NCBI GenBank assembly: GCA_019456165.1
Contig: VRUJ01000001.1
Location: 1 to 64,000 of the forward strand
Length of the DNA: 64,000 bases
Direction of reading: 5' to 3'
Source of the DNA: Chloroflexota bacterium
Lineage (GTDB): Bacteria > Chloroflexota > Anaerolineae > Anaerolineales > UBA11579
Positions 1 to 64,000 of the stretch are shown piece after piece. Both the position numbers and the translations under genes were made by a program. The notes under the pieces are model-generated. The model made no database searches, was not told the origin of the DNA, and saw only the letters and a program-made list of their open reading frames with translations. How positions within the stretch are numbered: the first letter of the stretch is position 1; each line of letters opens with the position of its first letter.

Positions 1-70
1 CGTGGTCAATGTGCCCCATTGTGCCCACGTTCAAGTGCGGTTTATTGCGTTCAAACTTTTGCTTACCCAT
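1..70 (-). CDS. tuf: Elongation factor Tu, N-terminal part only (runs off window)
   Basis: Reverse complement reads MGKQKFERNKPHLNVGTMGHIDH, the EF-Tu N-terminus; adjacent Thr/Tyr/Thr tRNAs match the classic tRNA-tuf arrangement. Confidence 0.93.
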   Translation of the reverse strand, partial: MGKQKFERNKPHLNVGTMGHIDH

Positions 71-113
71 AGGTTTTCTCTCCTTAATTTATCTAAAAGT
101 TCCTGGTTACGAG

Positions 114-185
114 AGCCCTCAATGGGGATTGAACCCATGACCTCATTCTTACCAAGAATGCGCTCTACCACTGAGCTATGAGGGC
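114..185 (-). tRNA. tRNA-Thr (anticodon GGT)
   Basis: Acceptor GCCCTCA/TGAGGGC, anticodon stem-loop CATTC-TTGGTAA-GAATG, T-arm GGTTCAATCC. Confidence 0.95.
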
Positions 186-289
186 GTGCAATTGGCTTTA
201 CCAATCACATTAGATAACGCTCAAAAGCACTTCATGTCCAGCTTTCAAACTGAGCATGCGGCGGCGCCTCTCCGCGGCGCCTTTGTTAG

Positions 290-372
290 TGGACGGTGGA
301 GGATTCGAACCTCCGAAGGCATTCGCCATCTGATTTACAGTCAGACCCCTTTGGCCACTTGGGTAACCGTCC
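290..372 (-). tRNA. tRNA-Tyr (anticodon GTA)
   Basis: Acceptor GGACGGT/ACCGTCC, anticodon loop CTGTAAA, long variable arm, T-arm GGAGGTTCGAATCCTCC. Confidence 0.95.
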
Positions 373-401
373 AAATAATTTACAAGCATCCTCTTGAATA
401 A

Positions 402-474
402 AGCCGACGATGGGGATCGAACCCATTACCTGCCGCTTACAAGGCGGCCGCTCTACCATCTGAGCTACGTCGGC
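402..474 (-). tRNA. tRNA-Thr (anticodon TGT)
   Basis: Acceptor GCCGACG/CGTCGGC, anticodon stem-loop GCCGC-CTTGTAA-GCGGC. Confidence 0.94.
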
Positions 475-603
475 GTATCCAGTTTTAAAAAGACGCTTGT
501 CTCCAAGCGCGAGGCATTATACCAAAAACCATACCTTGCGACAAGGTATAAGAGCCAAATTCTTTAACAAACCGAAGGAGTCTATCAGAACATAAGGCGC
601 GCG

Positions 604-1344
604 TCAATGCTCCCAGCCACGCGCCTGCCAGGCCATGTAAAGCACTATGGATCCGGCCACAGACGCGTTCAGTGATTTGATATGCCCGCGCATTGGCAGA
701 CGCAAGAGTAAGTCACATGAATCGCGCACCAAACGCCGCATGCCCTGGCCCTCACTGCCTACCACCAAACCAATTGCACCCCCCAGAGCGATATTCTCTG
801 GAAGCTGAGATTGTTTACCAGCATCCAATCCAACCACCCAGACTTCATTTTCTTTAAGAATTGAGATCACCTGTGCCAAATTACTTTGTGTTATTAGTAA
901 ATGCTCACTGGCGCCGGAAGAAGCGGCTACGACTGCCGGAGTTACCGTTGTGGTATGCCGCAGGGGTAGAATTACGCCATGCACCCCAACTGCTTCGGCT
1001 GTTCTCAGTAATGTGCCGAAATTTTGGGGGTCTTGCAGAGTATCCAGAAGCAGGATGAATGGTAGCTGGCGGCGCGTCTGGGCCAATTCAAATATTTCTT
1101 CCAATGAAGTATACTCAAAACCGCCAACTTGCAAAACCACCCCTTGATGATTTTGGCTTATCTTATCCAACTTAACCCGCGGCAACTGAGTAACAGCAAC
1201 CTGTCGTTCCTTGCAAAATCGAAAAATCTCCTTAATGCGGCCTTTTTCCTCCACCCCTTGGGCTACATTCAGTTGATAATATTTGCGCCGGCCAGCACGA
1301 AGCGTTTCGTAAACCGGATTGCGTCCATATAACCATTCTTTCAT
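604..1344 (-). CDS. rlmB: 23S rRNA (guanosine-2'-O)-methyltransferase, TrmH/SpoU family
   Basis: YGRNPVYETLRAG start, LLDTLQDPQNFGTLLRTAEAVGVHGVILP and VVGSEGQGM...LPMRGHIKSLNASVAGSI SpoU motifs. Confidence 0.92.
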   Translation of the reverse strand: MKEWLYGRNPVYETLRAGRRKYYQLNVAQGVEEKGRIKEIFRFCKERQVAVTQLPRVKLDKISQNHQGVVLQVGGFEYTSLEEIFELAQTRRQLPFILLLDTLQDPQNFGTLLRTAEAVGVHGVILPLRHTTTVTPAVVAASSGASEHLLITQSNLAQVISILKENEVWVVGLDAGKQSQLPENIALGGAIGLVVGSEGQGMRRLVRDSCDLLLRLPMRGHIKSLNASVAGSIVLYMAWQARGWEH

Positions 1345-1443
1345 ATTTGCTTACGAAAACAGGTCGCTAGGCAATGAGAAAGATAACCGATGAATGTTTG
1401 TCGGCTTTCCCATTCACCTAATTCTATATACTTACCCGTGTTT

Positions 1444-2844
1444 TTATTTCCAACGCCAAGATGTCGCATCCTTGGTATCTTCAAGCACGATACCCAATTC
1501 GGCAAGTTTATCGCGCACTAAATCAGTTAACTCCCATTGTTTGTCCTCGCGCAGCCTTTCACGGATTTCAACCAACAACTCAACAAATCCATTAACTTCG
1601 CTTGACTGAACTTCTCGATGTTCCAGACGTAAGCCTAAAACACTGGTTAGATCACGAACCTCAGTCTGGGCAGGTTTTAATTCTTCATCAATTGCCTTGG
1701 CATCGCGTGCTTGGTTGATGATTCTCACCAGATCAAATATGCTCCCAAGCGCGCTGGCGGTATTAAAATCATCTTCCATGGCTTCTTTAAAAGCGTTATG
1801 CGTATTTTGCTTCTGGTCTTTGAGAGCCTGCAGCTTTTCAGCTGAGGCCCCTTTTGCATCTGAAAACGCAGGCCGCAGAGCAGCCCGCATGCGTTCCAGG
1901 GCTTGCTTGGATTGTGCGATGACATCCTCACTAAAGGTCAATGGGTGGCGGTAATTAGAACTCAATACCATCAAGCGGAGCATATCTGCTTCATTTTCGG
2001 CTAAGAAATCAGAAATTGTTATTAGATTTCCAATGGATTTCGACATCTTTTCACCTGCAAACCGCAACATGCCATTATGCATCCAATATCTTGCGAAGGG
2101 TTTTCCCGTTAGGCTTTCAGTCTGAGCGATCTCGTTTTCATGGTGGGGAAAAACAAGGTCGTTTCCACCTCCGTGGATATCAATCTGTTCACCGAGGTGG
2201 TGCATGCTCATCACTGAGCATTCAATATGCCATCCTGGCCTTCCTTTACCCCAAGGGCTTTCCCAAGAAGGCTCGCCAGGTTTTGCACTTTTCCAAAGAG
2301 CGAAATCCATGTGGCTCTCTTTACGATCATCAACTTCTAAACGTGCACCGGCTTGCATATCTTCAGTTTTTTGACCCGAAAGTTTGCCGTAATCTTCGTC
2401 CCGTTCAACTCGAAAATAGACATCTCCATCTACCGCGTAAGCATACTCAGCTTCCCCCAATTCTTGCACCATTTTTACAATTCGGCTAATTTCTTCGGTA
2501 GCGCGCGGATAGACCGTGGCTGGGAGAATGTTGAGTTCTTTCACATGCTGATCATACTGGTTGATGTATCTTTCCGCCAGTTCAATTGGATCAACCCCTT
2601 CATGGTTTGCTCTCTCGATTATCTTATCATCCACATCGGTATAGTTCATAACATGTCTAACTTCGTAACCGCTGAATTCGAGATACCTCCGGATGATGTC
2701 AAACACTAATGAGGACATTGCATGGCCAACGTGTGCGGAATCGTATACTGTTGGCCCACAAACATACATGCTAACTTTGCCTTCTTCTAAGGTTTCAAAT
2801 GTTTCTTTTTTTCGTGAAAGTGTATTGTAAACGCGCAGCGCCAT
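1444..2844 (-). CDS. cysS: Cysteinyl-tRNA synthetase
   Basis: YVCGPTVYDSAHVGHA, CSVMSMHHLGEQIDIHGGGNDLVFPHHENE and KMSKSIGN motifs. Confidence 0.97.
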   Translation of the reverse strand: MALRVYNTLSRKKETFETLEEGKVSMYVCGPTVYDSAHVGHAMSSLVFDIIRRYLEFSGYEVRHVMNYTDVDDKIIERANHEGVDPIELAERYINQYDQHVKELNILPATVYPRATEEISRIVKMVQELGEAEYAYAVDGDVYFRVERDEDYGKLSGQKTEDMQAGARLEVDDRKESHMDFALWKSAKPGEPSWESPWGKGRPGWHIECSVMSMHHLGEQIDIHGGGNDLVFPHHENEIAQTESLTGKPFARYWMHNGMLRFAGEKMSKSIGNLITISDFLAENEADMLRLMVLSSNYRHPLTFSEDVIAQSKQALERMRAALRPAFSDAKGASAEKLQALKDQKQNTHNAFKEAMEDDFNTASALGSIFDLVRIINQARDAKAIDEELKPAQTEVRDLTSVLGLRLEHREVQSSEVNGFVELLVEIRERLREDKQWELTDLVRDKLAELGIVLEDTKDATSWRWK

Positions 2845-2873
2845 ACTTATATCTCCAGAGAAATAATTTCAAG

Positions 2874-4019
2874 CTATGCTTCATCTGGGCGTGCAAAGAT
2901 CATTCGTCCCGCCGCAGTTTGTAATACTTTAGTTACTACCGTCGCTAATTCCATTCCTTGGTAATCATCACCATTCTGTACAACCACCATAGTGCCATCC
3001 TCTAAATAACCAACACCTTGTCCAGGTTCGCGGCCTTCCTGAATGATGAGCACATTCAGTTTCTCACCAGGCAAGTAAACGGCCTTCACAGCATTTGCTA
3101 ATTCATTAATATTGAGGATGCTAACCCCCTGCAATTCGGCTACACGATTCAAGTTAAAGTCATTGGTCATTATGGGGGCGCGTAACTGGCGTGCGAGAAT
3201 TACCAGTTTATCATCCACTTGAGTTGCTCCTTCAACATCAATATCGCTTATGCGTACAGGAATGATAGGGTCTTTCTGCAAATTAGCTAATACTTCCAAC
3301 CCGCGGCGTCCACGCTGGCGTCGTAAACTATCTCCTGAATCAGCAATGTATTGCAGCTCATTAAGTACGAAACGCGGGATCAATAAGATCCCAAAAATAA
3401 AACCTGTACGCGCAATATCGGCGATGCGCCCATCAATGATAACGCTGGTATCTAACAATATTGTGCGTTCTTCTTGACCTTCGGATTTCACCCCCTCGCC
3501 CGAACGACTCGGGAGAAAACTTGTTATGGAGAAAAGGTCGTTTTGGCGGGATACAAAAACCGAAACACCAAAATAGCTCAATATCATTGCCATAACTATC
3601 GGTAAAATCTGACTTAAAGGTTCTGGCAATAAAGATAGCGGGAAAGATAATAGGCCTGAAATGATTAAACTAATCACTAGTCCTAAGATACCGGCAAACA
3701 AGGTACGAGCGGAGATCTGTCCTAAGACTGCGCGCGCTGACCGAATTGGGCGAATCGAAATTATCGGTGATATCACTAATCCAAGTAAGACCCCTACTAA
3801 ACCGAAAACCAAGATCCAAAGTTCAGGTTGTTCACCAGCATAACTCTCAAGGCGATTCCCTAGCATGACACCCCCAGCGCCAAATACAATCATGCCAATC
3901 AAACGGGAAAAAAATTCTATACTCATTGAATCTACTCCTACCAATACTTTCTGGCCTCTGCGCCAGCTTTTAAACAACAAAAGCGCAGAGATGCCCGCGC
4001 TCGCCAATGTTTTTAGCAT
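2874..4019 (-). CDS. Membrane-anchored PIN-domain/TRAM protein (YacL/PilT-N type)
   Basis: N-terminal TM segments, then ILLDTSVIIDGRIADIARTGF, a PIN domain, and a C-terminal TRAM-like region. Confidence 0.85.
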   Translation of the reverse strand: MLKTLASAGISALLLFKSWRRGQKVLVGVDSMSIEFFSRLIGMIVFGAGGVMLGNRLESYAGEQPELWILVFGLVGVLLGLVISPIISIRPIRSARAVLGQISARTLFAGILGLVISLIISGLLSFPLSLLPEPLSQILPIVMAMILSYFGVSVFVSRQNDLFSITSFLPSRSGEGVKSEGQEERTILLDTSVIIDGRIADIARTGFIFGILLIPRFVLNELQYIADSGDSLRRQRGRRGLEVLANLQKDPIIPVRISDIDVEGATQVDDKLVILARQLRAPIMTNDFNLNRVAELQGVSILNINELANAVKAVYLPGEKLNVLIIQEGREPGQGVGYLEDGTMVVVQNGDDYQGMELATVVTKVLQTAAGRMIFARPDEA

Positions 4020-4306
4020 GTCCGTAATCGCTAGATGTACTTATTCCCTGATTACGGTAATTATCTATTTTTATAATGACATGATAATATAATAATGATT
4101 GCTGCTAGATCCTCTTAGGGATTTAGGCGAGAGGCAATAAATCATAATTAATAAATATATATAAGATAATAGCACGGCAGACCTGATGAGTCAATATTTT
4201 TAAGGTTAAGTAAAGGTTAATTCTTTAACAGTCATACTGATAAATTAATTAAATCTATGCAAACCTAACAATAGTCGTCAAAATAAGGCTTCGCAACCAT
4301 TAATAA

Positions 4307-7300
4307 TTATGGCTGCACCTCAAATATCGTGCCTGCGCTGTTGCCTTGCACTTCTGGGAAATATAGCTGCCAGGCGCGCGCTGGCAAGACACGGAATTCA
4401 CCAGGGTGCACAACTACAAGGATATAAGTCAATTCATAAGTCCCAGCCGGTAGATAATCTGCTGTCCATGAGATCCCCGCATCACGAATTAGGGGAGAGT
4501 TGAAGTACCACCAACCCCAACCATCCTCAAAAGGATTACGAGGATTAAACTGGGGTTCGATGCCTTGCTGACTAGTATTCAAGCTGGTATCCAAGATCTC
4601 AGTACCCGCTGGAATATAATCCTCTAATACCAAAAAGAATGCGTCGTTTGGGAGAATCAAAGTAAGATGCGTTTTTATCAGATCTCCAGCTTGAGCAGAT
4701 TCCACTGGCGAGCAAACATCTTCAGAACAGTCTGTTTCAGCTGGGTAATATGCGCGTCTTACACTCAGACCACGTTCAAGAGGACCCACTAATTCCACCA
4801 GTTGGCTCACGTTCAAAAAGGCGCTGTAATACAAGCGTCCTGCGCCTGGTTCACGCTGAATTCGGAGAGCATTCGGTAATTCAGGGAGCAGACTATCTAA
4901 CCCTATCGTCGCCGTAACCGGGTTGAGTTGGCTAGGTCCACCAGCCTGACCGCTCGCCACAGAGATGTCATTAAGGCTTGCCGAAAAAGTAAAATCGCCA
5001 CCCAACTCCCCTGTGCCGCGCATGGTCTCGATAAGAGCCAAGCTCGTCCAGGCAGTTGCGTACGAAGAATGCCAGCCTCCAGTCGCCTGACGATGTGCCA
5101 TAAGGTAACGGACCGCGTCAGGAATTACAGTAGAAGCTGGGTCTCGTTGTGCCAAGGCATAGGTTACAACTGCACTGTTAAAGATGGTCGAACTCATATT
5201 CTGATACCCGGAATCCAACTCCTCCCAATGGGCTCCGGTAGCAGAACGGACAGCCGTTGCCTGTAGATCAGAAATTAATGTCCGCCCACGCTCATCCCCT
5301 GGCGATTGTTTTTCTAGGGTCAAAGCTAATAAGGCCTGTGCCCAGGGATCTAGTTGGTCTCGCATTGCGTACAAGCTAGCTGCCACACCTGGCGACTCGA
5401 AGCCAGCTTCTGAAAGAGCAAATATCTGGAACGCAAGGCGGTTCAACTGGTACGCTTGTGAAAACATATCCGGCGGAGCTAAACCAGACACTAAAAAGTC
5501 CGCAGCATCTTCGATCATAGTAAGGTTGACAAACACACCCGCATCTTGCGCTCTACTCAGCGCGAATAGAACGTATGAGGTTACATAAGTATCACTGCGA
5601 TTACCCGGCCACCAGCCCCAGCCCCCATCGTAATTCTGGCGTACACGTAAGCGTTCCAAACTGTCATCCAACGTGCGGGAGAGGCGAGACTCTAAATCGG
5701 ATGAGGCCAGGCCAAAATCTTGGATTACACGCAAGGCTTCTAAGTTTGGCAAGAATCGAGAAACGGTTTGCTCGGTGGATTCGTAAGGGGAGTGTTCTAT
5801 TGCATCCAGACCGTCCAGTAAAGCAGCCGCCAGCGAGGGGGCTAATTCCAGATGCACCCCACCGCTATTGGGGTCAAAGGAACGCGGCAAACTGATCAAT
5901 TCTAAACGTTCTCCGCCTTGGTCCAATGTGCCCGCGGTGGCGAAAGTTTGGGGGGCAATGTATCGCAGCACAGGCAGATCACCTGTGGTTGGGCGGGTCA
6001 GATCGCTGAAGCCCTGGCCGTCTGCTCCAAAGATTAATTCAACATTCTCGACATCTTGCACAGTCCCCCACCATTCTACGCGTGTGCGGCCAGCGGCTGG
6101 AACAAGCGCTGTTTGAATAGTAAAGTTTGGGTCATCCAGGTTGAAGCCTGTCGCCTGGAGCGAAACTACGACTTCAAGGTCTAAGTCGGTATTATTGTGC
6201 ACAACTGCGGCCAATTGAATGTGATCGCCAATCACAAAGAAACGCGGTGTGACAGGACGCACTAAAAGGTCTTTGGTGATCACAACCTCAGAATAAGCCT
6301 GCCCGACACGCGTATCAGCTGTGAGGCCGCGCACTTCAACCTGCCAGGTTGTCAGGTTATCCGGCAACGGAACCGACACCTGCGCAAAACCATCCGCATC
6401 AGTGATGATCTCAGCATTCCAATAGGCAGTGTCTTCAAAGTCCTCCCTCAAACTGGGGGCTTCATCCCCACCGCCGCCACCGCCCATCCCATCCGCATCT
6501 AATTCCGCGGCTATCTCCGCTGAAGCTGTCAAAGGTATATTGGTGCGCACACCCAAAGGTTGTATCCCGTAAAAAGCAGGCGCAATGTCCAAGGAATTAG
6601 GGTCCGCCAGGGCGAGCACGGCCAGGTCTACTACGGAAAGTGAAAACTCGCCTTCCACAGGAGTGCCCGCAGCATCAGTAACCAGTACACCAAAGGTTAC
6701 AGTTTCTCCCGGCCCTGTACGTTCGGGTTGGCTGGCTAACTGGACTTTCAATATCTGATCTATAGGTTCGACTTCGAGGTTTACGAGGCCTTGCCGGAAA
6801 TCCGCATTCCCGGCCGCATCAGTGTTAAACAGAGTCACAGATACATAAACATTGGGGGCTTCTTCACTGGTCAACGGCACTGAGATAGTTGAACCCGAGC
6901 CTTCTAGCGTGATTAGTCGATGGCTGAACACAATACCGCGTTCAATACTTACTAATGCCTGGGTGCCCTCCCCCAGTGGATTGGGGATGAATATCTCGGC
7001 GGTGTCCCCGGGCCGGTAGCTATCCCGATCAGCGGTAAGCTCAATGCGGTTATCCTGCAAGCTTGGCCAAAGCACTTGCCCTGGGCCTCCCACCCAGATC
7101 AAGGCTTGGGTTAGCGCCCCACCGCCTTCAATTTGGATCATGTAGGCGCCTGCTTCGGGTGGGGTAAAAGCTAAACGCGCCCGGCCAAAATCTCCGGTTG
7201 AAAAGCCTGCGCTGGAGATCAGAGTATATTCTGGCGTATAGCTTGGGAAACCTGATTCTTCATCCACACTGCGCACCCAATCCATGCGCTGGAATTCAGC

Positions 7301-10162
7301 CCTGAGGGTTCGTTCACCTGCTGGAACCTTTTCCCAATCCACCACTTGAACTTCAAAGCTCATTTCCCTTCCGGCACGGCCGATCCAAGAATCTGGTTGA
7401 ACACCAATATAAAAATCGGTGGGATGTACGAGTGCTTCCGCTCTCCCGCTCACGGGAAAACCGCTCTCATCAAGGATGGTAACTTCCAATGAATAACTCT
7501 GTGTCATTTGAGATTCGTCTACCGGTAGTACTAAAGAGAATAGGCCTTGAGGGTCTGTACGCCCTTCGCCGCTATCTACCAAACCGAAGCCAGGATAACT
7601 CCCGAACGGTGAAGGGGCGCTCATCCATCCTAGATCGAACGGACCTACAATGTAACCAGGCAGACTGAAACGGCTTTGCTGTGTGGTTAAACTCCACGTT
7701 AGAGGAGTATTTCCAGAGGGTGCATCAAAGAAATAGCGTGCTTCAAGTTGACCCAGGAGTGTTTCACCAACTTCAATATCCTCGGAGAGGAATTCAACTT
7801 GCAGTTCAATTTCAGGTTTGCGGTATTCGGCAACCTGAAACCATACGCTACTGAAGCGGTCGTCAACTTCTGATTCTAGGCTATAGTAACCTGGAGGCGC
7901 TTCCTCAGATAAAGTGTAGGAACCCTGTACCGTGCCAAACTGTGAGATAGGCAGACTCAGTTCCTCCAATTCTTGCCAATCTCCATCTTTCACTATCAAT
8001 GGCAAGCTGCCCAGGTCTGGCAAGGCATAACGCCCGTTATAGGCTTGCCGCACCACGCCGCGGAAATAGATCGTATCTCCAGGGCGGTAAATTGGCCGGT
8101 CGGTGTAAAAATATGTTCTGATAGTAGGCGCTGAAGAATCTGAAGAATATCCAAAATCATAACTGCGGATTCCATTCGTCCATGTCGAAGGCGTCAACGA
8201 AAATGTTCCCTCTCCTGGATTGCCCAAGACGGCATAACTAGTGCTGTAAATATCTGTCTGATCTGGAATCAGAGTGCGAAATACCCCATCTGCATCGGTC
8301 AGGCCACTATTTAGCAAAGAGCCTTCTTCATCAAAGAGTACGACTTGCTCTCCAACAACCGGTGAATTATCACGCATATCTACCGCCCAAACCAAGGCAT
8401 CGGTGGCACTTATTTTGTACGTCAGATGCACGTTGCTGGCTACAGCAAAGAAGGGGGAAGGAGGATAACGCCCTTGGGCGATCAATTCAGCAGACTTAAC
8501 CGATACCCAATAGATGCCTGGTGAAAGGCTGCTGCCCGCAGCCAAATCCACATTGATTGTTTGGTTGCGATTAGATTCCAGGATAAGAGGTTGCCGCCAT
8601 TCCTGTAAGTCGGTGGGACGATACACCTCGCGTTCTGCATAACTATCTGGTCCATTTAGACGGATAAACTCATTTACAGCCAGACTTCCCAGGCCTACAT
8701 CGACGGAGCTGATATTTACCGCCTGCCCGGATACTCTTGAATCCGCAGGGTTAATAAACAATACTCCCGCCCCAATATATGCATTTAAATACAAATTGGG
8801 GTCTAATGGGGCTGTACGGAAATTAAGCACAAATTCACTACCCAGAGCGCTTCCCCAGCGGTCAAATATCTGTGGTGAAATTGTTATCCGATATTCCGTC
8901 TCAGCCTCAAAATTTCCATTCAACCGCAAATCACGGCCAATCTGATTTGAGGATAGATTAACATCTGGCTCGATGTCAATATAATCTAAGGGATCGTCAA
9001 CTCCTAATGGAGAGCTGAAAGTTATTAGGACCCCAAGATAAACTGATTTTTCCCCACCTTGACTCGGTGTGGTTTCTTCAACCGCTAGGTCCCGAATGGA
9101 ACGAATAGTGTTCCAATAATCAGATCCAATAGCCGTTCCGCCACGCGCTTGAGCGTTGCCGCCTAGATAAATTCTATAAAAGGTGCTACGTTGAAGTAAG
9201 CCCGAAGGGATAAAAGTAAGCTTAGTGGAATCATCTTCCCAGGAAAATTCTCCGAGCACTGATTCCCCGCTGGGATCAATCAAAGAGAAGTTGGCTTCTA
9301 CACTGGCTGCATCCATAGATTGGTTGAATTCCAATTCAACCTGGGAATCCAAGTATACAAATCTTGCTCCCTCCTGGGGATAGACGCTTACAAGACGCGG
9401 TAAAGCGGTTGTGAAAGACCATATCTCTGCTTCCTCAAGTGGGACGCCGGATGCAGCCACGAGATTGGGCATCAAACGAGCGGTGTAGGTCTGACCGCCA
9501 TCCAATCCGGGCTGCGGGTAGAATATATATGTGCTGGTGTTGAGCCACTCACCACGCCCCAGCGCGGGTGGGTCGAGAGTAAATGCCGGCGCCATACTCT
9601 CTGGTTCTGCGCCCAACGGAACAATGGGGCGCGTGAAAGTGGCTACTACTGCTGAAGTAGGATCAACTTCATTGGCCCCATCTTCTGGTAAATTCTGAGC
9701 CAGCCGCAAATAATCCGCGGTCGTGTAGTTCAAGGTGGTAGGTTCAAGTAAAGTCAAGCCATTCAGCGCCTGGGCTGTGGTGCCAAGAGTGATTGTCAGC
9801 ATTGTTTCTGGCGGCCATGGGGTTACCGGCGTGAAAGTTAGAGTTGAGTCGTCCACCCACTCCATGATACCGGCTAAATCCGGTTGGCTGCTTAAAGCTC
9901 CTTCTACGGAGGCTCGGTCCATCGGTTGATTAAAATAGAAGGTTAGCGATCCAGAAAGGGGAATCTCGCTGCCAGCCATAGGTGTGGTTTCTACAATTGC
10001 AGGCGGCAGCGGGCCAGTCGAAATTGGCTCAAGGGTAGTAATTTCAGTGGCTTCAGGAGTGGGGGTACTTGAACCTAAGAATTGGCATGCCAAGGTCAAC
10101 CCAATAAAGAAGAAGAATTTTGAGAATTGCCTAACCCCGGACGAGAGACCCACGATATTCAT
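4307..10162 (-). CDS. Large alpha-2-macroglobulin family lipoprotein with N-terminal Ig-like repeats
   Basis: Lipobox-like SLTFACQ region at the N-terminus, repeated Ig-like strands, YRPGDTIYFRGVVR macroglobulin motif, TTWQVEVRGLTADTRVGQ, degenerate thioester PYESTEQTVSRFLPN, GGWGWWPG. Confidence 0.88.
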   Translation of the reverse strand: MNIVGLSSGVRQFSKFFFFIGLTLACQFLGSSTPTPEATEITTLEPISTGPLPPAIVETTPMAGSEIPLSGSLTFYFNQPMDRASVEGALSSQPDLAGIMEWVDDSTLTFTPVTPWPPETMLTITLGTTAQALNGLTLLEPTTLNYTTADYLRLAQNLPEDGANEVDPTSAVVATFTRPIVPLGAEPESMAPAFTLDPPALGRGEWLNTSTYIFYPQPGLDGGQTYTARLMPNLVAASGVPLEEAEIWSFTTALPRLVSVYPQEGARFVYLDSQVELEFNQSMDAASVEANFSLIDPSGESVLGEFSWEDDSTKLTFIPSGLLQRSTFYRIYLGGNAQARGGTAIGSDYWNTIRSIRDLAVEETTPSQGGEKSVYLGVLITFSSPLGVDDPLDYIDIEPDVNLSSNQIGRDLRLNGNFEAETEYRITISPQIFDRWGSALGSEFVLNFRTAPLDPNLYLNAYIGAGVLFINPADSRVSGQAVNISSVDVGLGSLAVNEFIRLNGPDSYAEREVYRPTDLQEWRQPLILESNRNQTINVDLAAGSSLSPGIYWVSVKSAELIAQGRYPPSPFFAVASNVHLTYKISATDALVWAVDMRDNSPVVGEQVVLFDEEGSLLNSGLTDADGVFRTLIPDQTDIYSTSYAVLGNPGEGTFSLTPSTWTNGIRSYDFGYSSDSSAPTIRTYFYTDRPIYRPGDTIYFRGVVRQAYNGRYALPDLGSLPLIVKDGDWQELEELSLPISQFGTVQGSYTLSEEAPPGYYSLESEVDDRFSSVWFQVAEYRKPEIELQVEFLSEDIEVGETLLGQLEARYFFDAPSGNTPLTWSLTTQQSRFSLPGYIVGPFDLGWMSAPSPFGSYPGFGLVDSGEGRTDPQGLFSLVLPVDESQMTQSYSLEVTILDESGFPVSGRAEALVHPTDFYIGVQPDSWIGRAGREMSFEVQVVDWEKVPAGERTLRAEFQRMDWVRSVDEESGFPSYTPEYTLISSAGFSTGDFGRARLAFTPPEAGAYMIQIEGGGALTQALIWVGGPGQVLWPSLQDNRIELTADRDSYRPGDTAEIFIPNPLGEGTQALVSIERGIVFSHRLITLEGSGSTISVPLTSEEAPNVYVSVTLFNTDAAGNADFRQGLVNLEVEPIDQILKVQLASQPERTGPGETVTFGVLVTDAAGTPVEGEFSLSVVDLAVLALADPNSLDIAPAFYGIQPLGVRTNIPLTASAEIAAELDADGMGGGGGGDEAPSLREDFEDTAYWNAEIITDADGFAQVSVPLPDNLTTWQVEVRGLTADTRVGQAYSEVVITKDLLVRPVTPRFFVIGDHIQLAAVVHNNTDLDLEVVVSLQATGFNLDDPNFTIQTALVPAAGRTRVEWWGTVQDVENVELIFGADGQGFSDLTRPTTGDLPVLRYIAPQTFATAGTLDQGGERLELISLPRSFDPNSGGVHLELAPSLAAALLDGLDAIEHSPYESTEQTVSRFLPNLEALRVIQDFGLASSDLESRLSRTLDDSLERLRVRQNYDGGWGWWPGNRSDTYVTSYVLFALSRAQDAGVFVNLTMIEDAADFLVSGLAPPDMFSQAYQLNRLAFQIFALSEAGFESPGVAASLYAMRDQLDPWAQALLALTLEKQSPGDERGRTLISDLQATAVRSATGAHWEELDSGYQNMSSTIFNSAVVTYALAQRDPASTVIPDAVRYLMAHRQATGGWHSSYATAWTSLALIETMRGTGELGGDFTFSASLNDISVASGQAGGPSQLNPVTATIGLDSLLPELPNALRIQREPGAGRLYYSAFLNVSQLVELVGPLERGLSVRRAYYPAETDCSEDVCSPVESAQAGDLIKTHLTLILPNDAFFLVLEDYIPAGTEILDTSLNTSQQGIEPQFNPRNPFEDGWGWWYFNSPLIRDAGISWTADYLPAGTYELTYILVVVHPGEFRVLPARAWQLYFPEVQGNSAGTIFEVQP

Positions 10163-10357
10163 AATTATATTCTAGCATAATTAGATCGGATTGATATAAC
10201 CCAGAAAAAAGCGAAATCATGCAATAAATTCAATAAGGATTTTTATTAGCTAATCCCAATGCAATTGATAATAATTATCTTATAATCTTCTGGTAGGATT
10301 AGAGTGTAACTTTATGTCTTACAACAAATGTAAATCTGTCCAGTTTGGAGAGTATGG

Positions 10358-11194
10358 ATGATGTCCACAAACCACATAATCGACGTTTCTGAAGCCACCT
10401 TCCAGCATGAGGTAATCGCCTATTCCTCCCAGGTGCCTGTAGTTGTAGACTTTTGGGCTGAATGGTGCATCCCTTGCCGTACTTTAGGTCCAATCTTAGA
10501 AAATTTAGCAACGGAGGCACAGGGCGCTTTTCGTTTAGCGAAAGTAAACGTGGACGAAAACCCCAAGCTGGCGATGCACTACCAGGTCAACAGTATCCCA
10601 TCCGTAAAGACTTTCCAGGCTGGGGAAGTGGTTGGTGAATTTCTAGGCCTTAAACCAGAACCAGAAGTACGCCAATTCCTGCACAGGCTTGCACCCAGCG
10701 CAAGCGATCTAGCATTGGAAAAAGGCCAAAGTCTGTACCTTGATGGGCATTGGGAAGCCGCATCTACTGCGTTTCGCGAGGTGCTCAAAGGCAGCCCGGA
10801 TGACAGCCAAGCACTGTTAGGTCTGGCGAAAAGCTTACTTGCACTGGGTAAAAGTTCAGATGCTCTGGTGATCTTGCGAGAATTCCCCGCCAGCCAGGAA
10901 TATTCCACAGCCGAGAGGCTGTTACCTTTGGCAGAAGCGACGGCGAATCTGGCTCTAAACGAATTAGGGTTAGATGAAAGCCTACACTCTGCGGCTTTTG
11001 CGAATACTCTTAAGGTAGCAAGCAAAGGGAATTTTCTGGCTGCTATTGATGGGCTTCTGGATATTATCCGAGAGGATAAGAACCATCGCGCAGGCGAAAC
11101 CCGCCGGGTTATCATAAGCCTGTTTGAGATGCTCGACCCAGGTGATCCTGAACTAAGAAAATATCGCGCTGAACTAGCTTCACTTCTTTTCTAG
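10358..11194 (+). CDS. Thioredoxin-domain + TPR protein (CnoX/YbbN-like)
   Basis: VVDFWAEWCIPCRTLGPILE thioredoxin active site followed by a TPR-like C-terminal region. Confidence 0.88.
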   Translation: MMSTNHIIDVSEATFQHEVIAYSSQVPVVVDFWAEWCIPCRTLGPILENLATEAQGAFRLAKVNVDENPKLAMHYQVNSIPSVKTFQAGEVVGEFLGLKPEPEVRQFLHRLAPSASDLALEKGQSLYLDGHWEAASTAFREVLKGSPDDSQALLGLAKSLLALGKSSDALVILREFPASQEYSTAERLLPLAEATANLALNELGLDESLHSAAFANTLKVASKGNFLAAIDGLLDIIREDKNHRAGETRRVIISLFEMLDPGDPELRKYRAELASLLF

Positions 11195-11230
11195 AATAAA
11201 TATTATTCATTATCCAACTTGAATAAACAG

Positions 11231-11259
11231 TCCGTATTCCGGGAAAAAAGGAATACGGA
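11231..11259. terminator. Perfect inverted repeat, possible terminator or regulatory hairpin
   Basis: TCCGTATTCC-gggaaaaaa-GGAATACGGA: 10-bp perfect stem, 9-nt loop; no strong T-tract. Confidence 0.5.
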
Positions 11260-11377
11260 TTGTGATTTAGAGTAAAAAACCATCATAAATGTTAATTGCT
11301 GATTTCAGAATTGGGGGGTACAATTAGTGGGTTTTTGCAATTTGCAAAAGTCCATTATTTTTTTGTAAGGGCAACTT

Positions 11378-13747
11378 ATGATCAAATCAAGAAAACAATT
11401 ATCTGTCACATTGAGCAGAGGCCTTGGCTTGTTTGATGTCACCATGATAGGCGTCGGAGCAATGATCGGAGCAGGTATATTTGGGTTAACAGGCATCGCG
11501 GCCGGGAAGGCTGGTCCGTTAGGGTTATTGTTGGCCTTCGCGCTAAATGGCATTGTCACCACTCTCACAGGGCTTTCCTACGCTGAGATGGGCGCAGCTA
11601 TCCCTGAGGCAGGCGGTGGGTATATTTTCGTGCGCAATGGAATGTCGCGCTTTTGGGGTTTCATGGCTGGTTGGTTTTCTTGGTTTGGAAATTCAGTGGC
11701 TTCCAGCTTGTACGCCATCATATTTGGCGCATTCTTCATCGAGCTGATGGGACAATTCGGACTGGGGTTTACTAACCAAGAAGTCTTTCTAAATTTGACG
11801 GGTACCCGGCTGGCAGAAACGGTTGTTACTGTTTTGATAATCGTGATTTTCATCACCATCAACGTACGAGGTGCATCTGAGGCCGGTATAGTCGGAAACA
11901 TTATCACGATCTTTAAGATTCTCGTTTTAATGACGCTAGTTGTCTTCGGTCTATTTGTAATGTTCGGTTCAGATTCGAACTGGATAGAAAACTTCCAAAA
12001 CCCAGCTCCAGGGGATGGCTCCTTCACTGGAGGTTTATTTCCAAATGGTTTTGGCGGAATTATCCTGGCAATGGGACTGACATTCGTCGCCTTTGAAGGC
12101 TACGAGATCATCGCTCAGAGCGGTGAGGAATTAATAAATCCAAAACGCAATCTGCCACGAGCCATTTTCTTTTCAATTGGGATAACCGTAGCGGTTTACT
12201 TATTGGTCGCCTTTGTGTCGATTGGAGCGTTGAGCCAAGACTCAGGTTTGCCAAATTGGATGTATCTCGGGCGAGAAGGGGAGAAAGCGATGATCCGTAC
12301 AGCAGAATCAATTATCCCGCTCGGGTTAGGAGCGATTATCTTAATTATAGGTGGTCTGGCTTCAACCACCTCGGCGATAAATGCCACTCTTTATTCTAGT
12401 TCACGTGTGTCGTTTGCTATGGGGCGTGGTGGAGACTTGCCTAATATTTTCTCGCGCATCCACCGCCGCAACCACACCCCTCACATCGCTATTTACTCCA
12501 GCGGGGCACTGATCATCCTGGCTGCCTTATTTCTACCCATCGCAGATGTAGCCAGCGGCGCCTCACTCACTTTCTTGTTATTGTTCATTCTAGCTAACAT
12601 TTCGCTGCTGCAGCTCCGCAAGAAACGGCCAGATTTACCCCGTTCTTTCCGTGTGCCTCTTGTCCCGTTTCTTCCCATCTTAGCAATTTTGGGCCAAAGT
12701 GTTTTAGTCATTGCATTATTAAATATGAGCCGGGTTGCTTCTTTAGCGGCTGTTACTTGGGCTGTAATTGGTATATGGTTGTTCCTCCGCCTGGGTGCAC
12801 GCGATGAAGCTGCTCAAGAAGCCGACACGATACTTATGGAAGAAACCATCGCAGAACGGGCTTTTTCACTGCTGCTTCCGGTGGAGACAGCGCCCGAAGC
12901 CCGGCAGTTAGCGCGCCTGGCAGCTACCTTGGCGCACACTAATGATGGCGAAGTATTTGCATTGCATGTTGTTCGAGTACCACAGCAGCTGAGTCTCAGT
13001 GATGGGCGCGATTTCTTGAAACACGGGCGTCCTCTACTAGAAGAAGTTGTTACAGTTGGTCAAGAGCTGGCCGTGCCTGTGCGCACCCAGTTACGCCTAG
13101 GACGCGACATTAGTAAGTCTATTATGGCTGCCGCTCAAGAACGACACGCAGACCTGATCTTACTCGGCTGGCCTGGAACGCGCCGTATCTCTGGTTCCGC
13201 GTTCGGCAGCGTCATTGATATGATATCCGCCAACCCTCCTGCAGACCTTGCCGTCGTTCGCATGGTGCGGACTGGGATACCAAAACGCATCTTAGTGCCT
13301 ATAATCAACGGTGCAAATTCAAATCTAGCTATAGAAATAGCCTTATCCCAAGCTCAATACGCCAAAACTTATGATGCGAATGAAACCTCTATCGTGGCTC
13401 TATATCTGGTACCTTTAAACACTGATGAAAAAACAATTGAAAGGCGGCGCAGCAGGCTGATAGAGAAATTGGATTTGGATGGTTTACCAGTTGAACTACG
13501 CATCCTCCCCAGCCAGAATGAGGCTGAGGACATCCTAGCTTATGCAGAAGATTTTGATGAGATTGTTATCGGTGCATCTGAGGAAGGTTTGCTTGGGCAG
13601 CAGCTATTTGGCTCTGTGCCACAGCAGATAGCCGAGGACGCTCAGGTAAACGTGATTATGGTCAAACACCACAATCCGATAAAGCACGGCCTTTTGGGGC
13701 GCTTGTTGGGTCGAAGGCCAGCAAAACGGAACAACAACGGGAAGTAA
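11378..13747 (+). CDS. APC-superfamily amino-acid permease with C-terminal UspA-like domains
   Basis: GLGLFDVTMIGVGAMIGAGIFGLTG N-terminus, about 12 TM segments, then two Usp-like regions (LLPVETAPEARQLARLAATLA; RILVPIINGANSNLAIEIALSQA). Confidence 0.88.
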   Translation: MIKSRKQLSVTLSRGLGLFDVTMIGVGAMIGAGIFGLTGIAAGKAGPLGLLLAFALNGIVTTLTGLSYAEMGAAIPEAGGGYIFVRNGMSRFWGFMAGWFSWFGNSVASSLYAIIFGAFFIELMGQFGLGFTNQEVFLNLTGTRLAETVVTVLIIVIFITINVRGASEAGIVGNIITIFKILVLMTLVVFGLFVMFGSDSNWIENFQNPAPGDGSFTGGLFPNGFGGIILAMGLTFVAFEGYEIIAQSGEELINPKRNLPRAIFFSIGITVAVYLLVAFVSIGALSQDSGLPNWMYLGREGEKAMIRTAESIIPLGLGAIILIIGGLASTTSAINATLYSSSRVSFAMGRGGDLPNIFSRIHRRNHTPHIAIYSSGALIILAALFLPIADVASGASLTFLLLFILANISLLQLRKKRPDLPRSFRVPLVPFLPILAILGQSVLVIALLNMSRVASLAAVTWAVIGIWLFLRLGARDEAAQEADTILMEETIAERAFSLLLPVETAPEARQLARLAATLAHTNDGEVFALHVVRVPQQLSLSDGRDFLKHGRPLLEEVVTVGQELAVPVRTQLRLGRDISKSIMAAAQERHADLILLGWPGTRRISGSAFGSVIDMISANPPADLAVVRMVRTGIPKRILVPIINGANSNLAIEIALSQAQYAKTYDANETSIVALYLVPLNTDEKTIERRRSRLIEKLDLDGLPVELRILPSQNEAEDILAYAEDFDEIVIGASEEGLLGQQLFGSVPQQIAEDAQVNVIMVKHHNPIKHGLLGRLLGRRPAKRNNNGK

Positions 13748-13789
13748 TTATAAAAAATCTAACAAATTATATTACCAGAGGAGAGCAAA

Positions 13790-14109
13790 ATGGCTGATAG
13801 AAATAAAGGCAGTATTATTGGCGCAATTATTTGGATGTTCATAATTTCACTACTATTGTTTTGGTTACCCCTCCTGGGACCTTTTATTGCAGGAATAGTA
13901 GGCGGGAATAAGGCTGGAGGCGTTGTTTCGGCAATCATAGCTGTATTCTTGCCTGGTATAATTTTTGGCTGCGCGCTATTCTTTATCGCCTCCTCGTTAA
14001 GTGGTCTTCCTGTTATTGGGGCAATTGCCGGAGCGGGTGTTTAATCCTGGCTACAGCCCACATCGGCCCTCTCTTGGTTGGCGCGGTAATTGGGGGTGTG
14101 CTGGCGTAA
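13790..14109 (+). CDS. Small hydrophobic membrane protein; annotated frame stops at 14044, homologous-looking C-terminus continues in another frame to 14109
   Basis: ORF 13790-14044; one extra T in the TTT run at about 14040 gives ...GAGVLILATAHIGPLLVGAVIGGVLA*. Confidence 0.65.
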
Positions 14110-14150
14110 GGCGCTAGGCTTGGCTGGCCAAGTCATATCTGCTGCAAATC

Positions 14151-14180
14151 GGTGAAGTTATTTATAGCTTCACCCTTTAT
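14151..14180 (+). terminator. Putative rho-independent terminator
   Basis: GGTGAAG-ttatttatag-CTTCACC followed by CTTTATTTAT. Confidence 0.6.
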
Positions 14181-14422
14181 TTATAAAACACTTATTACGT
14201 CAAGATCAAATTGGGGAAAAGTGAGGGTAGCGGAAAATGAGCCCCAAAATTCAAAGGCATTGAAATACTAATTGCAATTTCATTATTCTTAATCACATGA
14301 TTCGTGAGCCAGTAAACCTGAATCGTGATTGCTAAAGGGGGGTTTTTAGTTACAATAGCAATATATCCATCTACGTTTTGGCTTTTTGTTAGCTTCGGCA
14401 GAATTGTCGAGAGGAAAAAAGA

Positions 14423-15676
14423 ATGCTCTCAAACTGGAGAAAATCACCCTTAGTTGAACGCATCCAATTGTTGAGGTATATATTGCCCTTTACGATCGCA
14501 ATAGTAGTTATCATTTATCAATTGATGATCGCAAGAACCTTGGCAGATCGGTATGGCCATTTTGTTCATTATTCTGTAGAAATCGCGTTTTACAGTTTCT
14601 TTGGCCCAGTAGTGTCCTGGATCACATTAGTTTGGATAGAAAAAAGTATCTTAGAAAAAGAAGCTCTAGAAAATCAAGTTCGTACCCAAACACAACAAAT
14701 AGCGAACCTGGCTTCAGCCTCTATGGACGCCATTATTAGTCTGGACTCTCACGGGAGGATCGTCTCATGGAACAGAGGTGCCCAGCGCATCTTTGGATAT
14801 TCAGCAATGGAAATTAATGGTCAACAAGTGGATAGATTACTTTTGGATGCTTCTCAGCTTGAGGAGCGTCTGCAACGAGTTGGATTAGTGCAAAACTTTG
14901 AGACTAAAGCTCTAGCTCATGATGGACGTTCGGTGATGGTGGCTCTAACCCTCTCTCGATTAGAGGATCCAAACAAAATTAATGTTCCGAGTACCCTATT
15001 AATTATGCGCGATATTACGGCGCGCAAAGAGCGGGAAGCAATTTTAGAAGAGGAGCGAGGGAGAATTTCTCGCGACCTGCATGACGGAATAGCCCAAACC
15101 TTATATTTCTTAGCCCTGAAAGCAGATATGGGACATGAACAGGTGATAGATGAACCTGAGAAAGCGGAGGAAGCGCTTAAGGAGATAGGGCGGGAGACGA
15201 GGCGGGTAATTCACGAGGTTCGCAGAACAATTTTCGCTTTGCAACCATTACATTGGACTGAGCATGATTTTTTACCCGCATTGAGGAAGTTTATAGAAAA
15301 ATTTGGCGCCCAACTCGATTTGCAAATTGAGCTGGATGTGAGCGAAAATATCAGTCAACTACCTGAACAATTAGAAATAACATTATTTCGAGTGGTTCAA
15401 GAATCTTTAAACAATATTGCTAAACATGCTGAAGCTAATCAAGTTAAGATTCATTTAAAACACAATAGTACTCCTCTTGAGGTTGCATTGGAAATCATTG
15501 ATAATGGCAGTGGCTTCGAGATTGAAGGAAATAATAGACAGGGTTTTGGTCTTGAACAAATGAAGCGCAGAGTAGAGGCGCAAGGCGGCATCTTCAATAT
15601 TGAACGCCAAAAGAGCGGGGGCTCAGTGGTTACTACTAGCTTACCTATCCCAGGAGAAAACCATGCAGAAAATTAG
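14423..15676 (+). CDS. Sensor histidine kinase, PAS + HisKA_3 (NarX/DesK-like)
   Basis: PAS segment (MDAIISLDSHGRIVSWNRGAQRIFGYS), ERGRISRDLHDGIAQTLYFL H-box, DNGSGFEIEGNNRQGFGLEQMKRRVEAQGG. Confidence 0.92.
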   Translation: MLSNWRKSPLVERIQLLRYILPFTIAIVVIIYQLMIARTLADRYGHFVHYSVEIAFYSFFGPVVSWITLVWIEKSILEKEALENQVRTQTQQIANLASASMDAIISLDSHGRIVSWNRGAQRIFGYSAMEINGQQVDRLLLDASQLEERLQRVGLVQNFETKALAHDGRSVMVALTLSRLEDPNKINVPSTLLIMRDITARKEREAILEEERGRISRDLHDGIAQTLYFLALKADMGHEQVIDEPEKAEEALKEIGRETRRVIHEVRRTIFALQPLHWTEHDFLPALRKFIEKFGAQLDLQIELDVSENISQLPEQLEITLFRVVQESLNNIAKHAEANQVKIHLKHNSTPLEVALEIIDNGSGFEIEGNNRQGFGLEQMKRRVEAQGGIFNIERQKSGGSVVTTSLPIPGENHAEN

Positions 15677-16337
15677 GGTTCTTTTGGCTGATGACCATAC
15701 TGTTTTACGTCAAGGAATTGCCCAGGTGTTGGAAAACCAGGAGGATATGGAAGTTGTCGCCCACGCGAACAATGGAAACGAGGCTGTAGAACTAACCCGT
15801 GTGCACGAACCAGATGTCGTGCTAATTGATATCAACATGCCCGAAATGGATGGGGTTGAAGCAACTCAAATAATAAAAGACGAATTCCCTGATATTGGGG
15901 TCTTAATATTGACAATGTACCAGAAAGATGAACACCTTGTTGATGCCATAAAAGCAGGCGCCAGCGGTTATCTGCTCAAAGAGGTAGAGATGTCTGTGCT
16001 GGTGTCGTCTATTCGGAGAGTTTCTTCCGGTGAGGCGGTGGTTGATCCAGCGATGGTGAGCAGCCTACTAGTTGAACTCAGGGGTGAGAGTGAAGTAACC
16101 AAAAGCGAATATGACGATAATCTCTCGGAGCGTGATGTGGATATCCTGCGCCTATTAGGACAGGGGATGAGCAACCAGGAAATTGCAGAAACGCTTTTCT
16201 TATCAGAAAAAACAGTTCGAAACCGGCTCTCTCTTGTTTTCAAACAACTGAACTTGAAAAATCGAACGGAAGCTGCATTATACGCTTTACGTAAAGGTTT
16301 GGTTAATGAAACAGGTGACAACGGGGAGAAAGACTAA
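15663..16337 (+). CDS. NarL/LuxR family response regulator
   Basis: MQKIRVLLADDHTVLRQGIAQ... receiver and LSERDVDILRLLGQGMSNQEIAETLFLSEKTVRNRLS HTH; start overlaps the kinase stop (ORF track start 15600 is upstream of the likely ATG at 15663). Confidence 0.92.
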   Translation: MQKIRVLLADDHTVLRQGIAQVLENQEDMEVVAHANNGNEAVELTRVHEPDVVLIDINMPEMDGVEATQIIKDEFPDIGVLILTMYQKDEHLVDAIKAGASGYLLKEVEMSVLVSSIRRVSSGEAVVDPAMVSSLLVELRGESEVTKSEYDDNLSERDVDILRLLGQGMSNQEIAETLFLSEKTVRNRLSLVFKQLNLKNRTEAALYALRKGLVNETGDNGEKD

Positions 16338-16502
16338 CTCTGAGAAATTTGTCCCACTCCTGAATTATTTTAAGAAACGATTGTCCCTGGTGTTGAGTAC
16401 TTTCTACACTTATTTCTTTATTCCGCGTTGGATTACTGTGACTGCAAACAAATTAATGTTTTCGTGATAAATAGCTAACCCGAGGTTAAAAGATAAAACA
16501 AA

Positions 16503-16546
16503 AATCAGCCCCTGGAAGATTTACTACTCCATCCAAGGGCTGATAT
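16503..16546 (-). terminator. Rho-independent terminator serving the minus-strand gene
   Basis: ATCAGCCCCTGGA ... TCCAAGGGCTGAT stem with one mismatch; on the minus strand followed by TTTTTGTTTT. Confidence 0.75.
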
Positions 16547-16586
16547 CTTTAAATTTATTGGTGCTTGATATTTTACATAGAATATT

Positions 16587-18470
16587 CTAAGGCAGAGGAT
16601 CGCCGCAATCCGTAAACCAAGCAAGCAGCCCATCTTCGAGCTGGCCGTAGTGAACGACTTGTTCGGTCGTCTGTCCCTGCACGGTGAAATTGACCAGGAC
16701 GGTGTATATATTGTCCAGGCTCGTCGATACCTCATCTAGCTCCCAATCCCACAACCCGAATCCGCTCACCCTCAAGACTTCAACCTGAATGGTGTTTTCA
16801 ATTACGCCAGGGATATAAGCTTCGCATGCATCGGCACCATATCTTTCGATCACCGCCGGATGAAGCAATTCTATCAGGGCTGCCACATCCCCCGCAGCGA
16901 ACGCCGCGTTGAACCTCTCAACAAAGTCGAGGATATCATAGCTCGCCTGGACCACCAGAGTGCTTTCCGGTCCTACTGGGATGCTCTCCCCAGCTCCAAC
17001 ATCCACTTCCAATGAGGTGGCTACGTTCATATCCGGGGCATATATTATGTGTTCACCTTCAATATTCACCACCGAGACGATATAGTTCCCGTAAACATAA
17101 ATTGTAAACCCTGCGCTGGCCGCCCCCCCAGGACCGGTGATCACAGTTTGGGTCTCAGTAGTTCCATCAGGATGCGTCATTTGAAGGGTTACGCTTGCTC
17201 CTTCAATGGGCACAGGGTCATCAGCATAAATCGCAAAATCGACAATCACCATGCTGTAGCCGCTATAATGTATGTAGCTGCCACGAAACGCACCTACGTA
17301 TGTATTCATCAATTTTGGAGGGGGTTCAAACCCAAACTCAGAAATGCTAATATCAGAATGACCAAGGTGGATGCCTCCAACCACAACAACCGCCATAGGG
17401 TCCTTTACTCTGGCGATGAGCCGCCAAGTATCCGGGGCATCACCAGGTGTGGAATTGCACGTAATTGGAACTCCAACTCCGGGGCCAATTGCCACTGGTC
17501 CTCCGGGACGCTCTCCACCTGGAGTTGTGCAAGTTGCAATAGGCACTCCAACAGTCCCGGGGCCTGTGTGTCTTAAGGTGTAAGTAAAGAAACCTGCCAC
17601 CAGCTTAGCATTGAAAACATTGCAGGTAACAATTTCCCCAGGCTTGTAAGGACCGCCACAATTCACGCTGAGGATAGGAATTCCTTCTGTTTTGCCTCCA
17701 TTTTCTTCATCGTCATCATCTCCAAATTCTGGCAGTTTGATAAAATGATCCTCGATCTCACCTGCGCTAAACTCACCGGTGCCGTCCCAGTTTGGAGGAA
17801 CCATCTCCTTGGTGAGGGCAAGGCGCATAAAAGCTCCGTCCGGAAGCAAGTTGCCATTGGAGAATGCAAATGCCGGAGGGGTAAATGGAGTTGTCACTCC
17901 AGGAGTTACCTGTACCGGTTGGTTTTGTACCACCCACTCCAACTCTCCATTTGCACCCCGCCCGCCCCATTCACCATCCATGTTCAGATCAATGATCGCA
18001 TTCAAGTAGAAAGTTCCACCAGAGCTACCTTCTGGAGCGCTTACCTCAACCGTCATCGTAGTTGGAGGTGGGATGGCTGTAAGCAAAATGAAGAAATCGA
18101 CCAGGCCATCATCGTTGTCCTCATTCGTCAGGTTTTGAACACCATCTGGATCAGCCGGATCGTCCGCGTCAAGTTCTGCGCTGGCGGTCTGGCCAAGTCT
18201 GGCTTCATCTATGTTAAGCGTACGCGCCCCGTCAGATGAGAATAATGAAGGGAAATTGCCAGTCTGCGCGAAAGGTTCAGGGTAGTTAGTTGGTCCTGAG
18301 TCTGGGGCATCCCCATAGTCCGCTGTGGGGGCTGAACCCGCCGGAGGAGCGACAGTGGGGCCTGTGGCCTCTTCAGTTTCTGGCAGGTTACCACACGCCA
18401 GCCAGGTTAATAGTACAAAGCTCGATAATAATATTCTTGGGGATAAATTTTTTTTCATGGTTCTCTCCAC
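16587..18470 (-). CDS. Secreted lipoprotein with GEVED-like domain and Ig-like/carboxypeptidase-regulatory region
   Basis: Lipobox LTWLACG, ADYGDAPDSGPTNYPEPF...EDNDDGLVDF GEVED-type motif. Confidence 0.65.
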   Translation of the reverse strand: MERTMKKNLSPRILLSSFVLLTWLACGNLPETEEATGPTVAPPAGSAPTADYGDAPDSGPTNYPEPFAQTGNFPSLFSSDGARTLNIDEARLGQTASAELDADDPADPDGVQNLTNEDNDDGLVDFFILLTAIPPPTTMTVEVSAPEGSSGGTFYLNAIIDLNMDGEWGGRGANGELEWVVQNQPVQVTPGVTTPFTPPAFAFSNGNLLPDGAFMRLALTKEMVPPNWDGTGEFSAGEIEDHFIKLPEFGDDDDEENGGKTEGIPILSVNCGGPYKPGEIVTCNVFNAKLVAGFFTYTLRHTGPGTVGVPIATCTTPGGERPGGPVAIGPGVGVPITCNSTPGDAPDTWRLIARVKDPMAVVVVGGIHLGHSDISISEFGFEPPPKLMNTYVGAFRGSYIHYSGYSMVIVDFAIYADDPVPIEGASVTLQMTHPDGTTETQTVITGPGGAASAGFTIYVYGNYIVSVVNIEGEHIIYAPDMNVATSLEVDVGAGESIPVGPESTLVVQASYDILDFVERFNAAFAAGDVAALIELLHPAVIERYGADACEAYIPGVIENTIQVEVLRVSGFGLWDWELDEVSTSLDNIYTVLVNFTVQGQTTEQVVHYGQLEDGLLAWFTDCGDPLP

Positions 18471-18908
18471 ATTCCTCGTGAGTCGAAATGGTAAAAAATG
18501 ATTCCGTGCTAATAAACTAATAACCGTGTATACATTAGGAGAAATTCCAGTACTAATTATTGTTTCAGGGATGCGCAGAGAAATTGCGGTGATTTTTGTT
18601 GTTGGCCAATATAAATTCTATGTAAAGTATAAATTTATTTATTACTAAAGTCAACAAGCTAATCAAGCTATTGAAAAAAACAATTGAGGATTAAATTCCA
18701 ACGTAAAGGATTGGTTACCATTCCTGTAGGGTATTTAACAAGAGAATTATCTTTTACAAGCCCGATCTCTATTAAGTTGTTGGGTGAATTAAGTATAGTT
18801 TCCAAGCTCGGTGCAGAGAGATAATTATATGTATAATATAAAATTAGGCATAGATGATTTGTTTTCGCACTGAGAGATAAAGTTTACACACCCAAGGAGT
18901 GTATAGTA

Positions 18909-19809
18909 ATGAGCGCTGGTATTACTAGAGATCTTGCAAAACATTGGTGGTTGGAATGTACAGCTTGCTCCGAAGCATCAATGACCACTCAGATGCGTGG
19001 GTTTGGAAAAGAGGAGCCAGTCTATGAGCAGGCTCTGCATTCATTCTCTGGGGGGTTTTTGCACCTTGGCCATGCCCTGCGGCCTACTAACTGGCGGGGC
19101 TCTTACTGCTGGTTTTATCGCGCGAGACCGTTTCGATAATGAAAAGATGAGAACCGCCGCGGCGCTTTACACAACAATCCAATTAACCAAAGCTCATCCC
19201 GAAACCACAGGCTCGGTTAATTGTATTGAGATCACTAATGTATCATTTCAAACTCTTGGAGGGCGATTACGCTATATACAAGAGGGAAAAGGCCGCATGT
19301 GCGGACGCTTGCATTTAAGATGGGCCCCAAAAGCGCATGATCTGATAGACAATGCACTTACTGAATTTAGCAAACATGAAAAGCCCAAAGGGTGTGAGAA
19401 CTGTGCAGTTCAGACCTTGAAAAAGACAGTTTCTGCTGCTGGTATGCGAGAAGAAGACACTGTTTTAGCAGCTGGGCTGGCAGGTGGAGTGGGCCTGCTT
19501 GGAAATGTGTGTGGTACTCTGGCCGCAGGTGTGTTCGCAATTTCTGTCAACCACTACCAGGGTCAGACTAATAATAAAAGGGATTCCAAAATTCGAGGTG
19601 CATTGCAGGAAATCTCTGGGCACGGACGTAAAGATTCGGGGACTCAATTGCGGCTTGCTTTTAAGGGCCAATTTGGCAGTGAATTATGCAATCAAATCAT
19701 TCAGCGTGAATTTCAGAGCATTGTCGATCACTCAGAGTTCATCGAGCAGGGCGGTTGTAAGGACGTGATTGATTTCACAGCCGAATGGGTTGAGCAATAT
19801 TTATCGTGA
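18909..19809 (+). pseudogene. C_GCAxxG_C_C-family redox-type protein, two tandem domains, interrupted by a 1-bp frameshift near 19074
   Basis: Frame from 18909: ECTACSEASMTTQMRGFGKEEPVYEQALHSFSGGF..HLGH; frame of ORF 18997-19809 resumes PCGLLTGGALTAGF; second domain ENCAVQTLKKTVSAAGM...GLAGGVGLLGNVCGTLAAGVFAI. Confidence 0.65.
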
Positions 19810-19869
19810 TATTATTAGGGATAAACTTCGAAATATGACATTACACCAATATCTTGTACCGATAATATC
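19808..19869. repeat. 62-bp hairpin repeat, copy 1
   Basis: GATATTAT ... ATAATATC stem with 46-nt interior closely matching copy 2 at 21191-21252. Confidence 0.75.
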
Positions 19870-20003
19870 CCTGTATGTAACTTTTTTCATTGTATGCCCC
19901 GAAAATGATTCGCATAGGAAGAACATAAGGGAAATATCGAATTAGAAATTTGCTTATTAAAAAGTTAAATATACAAACATTCAATATTTGAAGGGAATTA
20001 ATA

Positions 20004-20891
20004 ATGGGAGAAAACTCAATTCTACAGACAACTGGATACGAAAACGAAGAAAATGGGGGCTGTTCGTCATGGCTCATCTTCACCGCTAAAGGCTTTATAT
20101 TTCCATGTGGTAGTGCATCATTTTATAAAACAGCGTCAAAGAAATATCTGATTAGTGCAGTCGTATTCTTCTTACTATTTGCCATAGTAATTACATCTGT
20201 ATCAACACTTCAAGTATTTGTTGCTATGAGTGGAATAGGTGATGAAATTCAAGGGACGTATGACCGTGGCGAGTTTCCAACAATAGTTATTGAAGATGGA
20301 ATAGCCCAGGTTGATGGTCCGCAACCGCTTATATTCGAAGAGAATAGGAATATATTTGCTATTGATACTACGGGCGGGATGAAAGAAATAGACACTCGGT
20401 CATATAGCCAAGGCATTTTACTTACTCGTACGGAGATACATCTAGTAAACGAAGATGGCTATGAAGTGTTCCCATTAATTGATCTCAATGAAGGATTTGG
20501 TAATCCAATTGTGGTTGATAAAGCTCAAGCCCTTACCCTTTGGAAGACGATTTCACTTTGGACAACTATATTAGCCTTCCTAGCTATTTTGATATGGAAT
20601 TCGCTAATACGGTTTGTTTATATTATGCTGTTAGGTCTGGTCATTTGGGGCATTGTTTCTATAAAGCAAAAGGGGATCGCATTCAGTCCAATTTTGATTA
20701 CAGGCATTTATGCTAATGTTCCTGTAATATACCTAAGGTTTACTTTGAAGTTAGTGAATATTTCATTCTTTTGCTTGTATACAATACTTCTTGTTGCGAT
20801 ATGGGTATTAGTATTACGAGTAGTTTTAAGGAATACAGATGTAGATAAAGCTGATAACCCAGTCGCTATAAGTATAAGCCTTGAGGAATAA
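20004..20891 (+). CDS. DUF1189-like integral membrane protein
   Basis: N-terminal TM, extracytoplasmic domain with NIFAIDTTGGMKEID, then several TM helices. Confidence 0.65.
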   Translation: MGENSILQTTGYENEENGGCSSWLIFTAKGFIFPCGSASFYKTASKKYLISAVVFFLLFAIVITSVSTLQVFVAMSGIGDEIQGTYDRGEFPTIVIEDGIAQVDGPQPLIFEENRNIFAIDTTGGMKEIDTRSYSQGILLTRTEIHLVNEDGYEVFPLIDLNEGFGNPIVVDKAQALTLWKTISLWTTILAFLAILIWNSLIRFVYIMLLGLVIWGIVSIKQKGIAFSPILITGIYANVPVIYLRFTLKLVNISFFCLYTILLVAIWVLVLRVVLRNTDVDKADNPVAISISLEE

Positions 20892-21105
20892 TTGTGCGCC
20901 TAATAGGACGTGCACCCGACTGGTAGGATTCTTTCCGCTATAAGTAGTTGATTTTGCACCCAAGCATTTTTCCGAATAATGAGGTTAGCCTACGCCCGAC
21001 TACCAGCGGGTTGACACAGGTCGATTTAATGCAATTAAGAGCCAACTTAATAGTCAAACCCCAAAACAGTGGATCGTGTAATTACTTCTGATGCTGGCCT
21101 AAGGC

Positions 21106-21171
21106 CTAAGGTAAGACCAAAATTAGATCTCCCCAGGTGGTGGGATTAGATGAGAAGTGGGTGGGAATATA
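21106..21171 (-). pseudogene. 3'-end remnant of a CBM9-like lipoprotein gene
   Basis: Minus strand reads PYIPTHFSSNPTTWGDLILVLP*, matching the C-terminus STRFYSNPTTWGDLILVLP* of the gene at 23929-24942. Confidence 0.75.
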
Positions 21172-21189
21172 TGGTATAATCATTTATCT

Positions 21190-21253
21190 GGATATTCTGA
21201 GGGATAAACTTCGAAAAATGTCATAACACCACTATCTTGTGTCGAGAATATCC
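21190..21253. repeat. 62-64 bp hairpin repeat, copy 2
   Basis: GGATATTCT ... AGAATATCC perfect 9-bp stem; interior aligns gap-free to copy 1. Confidence 0.75.
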
Positions 21254-21384
21254 TAATATATAACATATTACATAACCTGTTTGTTAATTTTCCGCATATT
21301 ACTGACTGGTAAATGCACCGCAAATGGAAAATTGCTTATCAATCAGTTGGGCAGCCTATTTACCAATGCTAGTCAGTTATCTTA

Positions 21385-21420
21385 GTCTCGAAATAATTGT
21401 CTGGGCAATTATACCGAGAC
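21385..21420 (+). promoter_or_regulatory. Hairpin directly upstream of the peptide Shine-Dalgarno
   Basis: GTCTCG-aaa-TAATTG-tctggg-CAATTA-tac-CGAGAC: two perfect 6-bp stems separated by a symmetric internal loop. Confidence 0.7.
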
Positions 21421-21437
21421 AGAAAGGAGGTTTTACA

Positions 21438-21611
21438 ATGACTACTATTCCTACTAAAAACCAATATGCAGCATTGAAAGGCAGTCTAGATCTGTCAAGT
21501 GGAACGAAAGTGTGCTCAAAACCAAGTAGTTGTAAATGTGGTTTACCAAGTGTCTGTATTTGTAAAGCATGCAAACGTTCTGCTGAGCAGTCAGTCACAC
21601 AAGTACGGTAA
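21438..21611 (+). CDS. Putative cysteine-rich RiPP precursor peptide (57 aa)
   Basis: MTTIPTKNQYAALKGSLDLSSGTKVCSKPSSCKCGLPSVCICKACKRSAEQSVTQVR; AGAAAGGAGG SD 7 nt upstream of this ATG (ORF-track start 21324 lacks this); next gene is a radical SAM/SPASM maturase. Confidence 0.75.
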   Translation: MTTIPTKNQYAALKGSLDLSSGTKVCSKPSSCKCGLPSVCICKACKRSAEQSVTQVR

Positions 21612-21622
21612 AACTATCTGAA

Positions 21623-21670
21623 GACGACCAACTGATGGCCGAACCCAGAAAAGTCAACAGTATGGTCGTC
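21623..21670 (+). promoter_or_regulatory. Intercistronic hairpin between peptide and maturase genes
   Basis: GACGACCA (21623-21630) / TGGTCGTC (21663-21670), 8-bp perfect stem. Confidence 0.6.
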
Positions 21671-21698
21671 ACCAGAATTAGCATTTGGAGGAATCATA

Positions 21699-23060
21699 AT
21701 GCCAAAAACAATTTCGCCCTATACTCATATCATAAAAGTTAAAGATGATGTTTATGCTTTGTTTAATTCCTTATGGTTACGAGTTATTTTCGTTGACGGA
21801 GACCTTTTACCATTTATTTATGCTTTGATGCGAAACGAACCGCCCAAAAAATCTTTATCCCTTCTTGCAGCTAACTTTAGGGAGGAAGGACAAAGTCTAT
21901 TTCAACAAATGGAATTACAGAAATTCATGAGTCCAGAAAGTGATGAAATTAAACTTGATCAAATAAGGGAATTGTTAGACGAACAAAAAATCTCAATAAT
22001 GTACCTTATAATGACGAGCAACTGTAATCTTGCTTGCACGTATTGTTACTTATCCGAAGCTCTATACCAAAATAAATTAGAAGATATGGATATGGTTACG
22101 GATACAATCCGCAAGGCTATTGATATGTTCGCGGGGCTTGTAAAACGTGGGGAAGTTGAGAAGCCAGAGATAATTTTCTATGGTGGTGAGCCATTGCTCA
22201 ATATTGTTGCATTGGAATTTGCCTTAAAGTATGCTTCTACTACTATCCCTAATTGCAGTTTTACAATGAATACTAATGGTACTCTAGTTGATGAACCTTC
22301 AGCAAAATTATTGAAACGCTTTGATGTTGAGGTTGGTTTGTCTATAGATGGGCCTGAGAATGTTCATGATAAATTACGTATTGATAGGGGCGGAAAAGGT
22401 ACATTTTCACGGGCAATCACTGGTTATAAAAAGTTGAAGGAAAACGGTGTGAATGTAGGTATATCTTGCACAATCACACCAGCTAATGTAGGTCATTTGG
22501 CAGAAGTAACAACATGGCTAATAAATGATTTGGGTATAGAATCATTAGGATTCAATTTAATGATTGGAGAAGAGGCAGATTCCGGAATTGTGGATGATTA
22601 CACCAATAGTGCGGCAAAAGCTCTCATGGATAGTTTCGAAATTGCAAAGGAGGCCGGTGTATACGAAGAAAGGGTTATGCGTAGAGTTAATGCGCTGTCA
22701 GATGGACAAGTTTCCTTAAATGATTGTGGAGGATGTGGTCAACAAGTTGTGATCACACCAGATAATCAAATAGGAGTATGTCAGGCTTTCATGAATACAG
22801 GAGAAAATTTTTTCCCGTTCAATGAAGTAGAAAATCCATCAAACCATGAATTGTGGAAAAAATGGAGAAAGCGTTCCCCTTTCAATATCCCTGAATGCCT
22901 AGATTGCGAGGCTTTAGGAATGTGTGGGGGCGGCTGTCCATATAACAGTCTCATTAGATATGGCGATTTCATGGCTCCCGATTTAGTGCATTGCGCCCAC
23001 GTTAAAGAGACTCTACACTTTTTGCTGGGTGATCTGTGGGAATTGTCGTTGGAAGCTTAG
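21699..23060 (+). CDS. Radical SAM/SPASM peptide maturase
   Basis: MTSNCNLACTYCYL (CxxxCxxC), FYGGEPLL, NTNGTL, SPASM cysteines CGGCGQQVVITPDNQIGVC and CLDCEALGMCGGGCPYN...HCAH; GGAGG SD upstream. Confidence 0.92.
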   Translation: MPKTISPYTHIIKVKDDVYALFNSLWLRVIFVDGDLLPFIYALMRNEPPKKSLSLLAANFREEGQSLFQQMELQKFMSPESDEIKLDQIRELLDEQKISIMYLIMTSNCNLACTYCYLSEALYQNKLEDMDMVTDTIRKAIDMFAGLVKRGEVEKPEIIFYGGEPLLNIVALEFALKYASTTIPNCSFTMNTNGTLVDEPSAKLLKRFDVEVGLSIDGPENVHDKLRIDRGGKGTFSRAITGYKKLKENGVNVGISCTITPANVGHLAEVTTWLINDLGIESLGFNLMIGEEADSGIVDDYTNSAAKALMDSFEIAKEAGVYEERVMRRVNALSDGQVSLNDCGGCGQQVVITPDNQIGVCQAFMNTGENFFPFNEVENPSNHELWKKWRKRSPFNIPECLDCEALGMCGGGCPYNSLIRYGDFMAPDLVHCAHVKETLHFLLGDLWELSLEA

Positions 23061-23157
23061 TAAATTTATTATATACAAAACCAAGAACCCCCCAAGTTAA
23101 CCGGTTATGCCTACCCTCCAGCGGGGAACACAAACAATTGTGTGTATAGGAGATAGC

Positions 23158-23790
23158 GTGAGAAATCGTAACTTTTGGAATTCGATATCCTTATTTGAGT
23201 CTGGTCTTTCTGCTGTTGAATGGATGTGGAGAATTACCACCTTCATATTTATTGGTGGTAGCGGTGCGGCGACAGCTTTTTTGGCAAAAGCTGATCCCCA
23301 ATTAAAGAAACTTGGACCTATATATTGGGTTTTTGTTGGTCTGGTGACAATGCTTGTTGTTACTGTAATATTTTATCTCATCAAATCTGCAATTCTAAAT
23401 CAAGCGAAAGCGGATTTTAATCGTGCTATGGCTAGCCCAAGAACATTGATTAATCCTTTGTTGGATAGCTTTAAAGATGCAATTATTTCGGTCGAAGACC
23501 TAAGGCTTCCAATTTCTCAATTGCATGAAAATAAGCATTTCAAGAGATGTAAGTTTGTAGGCCCTGCGGCAATAGGGATTATTGATGGAACCTTTGTGCA
23601 AACCGACTTTGTGGAATGCGGAGACGTCATTGCATTACCTGAGAAAGTCTCTCTTGTTGGTATAGTTGTGTTGAAAAACTGCACTGTTGAAGAATGCCAG
23701 TTTATTAGAACGACCTTATTCACAGACCAAAACACTGCAAAAGGATTTGCTAACATTCCTGGTGCACAAGTTAAAGGAATAAGCAAATAA
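23158..23790 (+). CDS. Membrane protein with two predicted TM helices and a cytoplasmic domain, unknown function
   Basis: GTG at 23158 preceded by AGGAGATAGC; two hydrophobic segments then a globular region. ORF-track ATG at 23107 has no clear SD. Confidence 0.65.
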   Translation: MRNRNFWNSISLFESGLSAVEWMWRITTFIFIGGSGAATAFLAKADPQLKKLGPIYWVFVGLVTMLVVTVIFYLIKSAILNQAKADFNRAMASPRTLINPLLDSFKDAIISVEDLRLPISQLHENKHFKRCKFVGPAAIGIIDGTFVQTDFVECGDVIALPEKVSLVGIVVLKNCTVEECQFIRTTLFTDQNTAKGFANIPGAQVKGISK

Positions 23791-23928
23791 CAATTGGACC
23801 ACCTTGCCAGCTAGAAGTGTAGGAGTCTTGTCCGGCAAGTTAGGGTGTCACTGCAGTGTTGTTATTGAATGGGAAATTTCTTCCGAAGCTGTATAATAAA
23901 ATGATTTGCTAAAAATTCTAAAAATACC

Positions 23929-24942
23929 TTAAGGCAGTACCAATATTAGATCTCCCCAGGTGGTGGGATTAGAATAGAAGCGTGTGGAGACGTTTGAGAT
24001 CATAGTCTGCTGGTCGTTTAAACCCATCGCATCGTTATCCGAGACTGAAAAGGCAAAGCCTAAGTGCTGATCTACTGCCGGGAACACACCGAACAGACTC
24101 CACGGCAGGGCTGCCTCCAGGATGTAGCCATCCGGCGTTCCAATCACAGCGATATTGACCACAGGCAGCAAACCTCTTTTCGATGTCGGATACCACATAT
24201 ACGCCTGGGGGCTTCCTCCGGGTGAATACAGGCCGGGGGAGATGCCCAATTGGTGGTCGTCAAAGGTCATGCGTGTATCGTAGAAATCTGAGGAAACGCT
24301 AGCATCCAGCACGATCTCAAGGCTGTCTCCGAGGTATAAGTAAGCCCCAGAAGTATTTTGGACATAAAGGTTATCGGTAACCACAACACCAATGTAAAGG
24401 TTAGTTGCATCCCAACCTATCTTAAAATCGGCCGTTAGATCAGCAGGGCCAGAATAAAAACCCGGGCCGAAGACCACACTTGAGGCTGTATAACCTACAA
24501 TAGGCCACTCTCCCAGATTGCCATCAATAATAGGAGCAGGGCTCACATAAACCGCGGCCACGCTGGCAGCGCTGCGGAAAAACGGCCCGCCGTTCGGGTC
24601 CGGGGTTGTAGTAGGATTTTGGGGTGGCGATTCATAACCTTGGGTCGAGGAGGGAGCAAAGGCAGGCGTGGAAGAAGGCGCTGCGGTGGCTGCGATCACA
24701 TCAGTGGGTGGGATTGTTTGAGTGATCTCAATACCCACTGTTGTTGCTGTCGCCGAAATGGTAGGCGTTTGGCTGGCATCGTTGGACACAACGGTTCCAA
24801 AAATACTCGTGAGGTAAAAGTTAGGGGTCGGGGAAAGGTCAGATGTGGGTGCAGGATCTTGGGTGCCCCCGGCAAATCTTTCACAAGCAAGTGTTGCAAA
24901 AATAACTAAGATAACCCATATAATCAGTTTTCGCCTACGCAT
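23929..24942 (-). CDS. Lipoprotein with carbohydrate-binding family 9-like domain
   Basis: Lipobox ATLACER, Thr/Pro linker, PIIDGNLGEWP...FKIGWDATNLYIGVVVTDN...GDSLEIVLDA...YILEAALPWSLFG. Confidence 0.8.
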   Translation of the reverse strand: MRRRKLIIWVILVIFATLACERFAGGTQDPAPTSDLSPTPNFYLTSIFGTVVSNDASQTPTISATATTVGIEITQTIPPTDVIAATAAPSSTPAFAPSSTQGYESPPQNPTTTPDPNGGPFFRSAASVAAVYVSPAPIIDGNLGEWPIVGYTASSVVFGPGFYSGPADLTADFKIGWDATNLYIGVVVTDNLYVQNTSGAYLYLGDSLEIVLDASVSSDFYDTRMTFDDHQLGISPGLYSPGGSPQAYMWYPTSKRGLLPVVNIAVIGTPDGYILEAALPWSLFGVFPAVDQHLGFAFSVSDNDAMGLNDQQTMISNVSTRFYSNPTTWGDLILVLP

Positions 24943-25084
24943 CAGATAGATTTCTCCTCTATATAATCAACTCAATCATATTCTACACCGATTAGGCAGT
25001 ATTCACATCCCCATCTTGTACTGCATTCTAGTTGTGGTAGTCGACTTGTCAAACCCCAATCGATGCGGTATGCTTAGCGCTTAC

Positions 25085-25181
25085 GGGAGTGGATGAGTCC
25101 CGGTGGGTTCCCCGGTCTTCAAAATCGGTGGCGGGTCGCGTTGCGGGCCGCGGTGGGTTCGACTCCCATGCACTCCCGCCA
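25085..25181 (+). tRNA. selC: tRNA-Sec (selenocysteine, anticodon TCA), CCA encoded
   Basis: GGGAGTG...CACTCCCGCCA acceptor, anticodon stem-loop CCGGT-CTTCAAA-ATCGG, long GC-rich variable arm, T-arm GTGGGTTCGACTCCCAT. Confidence 0.92.
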
Positions 25182-25229
25182 AGACTGCACACAACAATCC
25201 TGTTTTCAATTGAAATATTCTAAAACACT

Positions 25230-26444
25230 ATGGCCATTCCTGCCCCACCCGAAACTGACCTTCTTACACCGCTGGTATCAAGATATTTAGCGGTCGATGA
25301 AATAATCTGGGGAGATAAAGAACTCAACTTTGTTGTCCGCTTCACAGGCCAACTACGCATAGACTCATCACAGTCTTACGACCTGCTGGCAGAAGCCCTG
25401 CAAACCCATAAATTGGCCCCAATCTTCCGTGAGGAACAGGGCCAGCACGTTATCTTACTCGTAAATAAACTCCCCAAACCAAAAGCATCCAACCCATGGG
25501 TGAATCTGGCTTTGTTTTTGTTTACTTTATTCAGCATGCTGCTAGTGGGGGCATTTTACGTTTACGATGGGCCCCCATTCTCCAACGAAATCGAGCTGTA
25601 TAAAAACCTTATCGCCGATCTTCCAAGCGGTTGGCCATTCGCGGCCAGTTTGCTTGGCATCCTGTTGGCACACGAATTCGGGCACTATCTGGCTGCGCGT
25701 TACCATAAGACCGCGGTTACCTTGCCGTACTTTCTTCCCTTTCCATTACTCGGCGGCTTCGGCACCCTTGGAGCTTTTATCCAGCTCAAACAACCGCCCA
25801 AGAACAAACGCATTTTATTAGACATCGGTATCGCTGGTCCTTTAGCTGGTTTGGTAGTAGCCATTCCAATCGTCTTATTTGGGCTTTACCAATCAGAGCT
25901 GAGCTTCATTCCGAGTGAGGGCAGCTTATTAGAAGGGAACTCAATCCTTTATTTAACTGCTAAATATATAGTGCACGGCGAATGGTTGCCCGCCCCAACC
26001 AGCTACGGTGGTGTACACCCGCTCATCTATTGGATTCGTTATCTTTTTACGGGTCTTCCTGCCCCTTTTGGTGCACAAGACGTTTTGTTAGGCCCTATCG
26101 CCTGGGCTGGTTGGGCAGGCTTACTAGTAACAGCACTAAACTTGATCCCCACTGGGCAGCTCGACGGTGGTCACGTTATGTTTGTGCTCCTTGGGGAAAA
26201 AACCAAACGCATTCGCCCCATTATCATCACAGCTTTACTGCTGCTCGGCCTGCTTTACTCAGGCTGGTGGCTTTGGGCTGGGATCATTTACTTCTTGGGA
26301 CGCAGGCACGCGGAACCTCTAGATCAAATCACACCTCTGGACCCAAAGCGCAGGGCATTAGCTATCTTCACGCTGATTATATTCATTTTGGTCTTCGTAC
26401 CTGTGCCTATCCGAATAATTACTGGGGCGGCCGCGGGATTCTAA
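25230..26444 (+). CDS. Site-2 protease family (M50) membrane metalloprotease
   Basis: LAHEFGHYLAARY (HExxH) and LIPTGQLDGGHVMF motifs in a polytopic protein. Confidence 0.9.
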   Translation: MAIPAPPETDLLTPLVSRYLAVDEIIWGDKELNFVVRFTGQLRIDSSQSYDLLAEALQTHKLAPIFREEQGQHVILLVNKLPKPKASNPWVNLALFLFTLFSMLLVGAFYVYDGPPFSNEIELYKNLIADLPSGWPFAASLLGILLAHEFGHYLAARYHKTAVTLPYFLPFPLLGGFGTLGAFIQLKQPPKNKRILLDIGIAGPLAGLVVAIPIVLFGLYQSELSFIPSEGSLLEGNSILYLTAKYIVHGEWLPAPTSYGGVHPLIYWIRYLFTGLPAPFGAQDVLLGPIAWAGWAGLLVTALNLIPTGQLDGGHVMFVLLGEKTKRIRPIIITALLLLGLLYSGWWLWAGIIYFLGRRHAEPLDQITPLDPKRRALAIFTLIIFILVFVPVPIRIITGAAAGF

Positions 26445-26509
26445 ACGTTCCACATAATCATCTGCTGCCGTATTACTAAAAGCGCAATCCACAAAAGATC
26501 AGAATTATC

Positions 26510-27377
26510 ATGGAAAATATCTGTTTGCATCACAACTACGTTGATGGAAGAGCTTCTGCTGCAATATTTCGACCCGCCTACAAAAAAGAATTGCTGCTGC
26601 ACGAGGAGAACTTTGGTGATGGATTACTTTGGGAAGGCATTGACAACGCCTAAAAAGTGATCATGGTTGATTTCTCATTACCTCCCTACGAGATGAAATG
26701 CCTGGCTGAAGGCCGTGAACTAACATGGATCGACCACTATAAAACCTCTTTAGGGACATGTAGGGATATAGCAGCAAATTGGCCGCGTACGCGACTTCGG
26801 TGAAGCAGCCTGCGTGCTCACTTAGCAGCACTTTTTTGCTCAAGAACCTGTGCCTCGCGCGATTTTCCTGATTGGAGAGCGCGAAATTTGGCGCTGGGCA
26901 GAGCCAGAAACTGGTACATTCGGAGAAGGAATCTTCCAGTAAGACACACGCCTTGAAAACGATACGTTGTGAGAACCTCTACTGGATGATCATTCACGGG
27001 CCATCAACCAATTGATAAAAACTGGCAGTATTCTGCGAAAAACCCGACTATAAGATATTCAACGCAAAGTTTCTGGTTATGGTATAGACGCGACCTTTGA
27101 GGGTTATCGAACACTTGTATTCAATGATCACGGCAGTGGAGAAATGGGGCAGCACATTCGCGATGTGGGATACCAGATCGCATATTGCTATAACGATAAT
27201 CTGTAAAACGGTAAGCTAACGACTTTTGTTACTCTTTACTCTGATGAAGCAGATGTTTCCGAGATCGCGTGAAAATTTGGTGGGGGCGGGCATACCGATG
27301 CAGCTGGTTTCTCATTCCCCCGTAAGCCTACTCCATTTCCAGATAACGCCAATTTTTCCTTTGGGGCAGAAGCATAA
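26510..27377 (+). pseudogene. DHH-family phosphoesterase, degraded
   Basis: HHNYVDGRASAAIF, WIDHYKTS, frameshift, GEREIWRW, FNDHGSGEMGQHI, KFGGGGHTDAAGF interrupted by multiple TAA/TGA/TAG codons. Confidence 0.85.
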
Positions 27378-27600
27378 CCCCCTTTTTTAACCTTTTTCGT
27401 CGAATAAGAAAAACTAGGAAAAACTACTCATTGATTAATAAAAATATCTGTTATACTATTTGTGAGGAGGATTAGGGTACGTTCAGGGGTGCCCATAATC
27501 CATCACACCGTTCCATACATCGTATAAGCAGCTAACATCGTAATCGTATAATAATTTAGTCACCTACACAAGATTGTTCTTGGAGCAATAGGGCTTTAAG

Positions 27601-29052
27601 ATGATTAGGAAATTATCCTACAGTTTTCCCTTGCTAATTGTCTTAGTTGGAATTGCTATCTTAGGTAGCGGCTGTGAGTATAATTCTAATCCTTTCGCAC
27701 CTACACCGACCATCCAAGGAACATATATGGTCGACCCCATCTTCAGGGAATTCCACGAACAAATTGGTGGTTGGGGAAAAGTAGGCCCAGCGATATCAGT
27801 CCTTTTTTGGGAAGATCACCAAAGACTTCAATACACAGAAGCGGGGTTAATGGTATTTGACCCCTTAGCAAGTCCGAGTTATTTTTTGGCGCCGCTGGGG
27901 GAAAAATTAGGTTATTCTGATCCCCTCGTACCGAACCCAGAGACAGACGATATCTTCTGGGTTGGAGGGCACATTGTCTACGATAAATTTGTCCGCCTTT
28001 ATGAAAATCTGGGAGGCGAGGCGGTTGTAGGACGCCCACTCACTGAAGTCATTTACAATATTGAAAAGGAACGTTACGAACAGCACTTCGAAAACCTGGG
28101 TTTCTACATTAAAGCAGACAGCCTAGAAAACGACGTACGGTTATTGGCCTACGGTGTATACGATTGTGATTATGGCTGCCGGTATTACCCGGATTTCTAC
28201 GCAATTACATACCGCCAGAGCGCACTCCCTGAACCTTTCTTGAGTGAAATCTCTCGCTTAGGTTCAAGCTTTGTAGGGCAAATGCTAACAGACCCATACC
28301 TGACTACCGATGGCAAAGTTGAGGTAATCTTCGAAAACATTGTTATTACAACTGATCCAAACATTCCTCAATCAATATCCTACCGGCCAATTGTTGAACA
28401 AGTCGGGTTCGAAGCACTCCCCTTAACCACGCGCATGGACAGCCCATTAGTGGTGTTCTTTATTATTGAAGGCGATATGGGTTTTAACATCCCTATTGTC
28501 ATTAACGAATATATATCCCAACACGGCGGTTATGAGGTTACCGGTAACCCAATAAGTGATATTTTCATGTTATCGGACGGAGTTTACCGCCAGTGTTTCA
28601 CAAATATTTGCTTGGATTACCACGCCAATAGAGAAGAAAACATGAGAATAACTCCCTCCGCGCTGGGAACTCTATACCGGGCATACTATTACAATCCAGT
28701 TGACGAACCTGGAGCTATCAACATCCCCCAACCATTGGAGAATTTGCAGATTTTAACCTGGGAAGAGAACACCCTGATAACATCCGCACAACCCCAGGTA
28801 ATTCACGCAGTTGTATTAGACTATAACATTCCAATTCAAAACATGCAGCCTCTGCTATCAATTATTTCACCAGATGGCCTTAGCAGCAGTATTTATCGTT
28901 TTCCACCCACCAACTCAGAAGGGAACACACAAATCACCATCCCGCCAACGATTGCTGCTAATGGAACAATAATCGCATATGAGGTTTGTCTGGAGAATCT
29001 GGATGTCGGAAGGGTCTGCGCTGCAGAAAACTATCTGATTTGGGGAAATTAA
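27601..29052 (+). CDS. Secreted lipoprotein of unknown function
   Basis: Signal peptide with lipobox LGSGCEYN; GGWGKVGPAISVLFWEDHQRLQYTEAGLMVFDP resembles LGFP-type repeats. Confidence 0.75.
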   Translation: MIRKLSYSFPLLIVLVGIAILGSGCEYNSNPFAPTPTIQGTYMVDPIFREFHEQIGGWGKVGPAISVLFWEDHQRLQYTEAGLMVFDPLASPSYFLAPLGEKLGYSDPLVPNPETDDIFWVGGHIVYDKFVRLYENLGGEAVVGRPLTEVIYNIEKERYEQHFENLGFYIKADSLENDVRLLAYGVYDCDYGCRYYPDFYAITYRQSALPEPFLSEISRLGSSFVGQMLTDPYLTTDGKVEVIFENIVITTDPNIPQSISYRPIVEQVGFEALPLTTRMDSPLVVFFIIEGDMGFNIPIVINEYISQHGGYEVTGNPISDIFMLSDGVYRQCFTNICLDYHANREENMRITPSALGTLYRAYYYNPVDEPGAINIPQPLENLQILTWEENTLITSAQPQVIHAVVLDYNIPIQNMQPLLSIISPDGLSSSIYRFPPTNSEGNTQITIPPTIAANGTIIAYEVCLENLDVGRVCAAENYLIWGN

Positions 29053-29299
29053 CACTCTACCAATCTGCTTCATCATATAAAAACCCATAAATAAAATTCG
29101 TTGTCCAGCGTTATGGGGTGGCTGGCGATTTCATCAAATTGGTTGCTGCTAATCTAGAGGGTACTTAATAATTCGTCCAAACCAGAATATTAACTTTGTG
29201 GTTCCATGTCCAGCGACGCAAATCCAAGGACAGAGTGTACACAATAACACTTGTGATTATTCGAAATCACTATCACCGAAAGAATATGTTTAGTTGAGT

Positions 29300-30280
29300 C
29301 TATGGGCGTGCTTCAACCAATACATCCACACTGGCAATCGTGGGGCCTAAACTAAACACTTGCATTTCGAAGGATATGGCATCTTCTACAAGTATGCTAG
29401 GCTCATTTTCCCAACGTCGTACACCCACTACACTTCCATCTACGCTGTAGGCCACTGCTACAACCCAAACTAAGCTAGCAGAAAGAGTATCGCCAGACAG
29501 ACTCACTGTTCCTCGAATGTCGGCGTGCATCCCTTGTGCATCAATCTCTACAATCAGGTCTTCTACCACCCCTGGCAAATAACGCGCTCCACCATCCGAA
29601 ACCCGGATTGCTGAAAGAATACTCCCCTCTGCAAACTCCCAAGCAGGAACAATCGGGGTAAAGAAAGTCAACAAGGGAATCTGCCTCCCAGCCGGAAGAA
29701 AATTCATTAGGGCATTTACCTCCTGGTTTGCCACAACTTCTCCTTCAGAAGAATACAGACGAATAAAGCCAGATAGGTTTTCAAGATCTGCCGGTTGATC
29801 ATTCCCCACCAAAATAAAACACCATAGTCCACCGGGAGCAGTCGGGTAGCAGGATGGCGCTTCAAAGACCACATCAACAGGCGTTGGTGATGGTAAAAGT
29901 CCGCTATTGCCCTCTCCAATTGGGATAATCAAATCAGTTCCAACAGAAAGGAATCGTGGATCAACACCCGGGTTAGCAGCAGAAAGCGCTTCTAAAGAAA
30001 CGCTATATTGTAAGGCTATCCCCAACATCGTATCGTTAGCCACCACGGTGTACAAGAAAGGAGTAGCCGTGGGGAGCGGGATGTCTGTGGGCTGCATCGT
30101 GAAAAGTGTTTGCTGAGCTACTTGGGTAGTTGTAGGAGTTTGATACCTGGTTAGTGCAACTTCCTGTTCAGGTTGAGAAGTTACTTGTGTGGGGTTTGAA
30201 TTACAAGCCCCCATTAATCCGAGTATCATTATGCTAAAGATTACGCTTGATGAATTCCTTGTTCTCATTTTTAAGCGCAT
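29300..30280 (-). CDS. LysM-domain lipoprotein
   Basis: Lipobox LMGACNS; FLYTVVANDTMLGIALQYSVSLEALSAANPGVDPRFLSVGTDLIIP LysM. Confidence 0.85.
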   Translation of the reverse strand: MRLKMRTRNSSSVIFSIMILGLMGACNSNPTQVTSQPEQEVALTRYQTPTTTQVAQQTLFTMQPTDIPLPTATPFLYTVVANDTMLGIALQYSVSLEALSAANPGVDPRFLSVGTDLIIPIGEGNSGLLPSPTPVDVVFEAPSCYPTAPGGLWCFILVGNDQPADLENLSGFIRLYSSEGEVVANQEVNALMNFLPAGRQIPLLTFFTPIVPAWEFAEGSILSAIRVSDGGARYLPGVVEDLIVEIDAQGMHADIRGTVSLSGDTLSASLVWVVAVAYSVDGSVVGVRRWENEPSILVEDAISFEMQVFSLGPTIASVDVLVEARP

Positions 30281-30359
30281 GCAGCGATTATACCAGTACT
30301 TCTCCCTACTTGTCTGTTAAGTCAGCCTGTGCTAAACTCGGTTAGAATAGAGTAACCAC

Positions 30360-32183
30360 ATGGCCGAAGACAGGATGCTTCAAGAGGCAATAGATGCCGC
30401 CGAGCAAGGTCAACGAACCCGCGCCCGAGACCTGTTGGGGCGCCTCCTGCGCACGAACCAAAATAACGTTGACTATTGGTTATATATGAGTTCCGTGGTT
30501 GATTCAGTCAAGGAACGCATATATTGTCTGGAAAACGCACTCAAATTAGACCCTAAGAACGAAAGCGCCAAACGCGGCCTCGTCCTGCTTGGAGCGAGAC
30601 CTCCAGACGATAATATCACCCCTATATTCCCTGTCCGACAACGGGAATGGGACCTGGGAGAGATTGGGCTTCCGCCGGGAACTACTCCAAAAGAGGAAAA
30701 AGAGCGGGTTGTAATCCCAACCACCCGTCTATTGGGTATCATCTTCGCAGGTGTGATCGGTCTCAGTCTGATTCTCATTGGTATATTCGGTAATCCTCTT
30801 TCCAGTACTCCAAATCGAGTTGGTTCTTTGACCTTACCAACACGTAGACCTCTTGGCAGCGGTGGACCTACAGCTACGTTCTTTGGGGAAATAGCACCCG
30901 AAACTGTAACCGTTGGAACCAGCCTTCCCGGGCCAACTGCGCACACACTTCAATTAGATATTACCTACACTGCTACCCCCCGCTACGTTGACACTCCACA
31001 CTCAAGCAGCGAGGCATATCGCTCTGGTATGGTAGCATTCGACCGCGGAGATTGGGAATCTGCAATTGAACTGCTAGAGCAAGTTCTAGATCAAGACCCA
31101 GGCGCCGCGGATGTGCGCTTTCACATCGGAGTCGCCTATATGGAACTTGGAGAGCACGATCCGAACCTGTATAATGAAGCGAAAGAAAACTTCTGGAAAG
31201 CAATCAATGTAGACCCTGAATTTGGAGCCGCTTATTTAGGCAGCGCCATGGCAAGTTTGGCGTTAAATCCAGATGCGGTGGCTTTTGAAGATCTGGATGC
31301 AGCCATACTCAACGATCCAGACCTGGGCGAAGCCTACATCCAGAGAGGTATTTACCGCTTGAACAGAGATAACCCGGACGGCGCCATGGCAGACTTTGAA
31401 GAGGCTAAAACGCTCTCACCAAATTCTGCGGTCTTATTTTTATCTATCGCTAAAGCTCAGCTGGTCTTAGAACAATACCCTGAAGCTCTGGATGCCGCTC
31501 TAATTGCAAACAATTTCGAACCCAATAATTTAGAAACCTATAAGATATTAGGCCAACTCTACACTGCCCTGGGTCAAACCGCTGAGGCGCTAATTCACTT
31601 CCAAACCTATCAACTTTACGAAGAGCTAGATGCTCAGGGTTGGTTCAGTCTAGGTCAGGCTTACTTGTCTGAGGGATACTTGGATACCGCGCTAGATGCA
31701 TTGGAAACGGCCCTTGAATTGCAGGATACTCTAGGTGAAATCAACTACTACCGGGGGTTAGCTTACCTCGAGATGGGGGATTACGAGAATGCTGATTTTT
31801 ATCTGCGCAATACAGTGGACCTTTTCCCCGATTGGTTTGAACCCCAGTTGGCGTTAGGCCGAGTAATCTTCGAAACTGGCGATGTGGGAAACGGTTATCT
31901 CGAAATTAATGCCAGTACAGGTTTGGCGCGCACAGACGAGCAATTTGCGAACTTATATTATTGGCGTGCCCTTGCTCTTGAAGCCGTCGGTGAAGAAGAT
32001 GTAGCATTAAGAGATTGGGAATCAATAGTGGGATTACCCGTCGAGGTAGTGCCCGAAGGCTGGCTGAGGTTAGCAGTACAACGTTTGAGAGATGCGGATA
32101 TTAGTGTTGTCACCAATACCGCAGTTCCATTATCACCAACTACAACGCCTTCCCCCACAATAACATTTACACCAACACCCTAG
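30360..32183 (+). CDS. TPR-repeat membrane protein
   Basis: N-terminal TPR, single TM (RLLGIIFAGVIGLSLILIGIF), many C-terminal TPRs. Confidence 0.88.
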   Translation: MAEDRMLQEAIDAAEQGQRTRARDLLGRLLRTNQNNVDYWLYMSSVVDSVKERIYCLENALKLDPKNESAKRGLVLLGARPPDDNITPIFPVRQREWDLGEIGLPPGTTPKEEKERVVIPTTRLLGIIFAGVIGLSLILIGIFGNPLSSTPNRVGSLTLPTRRPLGSGGPTATFFGEIAPETVTVGTSLPGPTAHTLQLDITYTATPRYVDTPHSSSEAYRSGMVAFDRGDWESAIELLEQVLDQDPGAADVRFHIGVAYMELGEHDPNLYNEAKENFWKAINVDPEFGAAYLGSAMASLALNPDAVAFEDLDAAILNDPDLGEAYIQRGIYRLNRDNPDGAMADFEEAKTLSPNSAVLFLSIAKAQLVLEQYPEALDAALIANNFEPNNLETYKILGQLYTALGQTAEALIHFQTYQLYEELDAQGWFSLGQAYLSEGYLDTALDALETALELQDTLGEINYYRGLAYLEMGDYENADFYLRNTVDLFPDWFEPQLALGRVIFETGDVGNGYLEINASTGLARTDEQFANLYYWRALALEAVGEEDVALRDWESIVGLPVEVVPEGWLRLAVQRLRDADISVVTNTAVPLSPTTTPSPTITFTPTP

Positions 32184-32274
32184 CATCGCTACCAGGTGGG
32201 TAAATCCATTCAATACAATGCTCAAAGACTCTAAACAAAAGCTTAGGACAAGCCGGAGGTAGAATAGGCACAAA

Positions 32275-33285
32275 ATGCAAGATAGCTACCACAAAAACAA
32301 AGGTCCATTTATAAAAGAATTACAACCCGGCAGTCAATTCCTTGGATTCTATGTATTGCGAAATAAGCAATTGGAGCCTTTCAGAGACGCATCCCGAGGT
32401 TATTTTCTGTCGTTAATCCTCAGCGATAAAAGTGGACAATTATTAGCGCGTGTTTGGGAAGGTGCTGAAGAAGCCAACGATGAGTTGACCAAAGGTGAGG
32501 TGATCAAAGTTCAAGGCGAGGTTGAAACCTATCTGGACCGCACTCAAGCGCGTGTACTCAACGCGCGTCAGGCCAATGCGAGTGAATATGATCTTCGCGA
32601 TATGCTCCCCAGCAGTCAACGAGACACAGAAGAGATGCTCGAGGAATTACAAACCTTTATTGATTCCTTAAAACACTCACACTTAAAAGCTTTGGTCGGA
32701 AGGATTTTTGGGGAAGCAGACTTTTTGAAAAGTTTTTCCCAAGCTCCTGCTGCTCGCCGCATCCACCACGCCTACATAGGCGGTTTGATTGAGCACACGC
32801 TGGAATTACTCTCCCTAGCAAACACCGTCATCCAGATTTATCCGCAAATCGACAACGAATTACTCCTGGCTGGTGTCCTGCTTCATGATATCGGTAAAGT
32901 GCGTGAATATTCTTGGGATATGGATCTCGACTATTCGGATGAAGGCCGCCTTCTGGGCCACATCGTTATGACCGATGAGATGATCTCAGCCGCATTGCAG
33001 AATATACCAGATTTTCCACCAGAATTAGCTTTGCGGCTGCGCCACATGCTATTATCCCACCATGGACGTTACGAATGGGGCTCTCCTCGTCGGCCCAAAA
33101 CATTAGAAGCTATCGTCTTACACCACATAGATAACCTGGGTGCCCAGATCAACCGCTTCCATTTACTTCTCCATGACAGTCAATCTGACGAATCCTGGAC
33201 GACCTACGACCGCAGTTTAAGGAGGCAATTGTATTCCGGCCAAGATGACGACCTAAACGTGGAAGAACGCAGTTTTACAACCTGA
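32275..33285 (+). CDS. OB-fold + HD domain 3'-5' exoribonuclease, YhaM-like
   Basis: OB-fold N-terminus, HHAYIGGLIEHTLELL, LLHDIGKVREYSWD, HHGRYEWGSPRRPKTLEAIVLHHIDNL. Confidence 0.88.
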   Translation: MQDSYHKNKGPFIKELQPGSQFLGFYVLRNKQLEPFRDASRGYFLSLILSDKSGQLLARVWEGAEEANDELTKGEVIKVQGEVETYLDRTQARVLNARQANASEYDLRDMLPSSQRDTEEMLEELQTFIDSLKHSHLKALVGRIFGEADFLKSFSQAPAARRIHHAYIGGLIEHTLELLSLANTVIQIYPQIDNELLLAGVLLHDIGKVREYSWDMDLDYSDEGRLLGHIVMTDEMISAALQNIPDFPPELALRLRHMLLSHHGRYEWGSPRRPKTLEAIVLHHIDNLGAQINRFHLLLHDSQSDESWTTYDRSLRRQLYSGQDDDLNVEERSFTT

Positions 33286-33370
33286 GGCACTTGTCAGGCA
33301 CTCTTAAGCGCGCTATAATCCCCATTTGGTTCTGATAATAATTTGCATTTCTAATCTTTTGGTGTTTTGA

Positions 33371-33718
33371 ATGCCCATCCACACATACAGCTGTGATAAC
33401 TGTGGTCATGAATTTGACCAGCAGCAGAAATTTAGCGATAAATCTCTTGTAAAATGCCCAAATTGCCGCAAGCATGCCTTGCGCAAGGTGTATAAACCTG
33501 CCAGAATTGTGTTCAAAGGATCAGGGTTTTACGCCACGGACAATCGTTCTGGGTCAAGGGTCGCTTCCAACTCAAACGGGAAATCCGATACTAAGGAAGT
33601 TAAGGCTGACTCTGAGAAAAGCGTCAATGCAGAGGATTCTAAGAAAGTGAAAGAAAGTAAAAGTCAGGCAAATGAAAGTGGAAAAAAGAATAAAGATAAG
33701 TCAGACAAATCTGAATAA
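33371..33718 (+). CDS. FmdB-family zinc ribbon protein
   Basis: MPIHTYSCDNCGHEFDQQQKFSDKSLVKCPNC..., Lys/Ser-rich tail. Confidence 0.9.
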   Translation: MPIHTYSCDNCGHEFDQQQKFSDKSLVKCPNCRKHALRKVYKPARIVFKGSGFYATDNRSGSRVASNSNGKSDTKEVKADSEKSVNAEDSKKVKESKSQANESGKKNKDKSDKSE

Positions 33719-33742
33719 CTAAATCAAAAGTAGCAGAAGCAA

Positions 33743-33779
33743 AAAGGGACACCTCGATTGATAGGCGTCCCTTTTTTTC
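33743..33779. terminator. Rho-independent terminator, possibly bidirectional
   Basis: AAGGGACaCCT..AGGcGTCCCTT stem followed by T7, between convergent genes. Confidence 0.85.
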
Positions 33780-33797
33780 GTTTTTGTCTATGTTTGC

Positions 33798-34172
33798 TTA
33801 TTCTGTAAGCATCTGCATTGCATCTTCAGAAGAAATTATGCCCTGATTGAGTTCATCCAATATCTTGCGGCGATCTTTATCAGTTAAACCTCTAGAGTCT
33901 GCCTTACCCGGTTCGTAGCCCAGTGCACGGATAACTTCATGCAGACGGTTGCGGATGGTGGGATAAGATAAGCCCAGCTCAGTTTCCATATGTGTGATTT
34001 TGCCTTCATTTTTAATAAAGATTTCGACAAACTCAATCTGTGCAAGGGTTAGCTGCGAAAATGGTCCGCTGATAAATCGTCCCTCTATGGTGGTGTCACA
34101 CTCACGGCAGTATAGTTTGGTAACGGTTAATTCTGAATGGCAGACTGGACACTCACTTGGTATTGGATGCAT
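33798..34172 (-). CDS. DUF2089-family protein
   Basis: CPVCHSELTVTKLYCRECDTTIEGRF zinc ribbon followed by LTLAQIEFVEIFIKNEGKITHMETELGLSYPTIRNRLHEVI. Confidence 0.88.
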   Translation of the reverse strand: MHPIPSECPVCHSELTVTKLYCRECDTTIEGRFISGPFSQLTLAQIEFVEIFIKNEGKITHMETELGLSYPTIRNRLHEVIRALGYEPGKADSRGLTDKDRRKILDELNQGIISSEDAMQMLTE

Positions 34173-34320
34173 TGCAATAGGCTCCTAACATTTTTGAATA
34201 ATCCGATTATACTCCTTTGCTGCACAGCAGAGCAACCACATTTTATTAGAGTGCGAAACTTATCTAAATGTCGAATAAAGCCGCACGTGTCAATCTAAAA
34301 CAACCTGCCTGATGGCCATC

Positions 34321-34923
34321 TTAAACCCATCCGTAAGGAGTGGTGCTATTATAGGCGCGCCAGGTGAAAGCTAAAATCGCGGCAACCAATAGGGCATTCA
34401 GCCAGAGTGGGAAAGTAATCAAAACTTGTGCCCCGAGCATAGCTATCGTCAATACCACAAACATACAAATGGATGCTACGCCCTTGCGCCGTGCTCGTAG
34501 AGCGCCAATTTTTGCCGCAATATCTTGCGGGATCGGACTGCCCGCTTCGGCAAACAGGCCATCAATCTTGGGTTGCAAACTAGTGTGCACGTAAGTCAGT
34601 AAGCTCCCAATGAGTAAGAGCAGGAAAAACTTGAGTCCTAAAGCGGGATTAGTGAATAGATCACTTAAACCCATCCCTCTCTCGAACATTAAAAGTATCC
34701 CGCTAACAAGGGCAGTCCCCTGGAACACAAAACAAGGGATGGTGCGGTTTTTAATGATATTCTCTATAAAGATATCTGCCCGGTCTCCTAGAGGCGGCCC
34801 TAGCCTGGCGCGTTGGTTGACCGAAACCAGAGCATAGAACGGCCAAGCCATAAGTATTGCCGTGATGATATGTATAAATCTAAGAATGTAATATGTCGAA
34901 CCCATGGTCACTCCTCCATTCAA
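34321..34923 (-). CDS. Polytopic membrane protein, unknown function
   Basis: Multiple hydrophobic helices starting YILRFIHIITAILMAWPFYALV. Confidence 0.7.
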   Translation of the reverse strand: MNGGVTMGSTYYILRFIHIITAILMAWPFYALVSVNQRARLGPPLGDRADIFIENIIKNRTIPCFVFQGTALVSGILLMFERGMGLSDLFTNPALGLKFFLLLLIGSLLTYVHTSLQPKIDGLFAEAGSPIPQDIAAKIGALRARRKGVASICMFVVLTIAMLGAQVLITFPLWLNALLVAAILAFTWRAYNSTTPYGWV

Positions 34924-35057
34924 TTGTGTGTTGGATTGAGAATCAGATTAATACATCATACACATGAAGACAAAAAAAATCAACCTTGTTCTAAAATGTA
35001 TTATGAAGATGAAACAAAAAACACGCCCACGAGCAGGCGCGTTATTCAGCTAAAATA

Positions 35058-35092
35058 GGCTTCTCGAGGAGGACTCGAACCACCAAACCATC
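35058..35092 (-). repeat. tRNA-Asn 3'-end remnant
   Basis: 35-nt match with 4 mismatches to the 3' part of intact tRNA-Asn at 51570-51604, same orientation. Confidence 0.75.
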
Positions 35093-35293
35093 TTTCTAAT
35101 GCATAGTTGTACATAGTGTCCATATATTTCATGCTATTTGCAGCGGCACACACAAAAAGAAGGCGATCTCACTCATACCTCCCGCCTAATGATTCGATGT
35201 AAGGTACTTTGCTAAATGAAGTTACAATCCCACCGGCAAATACATCTCAAGAAAGTTTTTTCCAAATATGGGATCACAATAGCCGGTATTTAC

Positions 35294-36223
35294 TCAAGTT
35301 AGTTTGCCGACAATTACCAGGAATTCGGCTGGTTCGCGCCCCCCTCTAAATTTAGCCTTCCATGGGCGCAATGCCCACCTCAAACCGTAGAATGGTTTGT
35401 GAAATTCCCAATTCAATCCCAACTTATTCCCAAGTTGATCTAAGCGTTCGTGGGTGAGGAAACCTTCACTCTTAAGTGAATTTGAAGGGAAACCATATTT
35501 TTTCTCAAAGTGTTCCTCACGCTCTGCGATCATCCTGCGCCCGCTATCGCCATCCAGGTAAACCGGAGTATCCAGAATAATAACCACACCGTTAGGTTTA
35601 AGACAATTCAAAGTTTCTTTCAAAGTGTATTCATAATCATCCGAGTAGTGAAAAGAAGAATTAAAAATTGCAACGTCAAATTGATCCTGATTAAAAGGTA
35701 AGCGGTCATACTCTGCCTGAACGGGCACGAAATCCACCGGATAGTGTACATGGGCGCCTAGCCCATCCTCAGGATTGATAAGTAGATCCACCGCCGCTAA
35801 GAAGTGTCCCCGTATTGCTAATTGATTTGAAAGCCAACAATTCCCTGCACCCAGATCAAGAATCTTTAACGGACCATCCACCTTTTCATTAGGCTTAATT
35901 ACCTCTTTTTCAAGAGAGCGATAGCTCTTGGCGCGAATACTCCAGTCGCGATCCATTCGCCCCGTCAAATCTTTGAAAGGCAGCGCCTGGTAATAGGCAG
36001 GATCGTGCGATCCGCGACCCTCATCCTGCCGTACTGTTTCATATTCATAGATGAACTGTTCGTAATGGGCATGACGCTCAGGGTCCAATAACAACCAGAC
36101 ACCGTTTGAATTTAAAAAGCTAATGTTATCCTTCGGGCAGCGGAATTCTTTGGAATGCACTTCTTCCAGGGGAGTATGACAGCGCGGGCAGGCGAATGAG
36201 AATTGTTGTGCGGAAAAGATCAT
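35294..36223 (-). CDS. SAM-dependent methyltransferase with N-terminal zinc-binding segment
   Basis: CPRCHTPL...CPKD; ILDLGAGNCWLSNQLAIRGH; VAIFNSSFHYSDDYEYTLKE. Confidence 0.88.
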   Translation of the reverse strand: MIFSAQQFSFACPRCHTPLEEVHSKEFRCPKDNISFLNSNGVWLLLDPERHAHYEQFIYEYETVRQDEGRGSHDPAYYQALPFKDLTGRMDRDWSIRAKSYRSLEKEVIKPNEKVDGPLKILDLGAGNCWLSNQLAIRGHFLAAVDLLINPEDGLGAHVHYPVDFVPVQAEYDRLPFNQDQFDVAIFNSSFHYSDDYEYTLKETLNCLKPNGVVIILDTPVYLDGDSGRRMIAEREEHFEKKYGFPSNSLKSEGFLTHERLDQLGNKLGLNWEFHKPFYGLRWALRPWKAKFRGGREPAEFLVIVGKLT

Positions 36224-36232
36224 GGATTACAC

Positions 36233-37009
36233 CTATGACGCGCTAAGTGTTTTTATTGCCGCGGAGTAAACAGTTTCCAGCGATTTTTGGATCCTGTCAA
36301 GTTTATCAGGGACTTCCCACTCCAACTTTGCCAGACTATCCATAATCACTACCACTGATGCCGTACGGACATTTCGCACCTCCCCAATAGCGAACAATCC
36401 GGCAGACTCCATTTCAACAGTTTTGACACCTTCGGCTTGGTATTGCTGCACCTCTTCGAGCGTTTCTCTGTAAGGAGCGTCGGTTGTCCAGGTGGTCCCA
36501 ATTGTGCATTCAGATCCTTGCGTAACAATGGCGTTTGCCAGCCGGTCAACTAATTGCGGATCAGCTGGGACATATTTGGAGGGCGGAAGGTAATGGTGCG
36601 AGGTGCCTTCATCACGGATGGCTCTATCGTTGACCACAATATCTCCAGGGGCAAGGTCTGGCTGCAAAGCGCCTCCCCAAGTCATGATTATAATTTCTTT
36701 AGCACCTAAAACTACTAATTCCTCAGCGAGTTCAGTAACGATTGGAGCGCCTCCGCCAAAATTTGCCATGACTCCCACTTTGTCTTTTGATTTCTTAACC
36801 ATATAAAGATCCCCTAACATGCTGCCAACCATACGGACAGGAATGCGCCGTCGAAGTCGCTTCGGCAAACCGCGCTCAAGGCAGAACAATACGCCTTGAG
36901 GGAACTGAGTTTTGGGCAATCGCCCCAAGTGGCGTCTATACTCAACGATATTTTCTGGGTTTAGTATTGAAACATTCTTGTACTTATTTGGGTAATTTGG
37001 GAAACTCAT
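36233..37009 (-). CDS. Nucleoside phosphorylase family protein
   Basis: VGVMANFGGGAPIVTELAEELVVLGAKEIIIMTWGGAL, TWTTDAPYRET, VKTVEMESAGLFAIGE. Confidence 0.88.
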   Translation of the reverse strand: MSFPNYPNKYKNVSILNPENIVEYRRHLGRLPKTQFPQGVLFCLERGLPKRLRRRIPVRMVGSMLGDLYMVKKSKDKVGVMANFGGGAPIVTELAEELVVLGAKEIIIMTWGGALQPDLAPGDIVVNDRAIRDEGTSHHYLPPSKYVPADPQLVDRLANAIVTQGSECTIGTTWTTDAPYRETLEEVQQYQAEGVKTVEMESAGLFAIGEVRNVRTASVVVIMDSLAKLEWEVPDKLDRIQKSLETVYSAAIKTLSAS

Positions 37010-38053
37010 TTAAGCCTCCAGTCCTAGCGCTCCAGCTTCATCAAAGATATTCGAGGAAGCATTGTTTATTTTTTTTCGCAATATAAGGTACATTCCGGCT
37101 TGAATGAATTCGGCAATTAATGCTGACCATGATGCGCCAACCACCCCCCAGCGTGGAATCCAAATGATATTGAGTATGGTCAGTATTATTAAACTGGCTG
37201 AAATGGCAAATATGATTTGTTTCTCTTTCCTGGCTGCAAGAAAAAGCAAGGAGAGGTAAATGTTTACGGTAAATGGTATCAAGATCCAGGCTAATATTTT
37301 GAGCGCAAGTATGGAGGATTCAAAACCGCGACCGAATAGGATACTGATGATTGGCTCAGAGAGTTGATACAGAACAACAGAAATAATTCCAGCGATTGCC
37401 AGCAGAAGTCCCCATGAAAAAGAGAAGGCTTTTCCCCGCGAGTCAGTTTCCAGTTTGCCAATCAACTGTGTATGAGCCTGTGCCATAGCAGGAAAAAGGG
37501 CACCAAGCAAAGCGACATGAAAAACTTTGGGAGCCTCCACAACCCGCATAGCAGCCGAGAAAAGCCCCGTTGCCGCGGCCCCGTCCATAGTTGCTAAAAG
37601 ATAAAGCCCCAGTTTTTGGTAAAGGATGGTCAGAAATCCGAGGAAGGCAATCGGCCCGCTGTTACGTAATATTGCCGCAATCGCATTATAAGAGAATCTC
37701 CAGATATCTCGAAACCCAGGTAGTTTTACATAGCACAACCAACCCGCGAATGAACTACTTAAAACCTGGATTCCTAAAAGCAATTGGGCGAGTAAGATAA
37801 TACTGCTTTGGGGCTTTACCATTAACCAGACCAATCCAACCTGCATGAGAGCGGTCACTAGATTTACTATCGTGAATAAACCCATGCGCTCACTCCCCCG
37901 TAATGCTGCACTTAAGACCGTGTAGAATGACATTGGGAAAAGTGATAGCCCATAGAGTTGCAAGGCCGCAACAGCTTCGCTAGATTGGTTCGGTAATGTT
38001 GGCGCGATCACGAAGGTGAGGCCTGCAATTGGGACTGATAAGCCCAACTGCAC
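37010..38053 (-). pseudogene. Polysaccharide flippase (Wzx/MATE-like), N-terminus apparently truncated
   Basis: Multi-TM flippase-like ORF (SGPIAFLGFLTILYQKLGLYLLATMDGAAATGLFSAAMRV) that begins where transposase sequence starts at about 38050. Confidence 0.7.
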
Positions 38054-38593
38054 TGGCGGGCGTTCCTGGAGAGCCTGATCGAGCGCGGTTTGAGTGGTAT
38101 GCAGCTAATCATCAGTGATGATCACAGTGGATTGCGCAAAGCACGCCAGGCGGTATTTACCGGCATTTCCTGGCAAAGGTGCCAGTTCCACCTACAGCAG
38201 AATGCCAGCCAATATGTGCCGCGCAAGAAGATGCGCAAAACGGTCGCAGCTGACATTCGTGCGATCTTCAATGCGCCCGACCGTGAGCAGGCAGAGGTCT
38301 ATCTACGACAGACTGTCCTTAAGTATGCAGATAGTGCTTCTGGCCTGGCTGACTGGCTCGAAACTGCCATTCCAGAAGGGTTGACCGTGTTCAATTTTCC
38401 TGAGGAGCATCGACGCAGAATCCGGACCAGCAATGTGCTGGAGCGGGTCAGTCAGGAAATCAAACGGCGGACGCGCGTGATTCGTATCTTTCCAAATGAG
38501 GCGTCGTGCTTGCGATTGGTGAGTGCGGTCTTGATGGAGATCAGCGAAGATTGGGTGACGGGTAGAATATACTTGAACTTCAAATCAGGCTAA
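38047..38593 (+). mobile_element. IS256/mutator-type transposase, C-terminal fragment
   Basis: WRAFLESLIERGLSGMQLIISDDHSGLRKARQAVF...WQRCQFHLQQNA...TSNVLERVSQEIKRRTRVIRIFPNEASCLRLV; N-terminal half missing. Confidence 0.85.
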
Positions 38594-38647
38594 AGCTTGC
38601 CCGACTAAAAAGGGCTTGACCATTTTACAGAAAAGATGTTGCACAAT

Positions 38648-38752
38648 CCGCTGCAAGCAACGGGGTATTACGGAGTTTAGCCCCCACGGGTACGGATTTT
38701 GGAAAAACATGGAACCCTCGTAGCAAGCTACGGGGTATTCAGCAAGAATAAA
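38648..38752. repeat. 105-bp direct repeat, copy 1
   Basis: Base-for-base identical by eye to 41733-41837; contains two hairpins followed by CGGGGTATT. Confidence 0.9.
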
Positions 38753-38890
38753 GGATCTAAATTAGTGGATGAAATAGGCCAATTGACAACACCAAAAATT
38801 GGAATAAAGATCGGATTAGGTGTACGAATTCATGAAATGTAAAAGGGGAGAGAAGAAAAATATCCCCGATGAGATTTTGAGAAATATGTA

Positions 38891-40009
38891 TTATAGGTTG
38901 GATAATACTAAATCATCAGGAGCACGAAAGTAATCATTGATAATTCCACCCAGAATTTTCCTGCGCTGGATCGGACCAGTGATTTTATGAACACTAATAT
39001 GGATTGGAAAGCGCTGGCCAATCCCTTGATGGGGGCGAGCAATATTGTAGTAATCATCGACATATTCGAGAAGGACACGTTTTAAATGAAAAGTATTCAA
39101 GATCAGGATGTGGTCCAGGCATTCTTCCCTGACTGAGCGAACCCAGCGTTCTGCAAACGCATTCGCATTGGGTGCCTGGAAAGGGGTGTGAATAACATGA
39201 AAGCCTTCGGACTGAAAGACAATATCAAAGGATTTGGAGAACTTGGTGTCATTGTCATGGATCAGGAAACGGAGAGAAGCATCTTGCTCGCGAAGTTTCC
39301 AAATCAGATGTCTTGCTTGCTGAGTGACCCAGACTTGGTTGGGGTTGACAGTGATGCCAGCAAAATGAACGCGTCGAGTACCTAATTCGATAAAGAATAA
39401 AACATAGATCGTTTTCAGCCGAATTGTCTCAACGGTAAAGAAATCGCAGGCTAAAATCTGGTCTTTGTAGTGTGAAATGAGATGTTTCCAGCCGATCGAA
39501 CCGTTGCGTACAGAGGCAGGCAGGAGGCCAAGTTGGCGGAGAATATGGCGGATAGTTGACTGAGACACCGTGATATATAACTTGATGAGTTCACCCTGGA
39601 TCTTGCCGTATCCCCAGCGAGGATTTTCTTGAGCCAATCGGAGAATGAGGTGCTTGGTATTGATTGAAGAGGAAGGTCTGCCACGAGAGGGTTTATTTGA
39701 GTAGGTCCATTTGCGGCGAACCAAATCCCGATGCCAACGGAATAAGGTTTCGGGTTGGAAGATAAGAACAGTATTTCGTAATTTGTTGGTGGATCGACGG
39801 GAGAGTTGTTTTAGCTTGACGGCAAGAACGGCGAGGGTTAGTTTTTCAATGCGAGTTGGCTTTACTGGGTGATTGAGTTTGCGCTGAAGGATAGCAAGTT
39901 GATGACGGAGCATCAAGATTTCGAGGTCCTTTTCGGGATTGGATAACCGAGTGAGGTTGAAAATCGATAAAAGTGATGAAAAAATGTGTCCCAGGATAAA
40001 CCAGATCAT
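38891..40009 (-). mobile_element. Integrase-core (rve/DDE) transposase, apparently intact ORF
   Basis: HQLAILQRK N-terminus, ENPRWGYGKIQGEL, LACDFFTVET, IHDNDTKF, PNANAFAERWVRSVREECLDH, YNIARPHQGI. Confidence 0.9.
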
Positions 40010-40433
40010 GTAAATTCCTCTAAAAAGTGGTATGGGTGGTAATATTAATGTATTATTTAGAGAAGTGGTATGCGGATGTAATTATTACACCCAACGGGTA
40101 AGTGCTTTCGTCAATCGTTGTGGTTTTTATGTTTGGGCTCTCGTGCTGGTTATTATTTACTTGACGGTTGATTCAACCGATTTCTTCAATTCGACCATGA
40201 AGTTTCCCTTTCATTTGTTAACCATTTTTCGGTCGAAAAGTCGCTACATTTTATTACCTAAACTGGCTCACAAGCTCTGAAACGATATTGTTAATAGATG
40301 AATGTTGTCTGGGAATGATAACTAGATATCGCAGGGTAAGTTCTCAATCAGGGATGCATTTTCTTTAAACGTGGATGATGTAATTGCGGTGTTTATCAGC
40401 CACACCACACTCTTAGCTACGGAATCTTCATTA

Positions 40434-41693
40434 TTACCTAACGATCCCCTCTAAAATCAACGCTTTTATTTCAGGCCAGGCTGGTCCCAAGGCCGCCCCA
40501 ATTGGAATTAACACTAGCGCGCAGATGAAAGCCCAGACCGCTACTCGCCGTGGGGAAATTGCCAAGGGGAATAACTCCGGTTTGGTTTCTTTCGCCAAAT
40601 CTGCCGTTATACGCCACATGATCCACCACAATCCTGCAGAGAGCCCCACCAGATAGGCTACTAATAGAAACTCAAGTGCCTCGCCATAAAGAGAAATTGT
40701 CGGGCTTAATCCCCCGTAGTTCTCCAGACCGGTCAAGTACACGAAGGGTTGGAAACCACCGTTCCAAAGCGTATGCAAGCCTACTGCCAGCAAATATGCT
40801 TTGAACAACTTGCCCCAGCCGCCTTCCCTCATGCGGTACCAGCCTAATGCAATAATTCCCGTACCCAATGGATGTAGCACAGACCCAATCCCACGCAGAA
40901 GGGTGACCCCGCCCCAGGTCCATCCAAACCACTGCGCGTATAAACCTTCATACAACATGTTCTCTAAGATCGCAAAGCCCGCGCCAGAAAATACCCCGAT
41001 CATAAATGCTTGCCGTTCGCTGGTTATCCGTCTGCGGCCAAAGATCGGCACCGCCAAGGCTTTGGCAAACTCCTCTGGGAAAGGCGCTTCGAGTGCGGTG
41101 ATAAATAGGAATACGAGAATAACCGGGGAGAAAAACAAACGCTCCAAAAAATCTGGCCCAGAAAAAGTTAGAAGGTCTGTAAATGAATAAGCCAGGAATT
41201 CAAGAGGGTAGACAAGAAGGTAAATAATATATGTTATAAGTGTTCCCAGCGTTATGGTCACCCAAATGGAGAGGGTGCTGCCAGATACCAATGCCAGCCA
41301 TGCCTGCCGCTTGGTAAGAGGCCACCCCAACCGGTGACCTAACCAGGTTAGCACACCCAGCGTTGGTAAAGCAGCACCCAGAAGGAAAAATAGCGGGAAA
41401 AGCAATTCGCTTGTTATATCAATGTTTAACAATAAGTTACCCAAGCCCAAAACAAGCCCGAAGATTAACCAAAAGAAATAAATCCTTGGTAACTTGAGAA
41501 TCCCAGATTTAAATTTTAGTATAGATGCCAAGCCGTGAAACAGAGCCATCCCACCGCAGATCAAACCCAAGAACATGCCTGCCATGCGTCCCAACTGCCC
41601 TCCAAGTATATCTTCCCCAGGGGATGTAAACGGCAGTCCGAGGTAACTAAATAAAGCCGCTATTCCAGATAAAAACAATATTCCACCCACCAA
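40434..41693 (-). CDS. PrsW-family glutamic intramembrane protease-like protein
   Basis: ALEAPFPEEFAKALAVPIFGRRRITSERQAFMIGVFSGAGFAILENMLY, HTLWNGG; start codon ambiguous (TTG/GTG). Confidence 0.8.
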   Translation of the reverse strand: MVGGILFLSGIAALFSYLGLPFTSPGEDILGGQLGRMAGMFLGLICGGMALFHGLASILKFKSGILKLPRIYFFWLIFGLVLGLGNLLLNIDITSELLFPLFFLLGAALPTLGVLTWLGHRLGWPLTKRQAWLALVSGSTLSIWVTITLGTLITYIIYLLVYPLEFLAYSFTDLLTFSGPDFLERLFFSPVILVFLFITALEAPFPEEFAKALAVPIFGRRRITSERQAFMIGVFSGAGFAILENMLYEGLYAQWFGWTWGGVTLLRGIGSVLHPLGTGIIALGWYRMREGGWGKLFKAYLLAVGLHTLWNGGFQPFVYLTGLENYGGLSPTISLYGEALEFLLVAYLVGLSAGLWWIMWRITADLAKETKPELFPLAISPRRVAVWAFICALVLIPIGAALGPAWPEIKALILEGIVR

Positions 41694-41732
41694 TACTGAA
41701 ATAAACTACCAAAATCCTCTAAACTCCTATCC

Positions 41733-41837
41733 CCGCTGCAAGCAACGGGGTATTACGGAGTTTAGCCCCCACGGGTACGGATTTTGGAAAAACATGGAAC
41801 CCTCGTAGCAAGCTACGGGGTATTCAGCAAGAATAAA
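41733..41837. repeat. 105-bp direct repeat, copy 2
   Basis: Identical by eye to 38648-38752. Confidence 0.9.
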
Positions 41838-41892
41838 AGCCCAAAACTTTCCTGGAGGTTTAGGTCGTATCATCTCATTCATGGCATAATCC

Positions 41893-42609
41893 TTAGAAAT
41901 TCTCTACTTGGTTTAATTTTTTCAATTCATCGATCGCTTGTTTTCGCCAATCCAACGGTCCATCTCGAAACACTATTAGGAACTTGCCAATCGCTTCTTC
42001 TTTTTTCAAATTCTTTGCTAGATCAAATCCTTCCCGCAAAGCAGACTGAACGTGTGATGGTGCATTAGAAGTAGGTATCTTCACGGAAAGTATTTTGGGA
42101 TTTACTTGTTGAACTGGTGAGATATTCTCAAAAGAGCTTTCTATTCTTACTTGGTCATCAAGCGCCCATGGACGAGGCAGTTCCCCGCCTTCCCCCTCAA
42201 ACCTCATCAACCACGAGTCCCCGCGTTTTAACTGCCCGCGCCCCCAAATTGTTCCCCATAACCAAAGTAAGCCATTAACAAAAAACCATACACATTGCCC
42301 CTCCCCGCGAGTCAAACCCAGAAATACAACTGCTGATAAAACACGCATACTTACCAACAGGAGTGCCTGCTGCGCATGCCGGTGGACAAACAGGTGAGGG
42401 GATCTCAAAGGGGAGATCAGCAAGATATGCACAAAGGCTGGTGTGATCATCGCCCAGACCCAGGAAGTAAGTGGGGAGCTTCCCCGTAACCCGAACAAGT
42501 TTATCGCCATCCAAGGCAAGGTGATGAAGGGAGACAAAAGTAGCCAGGTGTACACCCATTTAACACCCTTTTCATCTTTGATAGTTCCGAGAGGTAGATT
42601 AGTTTTCAC
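41893..42609 (-). CDS. Membrane protein, unknown function
   Basis: About three TM helices and a soluble C-terminal region; abuts the downstream end of the giant membrane gene. Confidence 0.65.
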   Translation of the reverse strand: MKTNLPLGTIKDEKGVKWVYTWLLLSPFITLPWMAINLFGLRGSSPLTSWVWAMITPAFVHILLISPLRSPHLFVHRHAQQALLLVSMRVLSAVVFLGLTRGEGQCVWFFVNGLLWLWGTIWGRGQLKRGDSWLMRFEGEGGELPRPWALDDQVRIESSFENISPVQQVNPKILSVKIPTSNAPSHVQSALREGFDLAKNLKKEEAIGKFLIVFRDGPLDWRKQAIDELKKLNQVENF

Positions 42610-42612
42610 TAT

Positions 42613-45600
42613 TTACTCCCAAGAGTCCACTCGGGCGCGCCATTCCTGGGCTTGTCCAATGATCTGCTCGCGCTTACGTTCAATGAAAATTGCCCCAGTA
42701 ACCAGGAGCAATCCAACTCCCAGAATAATGATCCAGCGATTTACATCATACACATTCACAAGCACAATTATCTGAGCGATCACGTTGAGGGCTGAGACCC
42801 CCATGCCGACAAAAAATGGGACACGCAGACGGTTGACAACACCCCACCACGCAACCAATAAAGCCTCAAACATTAAAAGTATGAAATATGGGAACCCGTC
42901 TGCGCCATCTAAAGACTGCATGAAAGAGGTCAGCAAAAGTACAGCCAGTCCAAACCCTTCAACCGCTAGACCAAACACCTGGCGTCCCTGGCGTCTCTCG
43001 AGAAAACCCATCCCAATGAAATACAGCCCGGCCGGGATTGCGTACCATTGTGGTTCGTTTATGCTTTGTAATCTCAAAAGCAACACCCATGCCATTTGCA
43101 GCATAGCCATGCCGAGATAACCCAGGCTGTAGCGGCGGCTGCGATAAGCTATAGCCAGGTATAACGCACCCCCAAACCCCAGCACGGTTGCTGTGGAGGT
43201 TGGATTGGAGATAACCGCCGGCAAAGTGATGACCACACTCAAGCTTGTCAGGAAGAGAGCCATCTTTGTTAGGGGTTGAGGCCAAACTTTGAGTGCGCTT
43301 TCCTTTGGATCCCGTTCCAATAAATATTGCTCAATTATGCGGACCACCAGATACAGGCCAAAACCTATCCCAGCGATCCAACCAAAAGCATCGGTAAAAG
43401 TTACTTGTTCCCATCCAAGGCGAACGCCGACTGCTAACAGGAAAAAACCCACCGTGCCGTAAGCCAATCCCCCATCCTGCCACAACATACTGAACAAACC
43501 CAGCAATATCGCCAACCCTCCGGCCACAGTGATCGCCGTCTCAAAACTGAACATGGCGAGGCTTTGCCATATAATGATATCTAAAGTAGTGAACACAAAG
43601 AACGGCTGTGCCCATGATGGGGTTACCAGATGCCCAAAGGATGGCAGGCTTCCAAAATCCAGTTCCCAGCGCCAGAGCTTAAACACCTGCCGGTCTGTTG
43701 CTGTTTGCCGTGTAACCGGAAAGCGCCGATTAAAAGCATACCCAACCCACGCCACGACCCAGGTCACCCCCAGGAATGGTATTGTGATTATGACCGACCG
43801 CTCTCCACCAGAAGAATCTATCGCGAAATAAGACAAAATGGCCATATGAGCAGCCAGCAGCCCTGGATAGATCCAGCCCACCCTGCGGAAAAGAGCGCTA
43901 GAGCTAAAATAAACCAACGCAGCAGCGGCGAGTGACAGGGCAAATACGGCGGTATCCTGTTGGGAAATGACCAGCATACCAACGCTCAAGCCATAGGCGA
44001 GCAGATAAAATGGCATTGAAGGTTGTTCAACAGCAGCAAAGAACGTGCGTATGCTTCTAACCCCCAGGGCTGCTTTCTGAAAAACGAAGCGTCCAATGCC
44101 GATATAGGCTATGATCAGCGGCAGCCAAACTAGGCCAAACCAATTTACATGCAAAGACGTAAAGCTAGTTATCGCCAAGAAATAGGGAACAGCAAACAAC
44201 CAGGCTGCCGGGTAGATGAATATCGCTTCGCGGAATAGCCAGGCAGATAAGGCATGTAAAAGCACACCTGCAAGGTAGATGGAGATAGCCAAATTTGTAT
44301 CTCCACTTCCGCTAGCAACAGCAATCGCCAGCGCGCTTAATAAATACCCAGGAGCGTAGAATGGCAGAGCATATCCGGAGATCCCATCTTTCACAGGGGA
44401 GATCCTGCGGTCGAACAATTGACCCAATCCAGTATATCCAAAAGCCAAGCCCATGAAAACCCCAGAAACCCACACGGCAGGCAATTTCCCTAAGTTATGG
44501 TGTAAAGTAAGCAGCGCAATGATAGGAACCAATACATTTGACAGATATAACCAAAACGATTGCCGAAATATGTATGTCGAGGCTGCAAAGACAAACGCAT
44601 TCAGCGCTAAGACGTAAATCGTCAGCAACGGGTCTTCGAAAGCCAGCATGGCGCCAATCGCGGTCAGAGCGTAGCCCGCACTGTAGAGCGGCCATGTGTA
44701 TTCACCTTTTACCCGCCGGACAGCCAACCCGAAAGCGATATAGATTGGCGCACTCATGGCAAAGGCTAAACCGCGCCATGCAGGAACTATTTCGTAATAC
44801 GTCAATATCTGTGCCAACCAAACCGGGAAGCCGTATGTTGCCAGGAATAAAAATCCGGTCTGTGCTGCTCGCTGGGCCATCGTCCTTGGCTTTCGCCAGA
44901 TAAAATTGATAAAATCTTCAAAGGAGTGGTGACGGCCGTAATGAACCAGGATGTGAGAGCCAAGCCACAGCACAACCAGAACTCCCAATGTGTAGATATT
45001 AACCAGGCGATCTGCCAGGGACCATCCCAGTGCGAAAGCGCTCAAGATATAACCAAACAGATAAGGGCCGTGAGCATAGCGCACTTTGAGCTTATCAAGG
45101 GCAAACCCTGCCCCCATGAGTATCGCTGCCCAGCCAGTCCACAGCCAGGCAAACTGCACTGATGTCAAGGCTTGGCTGAAGACCTCCTTGCTGAAGATGA
45201 TGCCTGCTAGAGTCACCGGGAAGAAGCTTAACCATGAGGCTAGATGGGTAAAGATACGCCAACGCGATAACCACGCAAAAGCACTATAAAAGACCACTGC
45301 TGAGGCCTGCAAAATAATCATGGCGGTAGTCAGCGTCTCTTCTCCTTGTACTGCCCTGCCCCTAATCAAAATGTCGATGCTTGTGGGGGCGCTAACGAGC
45401 AGACCATAGATCGTGTAAAAATGGGCTGCGCTGATTAGAGGCCAAGCGTAACTACGTTCAATTCGCCGCAACCAGACAATCAAACCTAAGAACAACAAGC
45501 CCGAAACTCCAAAAGCCAACCACTGAAACCCCTCAACCACGTTTAGTTCCTGCAAAAGTAGCAAGCCCCACACCGGAAATGCCCAGGCTGCCAGCCATTG

Positions 45601-48600
45601 GAAAGTACCCCGACTCACTGTATGCAGTATCGACTCGCTCTTGCCGAACCCGAAGCGGAGAAAATCCTCCCAGGTCTTATGGTATCCGAAGTGGACGAGT
45701 AATGCTGATGCGATGCTGATCAACACACCCAATCCCAAAGTCCATAGAAGGTCGCTCTGTGATTCTATTGTCCACAGGATTGCCAATACACTCAATGCAT
45801 AACCACCCATAAACAAACCGTGCGAATAGCGGGTTTTTAATTTATCTAATAATGCAGCAGGGACCAGGTGTACAATACTCAATCCCGACCACATGATCCC
45901 ATATTGCTCTACTGTTAGCGGCTGACCAAAAACTCGTTCTCCATACCCGATGAAGAAAAGAGTGGCCGCTATTAAGGTAATCCAGGGTTCAAAATAAAGC
46001 GGCCATCGCTGGCGGTAAGACCTTGCTGAAAGGATTGTCAGGCCAACAACCAAGGTTTGTGCCAGGATGAGGGGGAAATAATCTTCGATTTCAATACCTG
46101 AAAAGGCAGAAATGGTATCAGGTGCGGAGAGCGCCAGACTGATGATCCCAAAGCTGATGGTTCCGATTCGCAGCGGCCAGTTAAATTCTTTTAACCATGT
46201 CATTTTTTCACTTGGGACAATACGTGCCAGGCCGCGTTCAAGCAGAAGATAAGCGAATGCCAAACCTACCCAGGCGACGGCATCATAAGCTGGTAAGACA
46301 CCCACCAGGGTGAGGGCTTGGCCGAAAGCAAGCGGAAAGATCGTCACTGCGGCCCAAGCGAATAGAGTATCTTTGAAATGATACAAGCTGTAAACCGGTA
46401 AGCCGGTGATGATCAATGGCACGATAACTCCAATCCATTCTAAATTCACAGGAAATGCATCAAAGCGGCCCACTAGCGATGCAATCACTGCGTAAGCTGC
46501 AAATCCATATGCGATGATGTACATCGGAAGAGCATATTTTCGCCCGGTTTTATCCAACCTTAATCCTAAAGGAAAGTAAACCAAGATTGCGAGTAAAGCA
46601 TATGCTAATGAAAACGCGTGGGGTGTAATGGGTGACAATAGGAGTGAAAGCTGGAATGGCCAAATAAACAGCAACCCTGCCAGTGTAATTTCAACCACCC
46701 GCTTATATATGTAGCCAAAGCTTGCTAGAGAAGCCACAGCCACCAAAAGAGAAACATTTAGTGCCCAGGAATCTCCCACGGCCAGCACAATTCCGACCAG
46801 GCCAAGCAGGTAGGCGAATAAATGCGGCGGAAAACGATACTCTGTTTTGTACCGCGATAATATTTGGCCTACGCCCACGTAAACGAGCGACAAGGCCGCC
46901 AGGGCAGTGCCTTGCCAGGATTGTTCTAATCCAACGAGGATCCATTCCATCCCTACGCTCACCCAGATTGGAAAAAGTATACAGATAGGCTAAATGAATG
47001 CGGCTGGTCTAAGTCGTTTTGGCAGCCAAACTAAAAGGTCTTCAAAGGCACCGTGTTTCCCGGAGTGGAGAATTACAGCGGATAACAAATAGACCAGTAT
47101 GATACTTCCCAAACCTGTCAAAGTAGGCCCCAATTCATCAATTTCTGTTAGAACGTGGACAGCAATCACTCCCAGAAGTGCTATCAAAGTTAACACCTGG
47201 GCAACATAATAAACCAATAGGGCATATGCCTTTTTCCGTTTTAACACCACCCCAATTGCGGTATAAATCAATGCCAATCCACCCCAAGCGACAACCAGCC
47301 ACATTTCCCATTGAGATACTCCCGCATTTTGCAGCCAGCGAGAAATCGCTATTGAGTAAGGGATGAAAAATAGGCTGCTTGCAAGAAAAGCTAATATTGG
47401 TTGCTTAAGTAATTGAGACCACCAATCAAGCATCCCGCAGACAATGGTTAATGCAATTACACCTGCCCAGATATCTGAAGGCAGAGTGAATAATCCAGCA
47501 ACAACAGCCGCGGATAGTAAAGCATACCCACCGGAATGAAATGCAGCTTGGAAGCCGCGATAGGGTTTATCTTGATCAACCAACCGCTTTTCGAAGAATC
47601 TGTTTCCGAGAACATATATCGGAGATAAGATGGCCCAGACAGATGCATACCATTCAAGTGGAATATTAAAGGTTGCCAATAAAAAGAACCAACCTCCAAT
47701 TGAACTCCAGACTCCAGCGTACACATACATTGGCCGGGGGAAATAAACAGTCAGGAGAAAATAACTTAGTGTGGCAAATCCAAAAACCACGAATTGACCC
47801 AACGACACATCACCTGGGACGAATAAAACCACAAATATTGCAGCCGGTGTGAGGAGTTGGGGTAGGCGCTTGAATGCAGGTGCAATATCACCCCATTTCT
47901 CTTTGTCCCGTTGGAGACGCGCCGAAATCCACACCATACCCACGGAGGATAATCCTACAGTGGCGACCCACCAGACAGGATTGAAGCTCCGGTCGAGTAT
48001 GGCAGTAAGCGCCAAGACAGAACTTGCCATCCCAAACGCAGTTATATAGCCAAAAAATTCAGTTCTCATCCGCCTGGCGGTGTAAACGTAAACCCCCGTT
48101 GAGATAAATGATGCAATCAGCCAGTACTGCTTTGTTGGTAAAGGCTGGTTGCCAAATTGGAAAATGGCAACAAAATCCACAGCCAAGAGCAGCGCTCCTA
48201 TACCTGTTAAAACACCGCCAGCTTGTTTTAATTTGAGACGTCCCCCTACGAACCAGCCAGCCAGGTAAATGTTGCTGGGACCGAAAAAATAACGATCAAC
48301 TGCAACCAGTCTGGGAAATCTCCAAAAAACCTGACAACCAGTACAAAAGCTGAAACCACGATCATAAACGCGCCCAGGTATAACACCCCGCGCAGGACTG
48401 CCCCGGAAACAAAAGCATTCACCACCTTATCCATCAGTTTCCCCCAATCATAGGGTTCATGTTTGGGTTTTGGCTTGGGGGCTGGCATTACAACTTTTTC
48501 AACCGGCCGTACAGGTGTTACAATCTTTTGTGCCGCTGGTGAAGGCTCGGGCTTTTCCACCGGGGCAGGTTTGGGTTTCTTGGGTGGATGTAGAATTTCT

Positions 48601-49166
48601 AATCGTCGGTCAATCAATGCTATAAATAACTTTCGACCAATCGCTAACCCGCCCTCTTCTTGCCATTTATTGTAATTGTCTAACGCATAATCAATAATTT
48701 CTAACTCAGTTATTGATCCGATCCCTACTAGTCGTCCGGCAAGTTCTTCCGTTAATTTTTCAACCTGGTTTTCGAAATACTGGTGCAGCTCAACCCCCGA
48801 ACGCACATCGATCAGTTTGTTGTCTATCCATTCTTGGAGGTTGTCAAGGTTAGCCTCCACCAAACCGAGTTCTCGCGACACATCTTCGGCAGAACGTGCA
48901 GGCTCATAAACTTCCTCTGGGGGCTGGAGTGCAGTCTGAACATTACCTAACTGTTCCTGTGCCTGTCGACGCAAACGGATATATACTTTTACACCCATCT
49001 GCCCAGCTTGTCTTTGTTCATCCAACCAATCGATGACGTATTCCGCGTTGTGTAAATTTTCTAATAATTCGCTTTCATAAAATTCACCGCAAGACGAGCA
49101 CTTCAAAAGAGCTTTGTCTGAAACGTGATTGCAGCTTGGACATTTCATTGGCCAACCTCCTTGCAC
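42613..49166 (-). pseudogene. Giant zinc-ribbon + multi-TM repeat protein (DUF2157-like), split into three ORFs by a frameshift and an in-frame TAG
   Basis: ORFs 48246-49166, 46990-48186 and 42613-46962 read as one protein: zinc ribbon MKCPSCNHVSDKALLKCSSC, helical domain, then repeated units marked by HFGYHKTWEDF / HYGRHHSFEDF / HSGKHGAFEDL. Confidence 0.75.
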
Positions 49167-49738
49167 CCATTGGATAGCAGCTTGTGATTATGTGCCTACA
49201 GTACAAGTAAACTTGATAATAACTGTCAAATCAAGATAACAAACTGTCAAAAACTGTCAATCGAGAGATCTTTTTTGTGGATCTTGTCTGAGCAAGGCAA
49301 ACTTCTGGCTTGCCACCCTGGGATGTGTATAGGGATAATTCGGGCTTAATACATATTACGGCATTCCATATTCAAAGTCAATAATTTCGAGGTTAATAGT
49401 CAATGATTTTTAGGATTGCAGCTTCCGGAGAGAGACTGGAATCAACTGTGAATAAAAATGCGATTCAGACTGTCCGTATCAGTCGGTTTGATCGACCAAA
49501 GGAGACAAGATAATGGATGTTCTGATTTCTATTTCAAGCTTTAATTGATTTCAGTAGTACTATTAGTTTAGAATGAATGAGAGTTGTCACTCGTTTAGAT
49601 CGCCTTTTGAGGTACGCTTTTAGCTTTCTCCCTCTACGTGGACGATTTTCAGAATTACATCCCGGAAACAATAGACACCATATATGGAAAAGACACTTTT
49701 TTACCGAACCTCGAATCAGCATGTTTTCGCTCAATAGC

Positions 49739-49879
49739 CGAGTCGCCTTTCCTAATTTGGGATATTATCTAACTTACTGCAATTTTACTGCAAACGCCAT
49801 GGAAACTATGGGCACCATGGAAACAATGGAAATTATGGACACATTTTGACCTGCACCCAAACATAGGAAAGGCGACTCG
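49739..49879. repeat. Inverted repeat, 16-bp arms, about 109-bp spacer
   Basis: CGAGTCGCCTTTCCTA (49739-49754) / TAGGAAAGGCGACTCG (49864-49879), with partial further pairing ATTTGGG/CCCAAAC. Confidence 0.8.
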
Positions 49880-51292
49880 CTCAAAATCATAGGTGAAATG
49901 CCAGGTCTGGCTGCCTTCCACGCGGCAGGTCATCGAACCATTCGCGTCATACTGGTAATAGTCTCCACCCGCCGGACGGATCACACCCGAAACGGCGTGG
50001 GGTTGGGAACCCGAATACTCGTAGGCAGCGTTATCGAAGGCTGGTGTGGGGGTGAGCGTCGGGTTGGGTGTAGGTGTAGGAGTGGGTGTGGAGGTAGACG
50101 TATTTGTAGGTCCCGGGGTAGGTGTGCTTGTGGGTGCGGGTGCAGTTGTTGGGGATGGTGTCGGGGTGAGAGAGGGGGTACCCGTAGGAGTTGAGGTGGG
50201 TGCGCTTGTTGAGGTGGGAGTACCGTCGTTGTAAACAATCACTGCATCTAAGTTGATCTCCTCATCATTGCCTCCCCCATTGATACCTGAGCGCACGATG
50301 AGCACCTGATGGGTGCCCCAGGCCACGTTGAAAGTGCTCGTCTGCTGCGTTTGGGGGCTGGCTGAGTATTGGTTGATGGAGGCTGCCAGGCTGCCGTCCA
50401 CATACACGTTGGCATAACCGTAATCATGTTCGGTGCTGTACTTGAATATAAACTTGTTTCCGGTGAAGGTGAACTGCGCTATAGCTCCATTGATGTCTGC
50501 GACGTGTATAGTGCCTTCGGACGAACCGGTTTGCGAGGTTTCAGTCCAGTTGTTGTAATAATCTATATCGCTCGAGTCGTTCTGGATCGTAGTGCTGCTT
50601 CCCGAGCCTGGCGCAACCGGTGTTTGCACGAATTCGGTAAATGAGGGTGTGGGTGTATAGTAGCCGAAAGAAAATGAGCGGCCATTCCCACCGTTATAAA
50701 GCGCGCTGATTTCTCCAGATGTTAATAAGCGTTTCCAGAAGCCGACCTCGTCAATTAAGCCGTCCATACAAGAAACATTGTTGACTTTGCACCCCACTAC
50801 AAAGTCCGAGTCCTGGTCTCCAGGCGCTTTGCTCCCGGTAGTTGCAGAAGTGTCAGGTGTTCCATCATCCACGATTATGCCCAGCAAATCATTAGTTGCG
50901 TCGTGGTATGCGACAATGTGATACCACGTGCCATATTCCGGGACCCCCAGGTTGTCGGCACTCACTCCGCCAATATAATTATTTGACGCATCGTAAACAA
51001 TAAATTTAAACCGCTGCGGTGTTGATGATTCGAAATATAACAAATATTCTTGATCAACCCCATTCTCAAATTTTCCTAAAATTACATGATCGGAATCCAG
51101 ATCGTCCAAATTTACCCAAGCGCTGAAAGTGAAATCCTCGTTACCCACGCTCAATTCGGGGACGTCAGCATGGCTCAGCGATTCGCCATTAGCATTATCA
51201 AAGTGCGCGGCGTTCCCCAGTATCCCCGTGTTGGATGTAACCGAGTTGTTATCCAGCACGGCCACGGTGGAACCCAGGTGGTTGGTTAGCAT
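49769..51292 (-). pseudogene. RHS-type/LamG remnant with Thr/Pro-rich linker
   Basis: Upstream frame [22 protein letters not shown] and C-terminal [26 protein letters not shown] are RHS-like; LamG-like [22 protein letters not shown]...[27 protein letters not shown]. Confidence 0.7.
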
Positions 51293-51571
51293 GTAGTGTA
51301 AGTCCGTGCCGTCTCGTGTATGGTTATACTCCTCTTTTCAGCCTTCATCGGTCCTGGCTGAACGCAGGACCACAACGCTGGCCGCCAGCCATACCAAGCC
51401 GTTGAGTATGCGCCATCCAGGCGGAACTTGTACCAGAATACCGGCAAACGCCAGTATTGCGAACAGCAGGGTAAGGACAAAGGCTTTCTTTTTTCGGTTT
51501 TCAATCATCATCCACCTCTGTAATCCTACATTCTATTTCCCAGTTATCTCGCGTTTTTCAGCGATTTAAGG

Positions 51572-51643
51572 CTCCTCGGGGAGGACTCGAACCTCCAACC
51601 CATCAGTTAACAGCCGATTGCTCTACCATTGAGCTACCGAGGA
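51572..51643 (-). tRNA. tRNA-Asn (anticodon GTT)
   Basis: TCCTCGG/CCGAGGA acceptor, ATCGG-CTGTTAA-CTGAT anticodon stem-loop, GGAGGTTCGAGTCCTCC T-arm. Confidence 0.95.
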
Positions 51644-51879
51644 ATGACGCCAGGATTATAAACTCAAGCACCACCAGCGTCAAGTCAAGCACAGGATTTG
51701 CACGTCCAAATCAGGATATGAGCGAAAATACAACATTGTCAACACAATAACAAATGCATAACAAAGCTGTAAACTACACCTTTTTATTATTATTTGACGC
51801 TATAATACATAGCATGTATAATCCTCTCAACCTAGTACGAATCGGCTTTTTTTATAAAAATGAGTACTGAGACTCCAAT

Positions 51880-52704
51880 ATGGCATTAAAAGGAAACCTG
51901 CGCGATTTCACGATCACCCAATTGCTAAACCTGATTAATTTAGCACGCAAAACTGGCGCCCTGGTTATCGAAGGCCCCAGTGATTCGGCCACCATCACTT
52001 TCCGCGATGGCAAGCTTGCTTACGCACATTTAGGCGCGAGTAAAGATAATGGTCTGGGGCCCATCCTACATAAAACTAAAGTAATCTCAAAAGCACAGTT
52101 TGGCACCCTAAAAAAACGTGCGTCAGAGATGAGCGATAAAGAACTTGGTCTATTATTGATCAACTCCGGCTACGTGACACAAGAAGACATTATCACAAGC
52201 CTGCAAACCCATTTCATGGATATTCTAAACAAACTATTCGCCTGGGCAGAAGGCATCTTTCAGTTTAAAAATGGCGAAAGCGTACCAGATGATAAGATCC
52301 CAGTTCGCATGGATCTGGAAAATATCATCATGGAAGGGTCTCGCCACCTGCGCGAGCTGGAGCAGCTCAAAGACGAGCTTCCGAATCTGGATATGGCATT
52401 AAAGTTTACCGACCGGCCCGGAGTCAACCTGCGCAGCGTAAACATGAGCGTAGAAGAATGGCGGGTTGTTTCATACATTAACCCCAAAAATAGCATCACT
52501 CAAATATCCAAAGCAACAAGTTTGAGTGATATGGAAATCCGCAGGATCGTCTACAGCCTATTGCAAGCGGGATTAGTGGAACTAATTAGGCCGGAGGGCG
52601 GTCCAGAACCTCTGCCTGATTTGACATCTGCTATCCCGGGAGCCAATAAGGATGAACAAAAGACGTTAGTAAATCGTTTGATTGGAAGGATTCGTTCTTT
52701 ATAA
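51880..52704 (+). CDS. DUF4388-domain protein
   Basis: MALKGNLRDFTITQLLNLINLARKTGALVIEG...ITFRDGKLAYAHLG...LFAWAEGIFQFKNGE. Confidence 0.88.
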   Translation: MALKGNLRDFTITQLLNLINLARKTGALVIEGPSDSATITFRDGKLAYAHLGASKDNGLGPILHKTKVISKAQFGTLKKRASEMSDKELGLLLINSGYVTQEDIITSLQTHFMDILNKLFAWAEGIFQFKNGESVPDDKIPVRMDLENIIMEGSRHLRELEQLKDELPNLDMALKFTDRPGVNLRSVNMSVEEWRVVSYINPKNSITQISKATSLSDMEIRRIVYSLLQAGLVELIRPEGGPEPLPDLTSAIPGANKDEQKTLVNRLIGRIRSL

Positions 52705-52731
52705 AAATAGAAGCAACGAGGATAGCGAGCT

Positions 52732-53265
52732 ATGCAAACAGTAAAAATGGTTGTAACTGGTCCATTCAACGCCGGAAAAACAGAATATATCCAAACTGTC
52801 AGCGAAATTGACGTCGTCTCCACGGAGAAGAAGATCAGTTCCGAGGCTGAAAAAATTAAAGATGCCACAACCGTGGCCATGGATTTTGGACGTATCACAG
52901 TTGACGATAGCTTGGTCCTCTATCTTTTCGGCACTCCCGGCCAAAAACGTTTCGACTTCATGTGGGAAATCCTTTCAGAAGGCATGCTGGGCTTCATCGT
53001 CATGGTTGACAGCACACGCCCAGAAACCTTTCGCGAAGCTCGCACAATCCTCGAAACCTTCCGGGCGTACGCTCCTACCCCATACATCGTCGCGGCCAAC
53101 AAACAAGACTTGTCAGACGCTTGGGAAGTCGAAGACATGCGTATCGCCCTGCGGCTAGATCCCACCATAAAATTACTGCCGTGTGTATCTGTAGACAGAG
53201 AATCTGTAAAGGAAACTCTGCTGGAATTATTAGAAACAATAATCACCCATTTAGATTCAGAATAA
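52732..53265 (+). CDS. Small Ras-like/MglA-like GTPase
   Basis: TGPFNAGKTEYIQ (P-loop), LYLFGTPGQKRFDFMW (G3), ANKQDLSDA (G4). Confidence 0.88.
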   Translation: MQTVKMVVTGPFNAGKTEYIQTVSEIDVVSTEKKISSEAEKIKDATTVAMDFGRITVDDSLVLYLFGTPGQKRFDFMWEILSEGMLGFIVMVDSTRPETFREARTILETFRAYAPTPYIVAANKQDLSDAWEVEDMRIALRLDPTIKLLPCVSVDRESVKETLLELLETIITHLDSE

Positions 53266-53296
53266 TTAGAGCCTCCCTCTTCAAAGAAAATTTTCC

Positions 53297-54094
53297 ATGT
53301 CATCTATTACGACAGACCAAGGAATCGTCCACTACGAAGTGCATGGCCGCGGTCGACCTGTAATCCTGCTGCATGGCTGGCTTGGGTCCTGGGGTCTTTG
53401 GCAAGAAACCATGGAGTTCCTCGCAAAAAACCACCGCACCTACGCGCTAGATTTTTGGGGTTTTGGTGAATCTGGCAAGAAACGAACCACCTACGCAATT
53501 TCGGATTTCGTCAGCCTGGTTGACCAGTTTATGGAGCAATTAGGCATAGTCAGAGCCCCGCTGGTTGGGCACAGCATGGGCGGCACCGTAAGTCTATCAG
53601 TAGCAATCCAATACCCGGATCGAGTGAGCAAGGTTGTCGTAATCGGCTCTCCAATTGTCGGAAGTTCGATGAGATTAATTCTCAAGCTTGCAGGATACCG
53701 GCCCATCGCATTTCTCGTATTCCGTATGCTTTGGGCTTTAGAAAAAGGCATTCGCATAAGCGCTCCGTTCATCACCAGCGATGAACGCTGGCCGGATATG
53801 ATTGAACACGACCTTTCCAAAACTACGCTGGAATCTTTTCTTAACAGCATAGCATCTTTGCGCAAAACCGATCTACGCTCCACAATTCACAAAATTACTG
53901 TACCCACATTGGGGATATATGGCGATAAAGATGTCCTCGTAGACCCCAACCAGTGGAAGATAATTGCCGAAAAAGTGCCAGACCCGCACATACAGAGATT
54001 TCATAGGGCAGGTCATTTCCCGATGCTAGACCAACCCAGAATTTTTATGAATACTCTTCAAGAATTCTTGGACATGCGTGTAGCAAGTCCATGA
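53297..54094 (+). CDS. Alpha/beta hydrolase
   Basis: VILLHGWLGSWGLWQ, LVGHSMGGTVSLSVA, GDKDVLVDP, HRAGHFPMLDQP. Confidence 0.92.
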   Translation: MSSITTDQGIVHYEVHGRGRPVILLHGWLGSWGLWQETMEFLAKNHRTYALDFWGFGESGKKRTTYAISDFVSLVDQFMEQLGIVRAPLVGHSMGGTVSLSVAIQYPDRVSKVVVIGSPIVGSSMRLILKLAGYRPIAFLVFRMLWALEKGIRISAPFITSDERWPDMIEHDLSKTTLESFLNSIASLRKTDLRSTIHKITVPTLGIYGDKDVLVDPNQWKIIAEKVPDPHIQRFHRAGHFPMLDQPRIFMNTLQEFLDMRVASP

Positions 54095-54336
54095 ACCTCA
54101 ACGCATTAGGGGATGACAATTATCCAACCAGAATTGGCCGAATCATACTCCAGCGCATTATGAAAATCTTTAGACCAACCAGAAGCAATGAAGAGTCTAC
54201 TACCACAAGTCAAGACCACTTCATTGACAACTATCCGGAAAATAACCTGGAATTAAAATTCTCTTTTAACCAAATGAGCGTTATACTCAGCGCAATGATT
54301 GCACCCAAGTGTAGTATAAATATATACAAGATTTAA
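54091..54336 (+). CDS. Short hypothetical protein, weak support
   Basis: ATGA overlap with the upstream hydrolase; no recognisable domain. Confidence 0.25.
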   Translation: MNLNALGDDNYPTRIGRIILQRIMKIFRPTRSNEESTTTSQDHFIDNYPENNLELKFSFNQMSVILSAMIAPKCSINIYKI

Positions 54337-54343
54337 GACTGCT

Positions 54344-55627
54344 ATGCTAAAAATTATTCTACAAGACCCGAGATATTTATACCCCTTCAATGAGCGCGCC
54401 CGCGATCTGCGGATTCAGAATACACCGCTCTGGTTATTACAACGCGATCTATTAGCGCCGTACGTTACCAGTGAGCGTGAAATACCACACCGGGTTGAAG
54501 AAACTGAACTCTCAATAATTCAAGAAGCCTGCATTGTGTACCGCGATAACCTTTACTTTAATCAAGCTTATATTGATAGTTTCATTCGTCAAGCCAAGAC
54601 AAAGAATCGCCCCAGCCGGGCAGCCTTCTCTCCAACTGACCCTGCTTTCCGGGAACACGCCCTACCTTTGGCTAACTCCTATACTCCGGGAGGAGGGCTT
54701 TATTTTGCAGACCTGTGGTACTACCCTAATGGTTTCGAAGAAAACTCCGACCCCCTGATAATCGATCTGAAAGCTCACGAGGTGGGATATTATCACGTCC
54801 CCACATATATGGCTGCTGAGCAAGGAGACCTGGTCTTCCAGGTGCCCCAGCGTGCAATGCTAGCAATCGACACATGGGTACACATTTTCATCGCAGATAT
54901 GGTTTTCGGTCTCTTTTCCCAGGCTACAGCTGTTGAAGAAAAACTTGAAGATCCTTTCTTCAAAATGCGGGTGCTTGCTAAAGCCCTCTTCGAAGGGAAA
55001 CAAGTGCTTTCCTGCTCAGAGTTGGTCAAAATTGGCCGTAACTGCACAATAGCACCAAGTGCCATCATTAGCGGGCCTGCCATCATTGGCGACAACGTCA
55101 CCATCGAGGCTGGAGTGGTAATTGATAATTGCATAATAGGGAACAACGTAAATATCTCACAGGGGTGTGAGTTGATGCTCTCAGTCATCAACGATGGTGT
55201 GTTTTTGCCCTTCCGCGCAGCTCTATTCATGACCACACTAATGGACAATGCTATGGTCGCCCAAAACACTTGCTTGCAGATGTGTGTTATCGGCCGTAAT
55301 ACTTTCGTTGGGGCTGGATCGACCTTCACAGACTACAACTTACTTCCCTTACCCATCCGAGCACTTGATGGAGATGGCAATCTTTCTGAGACAAACCGCC
55401 CCGTATTGGGTGGATGTGTTGGACATAACTGCCGTCTTGGCTCCGGAATCGTCGTCTCACCGGCGCGCACTATTGAATCGGATGTCGTAATCGTCTCCTC
55501 CGAAACTCGCAGAGTTATTACGCATGATGTTCGCTACGAAGACAGCGACCACCATAACCTGCGCGGCTCCGAACTGCATCAACGCCTATACCCGAGACCT
55601 GGCGAAGCTGGAAGCGAAACCTGGTGA
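54344..55627 (+). CDS. Left-handed beta-helix (hexapeptide-repeat) protein, possible acyl/nucleotidyltransferase relative
   Basis: IGRNCTIAPSAIISGPAIIGDNVTIEAGVVIDNCIIGNNVNISQGCEL hexapeptide pattern. Confidence 0.75.
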   Translation: MLKIILQDPRYLYPFNERARDLRIQNTPLWLLQRDLLAPYVTSEREIPHRVEETELSIIQEACIVYRDNLYFNQAYIDSFIRQAKTKNRPSRAAFSPTDPAFREHALPLANSYTPGGGLYFADLWYYPNGFEENSDPLIIDLKAHEVGYYHVPTYMAAEQGDLVFQVPQRAMLAIDTWVHIFIADMVFGLFSQATAVEEKLEDPFFKMRVLAKALFEGKQVLSCSELVKIGRNCTIAPSAIISGPAIIGDNVTIEAGVVIDNCIIGNNVNISQGCELMLSVINDGVFLPFRAALFMTTLMDNAMVAQNTCLQMCVIGRNTFVGAGSTFTDYNLLPLPIRALDGDGNLSETNRPVLGGCVGHNCRLGSGIVVSPARTIESDVVIVSSETRRVITHDVRYEDSDHHNLRGSELHQRLYPRPGEAGSETW

Positions 55628-55630
55628 AAA

Positions 55631-56722
55631 GTGGACACATTTGCTTTTATCATTCACCCAATAAACCCAAAAAAGGATGTCAGCCGAAAATATCCCTTGC
55701 TTGGGAAGATATTCAACGAACCGCAAATTAATTATCTGTCTGCATTTTTCCCACCTGTTTATCTATCTGAAATCGATGGTATCAAATCGGCAGCAACCGG
55801 AAAAGAGATTAAAGGCTGGCTCATCGCCTGCCCCCTTACACCAAAACGGATGATGGAATCTCCTGAGAAATTGGCTTACCGGAAAATTATTCAAACCGGT
55901 CGCATGGCTGAAAAGCTTGGCGCCAATATCTTGGGTTTGGGCGCTTTTACTTCAGTAGTTGGAGATGGCGGCAAAACCGTTGCACGTAATCTGGACATCC
56001 CCGTGACCAATGGAGACGCTTATACAATCGCTGTCGCCGTACAAGCAATTGAAAAAGCTGCCCAGATAATGGAAATACCGATCAGTGCCGCTTCGGGAGC
56101 GGTAGTTGGCGCCAGCGGAACGATTGGTCGTGTGTGCGCTGAGCTATTATCAAAGAAGGTAGCTGAGTTATTTTTAATCGGAAAAAATTTGAGTAAACTT
56201 GACGAACTACGCGAACATTTGGAATCAAACGGTTCTATCGCGCAACTGCATACCAGCACGTCTATGGATACATTGCGAAAATCACAATTAATCCTCACAG
56301 TCACTAGCGCGATCCATGCAGTTATACAGCCGGAACACTTAGCCTCCGGCAGCGTAGTTTGTGACATTGCGCGTCCACGAGACGTATCTGCACATGTTGC
56401 GGCCACTAGAGAGGATGTATTGGTAATCGATGGAGGCATGGTGGAAGTACCAGGTCAGGCAGATTTTCATTTCGATTTCGGCTTTCCCCCTGGTAAAGCT
56501 TACGCCTGCATGGCAGAAACCATAACTCTCGCCCTCGAAGGCCGTTTTGAGGATTATACTTTAGGAAAGAATATAAACATTGCGCAAGTTGAAGAAATTG
56601 ATTTACTTGCCCGTAAACACGGGTTTATGTTGAGTGGATTTCGTTCTTTTGAAAAAGAAGTGCCATTAGAGCACATTCAAAAAGTACAACATCGCGCCCA
56701 TTCTGCTATCGTTCATGGATAG
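55631..56722 (+). CDS. Long-chain acyl-ACP reductase-like / Rossmann dehydrogenase protein
   Basis: ANILGLGAFTSVVGDGGKTVARNLDIPVTNGDAYTIAVAVQAIEKAA, GAVVGASGTIGRVCAELL, VIDGGMVEVPG, CMAETITLALEGRFEDYTLG parallel the cyanobacterial AAR layout; GTG start. Confidence 0.72.
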   Translation: MDTFAFIIHPINPKKDVSRKYPLLGKIFNEPQINYLSAFFPPVYLSEIDGIKSAATGKEIKGWLIACPLTPKRMMESPEKLAYRKIIQTGRMAEKLGANILGLGAFTSVVGDGGKTVARNLDIPVTNGDAYTIAVAVQAIEKAAQIMEIPISAASGAVVGASGTIGRVCAELLSKKVAELFLIGKNLSKLDELREHLESNGSIAQLHTSTSMDTLRKSQLILTVTSAIHAVIQPEHLASGSVVCDIARPRDVSAHVAATREDVLVIDGGMVEVPGQADFHFDFGFPPGKAYACMAETITLALEGRFEDYTLGKNINIAQVEEIDLLARKHGFMLSGFRSFEKEVPLEHIQKVQHRAHSAIVHG

Positions 56723-56741
56723 GAATCTTTGAGAGGTTCAT

Positions 56742-57644
56742 ATGAGCAAATCTAGAATATTGATCGTAGAAGATGATTTCGACATCTCCAATATGCTGAA
56801 GATCTACTTCGGAAGTCAGGATTTCGAAGTGGAGGTGGCTTCCCGCGGCTCTGAGGCTTTGGAGAAAACCCGCTCAGGATTACCTCATTTGATCGTTTTA
56901 GACATCATGCTGCCAGATATAGATGGCTACGAAGTCTGCCGCCAGTTACGCACCAATACGCGAACTAGCCACATACCGGTGATCTTCCTCACCCAAAAAG
57001 ATGAACGCAGCGACAAACTTCAGGGCCTTGAACTTGGTGCAGATGATTACATAACCAAGCCATTCGACATTGAGGAATTAAAACTCAGGGTGCAAAATGC
57101 TATCTCGCGGGCAGAGCGTGAGAGCCTCACCGACCCGCGCTCAGGGCTGCCATCCGGACGGTTGATTGAGGAGCAATTACGTAACATTATTCGGCGAGAT
57201 GATTGGAGCTATATGGATTTGCGGATTAATCATTTCGAAGCCTTTAAAGAAGTGAACGGTTTTGTAGCGGGAGATGACGTACTTAGATTTACAGCAATGC
57301 TGCTTAGCGAAGTGCTAGATCAAAAGGGCAGTCCAGAAGATTTCATCGGACATCCTGGGGGAGATAATTTTGTCGTCATTTCTTCCGAAAAACACGCCGA
57401 GGAGATACAAAAAGATCTCAAAGACCGTTTTGCTGAAGAGGTACTTTCCCATTACAGTTTTATTGACCGTGAGCAAGGTTTTATTGAGACCAGAGATGAA
57501 GAAGGAAATACCCAACAAAACCCCCTGATGAAGCTTTCAGTTGGCGAAGTATCCCCTTCGCAGTATGAATTTTCAGATATCCGTGAAATCACAGAACTTG
57601 CTTCCGAGGCTCGTCGCAAAGACGCGCTAAGCACTAATTATTAG
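56742..57644 (+). CDS. Response regulator with degenerate GGDEF-like output domain
   Basis: ILIVEDDFDISNMLKIYF...LDIMLPDIDGYEVCRQLR...GADDYITKPF; C-terminal DPRSGLPSGRLIEEQL...GHPGGDNFVVI. Confidence 0.88.
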   Translation: MSKSRILIVEDDFDISNMLKIYFGSQDFEVEVASRGSEALEKTRSGLPHLIVLDIMLPDIDGYEVCRQLRTNTRTSHIPVIFLTQKDERSDKLQGLELGADDYITKPFDIEELKLRVQNAISRAERESLTDPRSGLPSGRLIEEQLRNIIRRDDWSYMDLRINHFEAFKEVNGFVAGDDVLRFTAMLLSEVLDQKGSPEDFIGHPGGDNFVVISSEKHAEEIQKDLKDRFAEEVLSHYSFIDREQGFIETRDEEGNTQQNPLMKLSVGEVSPSQYEFSDIREITELASEARRKDALSTNY

Positions 57645-57661
57645 AAGTTTACTCGCATACT

Positions 57662-60600
57662 ATGCCAGAGTTGAGTCCGATAACGCTAGGAATAACACTC
57701 ATTGCTACAGGAATAGGGTTTTATCTATTAACCCCATTACTCTTACGCGCCATCAGTCGGAAGCGTCCAAAAATTCAGAAACCCTCCCCTCCCCCAAAAA
57801 TTCACCTCAATCTTTCTCCGAGTGGAGATGCTACCTTGTTGATCCAACCTGGGGGATTGGTAAAATTTGCGAACCAGGCCGCTCGTGATTGGTTTAGCAT
57901 CCAAGATGATGAACCTCCCAACCTCGAACATTTAGCTCGCTATACTAACCCCAGCGAGACATTCCTTAGCTTGTGTGCCACACCTGGCCAGGCACGCTTT
58001 ACTTTACAAAAAACTTTGGTAGAAGGGGCCTCCTATGCAGTGCCCCATGAAAATGAGCAAGCCGTCCTAGTTACACTCCGGCGGCCGCAATTAAGCAGTC
58101 TCACTCCTGGTCAAGATCAACCCAGCACGCAAGCTTTCAGTCTTTTCAAAGAACTCAGCTTGGAAATGACCTCCAGCCTTGACCTTGAAACTACGATAAA
58201 AACCATCCTCGAAAGTATTGAGCAATTAGTCCCTGCCGATTTGTCAGAAATAACTCTTTGGGACGAACAACATGAGCATTTGGTTCCTTATCGTTTCAGC
58301 GGGGCAGAAGGACTTCAACGCAAATTATCAATATCTGATCCCAGGCTCATCACAGAAGAAAGTTACTCCAGCTATCTTGCTTCGATGAAGTCGCCTTTGC
58401 TCATAGACGATATTGATGCGTTCGAGGAAACCGGAACAGGTTTCGAGAAGGAAACCTTCCCCTTCCGTTCTTTCCTGGGAATACCTTTGCTGAGTCACGG
58501 AGAAACCGTAGGTACCATTGAACTAGCGTCCCAGAATCTAGATACCTTTTCAAGTAACGATTTGGAAATCCTGCAAGTTCTTTCTGATCAAGCCGCTATA
58601 GCTCTACAAAATGCCCACACCTACTACCAGGAGCAACAGCGCGCCGTAGAACTGGCTGGCCTCGCAGAGTTAGCCCAAATCAGCGGGTCTATTAAAGATC
58701 CCAAAGACCTGATTGAACGCCTAATCGAAAGCCTTGCGCCGATTTTGAAAGTCGAAATCTTGGGCATATTGCTTTACAATGAATCCCGCAAATACCTCGA
58801 GGGTCAAATTCCTTTTAAGGGGATGCCGCCACAATTCATGGATCTATACCGCGCCCACATCAAACCCGACAGCCCCGCGGAACGTATCTGGTTAAGCGAG
58901 GAACCCATCCAAACCGAAAAAGTTTCAACTGACCCTGGTCTGACGGCATTTGGCTTGAATCATCTCGCCCAAACGGCTGGTATCCGCAGCACGGTACTAG
59001 TTCCGCTGATTTCTAGCGGGCGAGCCCTTGGATATCTCCAAGCAGCTAATAAAACTTCTGGGTTGGCATTTGATTCCGATGATGTGCAGATGCTAACTGT
59101 GCTAGCCGGGCAGGCAGCCCCAATTCTTGAGAATGCAAGCCTCATCCAAGAGGCACGCCAACGCACTCAACGCTCAGAAGCCCTGCGACGGATAGCCAGC
59201 CTGGCTGGTTCTGCTGCAACTTTACCCGAAATCTTGAAATTTTCCCTCCAAGAACTATCTAGTTTAATAAAAACAGACACAGCTCTCATTTATCTATTAA
59301 ACGAAAATGTAGGAGTAATGCGGCCTCACGAAGCGTCAATAACTGGCATGCCTCTCCCAGTAAATGAAACATTAAAACGTATATCTACAAACGATCCAGG
59401 ATTTAAAGAGACAGCCACGTTCCAGCAGTCAACAATTTCCTTCGGAGATGTAAAAACGAGCGAGGAGTTTCCACCGATTTACCAACCGCTGATCGACAGC
59501 TTGGAAAACGTAAAATCAATAGCAATGATACCTCTCATCATCCGAGATCAAGGCCTCGGGGAAATCATTGTCAGCAGCCAAGTCGCAAATTTCTTCCAAC
59601 CCGGTGACTTACAGTCGATTGCTACTGTCGCCAGCCAATTAGCCAGCGCAACCGAACGCTCCACACTCTCGACTCAAACAGATGAGAGTTTGCAACGCCG
59701 AGTCCAACATCTCACTGCGTTAACACGTATTAGCCGGGAACTTAACACCACGTTGGAATTAGAGCACCTTTTGAAACGTGTTTATGACGAGATTCTAAAC
59801 AACACAAAAGCTGATGGAGGCTCAATTTTACTCTTTGACCTGGATGACCCCGAATCCAATTTCACCAAGATTCTTCTGCAAATCGGAGACCACCCCGGTC
59901 CAGGTTTAAGCGCTTTGGAAGAGGCGGTTATTGAGGGAGGCCAACCTCTGATCGTGGAAGATTTCTCCCAAAGTAAGTATGCTTCCAGCCACGAAGGGAT
60001 TCGTTCTGCGCTGACCGCACCCATCGCCTACCAGGAAAACATTGCCGGGTTGATTAACCTGCAAGCAAAAAGCTCACACAAATTCGATGATGTTACCCTA
60101 GAAATCACTCAAGCGCTGGCTGTACAAGCTGCCATAGCAATAGGCAACGCCCAAAGGTATCAGGAACAGGTCCAGCGCGGTGAAATGCTCTCCCGCAGAG
60201 TAGATGCTCTGGATAAATTATTTGAAACTATCCAGACGCTGCATATAGATCAACCTTTGGAAGATTCTTTAGAATCTATTGCTTACGGAATCCAAGAATC
60301 CACACCGTTCGAAGTGGTTTTGGCTTTCGTCTACGACCCAGAAATAAAAGCACTCCATGGCACCAGCGGGGCAGGCTTACCATTAGAAACCCTGAATGAA
60401 ATCCGGGATGCTACATACTTCTGGGAATCCATTGAAAAGCTGCTTGTTCCTAAATTCCGGCTGAGTAATTCTTATTTCATCCCCAGCGATGATCTTCCCG
60501 AAGATAGCCCCACATTGAATCCTGATTACAGTTTGCTTTCCTATACCATTCCGGATGCTGAAGAAAACATTTGGGAACCTGGCGATATGCTACTGGTGCC

Positions 60601-63600
60601 CTTATACGACCCATCCAACCGCCCACTAGGCCTAATTAGCGTTGATGCTCCGCGCAATGGTTTGCATCCCGACAACGTAGCGATTGAAACCCTTGAGATC
60701 TTTACTACCGAAGCAACACTCGTAATTGAAAGTTTCCAAAAAATGCGCGAACTTAGAGATCAGGTTCGAACAATCCAAACCAAAGTATCCCGCGCAGAAA
60801 AAGCAAGCGACTCCTCTCAAACCCATTTATCAGTCCTGCTGCATAAAGACCTGGAGCAAACCATCGCCATTCGGCGCCTGAACGATCGTTCCCGCCGTAT
60901 TAGAGTCGGATTGGATATAGCAGAAATCGCAAACCGCCAGCCAGATCGCTCAGCCGTATTGATGGCTCTTGGACACCAGATGCTAACCCAAATGGATCTA
61001 GATATTGCCCTGGTTGCAGAACAATCCTCTGGCGGCCCAAACTTGATCCACAGTTTAGGATCAACACCAGCAGGAGTTAACCCCGAAGCGCTTATGGGGC
61101 AAAGAAACCCACTCCATCAAACTTTTCGAACCGGTGAGACAATCCTGATCCCTAATGTAGAAAACGACCCTGAATGGCAGAATACACCCTTACTAAACAG
61201 CTTGAATGCAAGAGGTTTCATCTCCCTACCAATTTCTTCAAACGGGAAAGTTGAAGCCGCGGTTCTTGCAATCAGCCACTCGCCTATCTCTACATTTACA
61301 CCAGAAGATGAACAGATATACGACTTGATTGCCAACCAAGTCGCAATCGCCCTACAAAACCTAAATTTACTGACCGAAACACGACGCCGCTTGAGAGAGG
61401 TTGATCTTCTTCTCGACTTCAGCCGGCAAATTGGAAGTTTAGACCCCAATCAAATACTACAAACCCTTGCTCAAAGCGCGCTTCGTGTGATGGCTAACGC
61501 CCATGCTGGTATCGTTGTTATGTGGAATCCGGAGCAACGACTCCTGGTGACTCAAGCCGCCGTAGGTTACACCAATAATGATTTAATCAAGCAAATTACA
61601 TATAAAGCAGGAGAAGCTCTCCCAGGCCAAGTCTACCGCGACGGTGAAGCTCTCAGCGTTGATGAGGTCGATTTCGCCGAACAATACGATCTAACCTCCG
61701 AAAACCTGCTTGCTTACCGTGAAGCAACTGGAGGGCGCTTACCGGTCTCCAGTTTGTTAATACCAATCAAAACGGGAGAGACTACCTTAGGTGTGGTTGC
61801 TCTAGACAATTTCAACTTGCCAGCAGCATTCACTGAGGAAGATGAAGCTCTCGTCACCTCTCTCGCACAGCAGACTGCACTTACGCTAGATAACGCGCGT
61901 TTGTTCCAAGGTTCGGAGAAGCGCGCCCAGGAGCTAGACCGGCGCAGCCGCCGTTTAGCTCAGCTCAACCGCATTTCCAATGAATTGAGCGCATCCCTAG
62001 ACACTGACCATCTCCTAGAATTCACTACCAAAGAATTGTTCCAGGCAATAAATTGCTCAGCTGTATCCGCGATATTATTCAACGAAAATGGTATTCCCTC
62101 TTTACATAAGGAAGCGCCGGATGTTACTTCTACTCTGCCCCTCGAACTCCCGGATGCTCCGCTCTTCGATCATATTCGGAAAACTTTAGACGCTTATGTA
62201 AGCGAGGATATTACCAGAGATCAATCTCTCCAACCTCTTGTAGATTTTTTGGAAAAGCGCAATACAAAATCACTCCTCGCCTTACCCCTCGAAACCAGCA
62301 CAGATTTACACGGCCTGCTTCTGATCCATGCAAAAGAACAAAACAGCTTTACTGCTGATGAGGTTGAACTGGCGCTTACGATAAGTAACCAGGCTGCTGT
62401 CGGTATTGAAAATGCTTATTTGTTCGAGGAATCTCGCCGCTCTGCTGAGGAACTAGAACAGCGGGTCGCTGAACGTACTCAAGAGCTTGCCCAGGAACAC
62501 CAGGCCACACGCACATTGCTGCGCATTAGTACAGAACTATCCTCAAGCCTGGATTTGGATCAAGTATTAAACCGCTCGCTTGAGCTGCTAAACAAAACCA
62601 CCAACGCGCACCAAAGCAGCATTATCCTCATCCAACCTGGGGAAGAAAACCTGGTTTACAGAGCCGGGCAAGGACACACCGAGACTCCTCCAGCGGGGGG
62701 ACGACCATCATCATTCAAACCTGGCGAGGGTGTGGCAGGTTGGGTGATTGAAAATCGCGAATCTTTGGTGATCGCAAATTTATTAGAAGATGATCGCTGG
62801 GTAAAGGACCACGGCGAAACGATCACATATCGCAGCGTAATAGCCGCTCCGTTAACAGTTGGCGCGGATGCTCTCGGTGCAGTAATGCTTTTCCACAACG
62901 ACGAAAATCACTTTTCAGAAAGACAACTGAACCTTGTGCAAGCTGCTGCCAACCAATTTGCAGTGGCAATTAACAACGGTGAACTCTACAGGTTGATCCG
63001 TGACCAGGCAGAATCCTTGGGGAGCATGCTGCGCGCACAACAGGTTGAAGCAAGCCGTTCCACCGCAATGCTTGAAGGCGTTGCGGACGGGGTGCTGGTC
63101 ACCGATAGCATAGGCACGATTACGCTATTCAATAATTCAAGCGAAACCATCCTCGGTTTGGAGAGGGATCGCGTCTTAGGGAAGTCGCTGGAAGAATTTA
63201 TCGGTCTTTTCGGCGGCACAGCTCAAGCATGGATGGACACCATACGAGCCTGGTCGGAGGATCCCAAACAACAGGAATCGAAAGAAGTATATTCTGAACA
63301 TATACTCCTAGAAGACGGCCGCGTAGTCTCGGTGCGCGTAGCTCCGGTGAGTTCACGTGATGAATTCTTGGGGACCGTCTCGGTCTTCCGAGATATCACC
63401 CACCATGTAGAAGTTGACCGCCTAAAATCTGAGTTTGTGGCTACAGTTAGCCATGAACTGCGCACACCCATGACACCAATTAAAGGCTACGTTGAATTTT
63501 TGTTAATGGGCGGCGCCGGAGAATTAAACGAACAGCAATCCAAATTTTTGGGAATCATCCAAGGTAACATTGATAGGTTAGGCATTTTAGTAAACGATCT

Positions 63601-64000
63601 GCTTGATGTCAGCCGTATAGAAGCCGGAAAAGTTGCCCTCTCCTTCCAACCGCTCATGCTGCATACTTTTGCTGAAGAAGTCATCGAAGAAACGCGACGG
63701 CAGTCCAAAGAAGAAGGCAAACCGATGACAATTGAATTGGATGTAGAGAGTGATCTCCCCCTTATCTCTGGAGATCCCGAGCGCATCCGCCAGGTCCTGT
63801 CCAATATTGTAGACAACTCTTATAACTACACACCCGAAAACGGGAAAATCCAAGTGCGCATCCGTTTAGATGTTAGTAAAGTACATGTTGAGGTACAGGA
63901 TAATGGCATTGGAATTTTCCCTGATGACCAAGTGCGCATCTTCGAACGTTTCTACCGCGGTGAGAACCCTCTGGTCATGGCAGTTGCCGGGACAGGTCTT
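57662..64000 (+). CDS. Giant multi-GAF, PAS sensor histidine kinase (incomplete at window end)
   Basis: Open frame from ATG 57662 (MPELSPITLGITLIATGIGFYLLTPLLL) with serial GAF units, PAS, ATVSHELRTPMTPIKGYVEFLL H-box, DNGIGIFPDDQVRIFERFYRG; absent from the ORF track probably because it has no stop in the window. Confidence 0.9.
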   Translation, partial: MPELSPITLGITLIATGIGFYLLTPLLLRAISRKRPKIQKPSPPPKIHLNLSPSGDATLLIQPGGLVKFANQAARDWFSIQDDEPPNLEHLARYTNPSETFLSLCATPGQARFTLQKTLVEGASYAVPHENEQAVLVTLRRPQLSSLTPGQDQPSTQAFSLFKELSLEMTSSLDLETTIKTILESIEQLVPADLSEITLWDEQHEHLVPYRFSGAEGLQRKLSISDPRLITEESYSSYLASMKSPLLIDDIDAFEETGTGFEKETFPFRSFLGIPLLSHGETVGTIELASQNLDTFSSNDLEILQVLSDQAAIALQNAHTYYQEQQRAVELAGLAELAQISGSIKDPKDLIERLIESLAPILKVEILGILLYNESRKYLEGQIPFKGMPPQFMDLYRAHIKPDSPAERIWLSEEPIQTEKVSTDPGLTAFGLNHLAQTAGIRSTVLVPLISSGRALGYLQAANKTSGLAFDSDDVQMLTVLAGQAAPILENASLIQEARQRTQRSEALRRIASLAGSAATLPEILKFSLQELSSLIKTDTALIYLLNENVGVMRPHEASITGMPLPVNETLKRISTNDPGFKETATFQQSTISFGDVKTSEEFPPIYQPLIDSLENVKSIAMIPLIIRDQGLGEIIVSSQVANFFQPGDLQSIATVASQLASATERSTLSTQTDESLQRRVQHLTALTRISRELNTTLELEHLLKRVYDEILNNTKADGGSILLFDLDDPESNFTKILLQIGDHPGPGLSALEEAVIEGGQPLIVEDFSQSKYASSHEGIRSALTAPIAYQENIAGLINLQAKSSHKFDDVTLEITQALAVQAAIAIGNAQRYQEQVQRGEMLSRRVDALDKLFETIQTLHIDQPLEDSLESIAYGIQESTPFEVVLAFVYDPEIKALHGTSGAGLPLETLNEIRDATYFWESIEKLLVPKFRLSNSYFIPSDDLPEDSPTLNPDYSLLSYTIPDAEENIWEPGDMLLVPLYDPSNRPLGLISVDAPRNGLHPDNVAIETLEIFTTEATLVIESFQKMRELRDQVRTIQTKVSRAEKASDSSQTHLSVLLHKDLEQTIAIRRLNDRSRRIRVGLDIAEIANRQPDRSAVLMALGHQMLTQMDLDIALVAEQSSGGPNLIHSLGSTPAGVNPEALMGQRNPLHQTFRTGETILIPNVENDPEWQNTPLLNSLNARGFISLPISSNGKVEAAVLAISHSPISTFTPEDEQIYDLIANQVAIALQNLNLLTETRRRLREVDLLLDFSRQIGSLDPNQILQTLAQSALRVMANAHAGIVVMWNPEQRLLVTQAAVGYTNNDLIKQITYKAGEALPGQVYRDGEALSVDEVDFAEQYDLTSENLLAYREATGGRLPVSSLLIPIKTGETTLGVVALDNFNLPAAFTEEDEALVTSLAQQTALTLDNARLFQGSEKRAQELDRRSRRLAQLNRISNELSASLDTDHLLEFTTKELFQAINCSAVSAILFNENGIPSLHKEAPDVTSTLPLELPDAPLFDHIRKTLDAYVSEDITRDQSLQPLVDFLEKRNTKSLLALPLETSTDLHGLLLIHAKEQNSFTADEVELALTISNQAAVGIENAYLFEESRRSAEELEQRVAERTQELAQEHQATRTLLRISTELSSSLDLDQVLNRSLELLNKTTNAHQSSIILIQPGEENLVYRAGQGHTETPPAGGRPSSFKPGEGVAGWVIENRESLVIANLLEDDRWVKDHGETITYRSVIAAPLTVGADALGAVMLFHNDENHFSERQLNLVQAAANQFAVAINNGELYRLIRDQAESLGSMLRAQQVEASRSTAMLEGVADGVLVTDSIGTITLFNNSSETILGLERDRVLGKSLEEFIGLFGGTAQAWMDTIRAWSEDPKQQESKEVYSEHILLEDGRVVSVRVAPVSSRDEFLGTVSVFRDITHHVEVDRLKSEFVATVSHELRTPMTPIKGYVEFLLMGGAGELNEQQSKFLGIIQGNIDRLGILVNDLLDVSRIEAGKVALSFQPLMLHTFAEEVIEETRRQSKEEGKPMTIELDVESDLPLISGDPERIRQVLSNIVDNSYNYTPENGKIQVRIRLDVSKVHVEVQDNGIGIFPDDQVRIFERFYRGENPLVMAVAGTGL

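Follow-up and report, generated by a model that had tools for sequence, protein, structure and literature searches.

This locus raises the question of whether a short cysteine-rich open reading frame and the radical SAM gene that follows it are a RiPP precursor and its maturase and, if so, to which family they belong. The two genes lie in the first 64,000 nucleotides of contig VRUJ01000001.1 of a Chloroflexota bacterium, the stretch that is called the window here. There is good support for identifying the two as a Cys-rich RiPP precursor and the radical SAM/SPASM enzyme that matures it, and the locus is of a kind already known: a divergent relative of FibroRumin, a system catalogued in NCBIfam by a peptide model (TIGR04135) and a maturase model (TIGR04136).

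The precursor peptide and its leader

The precursor gene (21438..21611, forward strand) encodes a peptide of 57 amino acids (MTTIPTKNQYAALKGSLDLSSGTKVCSKPSSCKCGLPSVCICKACKRSAEQSVTQVR). Residues 1-25, which are free of cysteine and include the motif QYAALKGSL, form the leader, and residues 26-46 form a six-cysteine core with the pattern C-x5-C-x-C-x5-C-x-C-x2-C. The Shine-Dalgarno sequence AGAAAGGAGG (21421..21430, forward strand) lies 7 nt 5' of the ATG. Beyond this start the frame remains open as far back as an ATG at 21324, but it is the start at 21438 that matches the position of the Shine-Dalgarno sequence. The strong ribosome-binding site, Cys-free N-terminal part and cysteine pattern given in the preliminary description were thus all confirmed from the sequence. 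At least six cysteines within 22 residues were found in 3 of the 568 window open reading frames of 30 to 120 amino acids.

Precursors from 20 relatives, aligned without the window peptide, have in most of their leaders a common motif, [YF]xx[LIMV]xGx[ILV], with instances such as YKKLFGLI, YRKILGSL and FASIRGNL. A matrix of 13 positions derived from these 20 precursors, with the window peptide left out, placed the window peptide (TKNQYAALKGSLD) first among 569 window open reading frames, with a score of 15.5 versus 10.7 for the next, and 1 in 20,000 shuffled leaders scored equally well. When the matrix was limited to classical FibroRumin leaders, the window peptide again ranked 1 of 569 (4 of 20,000 shuffles equal); it ranked 4th with a matrix of ten Patescibacteria precursors and 35th with one of five, a small and diverse set. 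The lower rank under the ten-precursor Patescibacteria matrix indicates that the match owes more to the classical leaders. The window peptide shares with FibroRumin precursors a leader motif that is followed by a Cys-rich core, and the earlier reading of its Cys-free N-terminal half as a leader is borne out by a motif taken from relatives only. Collectively, the cysteine density and the rank of the leader motif indicate that this reading frame is not a product of chance. A search of NCBIfam, TIGR04135 included, returned no family for the peptide at an E-value of 10 or better. No close homologue of the peptide was found, and it is solely through the leader motif that conservation of its frame is supported.

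Family assignment of the maturase

The maturase gene (21699..23060, forward strand) starts 87 nt downstream of the peptide gene and encodes a FibroRumin-like radical SAM/SPASM protein of 453 amino acids with an N-terminal RRE-like domain. Its radical SAM motif, CxxxCxxC, reads CNLACTYC (C109/C113/C116), and seven SPASM cysteines follow (C343, C361, C400, C403, C409, C413 and C432). None of these cysteines varied across 25 aligned sequences, the window and 24 relatives, in agreement with the cluster motif and full SPASM set first noted for this protein. The protein matches Pfam Radical_SAM and combines the features of radical SAM/SPASM peptide maturases: CxxxCxxC, a seven-cysteine SPASM set and an RRE-like N-terminus.

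The best NCBIfam match was TIGR04136, the FibroRumin radical SAM peptide maturase, at 261.5 bits over nearly the full length, which is below the cut-off of 400 bits for that family. The next-best neighbors were the thioether-forming PapB (156.6 bits), QHNDH (136) and SCIFF (116) maturases. Membership of SCIFF was rejected (116 bits against a TIGR03974 cut-off of 425, and a peptide without an NCBIfam match), as was membership of PapB (156.6 bits against an NF047865 cut-off of 340) and of CcpM, Clo7bot and QHNDH, whose scores fell far below their cut-offs. The nearest named class is FibroRumin (TIGR04135/TIGR04136), to which the preliminary description did not refer, rather than SCIFF, CcpM or classical sactipeptides.

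An AlphaFold model of the maturase (pLDDT 88.8, pTM 0.88) places three strands followed by helices (beta-beta-beta-alpha) at residues 9-94, ahead of a radical SAM barrel and a SPASM domain. The best solved structures identified by Foldseek were TigE (8vpo, E 1.6e-21) and CteB (5why/5wgg, TMq 0.75-0.79), with nearly the whole chain aligned. Model and structural matches together predict an enzyme that resembles CteB and TigE and has an N-terminal domain of the RRE type. The SCIFF pair CteA-CteB (TIGR03974; 5wgg) resembles the window pair in its RRE, radical SAM and SPASM fold, its six-cysteine precursor and its adjoining genes, but the two maturases are 20% identical in the structural alignment and the window precursor falls outside every family model. 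PapB-type ranthipeptide maturases, although thioether-forming and the second-best NCBIfam match, align without the N-terminal domain. TigE gives the best Foldseek E-value in an alignment of nearly full length, but it is 18% identical to the window maturase.

Scanning genomes with an alignment of two sequences recovered nine FibroRumin-like loci (L013-L021), the closest being in a Falkowbacteria MAG (L013, 37% identity); a single-sequence scan of genome contigs gave no match. Together with Campylobacter plasmid NZ_CP012551.1 these make ten loci, in 8 of which a Cys-rich open reading frame of 50-63 amino acids adjoins the maturase gene. The annotated FibroRumin operon on the plasmid encodes two TIGR04135 peptides, a UvrA-like ATPase and a maturase that scores 707 bits against TIGR04136 and is about 30% identical to the window maturase. 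Profiles run against 381 genomes from the phylum of the Falkowbacteria MAG and 383 from its class, with strong matches defined by an E-value of 1e-85 or better, identified 20 distinct strong Patescibacteria loci (L013, L100-L103 and L108-L122), 12 of them with an adjacent Cys-rich peptide. Four further Patescibacteria enzymes (L104-L107, E 1e-62 to 1e-75) are without obvious Cys-rich partners and probably differ in function. A Cys-rich peptide is thus the usual neighbor of maturases homologous to this one, whether from Campylobacter, Eubacterium, Cloacimonadota, Spirochaetes, Lachnospiraceae and Patescibacteria. Consistent lack of such a neighbor had been proposed at the outset as grounds for abandoning the RiPP reading, and these counts were favorable to it. 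The exact core spacing fared less well: it is present here as described but was found in the window only, and its variation among relatives indicates that it does not define the family. At strict thresholds, searches of 399 sampled genomes of the phylum of the window and 200 of its order detected the maturase in no other genome, apart from one weak partial match of 29%. The nearest relatives of the window cassette belong to ultra-small Patescibacteria.

An IQ-TREE PMSF tree built from 27 maturases set the window and every FibroRumin-like row apart, as one group, from the PeaB-like enzymes and other SPASM enzymes of Bacillota (100/99). The classical FibroRumin rows formed a starred clade (99/97) with the window outside it, and the window maturase paired with that of Falkowbacteria L013 (92/84, not starred). 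The Patescibacteria maturases did not form one clade, and one of them, L108, exceeded the TIGR04136 cut-off (407 bits) though its peptide fails TIGR04135. The FibroRumin and Patescibacteria groups therefore intergrade, and the window is accordingly termed a divergent FibroRumin-like variant rather than a FibroRumin member. With FibroRumin it shares full-length maturase homology, a peptide-then-maturase gene order, the leader Yxx[LM]xGx[IL] and a Cys-rich core of similar length. FibroRumin loci differ in their cysteine spacing and in having two or three precursors and an adjacent UvrA-like ATPase, whereas the window has one precursor and no ATPase gene. The Patescibacteria loci have the closest maturases (up to 36-37% identity), a single short Cys-rich precursor and an intergenic hairpin; most also have a linked zincin-like gene, which the window lacks.

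Genomic surroundings of the pair

Two strong hairpins, a possible 5' regulatory element, lie just 5' of the Shine-Dalgarno sequence of the peptide gene (21301..21418, forward strand); the computed folding energy for 21295-21437 is -36.4 kcal/mol (z -2.5), a value equalled by 3 of 200 shuffles. Another hairpin separates the peptide and maturase genes (21612..21698, forward strand; z -3.9, equalled by 0 of 200 shuffles), and relatives have one at the same intergenic place (z -4.35 in L013, -2.4 in L100 and -1.8 in L101). Intergenic hairpins of this kind are consistent with an output of precursor exceeding that of enzyme.

The GC content is about 38% in the cassette region versus about 46% in its surroundings. 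A 58-nt repeat (28 nt identical) at 21107-21164 and 23930-23987 flanks the peptide gene, the maturase gene and a gene for a two-TM protein. The GC dip, the flanking repeats and the absence from genomes of relatives suggest that the peptide-maturase region is a horizontally acquired cassette. An integron-cassette origin of this repeat-flanked island is not supported: a search of the genome found no integron integrase over the cut-off and only partial tyrosine-recombinase matches. A separate 92-nt intergenic repeat at 19799-19890 and 21182-21273 stands ahead of the genes at 20004 and 21438, and its third copy is on another contig (G000:C42:29888-29990), again 5' of a gene. The orientation relative to the gene is the same for all three copies, as would fit a mobile or promoter-bearing element. 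In an Rfam search of 18.4-25.3 kb, tRNA-Sec alone exceeded its gathering score. This tRNA-Sec gene (25085-25181, detected by ARAGORN and Rfam) is about 5 kb from a gene (18997-19809) for a protein of the C_GCAxxG_C_C family, which includes known selenoprotein members.

A hypothetical two-TM membrane protein is encoded 98 nt downstream of the maturase gene (23158..23790, forward strand). It matched no family over the cut-off, no plasmid homologue was found for it, and its link to the peptide system is uncertain. No protease or exporter gene adjoins the window pair. In several classical FibroRumin loci a short UvrA-like ATPase gene follows the maturase gene (L006:9379-11481, L014:6537-8672 and L015:6371-8496). 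In 17 of the 20 Patescibacteria loci (L100-L103, L013 and L110-L121), homologous zincin-like metallopeptidase-like genes, most with HExxH, adjoin the maturase gene in varying orientation. An alignment of five copies showed no variation in the H and E of HExxH or in a Glu further along, while two of the five have no second His at that spacing. The zincin-like protein is a candidate leader peptidase. There is no zincin-like gene within the window, and a search of its own genome, run without a positive control, found none.

Proposed maturation and alternative readings

Co-occurrence across phyla, the conserved leader motif, the RRE-like domain and the conserved cluster ligands together underlie the assignment as a RiPP pair, as the preliminary description had proposed. 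We consider it probable (about 0.7) that the locus is a minimal, divergent FibroRumin-type system in which leader capture precedes radical installation of Cys thioethers. The model draws on CteB, whose N-terminal RRE binds its leader and one of whose SPASM clusters has an open site toward the active site; SCIFF maturases, CteB among them, make Cys-Thr thioethers (PMC8326336). By analogy, with the 57-residue precursor produced in excess over the maturase through its strong Shine-Dalgarno sequence and the intergenic hairpin, the RRE-like domain would hold the leader motif. The radical SAM cluster would generate a 5'-deoxyadenosyl radical, and hydrogen would be abstracted from acceptor residues in the core. 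Core cysteine thiolates, probably ligated to the auxiliary SPASM cluster, would then close ranthi- or sactipeptide-like thioether crosslinks, after which a protease encoded elsewhere would remove the leader. The product may serve as a secreted or signaling peptide.

SPASM enzymes of similar fold perform several chemistries, and rather than thioethers the maturase might form, for example, a C-C crosslink, a cyclopropane or an epimer in this peptide, leaving the cysteines for disulfides or metal. TigE, which gave the best Foldseek E-value, belongs to a family tied to cyclopropylglycine formation, and its substrate is not known to be Cys-rich. A related enzyme, TvgB, offers a comparison (PMC9062424). 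This equally good structural match to an enzyme of other chemistry, together with the failure to reach either curated cut-off, counts against a thioether-forming FibroRumin-type system, as do the want of a close peptide homologue, the fourth rank under Patescibacteria leaders and the lack of a neighboring protease or exporter gene. Nevertheless, dense cysteines, and little else, are conserved in the cores of the precursors of all identified relatives, and the next-best NCBIfam neighbors form thioethers; modification of another kind is thus rather unlikely. That the peptide is left unmodified, as a metallothionein-like or chance reading frame, while the enzyme acts on another target, is very improbable: six cysteines in 21 residues could bind metal and cysteine spacing is not conserved among relatives, but the first-ranked leader motif, the strong Shine-Dalgarno sequence, the tight coupling of the genes and the recurrence of such reading frames beside this maturase family argue otherwise.

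A different objection concerns class rather than chemistry. The pairing with Falkowbacteria outside the starred FibroRumin clade, and the zincin-like neighbor of most Patescibacteria loci, would fit a Cys-rich RiPP class distinct from FibroRumin and paired elsewhere with a metallopeptidase-like protein. Its zincin-like partner is missing from the window and was not found in its genome, the Patescibacteria rows do not group as a single clade, and L108 crosses the FibroRumin cut-off, all of which leave a distinct class doubtful. We hold at a similarly low level the fuller proposal of a separate, undescribed class with variable multi-loop cysteine topologies, an HExxH leader peptidase dedicated to it in Patescibacteria, and exchange between Chloroflexota and ultra-small bacteria.

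The literature searched contained no characterized FibroRumin product and no paper naming FibroRumin or TIGR04136. With one precursor, one enzyme and a simple six-cysteine core, the window pair, as a divergent FibroRumin-like system, is a handy test case for FibroRumin chemistry. Its relatives extend the FibroRumin-like family into Patescibacteria, where a linked metallopeptidase-like gene is a candidate for removing the leader. They also hint that bacteria with reduced genomes may have peptide factors.
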